NCBI GenBank assembly: GCA_944358895.1
Contig: CALVSB010000017.1
Span: forward strand, 1-33,308
DNA from: an uncultured Bacilli bacterium
GTDB taxonomy: Bacteria; Bacillota_I; Bacilli_A; RFN20; CAG-826
Length of the DNA stretch: 33,308 bases
Direction of reading: 5' to 3'
Shown here piece after piece: positions 1 through 33,308 of the stretch. The translations under genes and the position numbers were made by a program. Below the pieces are notes generated by a model. The model did no database searches and was not told the origin of the DNA. It saw only the letters and a program-made list of their open reading frames with translations. Each line of letters begins with the position of its first letter. Within the stretch, counting starts at the first letter, position 1.

Positions 1-30
1 TTCGAGTTTGAATTCCAGTGTGTACTTCAT
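1..30 (-). CDS. Putative IS3 OrfA transposase, N-terminal ten residues only
   Basis: The ATG at 28-30 on the minus strand lies a few bases after the sequence CAGGAGGAGGGG, a near-perfect ribosome site. The ten visible residues, MKYTLEFKLE, look like the beginning of IS3-type helix-turn-helix transposase subunits. The rest lies outside the window. The call is inference from the short N-terminus together with the terminal-repeat-like sequence just upstream. Confidence 0.4.
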   Translation of the reverse strand, partial: MKYTLEFKLE

Positions 31-76
31 GAAAAATACCCCTCCTCCTGTTGTCCAGGATTTGGGGTACAGTTCA
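1..76 (-). mobile_element. End of an IS3-type insertion sequence, cut by window edge
   Basis: The minus strand ends in TGAACTGTACCCC (near 64-76) followed by CTGGACA, which has the shape of an IS3-family terminal repeat with a 5' TG. Next come a strong AGGAGG ribosome site and an ATG at 28-30. The ten visible codons read MKYTLEFKLE, which resembles the start of IS3 OrfA (a helix-turn-helix protein). Only the tip of the element is visible, so completeness and subgroup cannot be judged. Confidence 0.45.
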
Positions 77-108
77 TCAAAGGAGAAGGGTTTTGCGGGG
101 CTTTTCCC

Positions 109-675
109 CTACTTCCGCCCATAGGCTTCGTAGAGCTCGATGAGGAGGGCGTTATGGTAGTCGCGCGGGTCGATGCCCGTCGCCTCGACGAACTTGTTCA
201 GCCGGTAGTTGAAGGTATTCCGATGGACGTAGATGGCCTCCGCGGCCTTTATCGCGTCGAGGCCGCTTCTTAGATAAGCGATGGCCGTGAGGTAGATCTC
301 GCGGTCGAGGCCCGAGAACTCGCCTCGAAGGAGAGGCAACGACGAATAGTCCCGGTAATAAAACTCCCGGAGCAAGACGTCGGACGGGAAGAAGGCGCTA
401 TTGGGGAAATAGGAAAGCCCTTCGACGATGAGCTTCCTTGAAAGCGGGGTGTCGGCGTGGCTCCGAAGAAAGGAAAGGGTCGTTCCGAGGTCGTCGCGGA
501 TGGCCATGAGGGAGGAATGAAGCGGCATGAAAAGGTCTTTCGAGGCGTAGACGAGGCCGCTGATATTGCTTTCCCGCTCGAGGCGGAAAGGGACGCCGAG
601 GGAGGAGAGGGCGCCCTCGAGGGCGACGTGGTCGAGCGGCCCCTCGGACCTATAGAGATAGACGAAGTCCCGCAT
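109..675 (-). CDS. PucR/CdaR-type helix-turn-helix transcriptional regulator
   Basis: This 188-residue protein ends in a PucR C-terminal helix-turn-helix (HTH_30, about residues 126-183). The key stretch reads AAEAIYVHRNTFNYRLNKF, with the invariant HRNT..YRL pattern, then TGIDPRDY and a hydrophobic last helix. The first 120 residues have no domain I recognise; most family members are longer and carry a sensor domain here. Its ATG directly abuts the stop codon of the alpha-glucosidase upstream (676), so the two are almost certainly co-transcribed, and I infer that it regulates carbohydrate use, possibly its own operon. PucR-family proteins usually activate genes in response to small molecules; the ligand here is unknown. 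Confidence 0.8.
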   Translation of the reverse strand: MRDFVYLYRSEGPLDHVALEGALSSLGVPFRLERESNISGLVYASKDLFMPLHSSLMAIRDDLGTTLSFLRSHADTPLSRKLIVEGLSYFPNSAFFPSDVLLREFYYRDYSSLPLLRGEFSGLDREIYLTAIAYLRSGLDAIKAAEAIYVHRNTFNYRLNKFVEATGIDPRDYHNALLIELYEAYGRK

Positions 676-2373
676 CTACCTGATCTTGAGGAGATAGCAC
701 TCGAAGGGCCGGAGGGTGAAGACGTGGTCCTTGAGGAGGACGCCGTCGTAATTGTGGAGGACGATGTCCCCGATTTCGTAATTGAAGGTGAAATAGGTCT
801 GGTAAGGCCGGAAGTTCGAGATGACCATGATGGTCGAGCTCCCCCGGTGGAGGTAGGCGAAGACGTCGGGGTGGTTGTAGTCGACGATCTCGAGCCTCCC
901 GTTATTCACGATGTCATTGTAGATGGCGTTTTTCCTGAAAGAGATGGCGTACTGGAAGTAATTGAGGATCGAGTAGGGATCTTCCATCTGCTCCTGGACG
1001 TTCACCCCTTCCTTGTAGTTGTCGTTGACCTTGACCTTGGGGGCAACCTTCGAGAAGCCGGCGTAGCTCGTCTTGTCCCACTGCATCGGGGTCCGGGCAT
1101 TGATCCGGTTGGTCCGCCGCCAGAAGCGGAGGATCGTCTCCTCGTCCCGCCCTTCGGAGCGCATGCTCTTCAAAGCGTCGACGTTGGCCTCGTCGTTCAA
1201 AAAGTCCTCGACCTTGTCGTAGGTGACGTTGCTCATCCCGATTTCGTCGCCCTGGTAGATGAAGGGCGTGCCGTAGAGGAAGAGAAGGGTCGTCACGAGC
1301 ATCTTGGCGCTTTCGGCGCGGTAATTGACCGAGCCGTATTGGCTGAGGACCCGCGGGTGGTCGTGGTTGCACCAATAAAGCGGGAGGTCGCAGGTCGCAG
1401 CGTTCTCGTACCACCGCATGAAGTTGTTCTTGAGGGAAATGACGTCGGTCTTGATTTCCTCGTCCTTCTTGTCGATCGAGCCGTAGGCCCCGTTGTTCCA
1501 GACGGTGTCGAAATTGAAGACGAGGTTGATCGGCCCCCGGCCGCGCTCGGAGAAAAGGCGCGCCTGGGCCGGCTGGACGCAGCCCCCGACTTCCCCGACG
1601 AGGAGGGTGTTCTCGTTCACGCCCTTCTCGCGGAATTCCTTGAGGTAGCCGAGAAGTTCCGGGCGGTTGGAGAACTCGCTGGGATCGAGGACGTAGCCGC
1701 CTTTCCCTCCTTGGAGGGGGCTATCCTCGAAGGTCGGGTTCTTGGCAAGATGCGAGATGGCATCCATCCGAAAGCCGTCGACCCCGAGGTCGACGTAGTG
1801 GCGGGCGATCTGATAGTAACGCTCCCTTAGCTTCGGGTTGGACCAGTCGGTGTCCGGCATCGACGGAGCGAAGACGTGGAGGTAGAACTCGTCCTCGCTT
1901 CCGGGCATTCTTTCCCAGGCCGAGGTCGAGAAGAAGCTCCCCCAGTTGTTGGGCGGGAGGAGGTTCCCTTTCTCGTCGCGCCGGCCCTTCTTGATGATGT
2001 AGTAGGAACGTTCCTCGGAAGAGGGATCTTCCTTGGCCTTCACGAACCACTCGTGCTGGTCGGAGGTGTGGTTCATCGCGAAGTCGAGGAGGACCCGGAT
2101 GCCCCTTAGATGGGCTTCGCGGAGGAGCGTGAGCAAATCCTCGTCGCTCCCGAAGAGGGGATTGACGTGGAGGTAGTCGCTGACGTCGTAGCCGTTGTCT
2201 TTCATCGGGGAGGCGAAGATCGGGCAGATCCAGAGGAGATCGATCCCGAGTTCATGGAGATAGTCGAGTTTCTCGATGATGCCTTTGAGGTCACCGATGC
2301 CGTCCCCATTCGCATCCTTATAGGCCGCTGGGTAAATGATGTACCCGATTGAATTGCGCCACCACGCTTCCAC
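676..2373 (-). CDS. GH13 alpha-glucosidase (oligo-1,6-/maltase type)
   Basis: This enzyme hydrolyses alpha-glucosidic bonds in short malto- or isomalto-oligosaccharides in the cytoplasm; no signal peptide is visible. All GH13 regions are present: DFAMNH (97-102), GFRMDAISH with nucleophile D204, VGEVGG with acid/base E261, and CNHDHPR with H337-D338. Family GH13_31 members are about 550-560 residues, matching the 565 residues from the start chosen here. I place the start at GTG 2371-2373, because AAGGAGGA sits 7 bases upstream and the protein then begins MEAWWRNSIGY, as in homologues. An ATG at 2401-2403 gives ten extra residues but has a poor ribosome site. The Ala after the nucleophile, where alpha-1,6-specific enzymes usually have Val, hints at alpha-1,4 preference. 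It precedes the PucR regulator with no gap. Confidence 0.9.
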   Translation of the reverse strand: MEAWWRNSIGYIIYPAAYKDANGDGIGDLKGIIEKLDYLHELGIDLLWICPIFASPMKDNGYDVSDYLHVNPLFGSDEDLLTLLREAHLRGIRVLLDFAMNHTSDQHEWFVKAKEDPSSEERSYYIIKKGRRDEKGNLLPPNNWGSFFSTSAWERMPGSEDEFYLHVFAPSMPDTDWSNPKLRERYYQIARHYVDLGVDGFRMDAISHLAKNPTFEDSPLQGGKGGYVLDPSEFSNRPELLGYLKEFREKGVNENTLLVGEVGGCVQPAQARLFSERGRGPINLVFNFDTVWNNGAYGSIDKKDEEIKTDVISLKNNFMRWYENAATCDLPLYWCNHDHPRVLSQYGSVNYRAESAKMLVTTLLFLYGTPFIYQGDEIGMSNVTYDKVEDFLNDEANVDALKSMRSEGRDEETILRFWRRTNRINARTPMQWDKTSYAGFSKVAPKVKVNDNYKEGVNVQEQMEDPYSILNYFQYAISFRKNAIYNDIVNNGRLEIVDYNHPDVFAYLHRGSSTIMVISNFRPYQTYFTFNYEIGDIVLHNYDGVLLKDHVFTLRPFECYLLKIR

Positions 2374-2541
2374 CCTGAAGTCCTCCTTGGAGTTCGAAGC
2401 CATTATATGCCACTTCCGTTACAAGTGTATGTAGGACGCCTGGCCGCCGCCCTCCTATAAGGAGGGAGCAACGGGGGCATAAGGCGAGAGGGTGGCCGCC
2501 TTTTCCTTTGCCCTTTCAAAGGGGCCAGGTGTCCTTTTTCC

Positions 2542-3036
2542 TTAGAAAAGGACGAGGAGGATGCAGCTATCGCCTTCGCCCCGTCCACCGTCATTGGGGG
2601 ACACGCTGACGGTCGTCGAGGCGTAGATGGTGCTTTCCTTGCTGACTTCCTTGATGAGAACGACCCCGCTTTCGCGGTCGTCGTCCTCGAAGGAGAAGAC
2701 CGGGAGGCCGTCGCTCGGGTCCACCGCCGCCTGGCCGAGGGTGAAGATGACGTCTTCGGAGCTCGGGGGCTCGCCCCCGGCGTTGAACTCGAGGGAAAAG
2801 GCATAGCGCATGTATTCCACCCCTTCCTCGTCGACGAAGGTCGGCTCGAAATGGAGGGTCAGGTACTTGTCCCCCTGGGGATTGCTCGGGAGGGGGCTTC
2901 CATCCATGTCGAGGAGGGTGATCGTCTCGATGTAGACCGGGACGATGATGTTCTGGGGGTTGGTCCCGAAGCTCGCGACGAGGACGATGCCAAGGAGGGC
3001 GATGAAAGCCACGACGAGGGCGATTGATTTCTTCAT
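2542..3036 (-). CDS. Membrane-anchored extracytoplasmic protein of unknown function
   Basis: This 164-residue protein has an N-terminal hydrophobic segment (about residues 5-25, IALVVAFIALLGIVLVASFG) after two lysines, without a lipobox Cys, so it is probably a membrane anchor with an outside domain of about 140 residues. The domain is acidic and beta-rich and I do not recognise it. The ATG at 3034-3036 overlaps the permease stop by four bases (ATGA), with AAGGAGG upstream, so translation is coupled to the ABC permease. It is the last gene of the four-gene transporter operon, which suggests an accessory subunit of that system. An in-frame upstream extension exists but lies inside the permease gene and has no coding character. 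Confidence 0.7.
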   Translation of the reverse strand: MKKSIALVVAFIALLGIVLVASFGTNPQNIIVPVYIETITLLDMDGSPLPSNPQGDKYLTLHFEPTFVDEEGVEYMRYAFSLEFNAGGEPPSSEDVIFTLGQAAVDPSDGLPVFSFEDDDRESGVVLIKEVSKESTIYASTTVSVSPNDGGRGEGDSCILLVLF

Positions 3037-4718
3037 CTCCTGACTTCCTCCTTTCCTTCGTAGCGGCCTTTCAAATAGAAGAGGAAGGCACTGACCGAGG
3101 CATAGATGAGGGCCAGGGCGAGGAGCTTGAGATAGGAAGGGAGAACCCCCTCGTTCCGGTAGAGGTAGAAAAGGGCCGTCGCGGCGGCGCTCACGATGAA
3201 GGCGAGGACGGTCGTCGCTTTTTCCCCAGGGAGCGAGGAGCCGTCCTGGAGGAATGTCGAGGACGGATGGACGAAGTCGAAGGCCAGGGCGCTCAGGCAC
3301 GTGCCGAGGTAAAAGAGGACGAGCGAAAGAGCCAGAAGCGCGGCCGAAGCGGGATCGAGGCCGTAGAAAAGGGCATATAGAGCCGTCGATAGGACAAGGG
3401 AAAGGGTGCCGAGGATCCCGGGGTAAACGGCCTTCGGGAGGATGAAGAAGAAGGAACGCCTAGGATAGGAACGGCTGAGGAGATAGCCCATCCCCTCCTC
3501 GGTGAAGCTCTTCGAAAGGGCCGAGGACGAGGCGAGGGAGACGAGGAGGAAGATGAGAAGCATGAGGACCTCGACGTAATACCGGCCCCGGGTCGAAAGA
3601 TCCATCCCGTGGAAGAACTTCCCGAGGGCCAGGGCCAAAAACGGGAGAACGAGGAAGGCCAAGGAGAGGGAAAGGAGCCCCCGCTCCTGCCCGCCCCGAA
3701 GGAGAAGCGCCTCCTTCTTGAGGGCGCTTAAGAAGGCAGGAAGTGGCCGGTTTTCCTCTCTCTTACGCCCCGCTTTCGCTTTTTTGAGGGCCAATGGGGC
3801 GCTCGATGAAAGGCGGAGGTAGAAGGGATTGAGGACATACACCGCGAAAAGGGCGGAAAAAACCGTCGCGCCTAGAAGCGTCAGGAAGACGTAGAGGCTC
3901 GAGAGGGGGAAGGCCACGTAGCTATAGCCGGTGAGCTCCCCGATGAGGAAGGTCGTGAGGAAATAGAAGGGCGGGAGATAACGCTTGTAGCCGTTGAGGA
4001 AGTTCTGGATGAGGCGGCTGTAATAGCTCCAGTTGGTGAAGATGTCGACCGTGTCGGGAACGAGGAGGACGAGGGCGACGAAGAGGGAACAAAGGAGAAT
4101 GAAGAAAAGAGCGACGAGCGGGACTTTGAGGCGCGGCCGTTCCTCAAGGAAGGAAGCCACGAGGTGGTAAGGAATGGCCAGTAGCGAGGCCAGCATCACC
4201 TCGAAGAGGGAGAGGAAGGCCAGGGCGAAGACGAGCCAGGGGTAAAGATAGCCCGGGGCCCCCATCACCATCATGTAACCGAGGAGGAGGGGGAACTGGA
4301 CGACGAAATTGCGGCCGAGCTCGTGGACGAAATAGACGGCAAGCCGGGCCAAAAAGACGGTCGAGCCGGTGCAGGGATAGGTCAAGAGGATCTTATTGTC
4401 GGGGCTGAGGAAGAGGGAACGCCTCAGTCCCGAGAGGAGGGAAAGAAAGCCGAAGAGCAGGAGGAAGGCCATCACGATCGAGGGGACGGCGGGCGGGACG
4501 TAGAAGACGCTCGAGAAGATGTTGAAGCTCCCGGCAAAGTAATAGGCCCCGTAGGAAAGGGCGATGAGAACGGCGAAAAGGACGAGGAGGCTCGTCAGCT
4601 TCACGAGGGTCCCCTTCAGGTCATTACGAAAGGAAAGGCGGCTCTTCTCGCGGAAGAGCATCCGGAAGACCACGAGGAACTTATGGAGGGAGAAAACCTC
4701 CTTTTTCCGCCATTCCAT
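3033..4718 (-). CDS. ABC-2-like transporter permease, about 12 membrane segments
   Basis: This 561-residue protein is almost all hydrophobic, with roughly 12 predicted membrane segments by eye in two blocks, separated by a charged loop near residues 330-370 (LKKAKAGRKREEN). It looks like the permease of an ABC-2-type exporter; the charged N-terminal stretch (SLHKFLVVFRMLFREKSR) is typical of such subunits. Start ATG 4716-4718 has AAGGAGAAG upstream and overlaps the stop of the ATPase-containing gene by one base (TGATG). The preceding gene supplies the ATPase, so the two should form one transporter. The substrate is unknown; the lipoprotein and anchored protein in the operon suggest an envelope-related cargo. 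Confidence 0.8.
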   Translation of the reverse strand: MEWRKKEVFSLHKFLVVFRMLFREKSRLSFRNDLKGTLVKLTSLLVLFAVLIALSYGAYYFAGSFNIFSSVFYVPPAVPSIVMAFLLLFGFLSLLSGLRRSLFLSPDNKILLTYPCTGSTVFLARLAVYFVHELGRNFVVQFPLLLGYMMVMGAPGYLYPWLVFALAFLSLFEVMLASLLAIPYHLVASFLEERPRLKVPLVALFFILLCSLFVALVLLVPDTVDIFTNWSYYSRLIQNFLNGYKRYLPPFYFLTTFLIGELTGYSYVAFPLSSLYVFLTLLGATVFSALFAVYVLNPFYLRLSSSAPLALKKAKAGRKREENRPLPAFLSALKKEALLLRGGQERGLLSLSLAFLVLPFLALALGKFFHGMDLSTRGRYYVEVLMLLIFLLVSLASSSALSKSFTEEGMGYLLSRSYPRRSFFFILPKAVYPGILGTLSLVLSTALYALFYGLDPASAALLALSLVLFYLGTCLSALAFDFVHPSSTFLQDGSSLPGEKATTVLAFIVSAAATALFYLYRNEGVLPSYLKLLALALIYASVSAFLFYLKGRYEGKEEVRR

Positions 4719-7114
4719 CAGGGTTTTGCTTCTCCTTTCGGGTCTTCCCCGAGCTTCAGGAAGAGCTGCTCGAGGTCGACGCCTTCTTCGTGGAGCCGGC
4801 TGACCTCCCCCCGGTAGACGAGGTCGCCATGCCGGATGACGATGATCTCGTCGCAAAGGCTATTGACGACGTCGATGAGGTGGGTCGAGAAGAAGACGAT
4901 GTTCCCCTTCCTGGCGTGCTCTCTCATCGTTTCCTTGATCTCGAAAATGGAGACGGGGTCGACCCCGGTCATCGGCTCGTCGAGGATCCAGACCTTGGGG
5001 TCATGGACGAGGCTCGAGACGATGGTGATCTTCTGCTTCATGCCGTGGGAATAGGTCCCGATCGGATGGTCGAAAGCCTGGACGAGGGATAGGCGCGGGA
5101 GGAGGGAGGAAAGGCGTTCCTCGCGGTCAGCCTTACTTACCCCATAGAGATCGGCGATGTAGTTGACGTACTCCCGCCCGGTCAAGGACTCGTAGAGGGC
5201 GTAGTGGTCGGGCACGAAGCCGATGAGCGACTTGGCCGCGATTTCCTCTTCCTGGAGGTCGTGCCCGGCGACGAGGATCCTTCCCCCGTCGAAGTCGTGC
5301 ATCCCGACGATCGACTTGATGATCGTCGATTTCCCGGCCCCGTTCTTCCCGAGGAAGGCGTAGATCTTCCCGCCTTCGAGTTCGAGGGAGAAGTCCCTTA
5401 CCGTGTCGAAGTCGTTATGGGGGTAGCGTTTCCTTAGGTGCTCGATTTTGAGGGTGGCTCTTTCTTCCATGGGATGCTCCTTTCCTAATAGGCGTTTCCA
5501 CTCCTCCTTCCGCCGCTTCGCAAGGTGCGATCGCTCAAGTAGGAGTTCCAGGCCGTCGACCCCGGCAAAGAGGAGTTCGTAGACGTACCACATCGCGAAG
5601 GCGAAGCCGACGTAGACGAAGTAGAAGCAAACGAGGTAGAGGGGATGAACGAGGAATTCCTTCCCTCCGAGAGAGAAGGCGAAGGACAGCTCGTAGATCT
5701 TCTTGGCCCAGTCGCCGATCTGGGAGGGGACGTAGTCGCTATAAAGGAAGAAGAAGTCGATGTCGTAGCCGTAGGCGTTCCCGACCGTGTTCACGACGAG
5801 GCAAAGGAGGAAATAGGCAAGGAAGCCGGCCATCGAGTAGAAGAAGTACTTCATCTTGGGCCGCGGGTAGATGCCTAAAAGCACGATGAGGACCGGCATG
5901 AAGAAGGCGTAGAGATGGTTGATGTAGAACTCGACGACCGCGAGGCTAAAGGCCCCGTAGGTCGGGAAGGCGGCACTATCGACGTAATTGGGCATGAGGA
6001 GGGCGATGAAGGCCCCGATCACGTTCACGAACATCGTGAAATAGAAGACCTTCGTCGTCTTGAAGGTCAATACGAGAGGGATGACGTACATCGCCGTGCA
6101 GCATAGATGGAGGGGGATCGTCTCGAGACTCGTCCAGATGTTCCACCTTAGTCCCCCGATGTAGCCATAGAAGGCCATGTAGGAGACATAGGCTAGTAAG
6201 GCATGACGATGGGCCGCATCGAAGGGCCGGAGGAGGAAAAAGTAGGCCGTCGGGAGGAGGAAGGCGAGATAGACGAGGACCCGGTGGGTGACGTTGAGGT
6301 CTTCCGGGACCGAGAGGAAGGAGACGTGGCTCCCGAAAAGGACGGCGAAGCTGTAGCTACTAGGCAAAGAAAGGAGGACCACCGCTGCCAAAAGTAGATA
6401 TGGCGTGACGAGTTTCGGTCCATTATCTTTGCCGCCTTCCTCGAAGAAGGAAGAGGCGGAAAGGACGAAGAGGATCCCGAGCTCGATCCCAAGAAGCGGC
6501 AGGCGGAAAGAATATGGATCGAAGTTCACTTCCCCGCTTCCGAGGACGTCGCCGGCGATCCCTTGGATGAGGAAAGGGGAAAGGGCGAAGGAGAGGAAGG
6601 ATAGCGAGGTGAGACCCCATTTCCTTACGTTATGGAAGAAGGGCGAAGGCACGAAGGAAGAGACGGCCGCGAGCATGGCCGCGGCCTGGAAAAGGAGGAT
6701 CCCGACCATCCCGAAGAAGACGGAAAAAGGGGCCATGAAGGACGAGGAAGAGAGACCGTCGAGGGTCGCGAAATAGTCCTTACCGCCTTCGTAATGGGCA
6801 AGATAAAGGAGGAAAAGGAGAACGGCGAGAACCTTCTTAAGGAACGGCCAAAGGTTCTCTTTCGTCAACGTTTTCTTCCAAAAGAGGGCGCTTTTGCTGC
6901 TATTATTGGCCAAAAAGCTCTTGGAACCCCGGTAAAAGAAGCGGACGTAGGCAAAGCCGGTGCCCAATAAGAGAAGGATAACCGCGAAAGAAAGGAAGAA
7001 TCCGATGGCGCGGGGATAGACGCCGGCGAGGACGAGGGAGGAAACGAAAACGAGGAAAAGCCCTCCGAGGAGGGCGAGGTCAATCGGTTTTAGCTTGCTG
7101 AAGAATCCTTTCAT
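4718..7114 (-). CDS. YwaF/TMEM164-like membrane protein fused to ABC transporter ATPase
   Basis: One uninterrupted frame of 798 codons holds two proteins. Residues 1 to about 520 form a polytopic membrane region. Its second half (about 300-520) resembles the YwaF/TMEM164 family, with IPLHLC and FYINHLYAFFMPVL. Residues 549-798 are a complete ABC-2-type ATPase: Walker A GKNGAGKST (589-597), Q-loop region GFVPDHYALYESLT, signature YSHGMKQK (688-695), Walker B WILDEP (709-714) and switch His745. An ATG at residue 549 has GGAAAGGAG upstream, so the ATPase may also be made alone. The ATG at 7112-7114 overlaps the lipoprotein stop by four bases. Its partner permease is the next gene. The fusion could be real, or a recent loss of a stop codon between two genes. 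Confidence 0.82.
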   Translation of the reverse strand: MKGFFSKLKPIDLALLGGLFLVFVSSLVLAGVYPRAIGFFLSFAVILLLLGTGFAYVRFFYRGSKSFLANNSSKSALFWKKTLTKENLWPFLKKVLAVLLFLLYLAHYEGGKDYFATLDGLSSSSFMAPFSVFFGMVGILLFQAAAMLAAVSSFVPSPFFHNVRKWGLTSLSFLSFALSPFLIQGIAGDVLGSGEVNFDPYSFRLPLLGIELGILFVLSASSFFEEGGKDNGPKLVTPYLLLAAVVLLSLPSSYSFAVLFGSHVSFLSVPEDLNVTHRVLVYLAFLLPTAYFFLLRPFDAAHRHALLAYVSYMAFYGYIGGLRWNIWTSLETIPLHLCCTAMYVIPLVLTFKTTKVFYFTMFVNVIGAFIALLMPNYVDSAAFPTYGAFSLAVVEFYINHLYAFFMPVLIVLLGIYPRPKMKYFFYSMAGFLAYFLLCLVVNTVGNAYGYDIDFFFLYSDYVPSQIGDWAKKIYELSFAFSLGGKEFLVHPLYLVCFYFVYVGFAFAMWYVYELLFAGVDGLELLLERSHLAKRRKEEWKRLLGKEHPMEERATLKIEHLRKRYPHNDFDTVRDFSLELEGGKIYAFLGKNGAGKSTIIKSIVGMHDFDGGRILVAGHDLQEEEIAAKSLIGFVPDHYALYESLTGREYVNYIADLYGVSKADREERLSSLLPRLSLVQAFDHPIGTYSHGMKQKITIVSSLVHDPKVWILDEPMTGVDPVSIFEIKETMREHARKGNIVFFSTHLIDVVNSLCDEIIVIRHGDLVYRGEVSRLHEEGVDLEQLFLKLGEDPKGEAKP
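5468..5485 (-). promoter_or_regulatory. Internal ribosome site and ATG inside the fused ORF
   Basis: On the minus strand GGAAAGGAGC is followed six bases later by an in-frame ATG (5468-5470), which opens exactly at the beginning of the ABC ATPase domain (MEERATLKIEH). Spacing and sequence are as good as those of the stand-alone genes nearby. This supports separate translation of a 250-residue ATPase, the usual length for such subunits. Confidence 0.6.
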
Positions 7115-9390
7115 TGAACCGCGTAGTCATTGAGGCCGAAGACGACCGAGTAGGCAGCGCTTCCTTCATACTTCTTCGCGTCGGAGAGCGAGGACTCGAT
7201 GCCGCCCGGGAGCTGGGCCTTGGCCCCGTAAAGGTAGGAGAGGCCGAGATACTCGTGGTTGAGCTTGCTGGCTTCGGCCCCGGCGATCTTCGTGAGGTCG
7301 CCGCCGGGGTTGAAGATCGTTGTGATGAGGCTCGTGAGGTCGACGGCCCGGTAACTCGCGAAGTCGTCCGGCGTCAGGGTGAAGGGAGCGAAGAAATAGG
7401 GCTTTCCCTCCTGGTCGTAGGTCATCATGCTGGCCGTGAGGTAGCTCGTGAGGAAGCCGGCCCCGTAATGGGTGCCGCTTAAGACTGGGAGGAGGGAGAC
7501 GAGGCTCAAGGGATTGTTCGGATCGAAGGAAGCAAGAGCTTTCTTGAATTCTTCTTCCCCGTTCCGGTAGTCGGTATAGGCGCATTTGCCGATCGAGACG
7601 GTCGCGTCCATCCCGGGCTGAAGTTCCCCGGCCGCTTCCATGTCGCAGTTCATCGTGAGGCCCACCGCATTGATCCGCTCAGCCCCGTCGACGCTCTGGA
7701 AGAGGGTCTTCCCGAGGTCGTGGAGGGTGTCGCTCGCCATCGGCTTGAGGACGCTTTGGAAGAGGGGGCCGAGGCCGTAGAGGTCGAACCAGCCGCCCTG
7801 CCCCGTCACGTAGTTCGAAAGCTGGGTGGCGTTATCCACGATGACGTCGCTTCCGGTGAGGTATTGAGAGGCGCCTTTCTCTTCGAGGTTGGCCCATTTG
7901 TCGCTCACCGCCGGGTCGGCCGCCGTCGGGATGGCCTGGTTGATGAAGAGGAAGCCGCCAGCCTTCTCGAGGATCGAGTGCTCCGCCTCGATGAGGGAAT
8001 CGCTGTAGTTGAAGAGCATCGAGGAGAAGCAATCGCTCATCCTGGTGTCTTTGATATGGACTTCCGGCCGGTGGCCGCCCCGCTCGATCACCTCGTTCAC
8101 CGACGACGGGCCGCTGTTGACGAGGACGGTGAAGAAATGCTGGATCCGGCAGTTCTCGAAACTCATCTTGCCGGATTGCTTGGCGAAGAGGATCCCGCCG
8201 GCCAAGGTATCGTCGCTCGGGTCGTCGGGGGTCAGTTTCCAGTCCTCGACTTGGTCACTGCTCACGCCTTGGTTGCCGTAGGCGGCAAGGTCGACGAAGG
8301 CGATTTCATGGTTCTGCTTGGGGCTGAGGCCGGTGTCGCTACCGAAAAGGCAAGCATGGGTCGAGATGGCCCCGGTCGAAGCATCGGGAAGGGTCGGGGT
8401 CCCGCTGCTGCGGGCTTCGCTCACGACGTAAGGGAAGGTCTTCCCGAGGGAAATCTGGTTGTAATTGCCATAGATGGCCGCTTGGTAATCTGCCTCTTCG
8501 CCCGGCTCGTGCTTGTAAACGTAGCTCCAGTCCTTGAGGGTCCCGTAAACGGCCGGGTCGTCGGCCTTTTCGTCGGCCTCGCTCCAAAGGAGGGAAGAAG
8601 GGATGTCATCTTTCTCGATCACGATGTCGCCATAGATGACGAGCTTGTCATAGGAGGTGGCCGCCGTCGCTTCGGAGCCGAGGACCTCTTCCTTCATCGC
8701 GAGGTAGCTTTCATCTTCGTGGGCATTGTCGAAAAGGACGAGTTCCTTGGCCCGGGTGACGTTATAGGCCCCGTCCTCGATGTGAACCCGGTGCTCGAGG
8801 CTCGAAATGAGGGTTCCTTCGAGCTCGAAGGTCAAAACGACGTCCCGGGGAAGGGAGGAAGCGAGGTCTTTTCGGAAGAAGACCAAGCCCTCACTCTTGA
8901 GCCGAGAGAGGGCGACTTCGTCGAAGTAGTCGGTAAGATTCAAGGCGTTTCCTTCCGTGTCGAAGATCCTCACGTCCGCCCCGTCGGGCATGCCGCTATA
9001 GGTGGAAGGCGCCATCGTGATAAGGTCGAGGACGGTCACCGTCGGGGCGAGGGAAACCTCGTTCATGTTCCCGATCCGGAAGAGGCCGTGACGCGACATG
9101 AAGTCGGAAGAGCCGAGGTCGCTGCTGACTTTATAACTCCGCGAAAGATAGTTGAGGTAGGCGCGGTTCCTCTCCCACGAGGTGACGACCTCGGTCGCTT
9201 CGCTCGAGGAAGAGGAGCTAGGTTCCTCTTCCGCGGAGGAAGAACTCGAGGAAGCGTTCTCGCTCGAGGAGGCCTCGCCCGTCGATTCATCGACGCTGCT
9301 ATTCGAAGCCGAGGAGTTATTTCCCCCGCCGCAGGAAGCGAGGATGAGGGCTAGGGCTAAGCCTAGAAAAGGGGCAGTCTTCCGCATCAT
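7111..9390 (-). CDS. Large surface lipoprotein, possible beta-helix, transporter-linked
   Basis: This 759-residue protein starts with a lipoprotein signal: positive MMRK, a hydrophobic core and the lipobox LASC with C20. A 45-residue Ser/Glu/Asn-rich spacer (about 21-68) follows, typical of cell-surface lipoproteins that need distance from the membrane. The rest has no family I can name. Segments such as KLVIYGDIVIEKDDIP and SFENCRIQHFFTVLVNSGP look like turns of a right-handed parallel beta-helix. It is the first gene of the operon, and its stop overlaps the start of the ABC fusion (ATGA). The role is inferred: a substrate receptor, or a surface component exported or assembled by the transporter. 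Two ATGs are possible; AAGGA lies ten bases before the first. Confidence 0.75.
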   Translation of the reverse strand: MMRKTAPFLGLALALILASCGGGNNSSASNSSVDESTGEASSSENASSSSSSAEEEPSSSSSSEATEVVTSWERNRAYLNYLSRSYKVSSDLGSSDFMSRHGLFRIGNMNEVSLAPTVTVLDLITMAPSTYSGMPDGADVRIFDTEGNALNLTDYFDEVALSRLKSEGLVFFRKDLASSLPRDVVLTFELEGTLISSLEHRVHIEDGAYNVTRAKELVLFDNAHEDESYLAMKEEVLGSEATAATSYDKLVIYGDIVIEKDDIPSSLLWSEADEKADDPAVYGTLKDWSYVYKHEPGEEADYQAAIYGNYNQISLGKTFPYVVSEARSSGTPTLPDASTGAISTHACLFGSDTGLSPKQNHEIAFVDLAAYGNQGVSSDQVEDWKLTPDDPSDDTLAGGILFAKQSGKMSFENCRIQHFFTVLVNSGPSSVNEVIERGGHRPEVHIKDTRMSDCFSSMLFNYSDSLIEAEHSILEKAGGFLFINQAIPTAADPAVSDKWANLEEKGASQYLTGSDVIVDNATQLSNYVTGQGGWFDLYGLGPLFQSVLKPMASDTLHDLGKTLFQSVDGAERINAVGLTMNCDMEAAGELQPGMDATVSIGKCAYTDYRNGEEEFKKALASFDPNNPLSLVSLLPVLSGTHYGAGFLTSYLTASMMTYDQEGKPYFFAPFTLTPDDFASYRAVDLTSLITTIFNPGGDLTKIAGAEASKLNHEYLGLSYLYGAKAQLPGGIESSLSDAKKYEGSAAYSVVFGLNDYAVQ

Positions 9391-9421
9391 AAATAATCCG
9401 TCCTTAAAATGAGTCGGGGGT

Positions 9422-9450
9422 AATTTACCTCAAGGTAAATCCCTTTTCAA
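9422..9450 (-). promoter_or_regulatory. Promoter of the lipoprotein-ABC operon
   Basis: On the minus strand, TTGAAA (9445-9450) is followed after exactly 17 bases by TAAATT (9422-9427). These match the sigma-A -35 at 5 of 6 and the -10 at 4 of 6 positions. The position, about 30 bases before the lipoprotein ATG, fits. The whole spacer is occupied by the palindrome listed separately. Confidence 0.6.
9423..9440. promoter_or_regulatory. Candidate operator: perfect 18-bp palindrome over the -10
   Basis: Plus-strand ATTTACCTCAAGGTAAAT has 8-base arms (ATTTACCT and AGGTAAAT) around a 2-base centre. It covers the -10 and most of the spacer of the operon promoter. With so small a loop it is more likely a dimer-protein site than a hairpin. 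No regulator gene lies beside it, so the regulator is unknown. Confidence 0.5.
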
Positions 9451-9475
9451 CGAGGGTAAGAGCCGTGGGAACAGC

Positions 9476-9505
9476 AAAAAAGGGCGGATTTCGCTAAATC
9501 CGCCC
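9476..9505 (-). terminator. Rho-independent terminator of the glycogen operon
   Basis: On the minus strand GGGCGGATTT, a 4-base loop (AGCG) and AAATCCGCCC make a perfect 10-bp stem followed directly by six Ts. It lies 15 bases after the small membrane protein gene that ends at 9520, the last gene of the glgB operon. Confidence 0.92.
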
Positions 9506-9519
9506 GGGTTTTGCGTTAG

Positions 9520-9954
9520 TTATCGCCTTTTCCCTTCCTCTTCCAAGGTGTCCTTCTGGGCCATTTTCTGGTCGAAGACGGCGTCTAAGAGGGCGAGGCC
9601 CGCCCCGAAGGGGCAGACGAGGAGGAAGGCGACGTTCCCGCCTTGGGAAAGGATGGTGATGCTCGAGGCGAGCCCGACGGCCAAGGCCCCGAGGTCGATG
9701 AGGATGATCCCCTTCCAGTTCTTTTCCCTCGGGAGGAAGAAGAAGCCCCGGAGGAGGCTAAGGAGGGCGCTTAGGCCGAGGAAGGCGAGCATGAGGTAAA
9801 GGAGGAGGTCGCCGTTGCTATCGTAGCTTCCGAAGAAGGCGAAGAAATCGACGAGGCTCGTCGGCCCCTGGAGGCACGGGATCCACGGGGTCGCGATCGG
9901 AATGGCGATGCCCAGTAACACCGTGAAGAAGACGTAAAGCTGGCGGTTGTTCAC
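9520..9954 (-). CDS. Small four-helix membrane protein, unknown function
   Basis: This 144-residue protein has four hydrophobic segments (about residues 8-26, 50-70, 84-102 and 106-126) and a charged C-terminal tail (QKMAQKDTLEEEGKRR). I do not recognise the family. It probably starts with GTG (9952-9954), overlapping the dUTPase stop codon by one base (TAGTG); the ribosome site is weak (AGGAAA), so it likely relies on coupling to the gene before it. It is the last gene of the glgB-glgP operon, just ahead of a strong terminator. Nothing visible links it to glycogen. Confidence 0.72.
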   Translation of the reverse strand: MNNRQLYVFFTVLLGIAIPIATPWIPCLQGPTSLVDFFAFFGSYDSNGDLLLYLMLAFLGLSALLSLLRGFFFLPREKNWKGIILIDLGALAVGLASSITILSQGGNVAFLLVCPFGAGLALLDAVFDQKMAQKDTLEEEGKRR

Positions 9955-10454
9955 TAGTACCCCGTTTCCTGGCGCTTATAGTTGACGGCCAGTTTCTTCT
10001 TGTAGGCCTCCACCGCTTCCTCGGGCGAATAGCCGAGGAGGGGGAGAATGTTGAGGAAGCTCCCGAAGGCCCGGGCGTAGTTCTTGGCCTCGTAATGCTC
10101 GGCGAGATCGAGGGAGAGGCTATAGGTCTGGAGGATCTGGAGGGTCAAATCGTCCTGATCGGCCCGGAAATGGTGGGTGTAGCTCTCGACCCCGAGAGGA
10201 ATCCCGAGGGAGAGGAAGAAATGGAGGGCGTCGCTATACTCGTCGAGGACGACTTCCTTGGGAGAAGGACCCTTGTTCGACCAGTACTTGAAGCACCGGG
10301 TCTCGTTGGCGAGCTCCCCGAGCTCGACGAGGAGGGCAAGGACCCGCCGGTGATGGGTCGACGGATAATCGACCCCGTGGTGCCGATGTATGTCCTCGTC
10401 GAGGGCCGCCTGGAGGGCGAATAGCGGCGTGAGATCGAAGGAAAGATCGCTCAT
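9954..10454 (-). CDS. Dimeric-type dUTP diphosphatase (dUTPase_2, MazG-like fold)
   Basis: This 166-residue all-alpha protein matches the dimeric dUTPase family, which splits dUTP to dUMP and pyrophosphate, keeps uracil out of DNA and feeds thymidylate synthesis. Visible motifs are the metal-binding ELGELANE (E44, E47, E51), then CFKYWS (54-59), and EYSDALHF (E72, D75), typical of this fold. The length is normal. ATG 10452-10454 overlaps the GlgP stop by four bases (ATGA), so it is co-translated with glycogen phosphorylase, an unusual partner for a nucleotide-pool enzyme. A more general MazG-like NTP pyrophosphatase cannot be excluded. Confidence 0.82.
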   Translation of the reverse strand: MSDLSFDLTPLFALQAALDEDIHRHHGVDYPSTHHRRVLALLVELGELANETRCFKYWSNKGPSPKEVVLDEYSDALHFFLSLGIPLGVESYTHHFRADQDDLTLQILQTYSLSLDLAEHYEAKNYARAFGSFLNILPLLGYSPEEAVEAYKKKLAVNYKRQETGY

Positions 10455-12874
10455 TTCCCGTCGCTATAGCACGGCGTGAGGTGCCAGATGTCGCGGTTGT
10501 ACTCCTCGATCGTGCGGTCGGACGAGAAGAAGCCGGAATTCGCGATGTTGTGGATGCAAGCCTCGGCCCAAGCCGCCTTGTCGAGGTAGAACTGGTCGGC
10601 CTTCTCGCAAGCCGCGCAGTAGCTCTCGAAGTCGCGGAGGATGAGGAAGGTGTCGCCCCGGTTCATCACCTCGTCGAAGATGAGGCGGAAGCGGTCCGGG
10701 TGCTTGAGGGCCCACGGGCCGTTGAAGAGGGAATCGAGGACGTTCTTGATCTTGCTGTCGCCGTTGTAGACGTCCCACGGGTTGTACTTCCCGGAAGAGA
10801 GGAGGGTTTCGACTTCCTCGGCGGTGAGGCCGAAGATGATCTCGTTCTCGTGGCCGGCCCGGTCGGCGATCTCGATGTTGGCGCCGTCCAAGGTGCCGAT
10901 CGTGATGGCCCCGTTCATCATGAGCTTCATGTTCGAGGTGCCGGAGGCTTCCTTCCCGGCCGTCGAGATCTGCTCGGAGAGGTCGCTCGCCGGGATGATC
11001 TTCTCGGCGAGGGAGACGCCGTAGTCCTCGACGAAGACGATCTTCATGTACTTGTTGGCCACTGGGTCGTTGTTGACGACGTCGGCCACCGCGAGGATGA
11101 GCTCGATGATCCGCTTGGCGTACTCGTAGCTCGGCGCGGCCTTGGCCCCGAAGATGTAGGTGTGCGGGACCATCTTGAAGTTCTTGGGATCCTTCTTCAG
11201 CTCGAGGTAGTTGCTCATGATGTGGAAGAGGTTCATGAGCTGCCGCTTGTAGGCGTGGAGCCGCTTGATCTGGGTGTCGAAGATCGAGCTCGGATCGATC
11301 TCGAGGCCGTACTTCTTGTTCACGAAGGCGGCGAAGTCCTTCTTGTTATCGGCCTTGACCTTCATGACGGCCTTCTGGAAGGCCTTGTCCTTGGCGAAGG
11401 CGTCGAGCTTCTTGATGTCCTCGAAGTGGGTGATCCAGCTGTCGCCGATCTTGCTGCTGATGAGTTTGGCCAGGCGCGGGTTGGCATAGACGAGCCACCG
11501 CCGGTGGGTGACGCCGTTCGTCTTGTTGTTGAACTTGTTCGGGAAGAGCTCGTAGAAATCCTTGAAGGTGTAGTTTTCGAGGATGCCGGTATGGATCTTG
11601 GCGACCCCGTTGACCGAGTAGCCGGCGTAGATGGCCATGTTGGTCATGTGGATCTGCCCGTCCTTGATGATGGACATCCGGTAACGGCGGTTCTCGTCGA
11701 CCCCCTGCGACTGGAGATAGAGGTTGAAGCGACGGTTGATCTCCTCGATGATCATGTAAACGCGCGGGAGGAGGTCCCTCACGTAGTTGACCGGCCACCG
11801 CTCGAGGGCTTCCGGCATGACCGTGTGGTTGGTGTAGGCGATCGTGTGGGTGACGACGTCCCAGGCCTCGTCCCAGCCGTAGCCGTGCTCGTCCATGAGG
11901 AGGCGCATCATCTCGGGGATCGAGAGGATCGGGTGGGTGTCGTTGAGCTGGAAGGCCCAGTGGTCCTTGAAGTGCTCTAGGTTGCCATAATGGCCGATCT
12001 CGCTATTGATGGCGCTCTGGAGCCCGGCCGAGACAAGGAAGTACTGCTGGCGGAGGCGGAGGAGACGCCCGTGCTCGGTGCTGTCGTCGGGGTAAAGGCC
12101 GTAGGAAAGCTCCTTGAGGGTCGAGAGGTATTCGTTGAAGGAGCAGTCGGTCGGGAGGTTCTCTTCCGAGGGCTCGGCGCTCCAAAGGCGGAGGAGGTTG
12201 GCCTCCCCGTTCTTGTAGCCGACGACGGTGACGTCGTAGGGCACCGCCCTGATCGAGCGGGCGTTGACGAGCCGCATCGCGTAGGAGCCGTCGGGCTTGA
12301 GGTAGGTTTCGCTATTGCCGTAGAACTTCACTTCCACCGCATGCTTGGGCTTCCTTACCTCGAAGACGAAGCCGTTGGAAAGCCACTGGTCGGGGAGCTC
12401 GACTTGCTTCCCGTCGACGAACTTCTGGCGGAAGAAGCCGTATTCGTAGCGGATGGTGTCGCCATGGACCGGGAGGGCCAAGGAGGCCGCGCTGTCGAGG
12501 AAGCAGGCGGCAAGGCGGCCGAGGCCTCCGTTCCCGAGGCCGGCATCGCGCTCCTGGTCTTCGAGCTCGCTGATGTCGATGCCGTACTCGGCCAGGCCTT
12601 TCTTCGCAACCTCGTAGACCCCGAGGTTCTGCATGTTGTTGAGGAGGAGCCGCCCGATGAGGAATTCCATCGAGAAATAGATGAGCTGCTTCCGCCCGTG
12701 CCTATTGACGTCTTCCATCGAGTCGCGGAGGGAATAGCCCGCGTAGTCGCGGACCATCTCCCCGAGGACGTCGTAGCGCTCGGTGATGTGGGAATCCTCG
12801 ACGGTCCGCCCGAATTTCTCGGAAAGGCGCCGCGCGAATTCCTCTTTGAAAGCTTTCACGTTGTCGAACATCAT
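10451..12874 (-). CDS. glgP: Glycogen phosphorylase
   Basis: GlgP (GT35) cuts glucose-1-phosphate from the non-reducing ends of glycogen using phosphate and pyridoxal phosphate. The 807-residue length is standard. Diagnostic stretches are GLGNGGLGRLAACFLDS (112-128), QLNDTHP (309-315), TNGVTHRRW (452-460), QIKRLHAYKRQ (535-545) and the PLP site EASGTSNMKLMMNGA with Lys650. Two Met codons open the ORF; AAAGGA lies about 13 bases before the first. It follows glgB after 40 bases and overlaps the dUTPase, so branching and breakdown enzymes are co-expressed. No glgA or glgC (synthesis) is in the window. Confidence 0.97.
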   Translation of the reverse strand: MMFDNVKAFKEEFARRLSEKFGRTVEDSHITERYDVLGEMVRDYAGYSLRDSMEDVNRHGRKQLIYFSMEFLIGRLLLNNMQNLGVYEVAKKGLAEYGIDISELEDQERDAGLGNGGLGRLAACFLDSAASLALPVHGDTIRYEYGFFRQKFVDGKQVELPDQWLSNGFVFEVRKPKHAVEVKFYGNSETYLKPDGSYAMRLVNARSIRAVPYDVTVVGYKNGEANLLRLWSAEPSEENLPTDCSFNEYLSTLKELSYGLYPDDSTEHGRLLRLRQQYFLVSAGLQSAINSEIGHYGNLEHFKDHWAFQLNDTHPILSIPEMMRLLMDEHGYGWDEAWDVVTHTIAYTNHTVMPEALERWPVNYVRDLLPRVYMIIEEINRRFNLYLQSQGVDENRRYRMSIIKDGQIHMTNMAIYAGYSVNGVAKIHTGILENYTFKDFYELFPNKFNNKTNGVTHRRWLVYANPRLAKLISSKIGDSWITHFEDIKKLDAFAKDKAFQKAVMKVKADNKKDFAAFVNKKYGLEIDPSSIFDTQIKRLHAYKRQLMNLFHIMSNYLELKKDPKNFKMVPHTYIFGAKAAPSYEYAKRIIELILAVADVVNNDPVANKYMKIVFVEDYGVSLAEKIIPASDLSEQISTAGKEASGTSNMKLMMNGAITIGTLDGANIEIADRAGHENEIIFGLTAEEVETLLSSGKYNPWDVYNGDSKIKNVLDSLFNGPWALKHPDRFRLIFDEVMNRGDTFLILRDFESYCAACEKADQFYLDKAAWAEACIHNIANSGFFSSDRTIEEYNRDIWHLTPCYSDGK

Positions 12875-12914
12875 GGTTGGTCGTTGTTCCTTTCTTTCGT
12901 AAGCCGCCTCTTAT

Positions 12915-15026
12915 TTATTTCGCGGCGGCTTTCTTGCTGGCGGTTTTCTTGGCTGCCGCCTTCTTCTTGGCCGGGGCCTTCTTGGCTGCCGCCTTTTCGG
13001 CCGCGGGCTTGCTGGCTTTGCCAGCCGCCTTCTTGGCCTTCGGAGCCGCTTTCTTGGCCGGGGCTTTCTTGGCCTTCGGGGCTTTTTCGGCCGCTTCCGG
13101 GGTTTCGATGGTGGCCGGGGAAGCGGGCTTGCTAGTCTCGTGCAAGGAAGCATAGTAGGCTTTTTCCTCGTCGCCGACCACCCGCTTGAAGATCATCGCT
13201 CCGTAGGAGGGGATCTTGATCGTTAGGTGGAAGGGCTTGTTCTCGGGTCCCCCGTCGTAGGTCCGGTGGTTCCAGTCGTTATGGGTTCCCCAGCCGCCGT
13301 AGACGTCCTTGTCGCTATTGAAGAGCTCGTAGTACTCCCCGCCCCGGAGGCAGGGGACATCGTAGTTCTCGTAGTAATTGGGCGTCATGTTGAAGATGAA
13401 GAGGAGATCGCTATCCTCGACCTGGCGCTGGAAGGCGAAGACCGACTGGTCGTGGTTGTCGACCATCGTCCACGAGAAGTGGGCGGGATTGTGTTCCTCG
13501 AAGTGCATGGCCTTCTCGGAGCGATAGATGAGATTGAGGTCCCTCATGAGGCGTTTCACCGAGTCATGCTTCGGGAAGGAGAGGAGTTCCCAGGGGAGGG
13601 AGCGCTGCTCGTTCCACTCGTCGAAGCTCGCAAGCTCGTTGCCCATGAAGTTCAGCTTCTTGCCGGGGTGGCCGAACTGGTAGGTATAGAGGTTCCTTAG
13701 GAGGGCGAACTTCGTGTCGTAGTCCCCGTACATCTTGTTGATGAGGGTGCCTTTCCCGTGGACGACTTCGTCGTGGGAGAGGGGGAGCAGGAAGTTGTCG
13801 CTGTAGAAATAGGCCATCGAGAAGGTGAGCTTGTTATGCTCCCACTTCTTGTAGATCGGGTCCTTGGCGTAGTACTTGAGGGTGTCGTTCATCCAGCCGA
13901 GGTCCCACTTGTAGTCGAAGCCGAGGCCGCCCCACTCGACGGGCCGGGTGACGCCCGGGAAGTCGGTCGAGTCTTCGGCGATCATCATGAGGGAGGGGTG
14001 CTCGTAGTGAAGCTTCCCGTTGAGGCGCTTGATAAACTCGGTCGCCCCGGTGTTCTCGCCGTTTTGCTTGTTGCCGTCCCAGTAGACGATGTTGCTCACG
14101 GCGTCGACCCGGAGGCCGTCGAAGTGGAACTCGCTCACGAAGTAGTTCATGGCCGACATGAGGAAGCTCCGGACCGGGTCCTTGCCGAGGTCGAAGAGGA
14201 GGCTCCCCCACTGGCTGTAGGTATGGGGGTCACCGTATTCGTAGAGGTGGCTCCCGTCGAATTCCTTGAGGGCCCAGTAGTCGCTGGCGAAGTGGACGGG
14301 GGCGAAGTCGAGGATGACCCCGATCCCAGCCCGGTGGAGGCGGTCGACGAAGCTCATCAGCTGCTTCGGGTTGCCGTAGCGGCTGTCGACGCTGTAGAAG
14401 CCGGTGGCCTGGTAGCCCCAGCTCCCGTCGAATGGATATTGGACGATCGGCATGATCTCGACGTGGGTGAAGCCGGTCTCCTGGATGTAGGGAATGAGGT
14501 AGTCGGCGACTTCCTCGTAGCTCGGGAAGCGGCCGTTGATCTTGCCTTTCCAGCTGCCAAGGTGGAGTTCGTAGATCGACATCGGCTTATCGAAGTTCCG
14601 GTCGCGGCTCTTCATCCATTCATCGTCGGCCCAGGGGAAGCCCCGGTAGTCGAAGAGGCGGGAGCAGGTCTGGGGACGGAGCTCGCTATAGAAGGCATAG
14701 GGGTCGGCCTTGTCGACGTACTCGCCCCAGCAGTTCTTGAAGTGGAACTTGTAGCTCTCGTAATCCTCGAGGCCTTCGACGAAGGCTTCGAAGACGCCGC
14801 TTTCGTCGATCTTGCCCATCTTGTTGACGCGGACGTCCCAGCCGTTCCACTCGCCGATGACGGAAACGTCGCTCGCCAGCGGCGCATAGAGGCGGAAGAC
14901 GACGCCTTTGACTTTGCGCTTGTCTTTTCCTTCCCCCACTTCCCGTTCTTCGAAATGGGCGCCGAAGTACTTGTAGGCCTCGGTCGTCTGACCCATCAGA
15001 AAGTCATAAAGAATGCCATATGCCAT
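12915..15026 (-). CDS. glgB: 1,4-alpha-glucan branching enzyme with histone-H1-like tail
   Basis: GlgB (GH13) moves segments of linear alpha-1,4-glucan to make alpha-1,6 branches. An N-terminal CBM48-like domain (about 35-125, VVFRLYAPLASDVSVIGEWNGW) precedes the catalytic barrel: DFAPVHF (240-246), GLRVDAVSN with nucleophile D308, MIAEDST with E351 and LPLSHDE with D419. Residues 1 to about 625 form the usual enzyme. From about 631 to 703 runs an extra tail made almost only of Lys, Ala and Pro (KKAPAKKAAPKAKKAAGK type), highly basic and disordered, like histone H1; branching enzymes normally lack it. The ATG at 15024-15026 has AAAGGAA eight bases upstream. It is first in the operon glgB-glgP-dUTPase-membrane protein. 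Confidence 0.96.
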   Translation of the reverse strand: MAYGILYDFLMGQTTEAYKYFGAHFEEREVGEGKDKRKVKGVVFRLYAPLASDVSVIGEWNGWDVRVNKMGKIDESGVFEAFVEGLEDYESYKFHFKNCWGEYVDKADPYAFYSELRPQTCSRLFDYRGFPWADDEWMKSRDRNFDKPMSIYELHLGSWKGKINGRFPSYEEVADYLIPYIQETGFTHVEIMPIVQYPFDGSWGYQATGFYSVDSRYGNPKQLMSFVDRLHRAGIGVILDFAPVHFASDYWALKEFDGSHLYEYGDPHTYSQWGSLLFDLGKDPVRSFLMSAMNYFVSEFHFDGLRVDAVSNIVYWDGNKQNGENTGATEFIKRLNGKLHYEHPSLMMIAEDSTDFPGVTRPVEWGGLGFDYKWDLGWMNDTLKYYAKDPIYKKWEHNKLTFSMAYFYSDNFLLPLSHDEVVHGKGTLINKMYGDYDTKFALLRNLYTYQFGHPGKKLNFMGNELASFDEWNEQRSLPWELLSFPKHDSVKRLMRDLNLIYRSEKAMHFEEHNPAHFSWTMVDNHDQSVFAFQRQVEDSDLLFIFNMTPNYYENYDVPCLRGGEYYELFNSDKDVYGGWGTHNDWNHRTYDGGPENKPFHLTIKIPSYGAMIFKRVVGDEEKAYYASLHETSKPASPATIETPEAAEKAPKAKKAPAKKAAPKAKKAAGKASKPAAEKAAAKKAPAKKKAAAKKTASKKAAAK

Positions 15027-15224
15027 AGCGATTTCCTTTCTAAATCAAGGTTTCTCCTTCTTCACTAGCGATATCCTAAATCAAAGAAAACGATTAGTCA
15101 TGCCCTTGCGTGCACGTGAGGGGGATTTCTCGGGCTCTTCCCCTGCTAGCCATAACAATATAGGGGCCGAGACTGCCTAGAAGGAAGCGAACGGCTGGTT
15201 TCTTAAGAAGGGATATCGATGGCT
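15027..15224 (-). promoter_or_regulatory. Leader of the glycogen operon with duplicated start region
   Basis: No gene is visible here. On the minus strand TTGATTTAG followed by ATCGCTA occurs twice: at 15024-15048, where it carries AAAGGAA and ends in the glgB ATG, and at 15063-15084, ending in GTG. This looks like a tandem duplication of the glgB start. A TATATT at about 15160-15165 is a possible -10, but I see no convincing -35, so no promoter is placed. Confidence 0.35.
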
Positions 15225-15265
15225 ATGCGGTACAAATTAAAAATTTTTCGCGATTTGTACCGCAT
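15225..15265. repeat. Palindrome copy 1 (GGTACAAAT family)
   Basis: Perfect 13-bp arms ATGCGGTACAAAT (15225-15237) and ATTTGTACCGCAT (15253-15265) enclose a 15-base AT-rich spacer. A close relative lies at 16174-16226, on the other side of the gene at 15425-16021. The sequence could be a protein-binding site, a hairpin or a small mobile repeat. There is no strong T-run placed as in a terminator. Confidence 0.7.
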
Positions 15266-15366
15266 GTTCGACGATTGATAAGCGATTGCTCAGCCAAAAC
15301 TCATTGGTGAGTTTCCTACCATGGGCTCTTCGATGCCGCCTAGGGGAAGCGGCAACCACTTCCGCC

Positions 15367-15390
15367 AAAAAAGCTTCCCTCAAGGGAAGC
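15367..15390 (-). terminator. Rho-independent terminator of the 15425-16021 gene
   Basis: On the minus strand GCTTCCC, loop TTGA and GGGAAGC form a 7-bp stem followed by six Ts (15367-15372). It lies about 35 bases after the stop codon of the anchored hypothetical gene and matches its direction. Confidence 0.8.
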
Positions 15391-15424
15391 CGCAAAAGCA
15401 AAGACTGAGGAAACCGCGGCCGTT

Positions 15425-16021
15425 TCAAGCGGATAGGCCAGCGAGATAAGCGTCATATTCGGCCACGATGGACGCTCCCTCGGCCGAGGACTCGAGGGCA
15501 GTAAACCAGACGTCGTAGGCCGCGTCGAAGGCCTCCTCGTCGTCCGGCTGGAAGAAATAGGTAAATGGCTCCGCTTCGCCAAAATAGCCGGTTTTGTACG
15601 CGGAGGTAACGACGTATCGTTCCTCCTCATCCCTGACAAGCCCGACGAACGTCGGGAAATAATCGGGACGCCTAAGGGCCCCGCCGCTCGCGCACAAGAG
15701 GAGAGCACCGTCATGGAGGACAACGTCCCGGTTGAGATAGACTCGGCGGACCGAGAGCGATCCGACCGCGTCGAGAGGGCTCTCGCCGTCGAGCGAGAAC
15801 GCCCGCTGGCCGTTCCTTTCCCAGCTGGCAAAGCCGCTCACGCTATCTCCCGAGGCGAGTTTGGAGACAAGGTCCCTGGCGATGTAGGAAGGTAGATGGC
15901 CGTTTTCCTCGGCATCAACCTCGCGCGCAATCTTGTAGGCCAGCGGCCCGACGAGGAGGCCAATCATCCCGACAACGATGACAATGCCGAGGATGGTACG
16001 TTTCTGATTGACGTTCAACAT
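15425..16021 (-). CDS. Membrane-anchored hypothetical protein
   Basis: This 198-residue protein has one N-terminal membrane helix (about residues 10-29, LGIVIVVGMIGLLVGPLAY) after a short basic stretch, no lipobox, and an acidic extracytoplasmic domain rich in Asp, Glu, Phe and Tyr. I do not recognise the domain. The ATG has AAGGAGG eight bases upstream, and codon use is GC-rich like the core genes. It stands alone, with its own terminator and the two GGTACAAAT palindromes on either side. Although close to IS debris it shows no transposition motif. Confidence 0.68.
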   Translation of the reverse strand: MLNVNQKRTILGIVIVVGMIGLLVGPLAYKIAREVDAEENGHLPSYIARDLVSKLASGDSVSGFASWERNGQRAFSLDGESPLDAVGSLSVRRVYLNRDVVLHDGALLLCASGGALRRPDYFPTFVGLVRDEEERYVVTSAYKTGYFGEAEPFTYFFQPDDEEAFDAAYDVWFTALESSAEGASIVAEYDAYLAGLSA

Positions 16022-16173
16022 GATAGCTGCCTCCTTTTGGCCTCAGTTTACAACGAAAACCGTTTTTATAGGGTGATCAAAGGTAAAGAGGGCGCCGGCG
16101 GCTGCCTCGGGGGACTTTCCGTTTCGAAAGCACCACTGCCCCCATTTCTTAAATAGGCGGGTTTCGGAAAATG

Positions 16174-16226
16174 ATAGTTATGTGGTACAAATTGAGAATT
16201 TTTTTGAATTTGTACCGCTCAACTAT
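16174..16226. repeat. Palindrome copy 2 (GGTACAAAT family)
   Basis: Arms ATAGTTATGTGGTACAAATT (16174-16193) and its near-complement (16207-16226) agree at 17 of 20 positions, with a perfect 10-bp core GGTACAAATT/AATTTGTACC around a 13-base T-rich spacer. The core matches copy 1 at 15225-15265. It ends two bases before the 41-bp IS-end-like repeat at 16228. Confidence 0.7.
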
Positions 16227-16227
16227 G

Positions 16228-16268
16228 CGAGAGTGTGCGGAATCCTGCGTAAACGGTTCCTGTAGGAC
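16228..16268 (+). repeat. 41-bp IS256-end-like direct repeat, copy 1
   Basis: The 41 bases from CGAGAGTGTGCGG to TTCCTGTAGGAC match 19979-20019 with two differences, in the same orientation. The other copy sits just past the 3' end of an IS256-type transposase and carries the TGTGTAAA motif common near ends of this family. I infer that this is the leftover end of a second, deleted IS256-type copy. Confidence 0.65.
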
Positions 16269-16278
16269 ACAGCGAATT

Positions 16279-16874
16279 GGGACTGCGGACAAAAAAACTG
16301 GACCATAAAGGAAGGAAATTATGGTCGACGAAAAGTTAAAGAAACGCGCATTGAGGTATTGTCACAGATGCCACAACATGGCGAAGACCCTCAGCGGCGG
16401 GAAGGTCTGCCTCTCCCCCGCGATCGACTGCTTCGACGGCATGCCGATCGCTTGGACGATAGGGACCTCCCCGGATTCGAGCTTGGTCAACGACATGCTC
16501 TGCAAAGTGTCCCGCCTCGTCCCCAAAGGGGTTCGCCGCGTAATCCATTCGGATCGCGGATGTCATTACCGATGGCCCGGCTGGATTGGGTTGATGGATA
16601 AATTCGGATTCGCTCGATCCATGTCGAAAAAAGGCCGCCCGCCCGGCAATTCGGCGTGCGAAGGCTTCTTTTGGACAATCAAAAACGAGATGTTTTATAA
16701 CGAGGGCCAGTCGAGGATGACCGTGAAGGAATTCATTCCCTATCTGGAAAACTACCTCATCTGGTTTGGGGAAAGGAGAATCAAGGAATCGCTCGGTTAC
16801 AAAAGCATGATTGATAGGAGAAGGGAAATCGGGATATCAAAGTCAAAACGGTCCAGTTTTTTGTCCGCAGTCCC
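16279..16874 (+). mobile_element. Internally deleted IS3-family element (0.6 kb)
   Basis: Terminal inverted repeats are 16279-16304 (GGGACTGCGGAC, an A-run, CTGGACC) and 16850-16874 (GGTCCAG, a T-run, GTCCGCAGTCCC). They agree throughout apart from one base in the A/T run. IS3 elements are about 1.2-1.5 kb; this one is about 600 bp and keeps only the C-terminal part of OrfB, so it cannot move by itself. The flanking bases do not show a matching 3-4 bp target duplication, which suggests a later deletion on one side. Its right end forms the last codons of the leucine-rich repeat gene. Confidence 0.82.
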
Positions 16875-16938
16875 CTCCCAAATATTCTTCATAAGTTGTT
16901 TCCCACACGACAGGTCGATTAGATGGATTCCAATTTGA
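16321..16938 (+). pseudogene. Truncated IS3 OrfB transposase
   Basis: Residues from about 25 on are clearly the IS3 OrfB (rve, DDE integrase) core: GKVCLSPAIDCFDGMPIAW, then HSDRGCHYRWPGW with the second catalytic Asp, then MSKKGRPPGNSACEGFFWTIKNEMFY with the catalytic Glu, and the end YLIWFGERRIKESLGYKS. The first catalytic Asp (TDIT-type motif) is missing from this frame. A VTDAT codon string sits in another frame near 16360-16374, pointing to a frameshift. OrfA and the N-terminal half of OrfB are gone. A ribosome-like AAGGAAGG precedes the ATG. The last 20 or so residues run out of the element into BspA-gene sequence and are meaningless. Confidence 0.85.
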
Positions 16939-19893
16939 ATTCCAACCGTTTGGTTGACAAGATTCTTCACAATAGATTGTTAATGAGGAACAATCCTCGA
17001 AAGCATCAAGTCCTATTGTAGTAACGCTATTAGGAATATAGATTGAGGTTAAAGAGGAGCAACCGTCGAAAGCAAATGAGCCTATTGAAGTTAATTGACT
17101 GTTTTCGCTTATAGTTACTGTCATTAGATTCGAACAACCTGAGAAAGCAAATGAGCCTATTGTAGTTAATTGGCTGCTTTCGCTGATTGTTACTGTCGCT
17201 AGATTAGAGCAACGTCTAAAAGCATCAGAGCCTATCGTAGTAACGCTATCGGGGATATAGATTGAGGTTAAGGATGAGCAACCTGCGAAAGCAGAAGAAC
17301 CTATTGTAGTTAATTGGCTGCTTTCGCTGATTGTTACTGTTGCTAGATTAGAGCAACGGCAAAAAGTATCAGAGCCTATCGTAGTAACACCTTCGGGGAT
17401 ATAGATTGAGGTTAAAGAGGAACAATTAAAGAAAACACCAGATCCTATTGTGGTAACGCTATCAGGAATATAGATTGAGGTTAAAGAGGAACATTCATAG
17501 AAAGCACGAGATCCTATTGCGGTAACGCTATCAGGAATATAGATTGAGGTTAAGGAGGAGCAATTATAGAAAGCAGATTCTCCTATTGTAGTTAATTGGC
17601 TGCTTTCGCTGATTGTTGCTGTCGTTAGATTGGAACAAGAATAGAAAGCACTGTAACCTATTGTGGTAACACTATCGGGGATATAGATTGAGGTTAAAGA
17701 GGAGCGATCAAAAGCGTTATCTGCTATTGCCTTAACAATAATATTTTCTCCATTTACATTTATGGATTCAGGAATAACTACATCGGTATTAGAAGCGTTA
17801 TATCCTGTTATTGCTATATACTTATTGCCATCTTCATCAATACATACCCCATACTCAAAATCATCAAAATAACCATGCATCCCTAAATAAGAAGACCACA
17901 CGACAGGTCGATCATCAGAAAATTCATCACACCAATCATAAGCCCACCCACTAGGTTTAGAACATGCTTGACAATAGATAGTTAGGTTAGAACAATCTTC
18001 GAAAGCATAAGAGCCTATCGTAGTAACGCTATTAGGAATATAAATTGAGGTTAAAGAGGAGCAACCGTCGAAAGCACGATATCCTATTGAAGTAACGCTA
18101 TCAGAGATAGTAACTGATGCGATTGCATCGTTATTACGGAAAGCGTTATCTGCTATTGTCTTAACAATAATATTTTCTCCATTTACATTTATGGATTCAG
18201 GAATGACTACATCGGTATCAGAAGCGTCATATCCTGTTATTGTTACATACTTATTGCCATCTTCATCAATGCATACCCCATACTCAAAATCATCAAAATA
18301 ACCATGCATCCCTAAATAAGAAGACCGCACTACGGGGCAACCCCAATTCCATGATGAATCCCAACCACTGGGTTCAGAAGATGCTTCACAATAAATTGTT
18401 AGATAAGGGCAATCGCGGAAAGCAGAATTTCCTATGATAGTAACACTATTAGGGATAGTAACTGATGTAATTGCATCGTTATTACGGAAAGCGTTGATAG
18501 CTATTGCTTTTATAGGTATATCTTCTCCATCAACATTAATTGATAAAGGAATAACAACATTAGTAGATGAGCCAGTATAGCCGGCTATAGTTATATATGG
18601 ATTCCCTTCACTATCTGTACATACACCATAGATGAATCCACTATATTCTCTATATTGTCCATTAGAAGACCACACTACTGGGCAAGGGTAATTCCATGAC
18701 GAATCCCAGCCATTAGGCGTAGAAGGTACTTCGCAGCAAATAATTAGACTGGAACAGTTTTCAAAAGCACCATATTCAATTGTAGCAACACTACTAGGGA
18801 TGTAAATTGAAGTCAGACTGGAACAGTTTTCAAAAGCACCATATTTGATTGTAGCAACACTACTAGGGATGTAAATTGAAGTCAATGAAGAACATCCATT
18901 GAAAGCTTTTCTTCCTATTGTAGTTAATTGACTGCTTTTACTAATCGAAACTGTTTTTAGGTTAGAACAATTATAGAAAGCACAGTAACCTATTGATGTA
19001 ACACCATCAGGAATATTAATAGATGTAATCCCGTAATAACCAAATGCAGTATTTGATATTTCTTTAACAACAATTTGCTCTCCATTTACTTCGATATATT
19101 CAGGAATAACCAAATCAAAATTAAATCCGTCATATCCAGTAATAGTTATATATGGATTACCTTCGCTATCTATAGATACACCATAAGTAAAACCATTATA
19201 TTCCCCATGTTCTCCATTAGATGACCACACTACTGGGCAATAGAAATTCCATGATGAATCCCAACCACTGGGTTCAGAAGATGCTTCACAATAAATTGTT
19301 AGATTAGAGCTATATCGGAAAGCACGACATCCTATTGAAGTAACGCTATCGGGGATATAGATCGAGGTTAAGGAGGAGCAACCGTCGAAAGCAGATACGC
19401 CTATTGTGGTAACGCTATCGGGGATATAGATCGAGGTTAAGGAAGAGCAACAAGAGAAAGCCTCATTGCCTATTGAAGTTAATTGACTGTTTTCACTAAT
19501 TGTTGCTGTCGTTAGATTAGAACAAGAATAGAAAGCACCAGATCCTATTGTGGTAACGCTATCGGGGATATAGATTGAGGTTAAAGAGGAGCAACCGTTG
19601 AAAGCAGATGAGCCTATTGAAGTTAATTGACTGTTTTCGCTTATAGTTACTGTTATTAGATTGGAACAACCTGAGAAAGCAGATGAGCCTATTGTTGTAA
19701 CACTACTAGGGATAGTAATTGAACGAATCTTCGAATTGTTTTTAAAAGCATCTTCATCTATTTTTTTGACTGGAATAATTTGGCTTTCAAAAGAAATAGA
19801 CTCTGGAATAATGGCGTCAATAATAGAATCGTCAAAAGAAATAATTGATGCATATTTTCCATCATTATCATCATTATAAATCTTATATTTCAT
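16843..19893 (-). CDS. BspA-like leucine-rich repeat (LRR_5) protein, 3' end cut by IS
   Basis: This protein of about 1,016 residues is built from LRR_5/TpLRR repeats, e.g. CSSLTSIYIPDSVTTIG.AF.GCS, as in BspA-like adhesins. It is modular: five blocks each join LRR turns to a linker (C.....P.GW...W....PVVW), and four of the linkers lead into a FxYGVxxDxxGNxYITITGY segment. There is no signal peptide, unusual for this family. The DNA is AT-rich while its neighbours are GC-rich, which suggests recent transfer. The last residues (GDCGQKTGPF) are encoded by the right repeat of the IS3 element, so the true C-terminus is lost. The ATG at 19891-19893 with GGAG five bases upstream is the best start; a GTG two codons earlier is possible. 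Confidence 0.85.
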   Translation of the reverse strand: MKYKIYNDDNDGKYASIISFDDSIIDAIIPESISFESQIIPVKKIDEDAFKNNSKIRSITIPSSVTTIGSSAFSGCSNLITVTISENSQLTSIGSSAFNGCSSLTSIYIPDSVTTIGSGAFYSCSNLTTATISENSQLTSIGNEAFSCCSSLTSIYIPDSVTTIGVSAFDGCSSLTSIYIPDSVTSIGCRAFRYSSNLTIYCEASSEPSGWDSSWNFYCPVVWSSNGEHGEYNGFTYGVSIDSEGNPYITITGYDGFNFDLVIPEYIEVNGEQIVVKEISNTAFGYYGITSINIPDGVTSIGYCAFYNCSNLKTVSISKSSQLTTIGRKAFNGCSSLTSIYIPSSVATIKYGAFENCSSLTSIYIPSSVATIEYGAFENCSSLIICCEVPSTPNGWDSSWNYPCPVVWSSNGQYREYSGFIYGVCTDSEGNPYITIAGYTGSSTNVVIPLSINVDGEDIPIKAIAINAFRNNDAITSVTIPNSVTIIGNSAFRDCPYLTIYCEASSEPSGWDSSWNWGCPVVRSSYLGMHGYFDDFEYGVCIDEDGNKYVTITGYDASDTDVVIPESINVNGENIIVKTIADNAFRNNDAIASVTISDSVTSIGYRAFDGCSSLTSIYIPNSVTTIGSYAFEDCSNLTIYCQACSKPSGWAYDWCDEFSDDRPVVWSSYLGMHGYFDDFEYGVCIDEDGNKYIAITGYNASNTDVVIPESINVNGENIIVKAIADNAFDRSSLTSIYIPDSVTTIGYSAFYSCSNLTTATISESSQLTTIGESAFYNCSSLTSIYIPDSVTAIGSRAFYECSSLTSIYIPDSVTTIGSGVFFNCSSLTSIYIPEGVTTIGSDTFCRCSNLATVTISESSQLTTIGSSAFAGCSSLTSIYIPDSVTTIGSDAFRRCSNLATVTISESSQLTTIGSFAFSGCSNLMTVTISENSQLTSIGSFAFDGCSSLTSIYIPNSVTTIGLDAFEDCSSLTIYCEESCQPNGWNSNWNPSNRPVVWETTYEEYLGGDCGQKTGPF

Positions 19894-19978
19894 AATCACT
19901 CCAAATAGCTTCTTAAGTAATATTTTGCACTTGATTCACATCGATTACATCTATAATTCCATAATTATATTTCCATGA

Positions 19979-20019
19979 CGAGAGTGTGCGGAATCCTGTG
20001 TAAACGGTTCCTGTAAGAC
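19979..20019 (+). repeat. 41-bp IS256-end-like direct repeat, copy 2
   Basis: This is the partner of 16228-16268 (39 of 41 identical, same orientation). It lies 22 bases beyond the stop codon of the IS256-type transposase remnant, where a terminal repeat of that element is expected. No inverted counterpart is visible upstream of the transposase, so the other end of the element is lost. Confidence 0.7.
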
Positions 20020-20041
20020 GTCTGAATTTTAGCTATTTTGA

Positions 20042-20715
20042 TTAATAGTAGGCAACGATTTCCCGCCAGCATCTGGCCTTCCTCTTCCCGATCCCCTCGT
20101 TGTAGTGGAGGAAGATGGAGACCAGCCTCTTTTCCAGGGCCTCCTCCGTGACGAACTGGATCTGCTTCTTGAGCGTTCTCTTTATCTGCTTGTTGAACGA
20201 CTCGATCCGATTGTTCGTGTATATGAGGCCCCTGAGGCCTTCTGGGAACTCATAGAACGTCAGCATGTTCTCGGCCTTCTCGGACCAGAGCCCGAGCTTC
20301 GGGTACTTCGCCCTCCATTTGGCGGCGAACGCGGCGAGCGCGGCCTCCCCCGGAACCATGTCCTTCCGCTTGGCCACGTCCATGAAATCCTCGGCCACCT
20401 CGGATCTATCGCTGACCCCCACCTTCGAGCAGGCGTTCCGCAACAGGTGGCGAAACACCTCTGCCTCTTGGCCTTCGGATAGGAGGCGCCTATCGCCTCG
20501 CCTATGCCGGCTAGGCCGTCGGTGACGGCGGCCTCGACCTCCTCCAGCCCCCCTTGATCTGAATCCGACGAGGAGTTCCCTGTAGGCCTCGGCCGATTCC
20601 TGGGGCGTGATCGAGTAGCCGATGACCAGGGGCGTGCCGTCCTCTCCTATCCCCAAGGCCATGTTCTTTATACCCCTCTCGAGCGGCTTGGCGCCTCCCT
20701 TTGGGGGTACAGGAC
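20042..20715 (-). pseudogene. IS256-family (mutator-type) transposase remnant
   Basis: The minus strand encodes the middle and C-terminal parts of an IS256 transposase: ALGIGEDGTPLVIGYSI, then RHLLRNACSKVG, then YTNNRIESFNKQIKR with the catalytic Glu, to the end at 20042. Full proteins are about 400 residues; here the N-terminal part is missing and similarity stops near 20710. An open frame of 206 codons survives, but between about 20475 and 20560 it is read in the wrong frame. One extra base in a run of six Gs shifts out, and a missing base near the CFRHLL codons shifts back. The lost middle holds TDGLAGI, the second catalytic Asp region. It is therefore dead despite the open frame. Confidence 0.85.
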
Positions 20716-20941
20716 TACCTTAGTTCAAAAGTAATACGAAGATTTCGGTTACTCCCAACTATGCATTTCAATTAGGCCGTTAACCACATTGGCTACATGA
20801 AAAAATGAGGAATATCCCCCGCAAAACGGCCTTCTTTTCGAAGTTCGTTCTGCGAGGACTGGCTCCTCCTGCACGCAGCAATTCTTTGACGACGGACTTC
20901 TCCCGGCCCGCTTAGAGACCGGTAGAATGCCTCCCGCGCGG
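20716..20941. other. Intergenic sequence with no recognised feature
   Basis: About 225 bases between the broken IS256 transposase and the leucine-rich-repeat remnant. I see no open frame with coding character, no terminator and no clear repeat. It probably contains the deletion junction where the transposase N-terminal half and the second IS end were lost. Confidence 0.4.
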
Positions 20942-21169
20942 TCAGTTGCCCGAGGGAAGTGGGTCGACGATCGTCACTTCCGTCGCCCCGTCGAAAGCCG
21001 TCCGCCGCCCTTTCGTCCGCCCCGAAAGATCGGCTGCTTCAAGGCTGTAGCAGCCGGCAAAGACCCCGTAGCCTAGCTCTTTGAGGCTCTTTGGAAGAAC
21101 CACCTTCTTGAGATTTTCGCAGCCCAAAGCGGGGACGCCCGTTCCCAAAGAGAACAAGGCAGCCCCCAC
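20942..21169 (-). pseudogene. Leucine-rich repeat (LRR_5) gene remnant
   Basis: The minus-strand frame (75 codons) contains about one and a half LRR_5 units: CENLKKVVLPKSLKELGYGVFAGCYSLEAADLSG. It ends at a TGA after FDGATEVTIVDPLPSGN. Codon use is GC-rich, unlike the AT-rich BspA-like gene 1 kb away, so this is a remnant of a different, more native gene. The upstream part decays into other frames, and no start codon with a credible ribosome site fits the repeat frame. It could be a very short gene, but a 3' fragment is more likely. Confidence 0.6.
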
Positions 21170-21316
21170 CGCTAGAGACGGCAGTCATAAGGCAAAGGCA
21201 TCCGAGGTCTAACTCGTTCTGCCTACCAAAAAGGAGATATTTGGAAAGGAGGAAACCTATCATTCTCCTTGTGCTTAAGGATGCGGTTTTGTCGAAGGCT
21301 GCGGCTGGGATGGACG

Positions 21317-23848
21317 TTACGGAACGATATTCTTGCCTTTGCTAGAGTTCGCGTGGACGCCCATAATTCGCAGCTCTTTCATTTTGTTGAGGTAAAGATC
21401 CCTGAGTTCAGTCCTGAGCTGAGCCTTGTTGAAACCATTGATGCTATTGAATCGGGTGCCGTAGCCTTTTAACACCTTGGAACCATTTACCGAATTTTTA
21501 TACGGCAGGTTGGGGTCTGAAATGATATAGGCACGTACATCATCGCTTAACAGCTTCATTTGAGGTGGAAGTTTATGGGAACCATCGCTTTGCCTATAGA
21601 AAGATTCCATCGGGATCGTATGGTCAATCGAAATTTCGCTTAGTTCATTTGCCGGATCAACTATTAGGGGCGAATACGTCGAGGTCTTCGTACTGCTATT
21701 AAATACCTCGTTGTAGACGAGGTGTTCGGCGCCAAACGCCTCCACATATACCTCGTGGCTGGCATTGTCGATCCGCAAATAGTTGACATCCTTTAAAGCA
21801 ATCGTGCTCGCAGGATTCGGACCGGTTAGGAACTTCACGTTCAAAAGCATTGCTTCTCGCCAGCCACGGTATTGGGCATCGCCGGCGAAAATGGCATTGT
21901 AAATGCGAACCGGGAAGCACCTATCGTCGGGTCCAACGCTTCCGTTTGCGTTCTTGCCGCTTAGGTAGAAGCGATCCCAGGTTCCAGCACGGTTCATGAA
22001 ATTGCGGAGGATTTCGTTTTTTGAGAAAACGGGAAGATTCCCTGCCGGGATAGGCTGTTTAATCTTCTTCGGCTTTTGGCTTCCTTGCGAAGCGGCAGAA
22101 GAAGGAATCAACGCAGAGAGATGTTGTAGATAGGCGCAGAGCTTCGCAGTCGCCGAGCAGATGCTCTTCAGCGACCGTTGTCCCTTGACGCCGAACTCAA
22201 GGATGACCGCTTTGTCAACAAGGTCCAAAATGTTTGTTTTTCCATTGTCGTCGGCAGCCATGAAACCACGGAGAATATTCGTAAGGGATTCGCTAGGGTA
22301 GGTCTTTTGGATGAGTTTCAGATAGATATTGAAGCCACTGCGGATGTAGGAAACATAGCTATCCGCGGACCCATTGCTGAAACCACAATCCTTTTCAAGG
22401 TATTCATGGAATTCGTCGAGAAGCTTTTTGAAAGGATCGTAGATGAGGACTTCGATCTCCAAGGCAGATTTAAGGCGTCCTTGCTTCCTTAGAAGACGAA
22501 TCTTCGCGCTGGTCATCACGTTGTTCTTTATCTTCTTGTCGTCGTAAAGATCGAGATTCGTCTTAACGTTCCATGAAACCTTCGTGCCGTCGTCGAAATA
22601 AACGGTGACGGTAAAGACACTGTTCTTCTTCGCCCCGCTATTCGGAACCCCAGGAAGAGGAGAACTGACACGCTTGATATTGAAAGCAGGCCTCGAGCCA
22701 AGTGAGATCGATCTAGCCTTCACTGCTGCCGTCGAACCTTTCGATCCCTTAGTCGTGGCAAAAAGAGCTGCTGGTACGAGGACTTCGATATAAAGCACAT
22801 CCGCAAGTTTGCCGCTATGATTTAGGTCACGGTAAATGGGGTGACTCAAGACATTCCGTCTCAGGACCGCCACGTCATTCGGGTCGAGATTGCTATTGAC
22901 ATGCCAGCTAACAACTTTTCCGTCCCGCATATGAATGTGCACGATGTATGTTATCGATTTTGCCGAACTCGTCGGAGCAGGAAGCCAAGGAACCGGCCTG
23001 ACAAAGAGCGGAATGCCATTCCTGCGGGTCCGGCGGGTCCGGCTCGACAGCAAGAACTCGTCTAAATTGCAGGATTGGCGTTCTTTGATGAACAAGTCGT
23101 AGGCCGCGTCGATGCTTTGATCAACCGAAGCCCGGAAAATCTGGTGGAAGTGGTTGTCGTCAAAGATTTGCAACGCCCCGGAGTACGGGAAAAGGAAAAC
23201 GTGGTGTTTTCGCAGTTCATCAATCAGCCTATCGCGATACTGCGTGTCCCCACAAGCCTTGGCCGTTTTTAGCTCGTAGTAGGCTGCCAAGGATTCGACG
23301 ACAATCTTCACTTTGCAGGGGCAGCCGTCGAAATGAACATCTCCCGTTTTCTTTTCAAGTTCGTGGAAATGGTAGGCATGGAAGCACTCATGGCCGAAGC
23401 AGAAGCGAAGTTTTTCGACATCCTCAAGGCTTTCGCATCCATAAATGACGATTTTGCGTTCATCGGGAAGATACATTCCTTGTACCTGAAAGGCCGGCCA
23501 GAACCGAAGCAAATCAATGACTTTGTTGATGACCGGGTACCTTTCCCTATATTCCCTGAGAATCGAAAGATCCCTTCCAAAGGTATCCACATTAATCCGG
23601 CCTTCGCCCGCCATCGGCCAGACGAGGCGTTTCAAAATCTCTTTGACCCGATCGTCATCGACTGTTTTATTGATTTCATCGATAAGTTTCTCAATCGTTT
23701 TTAAGTCAGGATTGCGGCCAATCATCGGTCCTTTTTCCGGCAAGGCCTCGACGGTGACATCGGCAATAAGGTTGAGGAACGACGGGTCGACGACAGCGCG
23801 CAAAACAGCGCTCTTTTCTAGAACGTCTCTTACATTTCCTAGTTTCAT
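21317..23848 (-). CDS. HExxH zincin-like protein with HNH-like C-terminus, unknown function
   Basis: I know no family for the full 843-residue protein. Near the N-terminus is FGHECFHAYH, an HExxH zinc site (H153, E154, H157), followed by VVESLAAYYE with E185, a possible third ligand as in gluzincins. Two diverged copies of one beta-rich unit follow (about 297-358 and 409-470; ..VHIHMRDGKVVSWHVNSNLD and ..VTVYFDDGTKVSWNVKTNLD). Next is a helical region (about 472-580) resembling an integrase SAM-like domain. The C-terminus has EISIDHTIPMESF (D742-H743), which looks like the first half of an HNH nuclease motif. No signal peptide or membrane helix is visible, so it is cytoplasmic. It is the last gene of the island; a defence or mobile-element role is inference. 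Confidence 0.72.
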   Translation of the reverse strand: MKLGNVRDVLEKSAVLRAVVDPSFLNLIADVTVEALPEKGPMIGRNPDLKTIEKLIDEINKTVDDDRVKEILKRLVWPMAGEGRINVDTFGRDLSILREYRERYPVINKVIDLLRFWPAFQVQGMYLPDERKIVIYGCESLEDVEKLRFCFGHECFHAYHFHELEKKTGDVHFDGCPCKVKIVVESLAAYYELKTAKACGDTQYRDRLIDELRKHHVFLFPYSGALQIFDDNHFHQIFRASVDQSIDAAYDLFIKERQSCNLDEFLLSSRTRRTRRNGIPLFVRPVPWLPAPTSSAKSITYIVHIHMRDGKVVSWHVNSNLDPNDVAVLRRNVLSHPIYRDLNHSGKLADVLYIEVLVPAALFATTKGSKGSTAAVKARSISLGSRPAFNIKRVSSPLPGVPNSGAKKNSVFTVTVYFDDGTKVSWNVKTNLDLYDDKKIKNNVMTSAKIRLLRKQGRLKSALEIEVLIYDPFKKLLDEFHEYLEKDCGFSNGSADSYVSYIRSGFNIYLKLIQKTYPSESLTNILRGFMAADDNGKTNILDLVDKAVILEFGVKGQRSLKSICSATAKLCAYLQHLSALIPSSAASQGSQKPKKIKQPIPAGNLPVFSKNEILRNFMNRAGTWDRFYLSGKNANGSVGPDDRCFPVRIYNAIFAGDAQYRGWREAMLLNVKFLTGPNPASTIALKDVNYLRIDNASHEVYVEAFGAEHLVYNEVFNSSTKTSTYSPLIVDPANELSEISIDHTIPMESFYRQSDGSHKLPPQMKLLSDDVRAYIISDPNLPYKNSVNGSKVLKGYGTRFNSINGFNKAQLRTELRDLYLNKMKELRIMGVHANSSKGKNIVP

Positions 23849-23854
23849 ATCAAA

Positions 23855-23895
23855 ATTGTACCTTTCTGAAGTAAAGTAACAAGTTTATTTTGTTA
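23855..23895 (-). promoter_or_regulatory. Candidate promoter and palindrome before the HExxH gene
   Basis: On the minus strand TTGTTA (23877-23882) and TACAAT (23855-23860) are 16 bases apart (4 of 6 and 5 of 6 to consensus). The -35 is one arm of TAACAA-N7-TTGTTA (23877-23895). The -10 ends six bases before the ATG, so the transcript could be nearly leaderless; a GAAAGG lies further upstream. Confidence 0.4.
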
Positions 23896-24114
23896 AGCCC
23901 TCAACAATTGGTTGATTAGCCCTAAAAGGGAGGTGAGTCTTCCCCTGCCCTTTTCAAGCGCAATCTGGATATGGGCCAGTGAAAAAGGATGCCGACCGGC
24001 ATCCTGAATCAATGCAAGTTTCTTGCTCCTTTGACTATTATTCTTGCTCTTTTCGGAAATAATCTTGTTCTTTTGGAAATATTCTTGTCCCTCTTTTGGC
24101 CAAAGGAGCAAGAA
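23893..24114 (-). other. In-frame tail behind the AlbA_2 gene's TGA: linker plus winged helix
   Basis: Directly after the TGA of the AlbA_2/HATPase gene the same frame stays open for 73 codons to a TAA. It reads a Lys/Asn/Ser/Gln linker (PKEGQEYFQKNKIISEK...) and then SLAHIQIALEKGRGRLTSLLGLINQ, which resembles a winged helix and parallels the protein's own C-terminal one (SIEELQAATGFGRKKILACL). The reading is either an eroded C-terminus cut by a new stop, or a tail made by readthrough. A separate TTG-started gene is unlikely because no ribosome site is seen. Confidence 0.45.
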
Positions 24115-24115
24115 T
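24019..24115 (+). repeat. Iteron-like array, four direct units and one inverted
   Basis: Units of the type ATTCTTGCTCTTTTGG start near 24019, 24039, 24060 and 24080, a period of 20-21 bp. An inverted unit CCAAAGGAGCAAGAAT (24100-24115) faces the last. The array ends on the stop codon of the AlbA_2 gene. The last 50 bases are nearly identical to 25559-25608. Confidence 0.7.
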
Positions 24116-25527
24116 CAGGCCATTGACCAAGACTTGAGGAACTTCCGCCCCTTGGTCTTGCGGCCGTTGTCCACGACTAGGCCCTTGCCCCAAAGCTCGT
24201 CGAGGCAGGCCAGGATTTTCTTCCGCCCAAAGCCGGTCGCTGCCTGGAGTTCTTCGATGGAGAGTCCATCTCGAGAAGAAACCAGGGCCCGGAGAAGAAG
24301 GCCGGAGTCGCCAAGGCCTGGGACTAGCACGATGCGGACTTCAGTCGCCACAAGATCGGGGTCTTCGCGGTAGACGGGATCGGGATAAGAAAGTTCATGA
24401 AGGCTCGAGAACATGGTCGGGATGCCGCTTCCAGCCCGGTCGCCGTACTCGATTGACCGGAAGATAGTGGCTAAACAGGGGTTCCGCGGGTTGGAAAAAC
24501 CCCCTTGCATGGCTCTTTCCAGGGGAAGCATCAAGTACCCGGGATTCCTGACAAGGACTTCTCGCGGGCTTAAAGCCACCTTGATGCCGCCGGGAAGCGA
24601 AAAATCAGCATTGAAAACAGCATTGAGCACCGCTTCCCGGACGGCCTGGAAGAGGAGGCTCTTGCCGACATTAAGGCCGTCTTTCAAAAGGAAGGGCGCG
24701 CTCAAATTGGCATTGAGATGCATGTTCAAAAGCTTGACGAAGGAATAGAGGCTGCCGCTCCAGGAAGGATCGTCGCTTACAAAACGCTCATTCCATTTGC
24801 TGCTTTGCCCGTCCGTAAGGGTGTAGTTGAGGAAGTAGTTTGGGAAAACGAGTCGGATGAGATTGGCATTCCCGAAGGCCAAAAGCCCGGCATTGGTAGC
24901 AAAGTACTCATTCCCCTCCTTACGGAGGGCTCCGACGCGGGAAAAGAATTCCTCGTCGCTCAACGGCATGCTCCCATGCCAGGATTCATATAGCTTCCGG
25001 TAGTCTTGAAGGGTCTCGCCATCCAGTTCGTGAATCCGAATTCTTCCCGGGGCAAGGGCAAAATCAACCTCGGGCGTCCCGATAAGAGAAGCCGCGAGAA
25101 GACGCTTGGCCTCGGCCTCGCTATATTGGGCGTTCTTATCGTCAACCCGGTGATAAGAATGAAAGAGATTGCCATCGAGATAAACCGGCCTTTCCGAATG
25201 GATAGCCGGGCGAACACGGACGATCAAAACGGCCCGGCCATCGACCTTTGCCGTTTCGATGTCCTTGGCACTCACAAGATTGACCGATACTTTGGAATGG
25301 TCCGCGGCTAGTTGGATGATAGCCCGCCGGATTTCCCGGGGCTCCCCTACTCCTATAAGGCGATTTGGCTTTCCTTCTTTGGACTCGATGCCGAGGTAAA
25401 TCGTCCCGCCGGAGCCGTTAGCAAAGCTCGAATAGGCCTTAAAGAAAGAGGAAGGCAGCTGGTCTTCGGCTGTCAGGAGTTCAACCTGGCTGCCTCTTGC
25501 GATGGTTTCGAGGAATTTCTTCTTCAT
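24115..25527 (-). CDS. AlbA_2 (Schlafen-like) and HATPase domain regulator, COG2865 type
   Basis: This 470-residue protein has an N-terminal AlbA_2 domain (about 10-130, FANGSGGTIYLGIESKEGKP), shared with Schlafen proteins and thought to bind nucleic acid. A HATPase_c_4-type domain follows (about 290-400): QAVREAVLNAV, VRNPGYL, NPRNPCLATIF, GDRAGSGI. A winged helix (405-455) ends the protein. These are usually called putative transcriptional regulators and are common in mobile and defence islands. The usual HRDY after the NAV motif is NADFS here. No good ribosome site precedes the ATG (25525-25527). Near-identical 50-bp repeats bound the gene on both sides. In the frame after the TGA, a second winged helix is encoded. 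Confidence 0.88.
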   Translation of the reverse strand: MKKKFLETIARGSQVELLTAEDQLPSSFFKAYSSFANGSGGTIYLGIESKEGKPNRLIGVGEPREIRRAIIQLAADHSKVSVNLVSAKDIETAKVDGRAVLIVRVRPAIHSERPVYLDGNLFHSYHRVDDKNAQYSEAEAKRLLAASLIGTPEVDFALAPGRIRIHELDGETLQDYRKLYESWHGSMPLSDEEFFSRVGALRKEGNEYFATNAGLLAFGNANLIRLVFPNYFLNYTLTDGQSSKWNERFVSDDPSWSGSLYSFVKLLNMHLNANLSAPFLLKDGLNVGKSLLFQAVREAVLNAVFNADFSLPGGIKVALSPREVLVRNPGYLMLPLERAMQGGFSNPRNPCLATIFRSIEYGDRAGSGIPTMFSSLHELSYPDPVYREDPDLVATEVRIVLVPGLGDSGLLLRALVSSRDGLSIEELQAATGFGRKKILACLDELWGKGLVVDNGRKTKGRKFLKSWSMA

Positions 25528-25550
25528 CGTTTTTAAACTAACAGGCCGTT

Positions 25551-25605
25551 ATTCTTGCTCTTTTGGAAATATTCTTATCCCTGTTTTGGCCAAAGGAGCA
25601 AGAAT
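25551..25605 (+). repeat. Second iteron-like array, upstream of the AlbA_2 gene
   Basis: ATTCTTGCTCTTTTGG (25551-25566), ATTCTTATCCCTGTTTTGG (25571-25589) and inverted CCAAAGGAGCAAGAAT (25590-25605) repeat the pattern of 24019-24115. Bases 25559-25608 match 24069-24118 except at two positions. Read as protein, this copy has a stop codon, so it is not coding today. Confidence 0.72.
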
Positions 25606-25910
25606 CAGAACTCGATCGGGTCGTCCCTCCCAATGTTCCGGTAGGCAAAAACAGCCCCGATGACAAGTTCGATGAAAAGAAGAGAGGCACCCACCGAGAG
25701 AAGGATGACGCCTAGATCCCAGTAAGAGGTCGTCATGAGGACGAGACCGGCAAAGACAAGGCCAACCAAAATAAGGAAGATGACGATGGCCAAGACCGAG
25801 GAAACGACTTTGACCGCACGGTTGCCCCTCTTCCCGGGAAAGATGCGACTCACCATGTAGAAGGCCGGTTCAAAGATGACGTAGAAGAGAATCTCGAGGA
25901 CGAATTCCAT
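25605..25910 (-). CDS. Small membrane protein with two or three helices, unknown function
   Basis: This 101-residue protein has a semi-hydrophobic first segment (FVLEILFYVIFEPAFYMV), a basic loop (RIFPGKRGNRAVK), then two strong membrane helices (about 35-57 and 67-90) and a short acidic end. I do not recognise the family. The ATG at 25908-25910 is the start chosen; the frame is open further upstream, but that stretch overlaps the AAA gene's 3' end and has no coding character. No Shine-Dalgarno site is seen. Its stop codon lies inside the repeat that bounds the AlbA_2 gene. It sits between the AAA/DUF4143 and AlbA_2 genes on the same strand. Confidence 0.6.
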   Translation of the reverse strand: MEFVLEILFYVIFEPAFYMVSRIFPGKRGNRAVKVVSSVLAIVIFLILVGLVFAGLVLMTTSYWDLGVILLSVGASLLFIELVIGAVFAYRNIGRDDPIEF

Positions 25911-25918
25911 GCGCCTAG

Positions 25919-25927
25919 AGTATATCA
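25919..25927 (-). promoter_or_regulatory. Possible extended -10 promoter (leaderless start)
   Basis: On the minus strand TGATATACT matches an extended -10 (TGnTATAAT) with 5 of 6 in the hexamer. It ends eight bases before the ATG of the small membrane protein, so the transcript would begin at or near the start codon, fitting the lack of a ribosome site. No clear -35 is present. Confidence 0.35.
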
Positions 25928-25983
25928 GATGGAACGGCTCAAAAGGTCGATGAGCATGGACTTTTGAGGATTCTTGTTCAGGG

Positions 25984-27252
25984 TCAGATGGCCTGCCCAA
26001 GCAAGAGATCGGCCAAGGAGACAACCTCGACACGGAGTCCGTCGTCCATGATCTCCTCGCCCCGGTCGTCTCTGGTCACCAAGATGAAGCGTCGGGCCAG
26101 CGATCCGCGGGATGATAGGCGCGAGAAAGAGGATAATTCGCGCTTCCGGCCGTCTTCGCTTAGTTCATAGGCAACCTGGATGGCCGTCTTCGTAGAGGGA
26201 AGATAGAAGTCGACGTCGATTTTTTCCTTGCTGTCGAGGATGTAGAAAAGGTCTTTCCCGAAACGTTCGCGGAGATAAACGGCCACGAGGTTTTCGAGGA
26301 AGAGGCCTTTCTTTTCCCGGTCGAGGAAAAGCGAAAGGAAACCGTTGTCGGAAAAATAGTGCTTCCTTTTGCTTTGGCGGCCCCCAAAAGCGTCAAGGTA
26401 GTTGGACGTTGAGAAGAGAAGGTAGCCTTCCTCGAGAAACCGCAGGTAGTCGTAAAGAGTCGGCCGGGTGAGGGTACCCCCGGCCGCCTTGATGGCCCCG
26501 AGGAGCCGGGCGACGAAGACAGGGCGGCCGAGGCATTCGGTCAGCTTTTCGACAAGGAGGCGCATTTCGTAGCCGTTCCGTAGACCGTTCCGGACGATGA
26601 TATCGCCTTCAACGACCTTCCCGTAGACGCTGGAGAGATAGACGCTTTTGTCCTTATAAAAAAGGGCTTCCGGATATCCGCCTTCGTAGAGGTAGTGCTC
26701 GAGGGCGGCTTCCACCGCGGCTTCTTCCTTCCCGGTGACGCGGGAAGAGGAGAGGCCTTGGGCCCTTAGATATTCAACGAAGGAGTAGGGCCATAGTTCG
26801 AGGCTGAGATAACGTCCGCCCAGCCGGGCGGAGATGTCTTTGGAAAGCATGGAGGCGTTGCTACCGGTGATGTCGAGCCGCTCGCCCTGGTCGGCCATCC
26901 GCCGGGCAAAGCGTTCCCATCCCTCGACGTTTTGGACCTCGTCGAGGAAATAGCGGACTCTCCCTTCGGCCCCTTCCCGGGCGACGAGGAGGAGATCCTT
27001 GAAGTCGTCTTCCTTGAATTTGCGGAGGCGGTTATCCTCGAAATCCACCATGGCAATCGAAGAAATTGGGGTTCCCTCCTTCAAAAGCGAAAGAGCGCGC
27101 AGCTTCAAAAGAGTCGATTTCCCGGCCCGGCGGGGCCCGGTCACGACATAGTTACCGGCCGCTTCGAAGCTCACGTCGCGGGGAACGAAAGAGGAGGCAA
27201 GAAGCGACTGCCGCTGCTCTTCAAGGATGCGTCGAAGGAGGTCTTTGTTCAT
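25984..27252 (-). CDS. AAA ATPase with DUF4143 domain
   Basis: This 422-residue protein has the AAA_14 plus DUF4143 layout common in bacteria and archaea and poorly understood. Walker A is GPRRAGKST (39-47), Walker B RYFLDEVQN (100-108) with D104 and E105, and the sensor strand ITGSNAS (128-134). DUF4143 covers about 195-390 and contains EGGYPEAL and KIDVDFYLPSTKTAIQVAYELS, which looks like a PD-(D/E)xK-type nuclease fold in this family. Length is normal. The ATG at 27250-27252 has no ribosome site; a promoter with two palindromes lies just upstream, so expression is probably tightly regulated. It is the first minus-strand gene of the island and divergent from ackA. Confidence 0.9.
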   Translation of the reverse strand: MNKDLLRRILEEQRQSLLASSFVPRDVSFEAAGNYVVTGPRRAGKSTLLKLRALSLLKEGTPISSIAMVDFEDNRLRKFKEDDFKDLLLVAREGAEGRVRYFLDEVQNVEGWERFARRMADQGERLDITGSNASMLSKDISARLGGRYLSLELWPYSFVEYLRAQGLSSSRVTGKEEAAVEAALEHYLYEGGYPEALFYKDKSVYLSSVYGKVVEGDIIVRNGLRNGYEMRLLVEKLTECLGRPVFVARLLGAIKAAGGTLTRPTLYDYLRFLEEGYLLFSTSNYLDAFGGRQSKRKHYFSDNGFLSLFLDREKKGLFLENLVAVYLRERFGKDLFYILDSKEKIDVDFYLPSTKTAIQVAYELSEDGRKRELSSFSRLSSRGSLARRFILVTRDDRGEEIMDDGLRVEVVSLADLLLGQAI

Positions 27253-27256
27253 ATTT

Positions 27257-27275
27257 CTGTCAAACGTATTTTACA
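27257..27275. promoter_or_regulatory. Operator palindrome 1 before AAA/DUF4143 gene
   Basis: CTGTCAAACGTATTTTACA (plus strand) has near-matching arms TGTNAAA and TTTTACA around ACGT. It covers the -10 of the AAA gene promoter and ends five bases before the start codon, so a bound protein would block both polymerase and ribosome access. The second copy is centred 33 bp away. Confidence 0.65.
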
Positions 27276-27296
27276 CATTTTCTAATTTTCTGTAAA
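27268..27296 (-). promoter_or_regulatory. Promoter of the AAA/DUF4143 gene
   Basis: On the minus strand TTTACA (27291-27296) and TAAAAT (27268-27273) are separated by exactly 17 bases, each 5 of 6 to the sigma-A consensus. Each hexamer lies inside one of the two palindromes. The -10 is 15 bases from the ATG, giving a very short untranslated leader. Confidence 0.65.
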
Positions 27297-27308
27297 ACGT
27301 AGTTTACA
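27290..27308. promoter_or_regulatory. Operator palindrome 2 before AAA/DUF4143 gene
   Basis: CTGTAAAACGTAGTTTACA matches palindrome 1 at 16 of 19 positions and covers the -35. Centre-to-centre spacing of 33 bp is about three helical turns, so two dimers would sit on one face of the DNA. The regulator is not evident; the ATPase itself has no clear helix-turn-helix. Confidence 0.65.
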
Positions 27309-27430
27309 CTTTCTCAGGTTTCGCTTGGTCATAAAGTCTGGATTGGGCATGGCCTTTTCTGGCTTTATGAAGGCTCTTGTTATCCTCTTGTCCCCTTTAG
27401 GGGAGCGTTATCCATGGTTTTAAAGGTGAA

Positions 27431-27455
27431 GTTAGCCTAAAATCCTATCGCTAAC
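27431..27455 (+). promoter_or_regulatory. Inverted repeat and possible -10 before ackA
   Basis: GTTAGC (27431-27436) and GCTAAC (27450-27455) flank 13 bases that include TAAAAT (27438-27443), a 5 of 6 match to the -10. No good -35 is seen 17 bases upstream, so the promoter call is weak. The repeat could be an operator. Confidence 0.35.
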
Positions 27456-27467
27456 GAAAGGAAAGTT

Positions 27468-28679
27468 ATGTCAGACAAATTGGTAATGGCCGTCAACGCC
27501 GGCTCCAGCTCCCTCAAGTACAAACTTTATCGCCTCGAGGGCCTTGAAGTCGTCTGCGGAGGCCTCGTCGACCGGATCGGCCACGAGGATGGCATCTTCA
27601 AGCTTACTTACAACGGGGAAACGACGAAGGAAGTCCTCCCCATCATGGACCACCACAAGGGCGTCGACTTGATCCTCAATGCCCTCACCTCGAAAGGCAT
27701 CGTCAAGGACAAGAACGACATCGTGGCCATCGGCCACCGGGTCGTCCAAGGCGGCAAATACTTCAGCAAATCCGCCCTCTTCGACGCGGATACCGAGAAG
27801 AAGATCGCCGATCTTACCCCGCTCGACCCCCTTCATGCCCCGGCCCACCTCATGGGCTACCATGCCTTCAAGGAAGCGATCCCGGGGGCGGTTGCCATCG
27901 CCGTCTTCGACACGGCTTACCACCAGACGATGGAAGAGGAAGACTATCTCTTCCCGATCCCCTACGAGCTGAGCGAGAAGTACGATTGCCGGCGCTACGG
28001 GGCCCACGGCACCTCCCACCGCTACCTGGCGGAGAAGGCTCTTGCCACCTACCTCAAGGACAAGAAAGACACGAAGATCATCACCTGCCACCTCGGAAGC
28101 GGATCCTCCCTGGCTGCCATCCATAACGGCAAGGTCGTCGCCACCTCGATGGGCCTTACCCCCCTCGGCGGCGTCATGATGGGCACCCGCTCGGGCGACC
28201 TCGATCCCTCGGTCTCCTACTATCTCGCCGAGCAGATGCACCTCTCGAACCAGGAAGTCTATGACCTTCTCAACAAGAAGAGCGGCTTCCTTGGGGTCAC
28301 GGGCCTCTCGAACGACACCCGCGACGTCGAGGGCGGCTACCTCAAGGGCGACAAGCGCTGCATCATCGCGAGCCACCTCTTCGCCCGCCGGGTTGCCGAC
28401 TACATCGGCCAGTACTTCGTCCGTCTCGGCGGCGTCGACCTCATCATCTTCTCGGCCGGCATCGGCGAGAATAGCGCCTTCTACCGCAAACTCGTCCTCG
28501 ACCGGGTGAAGGACGCCCTCCACATCGTCATCGACGAGAAGAAGAACGAAGAAGCCTTCGGCGGAAAGGAAGAACTCATCTCCGCCCCTGAAAGCGCCGT
28601 CAAGGTGGCCGTCATCCCGACCGACGAGGAAAAGATGATCGCCTCCGATGCCGTCAAGGCCTACGAGGGCAAACTATGA
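27468..28679 (+). CDS. ackA: Acetate kinase
   Basis: AckA interconverts acetyl phosphate plus ADP with acetate plus ATP, the energy-yielding step of acetate fermentation. The 403-residue length is typical. Motifs present are VNAGSSSLKYKL (9-20), GHRVVQGG with R91, VFDTAYH with D148, YGAHGTSHRY, CHLGSGSS, MMGTRSGDLDP with R241 and FSAGIGEN. The catalytic Arg, Asp and Arg fall at the same numbers as in the Methanosarcina enzyme. Two motifs vary slightly: HLGSG instead of HLGNG, and FSAGIGEN instead of FTGGIGEN. AAAGGAAAG precedes the ATG. Its stop overlaps the DHH phosphoesterase start by four bases. No phosphate acetyltransferase gene is in the window. Confidence 0.97.
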   Translation: MSDKLVMAVNAGSSSLKYKLYRLEGLEVVCGGLVDRIGHEDGIFKLTYNGETTKEVLPIMDHHKGVDLILNALTSKGIVKDKNDIVAIGHRVVQGGKYFSKSALFDADTEKKIADLTPLDPLHAPAHLMGYHAFKEAIPGAVAIAVFDTAYHQTMEEEDYLFPIPYELSEKYDCRRYGAHGTSHRYLAEKALATYLKDKKDTKIITCHLGSGSSLAAIHNGKVVATSMGLTPLGGVMMGTRSGDLDPSVSYYLAEQMHLSNQEVYDLLNKKSGFLGVTGLSNDTRDVEGGYLKGDKRCIIASHLFARRVADYIGQYFVRLGGVDLIIFSAGIGENSAFYRKLVLDRVKDALHIVIDEKKNEEAFGGKEELISAPESAVKVAVIPTDEEKMIASDAVKAYEGKL

Positions 28680-29695
28680 GCCTGCCGAGCGAGATCAAGG
28701 AATTCGGGCGTCCGTTCGCCAGGGAATACAAGGCGATCCGCCACGCCATCGAGAAGTACGACCGGATCGTGGTCTACCGCCACATCAAGCCGGACTTCGA
28801 CGCGATGGGGACCCAGATGGGCCTCTATACTTTTCTCAAGGACAACTTCCCGGCCAAGGACATCCATTACGTCGGGGACAACCACGTCGCGTTCACGCCC
28901 CGCCTCTTCCCGGAGACGGAGCGCCTCACCGACGAGTGGCTGAGCAAAGGCCCCTATCTTGCCATCGTCGTCGACGTCGGCGACCGCGAAAGGATCGCCG
29001 ATCCGCGCTTTGTCAAGGCCGAGACGATCGTCAAGTTCGACCATCACCCCTTCAAGGGCGAAGAGATCGCTAAGCATAGCGTCCTCCTCCTCGAGGCGGC
29101 CGCGGCGAGCGAAATCGTCGCCGACTTCTGCCTCTCCTGGAAAGACAAGTGGATGAGCGAGAAGGCGGCCGAATACTTCTACATCGGCATCGTCGGGGAC
29201 TCGGGCCGCTTCATGTACTCCTCGACCTCGACCCACACCTTCGCCGTCGCGATGGAACTTCTCAAGGAAGGCATCGACCTCCCGAAGCTTTACCGGCGGA
29301 TGTACGTGAAGAATATCGACGACCTCCGCTCGACCGCCTATGTCCTCTCCCACTTCCATGTGTCGGAACACGGGGTGGCGTATTACACCCTCGATGCCAA
29401 GACGCAGGAAGAGCTCAAGATCACCCCGGAACGGGGCAAGGAGAACGTCAACGTCTTCTCCAACATCGACGGGATCGGCATCTGGTGCTCGATCACCGAA
29501 GACCCCAATCCCAAGGACTACTGCTGGCGGATCTCGATCCGGAGCAAGATCGTCGACATCTCGCCCATTGCCTTCAAGTGGGGCGGCGGCGGCCATGCGA
29601 ATGCCTCGGGAGCCAAGATCAAGGACCTCACGGAACTCGATGCCTTCGTGAAGGACCTCGACGACCTTCTGAAGGATCATCCGGAATATCGCTAA
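28676..29695 (+). CDS. DHH-family phosphoesterase, NrnA-like (oligoribonuclease/pAp phosphatase)
   Basis: This 339-residue protein has a DHH domain and a DHHA1 domain. Metal-binding motifs are RHIKPDFDAMG (H36, D40, D42), VVDVGD (D100), FDHHP (D122-H124) and GIVGDSGRF (D175). The substrate-binding GGGGHANASG is at 303-312. NrnA-type enzymes degrade short oligoribonucleotides and remove the 3' phosphate of pAp in the cytoplasm; relatives cut cyclic dinucleotide products such as pApA. NrnA is the closest match by size and motif order, but the substrate cannot be fixed from sequence. It is translationally coupled to ackA (ATGA) and followed by a terminator, so the two form one transcript. Confidence 0.9.
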   Translation: MSLPSEIKEFGRPFAREYKAIRHAIEKYDRIVVYRHIKPDFDAMGTQMGLYTFLKDNFPAKDIHYVGDNHVAFTPRLFPETERLTDEWLSKGPYLAIVVDVGDRERIADPRFVKAETIVKFDHHPFKGEEIAKHSVLLLEAAAASEIVADFCLSWKDKWMSEKAAEYFYIGIVGDSGRFMYSSTSTHTFAVAMELLKEGIDLPKLYRRMYVKNIDDLRSTAYVLSHFHVSEHGVAYYTLDAKTQEELKITPERGKENVNVFSNIDGIGIWCSITEDPNPKDYCWRISIRSKIVDISPIAFKWGGGGHANASGAKIKDLTELDAFVKDLDDLLKDHPEYR

Positions 29696-29715
29696 GAGCC
29701 TAAAAGGAGAAAAAG

Positions 29716-29739
29716 AAAGCGGGCCAACCCCCGCTTTTT
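29716..29739 (+). terminator. Rho-independent terminator of ackA-DHH operon
   Basis: AAAGCGGG, a 6-base loop and CCCGCTTT form an 8-bp stem followed by more Ts, 20 bases after the DHH stop codon. Because of the A-tract before the stem it may also work weakly on the other strand. Confidence 0.88.
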
Positions 29740-29801
29740 CGTTGTGCTATCCAAAAGGCCAAGGAAATGTTTTTTTCTCCCGCAAAACCCCTCCCTTTTC
29801 T

Positions 29802-30032
29802 TTATTCCCTTTGGCGGATCGACTCGTGTCCCGTCAAGAGATAATCAGTCGACGTGGCGAAAACATGGGCCATGTTCACCACCGACTCAATGCTTGGGTA
29901 TCCCCTCTCCGTCTCCCAGCGGGAAACGGCCTGGACGGTCACGTAGAGACGACCGGCCAAGTCGCCCTGGGAGTAGCCTTTTTCCACGCGAAGCCGGCGG
30001 ATGCGACGACCAAAGGACTCGTTCGAATTCAT
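29802..30032 (-). CDS. XRE/Cro-CI-type helix-turn-helix repressor
   Basis: This 76-residue protein is a single HTH_3 domain: RIRRLRVEKGYSQGDLAGRLYVTVQAVSRWETERGYPSIESVVNMAHVF, with the typical Q-L, V-S-RWE and P-I pattern. There is no effector domain, so it is either a small repressor or the antitoxin-like half of a pair; no toxin gene is adjacent. AGGAGG lies five bases before the ATG. A perfect inverted repeat (30045-30075) just upstream suggests self-regulation. It stands alone between the ackA operon terminator and a 400-bp non-coding stretch. Confidence 0.88.
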   Translation of the reverse strand: MNSNESFGRRIRRLRVEKGYSQGDLAGRLYVTVQAVSRWETERGYPSIESVVNMAHVFATSTDYLLTGHESIRQRE

Positions 30033-30044
30033 ACTTACCTCCTA

Positions 30045-30075
30045 TTTAGGCGAACTAAAAATAGTACCGCCTAAA
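30045..30075. promoter_or_regulatory. Candidate operator of the XRE gene
   Basis: TTTAGGCG (30045-30052) and CGCCTAAA (30068-30075) are perfect 8-bp arms around 15 bases, just upstream of the AGGAGG site of the XRE gene. The arrangement fits an autoregulatory dimer site. A weak minus-strand promoter (TTGTCG, 18 bases, TACTAT) overlaps it. Confidence 0.6.
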
Positions 30076-30488
30076 ATTCAATGACGACAACCGACGAATG
30101 AGGAACTGAGGAAGTTGACGTTCTCCTTCTTAACCCCACTTCGGGAGTTAACAATGCTCCAGAAACGGCCCTGCCGCATTTTTCGGAGAGAACGGCACTA
30201 TTATGGGACTAAGGCCGATTTGGTCAATGGAAAAATCGTATACTTGTCGTTGAGTAGACAACCTGAAAGTTGAGTCATTTTTGCTAAATTCGGCCTCCGG
30301 TCGAATGTTAAGGCACTTTTGGTTTTATGAAGCTATCAACGGCCAATTGATAAAGAAAGGTTGCTTTTACAAAACGGTAGGCTATTTGGCGTATTTCGGT
30401 AGCCTTTCGTCTTTTGGTGGCCTTCTCGCTTAGCACAACATAGAATGAGGCCAGGTAGCCGTTCGCCGAACGCCTTCGAGGGAACACC
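30076..30488. other. 413-bp stretch without a recognisable gene
   Basis: Neither strand has a frame with coding character. TTGAGT occurs twice (near 30252 and 30272), and TTGTC...GACAA can form a small hairpin near 30247-30264. The NERD gene promoter should lie here, but I cannot place a convincing pair of hexamers. No tRNA or terminator is seen. Confidence 0.4.
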
Positions 30489-31196
30489 ATGGGTATCTTA
30501 AGAGACATCTTGCTCGCGCTTCTTGCGCCCTTCAGCAATCGGGCCAAGGGAAGCGTTGGGGAGCGGGCCGTCATCCGGGCTCTCGAGCGCTCCCCTTACA
30601 AGGCCATATGGAATCTGATGCTCGTCGACGAGAACGGGCATAGCCATCAAATCGACGCCGTGGCCTTAGGTCCCGGCGGGGTCTTTGCGATCGAAGTCAA
30701 AAACTACTCCGGGAAAATCGTCGGTTCGCCATCCTACCGGGAATGGGTTCAATATCTCCCTGGCACGGAGAATCGCTTTTTCTCGCCGCTCCTCCAAAAT
30801 GGCAGCCACTGCCGCCTGCTCGAAAAGAAGATCGGCCGGCGGGTCTACTCCCTCGTCGTCTTTGCCAAGGACAATGCCCCGACGGGCATGTACAACGTCA
30901 TCGATCTTTCGTCTCTTCGAAACTACCTCGCTTCCTTCCGCCCAACGGAGTTGGAGCTAACGGACGACGAGATCGAGGAACTGATCGAAAGAATTTCCTC
31001 CTATCACCATTCGGAAATAACCAACCGCGACCACGTGAAGGATATCCGGCAGACGGGCAAGAAGCTAAGGAATGGCATCTGCCCGCGCTGCGGAACCCCG
31101 ATGGTCCGTAGAGAAGGGCGGTACGGCCCTTACTGGAAATGCCCGAAGACCGAATGCGGCTATCACATCACCGAAGCCAAGATGAAGGTTCGCTAG
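30489..31196 (+). CDS. NERD nuclease-like protein with topoisomerase-type zinc ribbon
   Basis: The 235-residue protein begins with a short hydrophobic stretch (ILRDILLALLAPF), then a NERD domain (about 20-135). The possible nuclease residues of the PD-(D/E)xK type are visible: GSVGERAV, IDAVALGPGGVFAIEVKNYSG with D56, E69 and K71. The C-terminus carries a four-Cys ribbon (C198, C201, C218, C223) like those of topoisomerase I, which bind single-stranded DNA. NERD proteins are thought to process DNA and often lie in mobile or defence regions; the combination suggests a DNA-acting nuclease. A GAGGGAA lies upstream of the ATG. It is a single gene, 52 bases before the HD hydrolase. Confidence 0.88.
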   Translation: MGILRDILLALLAPFSNRAKGSVGERAVIRALERSPYKAIWNLMLVDENGHSHQIDAVALGPGGVFAIEVKNYSGKIVGSPSYREWVQYLPGTENRFFSPLLQNGSHCRLLEKKIGRRVYSLVVFAKDNAPTGMYNVIDLSSLRNYLASFRPTELELTDDEIEELIERISSYHHSEITNRDHVKDIRQTGKKLRNGICPRCGTPMVRREGRYGPYWKCPKTECGYHITEAKMKVR

Positions 31197-31248
31197 GCTC
31201 TTTCGGCGCCTTCATTTAGAATGGCTTGAAACGAGGGAGGAAGTGCAT

Positions 31249-31671
31249 ATGAACCAGCTGTCGAAAGCCTATCTCTACGCTTTAATCTTCCATGACGGGC
31301 AGGTCGACAAGGCCGGGATCGACTACATCCTCCATCCGATGAGGGTTTCCTCGAAAATGGATACGGAGACGGAGAAAATCGTGGCTCTTCTCCACGACAC
31401 GGTCGAGGACACCCCCGCTACCATCGATCAGATCAAAAGCCTATTTGGAGAGGAAGTGGCCGCGGCCGTCAGAGCGATGACCAAAGGGGGAGAAGAGGAC
31501 TACCATGACTATATCGCCCGCCTATCCAAGAACCCCATTGCCGTGAAGGTGAAGCTAGCCGATCTCGAGCACAACATGAGTGTCGAACGCCTCCCCTCCT
31601 TCACTGAAAAGGACAAGGAGCGTCTGGCCAAATACCGCTGGGCCCACGATTTCCTGTCCCAAAAGCTTTAA
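31249..31671 (+). CDS. HD-domain hydrolase, SpoT/MESH1-like (putative alarmone hydrolase)
   Basis: This 140-residue protein is a single HD_4 domain like the hydrolase half of RelA/SpoT and the small MESH1-type enzymes, which remove pyrophosphate from (p)ppGpp. Metal-site motifs are DYILHPMRV (H29), LLHDTVEDT (H49-D50 with E53-D54) and VKLADLEHNM (D105, N109). No synthetase domain is attached. I chose ATG 31249-31251 because GGGAGGAAG lies about eight bases upstream; the GTG at 31243 is too close to that site. The substrate is inferred from the family, and other nucleotide substrates are possible. It converges with the AAA ATPase gene. Confidence 0.85.
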   Translation: MNQLSKAYLYALIFHDGQVDKAGIDYILHPMRVSSKMDTETEKIVALLHDTVEDTPATIDQIKSLFGEEVAAAVRAMTKGGEEDYHDYIARLSKNPIAVKVKLADLEHNMSVERLPSFTEKDKERLAKYRWAHDFLSQKL

Positions 31672-31690
31672 AAACGGCCGCAAAAGGCCG
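31670..31690 (-). terminator. Weak terminator of the SbcC/AAA transcript
   Basis: On the minus strand CGGCC, a six-base loop (TTTTGC) and GGCCG are followed by five Ts. The stem is only 5 bp, but it lies between two convergent genes, some 50 bases after the ATPase stop codon, where a terminator is expected. Confidence 0.45.
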
Positions 31691-31742
31691 CTCAATGTCT
31701 AAAAAGAAGGCCAAAGCCGTAAGTTATGACCCTTTTAAGTAG

Positions 31743-32630
31743 TTAGTCGAAATCCTTCGCGTGGCTTAGGAAGAAATCCCGGTAGAGACGGATATTCGGA
31801 AGCTCGCTCCACTTCTTTTCCCTTGGCGGCTCTTCGTCGAGGTCGATGACCTTGGCCCCGGGAATCGCGAGGATGAAGGGTGAATGGGAAGCGACGATCA
31901 GCTGGCTCCGGTTATGGAAGGCGGCATCGAAAAGAAGGGTGGCTAGGCGGCTCTGGTTCAGGGGCGAAAGGCAGTTTTCCGGCTCGTCGATGAGGTAGAG
32001 GCCGGGACTATCGAGGATCGAGGTAAACTCGTCCAGCGAGCTTTCCCCGTTGGAGCGTTCTTCTTTCGCCTTCCCGAGCCGTTCGGCCCACTGCCGCTCG
32101 GTCGAGCGGAGGGCGGCGTTCCTCTCCTTGAGGTCGTCGAGGTCCTTGAGGGATGAAAAGCGGTACCGCTGCCCCGCTTTTTCCCGCCGATCCTGGTAGG
32201 CCGCCTCCTTTTCCTCCCGGAGGATCCGGTTTTCCCGCCTCCTGGCCTCGATATCCCGGAAAAGGCCGTCGGAAGTGAAGAAACGGATTTCGGATGGGCA
32301 TTCGACCGGGCTTCCGTAAGGGTCCAACGCGATCTTGAGGCGCGTCATCTTGACGAAGGAAGAAAAGGGATGGTAGGCCACATCGTGCTCCAAGGTGTAG
32401 GTCGTGTCGTCGAAGAGGGGCGCATCCCGCTTCGCTCTTAAAGCTTCCCCGATGATGTTGAGGACCGTCGACTTCCCGCTTCCGTTGTTCCCGTAGAGGA
32501 CGACGATGTCGGATAAAGGCAAGGATGAAAGGCGTTTATTCCAAAAGAGGGGAAAAGGATAGACGTCCCGCAAGGGGTAGGCATCGATTTCCTCTTCGCC
32601 CGGGAAGAGAGCTTCCGCGTAGTAGACCAT
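31743..32630 (-). CDS. AAA ATPase, SMC/ABC-like (AAA_21 type), stand-alone
   Basis: This 295-residue protein has Walker A YGNNGSGKST (46-55), a charged, probably coiled insert (about 125-195), and Walker B LYLIDEPENCLSP (211-223) with D215 and E216, then a switch His in VASHSPF (247-253). It belongs to the predicted ATPases of the COG3910 type, related to SMC, RecF and OLD proteins. It lacks the TOPRIM nuclease of OLD proteins. Its ATG follows the sbcC stop by two bases, so they share a transcript; a role in DNA-end handling or defence is inference from that neighbour and the fold. Confidence 0.85.
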   Translation of the reverse strand: MVYYAEALFPGEEEIDAYPLRDVYPFPLFWNKRLSSLPLSDIVVLYGNNGSGKSTVLNIIGEALRAKRDAPLFDDTTYTLEHDVAYHPFSSFVKMTRLKIALDPYGSPVECPSEIRFFTSDGLFRDIEARRRENRILREEKEAAYQDRREKAGQRYRFSSLKDLDDLKERNAALRSTERQWAERLGKAKEERSNGESSLDEFTSILDSPGLYLIDEPENCLSPLNQSRLATLLFDAAFHNRSQLIVASHSPFILAIPGAKVIDLDEEPPREKKWSELPNIRLYRDFFLSHAKDFD

Positions 32631-32632
32631 AG

Positions 32633-33308
32633 CTAGGCAACGATCTTGAGATGAGAGCCGCTCGGCCCTTTCTTCACCTCGATCTTCTTGTCGACTTCGG
32701 AGGCGAGGGACTCGACGTGGGAAATGATCCCGACCATCTTGTTCCCGGAAGAGGAGATTTCCCGAATCGTCCGAATGACGGAATCCAGATTGTGGCTATC
32801 GAGGTTTCCGAAGCCTTCGTCGATGAAGAGGCAGTCGATCTCGCTGCCGCCGGCTTCCGAGGTGATGACATCGGATAAAGACAAGGCGAGGCATAGAGCG
32901 GCTTGGAACGCTTCCCCGCCGGAGAGCGTCCCGACCGGGCGAACCCGGTTGGTATTCTCGTCGATGACGTCGATGTCGAGGGCCTTGCCGGCCTCTTCCC
33001 AGAAGTTGTGGGCCACGAGGCGGAAAGAACCACCGCTCATTTCTGAGAAACGGATGGAGGCGCGGTCGACGATCTCGGAGAAGATCTGGGACTGGTAGAA
33101 CGTCTCGAAGTCGACCCGGAGCGTCCCGGCCATCGTGCCGCGGGCGACTTCCGAAAGGGCGCTGGCCTCGGCGGCTTTCCGAATGTCGTCGCTCGAGCCG
33201 TCGATCAGGGTTTTGATTTGGTTGAGGACGGTCTTGTCTTGTTTGAGCTTGGCATCATAGGAGGCCGCCTCGTCCGTTTTGTTCGCCGCGTCATGCTCGA
33301 GGTCCTTG
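32633..33308 (-). CDS. sbcC: Exonuclease SbcC, C-terminal part (cut by window edge)
   Basis: SbcC is the SMC-like ATPase of the SbcCD (Mre11-Rad50) nuclease, which opens hairpins and trims blocked DNA ends. The visible 224 residues include the end of the coiled coil (KDLEHDAANKTDEAASYDAK), the FETFYQSQIFSEIVDRASIRF region, FSEMSGGSFRL, the signature GTLSGGEAFQAALCLAL, Walker B DCLFIDEGFGNLD and the switch His in IISHVESL. The start, Walker A and most of the coiled coil lie beyond 33308. The frame continues to the edge without a stop. SbcD would be expected upstream, outside the window. Confidence 0.92.
   Translation of the reverse strand, partial: KDLEHDAANKTDEAASYDAKLKQDKTVLNQIKTLIDGSSDDIRKAAEASALSEVARGTMAGTLRVDFETFYQSQIFSEIVDRASIRFSEMSGGSFRLVAHNFWEEAGKALDIDVIDENTNRVRPVGTLSGGEAFQAALCLALSLSDVITSEAGGSEIDCLFIDEGFGNLDSHNLDSVIRTIREISSSGNKMVGIISHVESLASEVDKKIEVKKGPSGSHLKIVA

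Follow-up and report, generated by a model that had tools for sequence, protein, structure and literature searches.

Several described systems resemble parts of the locus analyzed here. NosDFY(L) is the ABC-2 machine of nitrous-oxide-reductase assembly, and its component NosD has a right-handed β-helix fold. LanFEG with LanI combines an ABC-2 pump with a surface lipoprotein. Human TMEM164 is a phospholipid transacylase that moves arachidonate between phospholipids (PMC11592020). In the open-licence papers that we searched, the bacterial member of this family, YwaF, was mentioned only in passing, and nothing was found on the family profile PF14808 or on the gene combination described below, in agreement with an earlier note on this DNA that had called the set uncharacterized as a combination.

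The window, that is, the whole 33,308-nucleotide stretch of DNA that was analyzed, is contig C17 of an uncultured Bacilli genome (G000; 1.46 Mb, 94.5% complete). At 2542–9390 on the minus strand it carries four genes, here called LIPO, fusion, PERM and ANCH, which overlap by 4, 1 and 4 bases (Table 1). The coordinates and lengths first given for these genes, together with their overlaps of 1–4 bases, were confirmed; the length of the permease is counted from its ATG, a 607-aa ORF being merely a longer TTG reading. Two descriptions in the earlier note had to be toned down: "giant" is too strong for a lipoprotein of 759 aa, although its homologues do reach 2071 aa, and the fixed stoichiometry deduced from tight coupling does not follow, since overlaps or translational coupling do not establish stoichiometry. 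The hairpin and the promoter-like site 5′ of LIPO are consistent with a separate transcription unit, promoter-like matches being about equally frequent by chance in this region.

Table 1. Features of the four-gene locus and of its 5′ flank in the window
Feature	Positions	Strand	Details and basis
LIPO, 759-aa β-helix lipoprotein	7111..9390	(−)	lipobox LASC, Cys20; signal and Ser-rich linker
LIPO domains: Ig-like, residues ~65–210; right-handed β-helix, residues ~290–610			predicted; mean pLDDT 75.8, β-helix Z up to 15.6
Fusion, 798 aa: TMEM164/YwaF membrane domain and ABC ATPase (residues ~553–790)	4718..7114	(−)	PF14808, E = 7e-14; PF00005 (ABC_tran), E = 4e-26
PERM, 561 aa: pseudo-dimeric 12-helix ABC-2 permease	3033..4718	(−)	AlphaFold model, mean pLDDT 87.8; fold matches
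ANCH, 164 aa: single N-terminal TM helix and Ig-like extracytoplasmic domain	2542..3036	(−)	alignment, hydropathy, homology to LIPO stalk, fusion in L168
Promoter-like site 5′ of LIPO, TTGAAA-17-TAAATT	9422..9450	(−)	one match, with 1.4 expected by chance
Terminator-like hairpin of the upstream operon, stem of 10 pairs followed by TTTTTT	9482..9505	(−)	strong; separates the upstream operon from the module

The fusion protein had been described as a YwaF/TMEM164-like membrane protein joined to an ABC ATPase, and its Pfam matches agree: in addition to the ABC_tran match, PF14808 (TMEM164) scored 52.3 and 62.7 bits against a cut-off of 25. About 262 additional N-terminal membrane residues precede the YwaF domain; a second YwaF copy was considered for this region and rejected, as it showed no profile similarity. 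In 77 fusion sequences, His277, Arg278, Pro334, His336, Cys338, Asn364 and His400 were invariant, and the Cys338–His400 spacing was 55–62, mostly 57. The cysteine and the last histidine were also kept in two more distant stand-alone proteins of the TMEM164 family. Judging in part by this spacing, Cys338 and His400 may be the counterparts of the catalytic residues of human TMEM164. A divergent stand-alone YwaF-like ORF of 269 aa, carrying the motif FQLCSTPLYILP, was observed on the minus strand in L096, 5′ of the fusion operon and opposite to it. In the ATPase part, Walker A, signature, Walker B and H-loop are all present, and the motifs GxNGAGKST, SHGMKQK and WILDEP as well as H745 were invariant in 77/77 fusions. 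The Q-loop (VPDHYALYE, region of residues 636–637) has Asp636 in place of the usual Gln in all 77, and this Asp also occurs in related unfused ATPases (L176, L179). Among the best-matching ABC profiles were ATPases of drug resistance and bacteriocin resistance (drrA, lantibiotic protection).

The AlphaFold model of the permease consists of two six-helix halves and has an ABC-2 transmembrane fold. NosY was the top fold match of its second half (Z 17.0, rmsd 3.6, 211 residues), ABCA and ABCG structures matched at Z 13–16, and a mycobacterial efflux pump chain of the Rv1217c type aligned with 418 residues of the predicted model (Z 13.9, rmsd 6.2). At the sequence level, the window permease stayed below Pfam cut-offs, with ABC2_membrane (E = 1e-3) as the sole match and the PF16949 (ABC_tran_2) cut-off not reached; distant homologues exceeded the latter (L181, 9e-11; L182, 4e-7), and one member of the permease family matched PF16949 at 2.6e-7. 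The internal duplication is read from the model; at the sequence level, the two halves gave no more than a weak match in register (E = 0.02). Neither the YwaF domain nor the permease had a match in a sequence search of the PDB. The earlier note had considered that all four proteins might belong to a named transporter family. No single family covers them, the core being of the known ABC-2 class and the fused domain a member of TMEM164.

To establish how widely the set occurs, we compared related genomes. Among 146 genomes sampled from the same family, 36 had the fusion over all or nearly all of its length. Twenty of these 36 regions were read, and in all 20 the permease and the small anchored gene adjoined the fusion; three had no BLAST-recognized LIPO. 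In two of these, L079 and L082, the large gene aligned with the LIPO family; the third, L069, yielded no convincing LIPO by BLAST and alignment of the read regions. Scanning the YwaF-domain alignment against 84,980 species genomes yielded 80 loci, from Bacilli and Clostridia MAGs. Profile searches detected the complete four-gene set in 71 of them, which is every locus whose contig extends far enough (71/71); for the remaining nine, the contig breaks off within the module or right after ANCH. With all informative loci complete, the four genes, whose recurrence across related genomes the earlier note had left as a matter to check, do recur and stay together, which rules out scattered homologues or chance adjacency. 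The gene order was fusion–permease–ANCH–LIPO in 68 loci and LIPO-first in three (L085–L087), which the fusion tree groups with the window in a single clade. Since both gene orders retain all four genes, the set stays together through rearrangement. A permease of the cognate type (E < 1e-60) occurred in about 19 of 392 genomes of a phylum-level sample, with the fusion adjoining it in those inspected. Inter-protein distances correlated at 0.80–0.92, values compatible with co-inheritance and confounded by species relatedness. Candidatus Alloenteromonas pullistercoris, the closest named relative as judged by the fusion, shares 65% identity across the YwaF domain and 59% over the whole fusion.

In some Clostridia, a small membrane protein of 130–180 aa, a possible fifth component, is encoded directly 5′ of the fusion (L088, L091, L092, L094, L100, L106, L110, L114, L117, L129 and L142); several of these proteins end in a KFLC- or KLIC-like motif with a C-terminal Cys. 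A plasmid search matched the ATPase part alone, and a defence system was rejected, PADLOC giving merely generic ATPase matches.

Flank clustering revealed no conserved families across loci and no conserved biosynthetic neighbors. These results bear on the idea of a LanFEG/LanI-like self-protection or drug-efflux system, in which antibiotics or membrane-active peptides would be bound by the surface proteins and expelled by the pump. The drrA and lantibiotic-protection ATPases among the best ABC profiles, the patchy distribution (36/146 family genomes) and the presence of two copies in some genomes are in line with such a role, but the flanks hold no conserved peptide-biosynthesis or regulatory genes, and a β-helix stalk protein of 759 to 2071 aa together with a fused TMEM164 domain is unlike known immunity systems. 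We regard self-protection as distinctly unlikely. Two fusion copies each were observed in G027, G071, G130, G256 and G496, and in G256 (L175) two modules lie near each other on a single contig.

Large anchored Ig proteins and lipoproteins also lie next to related ABC/permease pairs that have no fused YwaF domain (L176–L180), and the L179 cluster includes a stand-alone TMEM164 protein. Another such cluster, again without the YwaF domain, lies in the window's own genome (L183; contig C6, 5690–11724) and encodes an ABC ATPase, a permease, a 797-aa TM-anchored protein with a β-helix-like sequence, and a 377-aa lipoprotein. In L184, the protein that corresponds to the anchored one matched Pfam Beta_helix at E = 3e-5, just under the cut-off. 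A β-helix partner thus recurs with this permease family. The 377-aa lipoprotein carries a collagen-like KGEKGDPGEDG sequence.

We then considered the two surface proteins. The lipobox cysteine of LIPO was invariant in 52/52 sequences, and the host genome encodes Lgt and LspA. In the model, the Ig-like domain comes first and is followed by the β-helix; homologues place about 1 to 12 Ig stalk repeats between the lipid anchor and the β-helix, so that the stalk varies in length. The conserved polar residues of LIPO are mainly Asn, plus Trp534, while Asp287 and His345 reach 83% at most. Polysaccharide lyases, epimerases and hydrolases share the fold, yet no acidic residue of LIPO is conserved above 83%; because there is no strictly conserved catalytic acid, a carbohydrate-enzyme role is unsupported, and the modeled β-helix would fit a ligand-binding scaffold. 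The NosD family did not come up in Pfam scans, whether of LIPO from the window (E up to 1) or of LIPO proteins from 19 relatives (E up to 0.1), nor was NosD among the LIPO fold matches listed.

ANCH-like repeats build the stalk of a longer LIPO, that of L158, whereas a profile comparison of the ANCH Ig domain with the last LIPO Ig domain gave no match. In G436 (L168), a single open frame, truncated by the end of the contig, holds ANCH from its TM helix on and then the LIPO Ig region, with ANCH model positions 1–140 at residues 1–120 and the LIPO Ig region at 175–324. This fusion is the best evidence that both surface proteins act jointly.

The same fusion, which ties the surface part to the membrane, is also in line with a mechanotransmission or assembly device, where ATP hydrolysis moves the permease and ANCH thereby pulls or reshapes LIPO for ligand loading or a surface reaction, the YwaF domain serving as a structural element or lipid sensor. 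The rank of NosY as the top structural match of the permease and the suitability of LIPO, with no strictly conserved catalytic acids, as a binding scaffold speak for it. However, the invariant Cys and His of the fused domain suggest chemistry over structure, the permease also matches the Rv1217c-type drug-efflux pump over a longer stretch, and no metalloenzyme partner is linked. We therefore hold mechanotransmission to be rather unlikely, if worth keeping in mind. A third possibility is that the YwaF domain acylates LIPO itself and that the ABC core releases or presents the matured lipoprotein. An acyltransferase-like domain and a lipoprotein are indeed always encoded together, and the Lgt and LspA of the host cover the first steps. 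But these genomes encode other lipoprotein-like sequences, some matching LIPO in the signal and linker alone, while most relatives are without the module, and stand-alone YwaF proteins exist without LIPO. Such a maturation device seems to us quite improbable.

Our preferred reading, to which we give a probability of roughly 0.45, is that of a NosDFY-like ABC-2 machine with a lipid-acyltransferase-like domain, which would export or remodel a lipid-linked product and hand it to a surface β-helix. There is good support for a core in which an ABC ATPase, covalently joined to a TMEM164/YwaF domain, drives a pseudo-dimeric ABC-2 permease. By likeness to pseudo-dimeric ABC-2 pumps, one permease probably associates with two fusion subunits. 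ANCH, with its TM helix and Ig domain, would sit at the core as an adaptor that docks LIPO, a docking suggested by their conserved linkage, their shared Ig homology and the natural ANCH–LIPO fusion; LIPO would form a lipid-anchored β-helix head on an Ig stalk outside the membrane. Within the membrane, the TMEM164-type Cys/His site would act on a lipid or a lipid-linked molecule by moving an acyl chain, and the ABC-2 core would move the product outward and pass it to the β-helix of LIPO, in a NosDFY-like arrangement. We favor a substrate of this kind because the fused domain comes from a transacylase family and keeps its Cys/His pair; this choice, like the acyl chemistry and the direction, is an inference. 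The more specific proposal, that a TMEM164-type transacylase and an ABC-2 exporter, covalently coupled, form an ATP-driven acyl-remodeling and export machine that loads a surface β-helix lipoprotein, is speculative, and we would not count it as likely. As to the envelope-export or surface-assembly machine suggested in the earlier note, the parts fit a dedicated machine, one that may export, remodel or transmit force.

The host offers a further constraint. In its genome, which is 94.5% complete, neither a PF00905 transpeptidase domain nor a Mur ligase was detected, and no transpeptidase was found in 24 sampled genus relatives; other families of the host's order do have transpeptidases. These results suggest that the host lineage is probably wall-less. 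Among 20 other module-carrying genomes sampled, seven have transpeptidases and 13 have none. Since the module thus occurs in hosts with and without penicillin-binding-protein transpeptidases, its function seems independent of a peptidoglycan wall. A self-contained set so strictly conserved across many uncultured Bacilli and Clostridia of the gut is probably not incidental. In addition, because the lipid-transacylase-like domain is part of the same chain as an ABC ATPase, the functionally uncharacterized YwaF proteins of bacteria are linked with a specific transport machine, and their function thereby becomes testable. If the acyl-remodeling and export reading were true, it would provide the first function for the bacterial YwaF family and a new class of envelope machine common to walled and wall-less gut bacteria.

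In the open-licence papers searched, the fusion, the conserved quartet and the surface parts are not described; the class of the ABC-2 core is already known. Like LanFEG with LanI, the window set has an ABC-2 pump and a surface lipoprotein, but it differs in its surface folds and its fused TMEM164 domain, and flank clustering, which was not aimed at very short peptide genes, linked no conserved lanthipeptide or bacteriocin family to the loci. The Rv1217c–Rv1218c efflux pump (8k1m–8k1p) has a pseudo-dimeric permease of similar length and a matching fold over 418–431 residues (Z 13.3–13.9), but it consists of two components only, and we know of no YwaF domain or surface proteins in it. The window permease falls below the PF16949 cut-off that its distant homologues exceed. 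With the TMEM164/YwaF family (PF14808), compared by sequence, the fusion shares a profile match above cut-off and a Cys/His pair kept in two stand-alone members, and differs in its added N-terminal membrane residues and ABC ATPase. From NosDFY(L), the window set is set apart by a LIPO that has no sequence relation to NosD and is lipid-anchored on an Ig stalk, and by the addition of ANCH, a TMEM164-fused ATPase and a single-chain 12-helix permease; flank clustering linked no metalloenzyme partner among conserved flanks. Because LIPO has no NosD sequence match, we do not claim membership in NosDFY. The likeness is one of architecture: in both, an ABC-2 ATPase and permease are encoded together with an extracytoplasmic right-handed β-helix protein.
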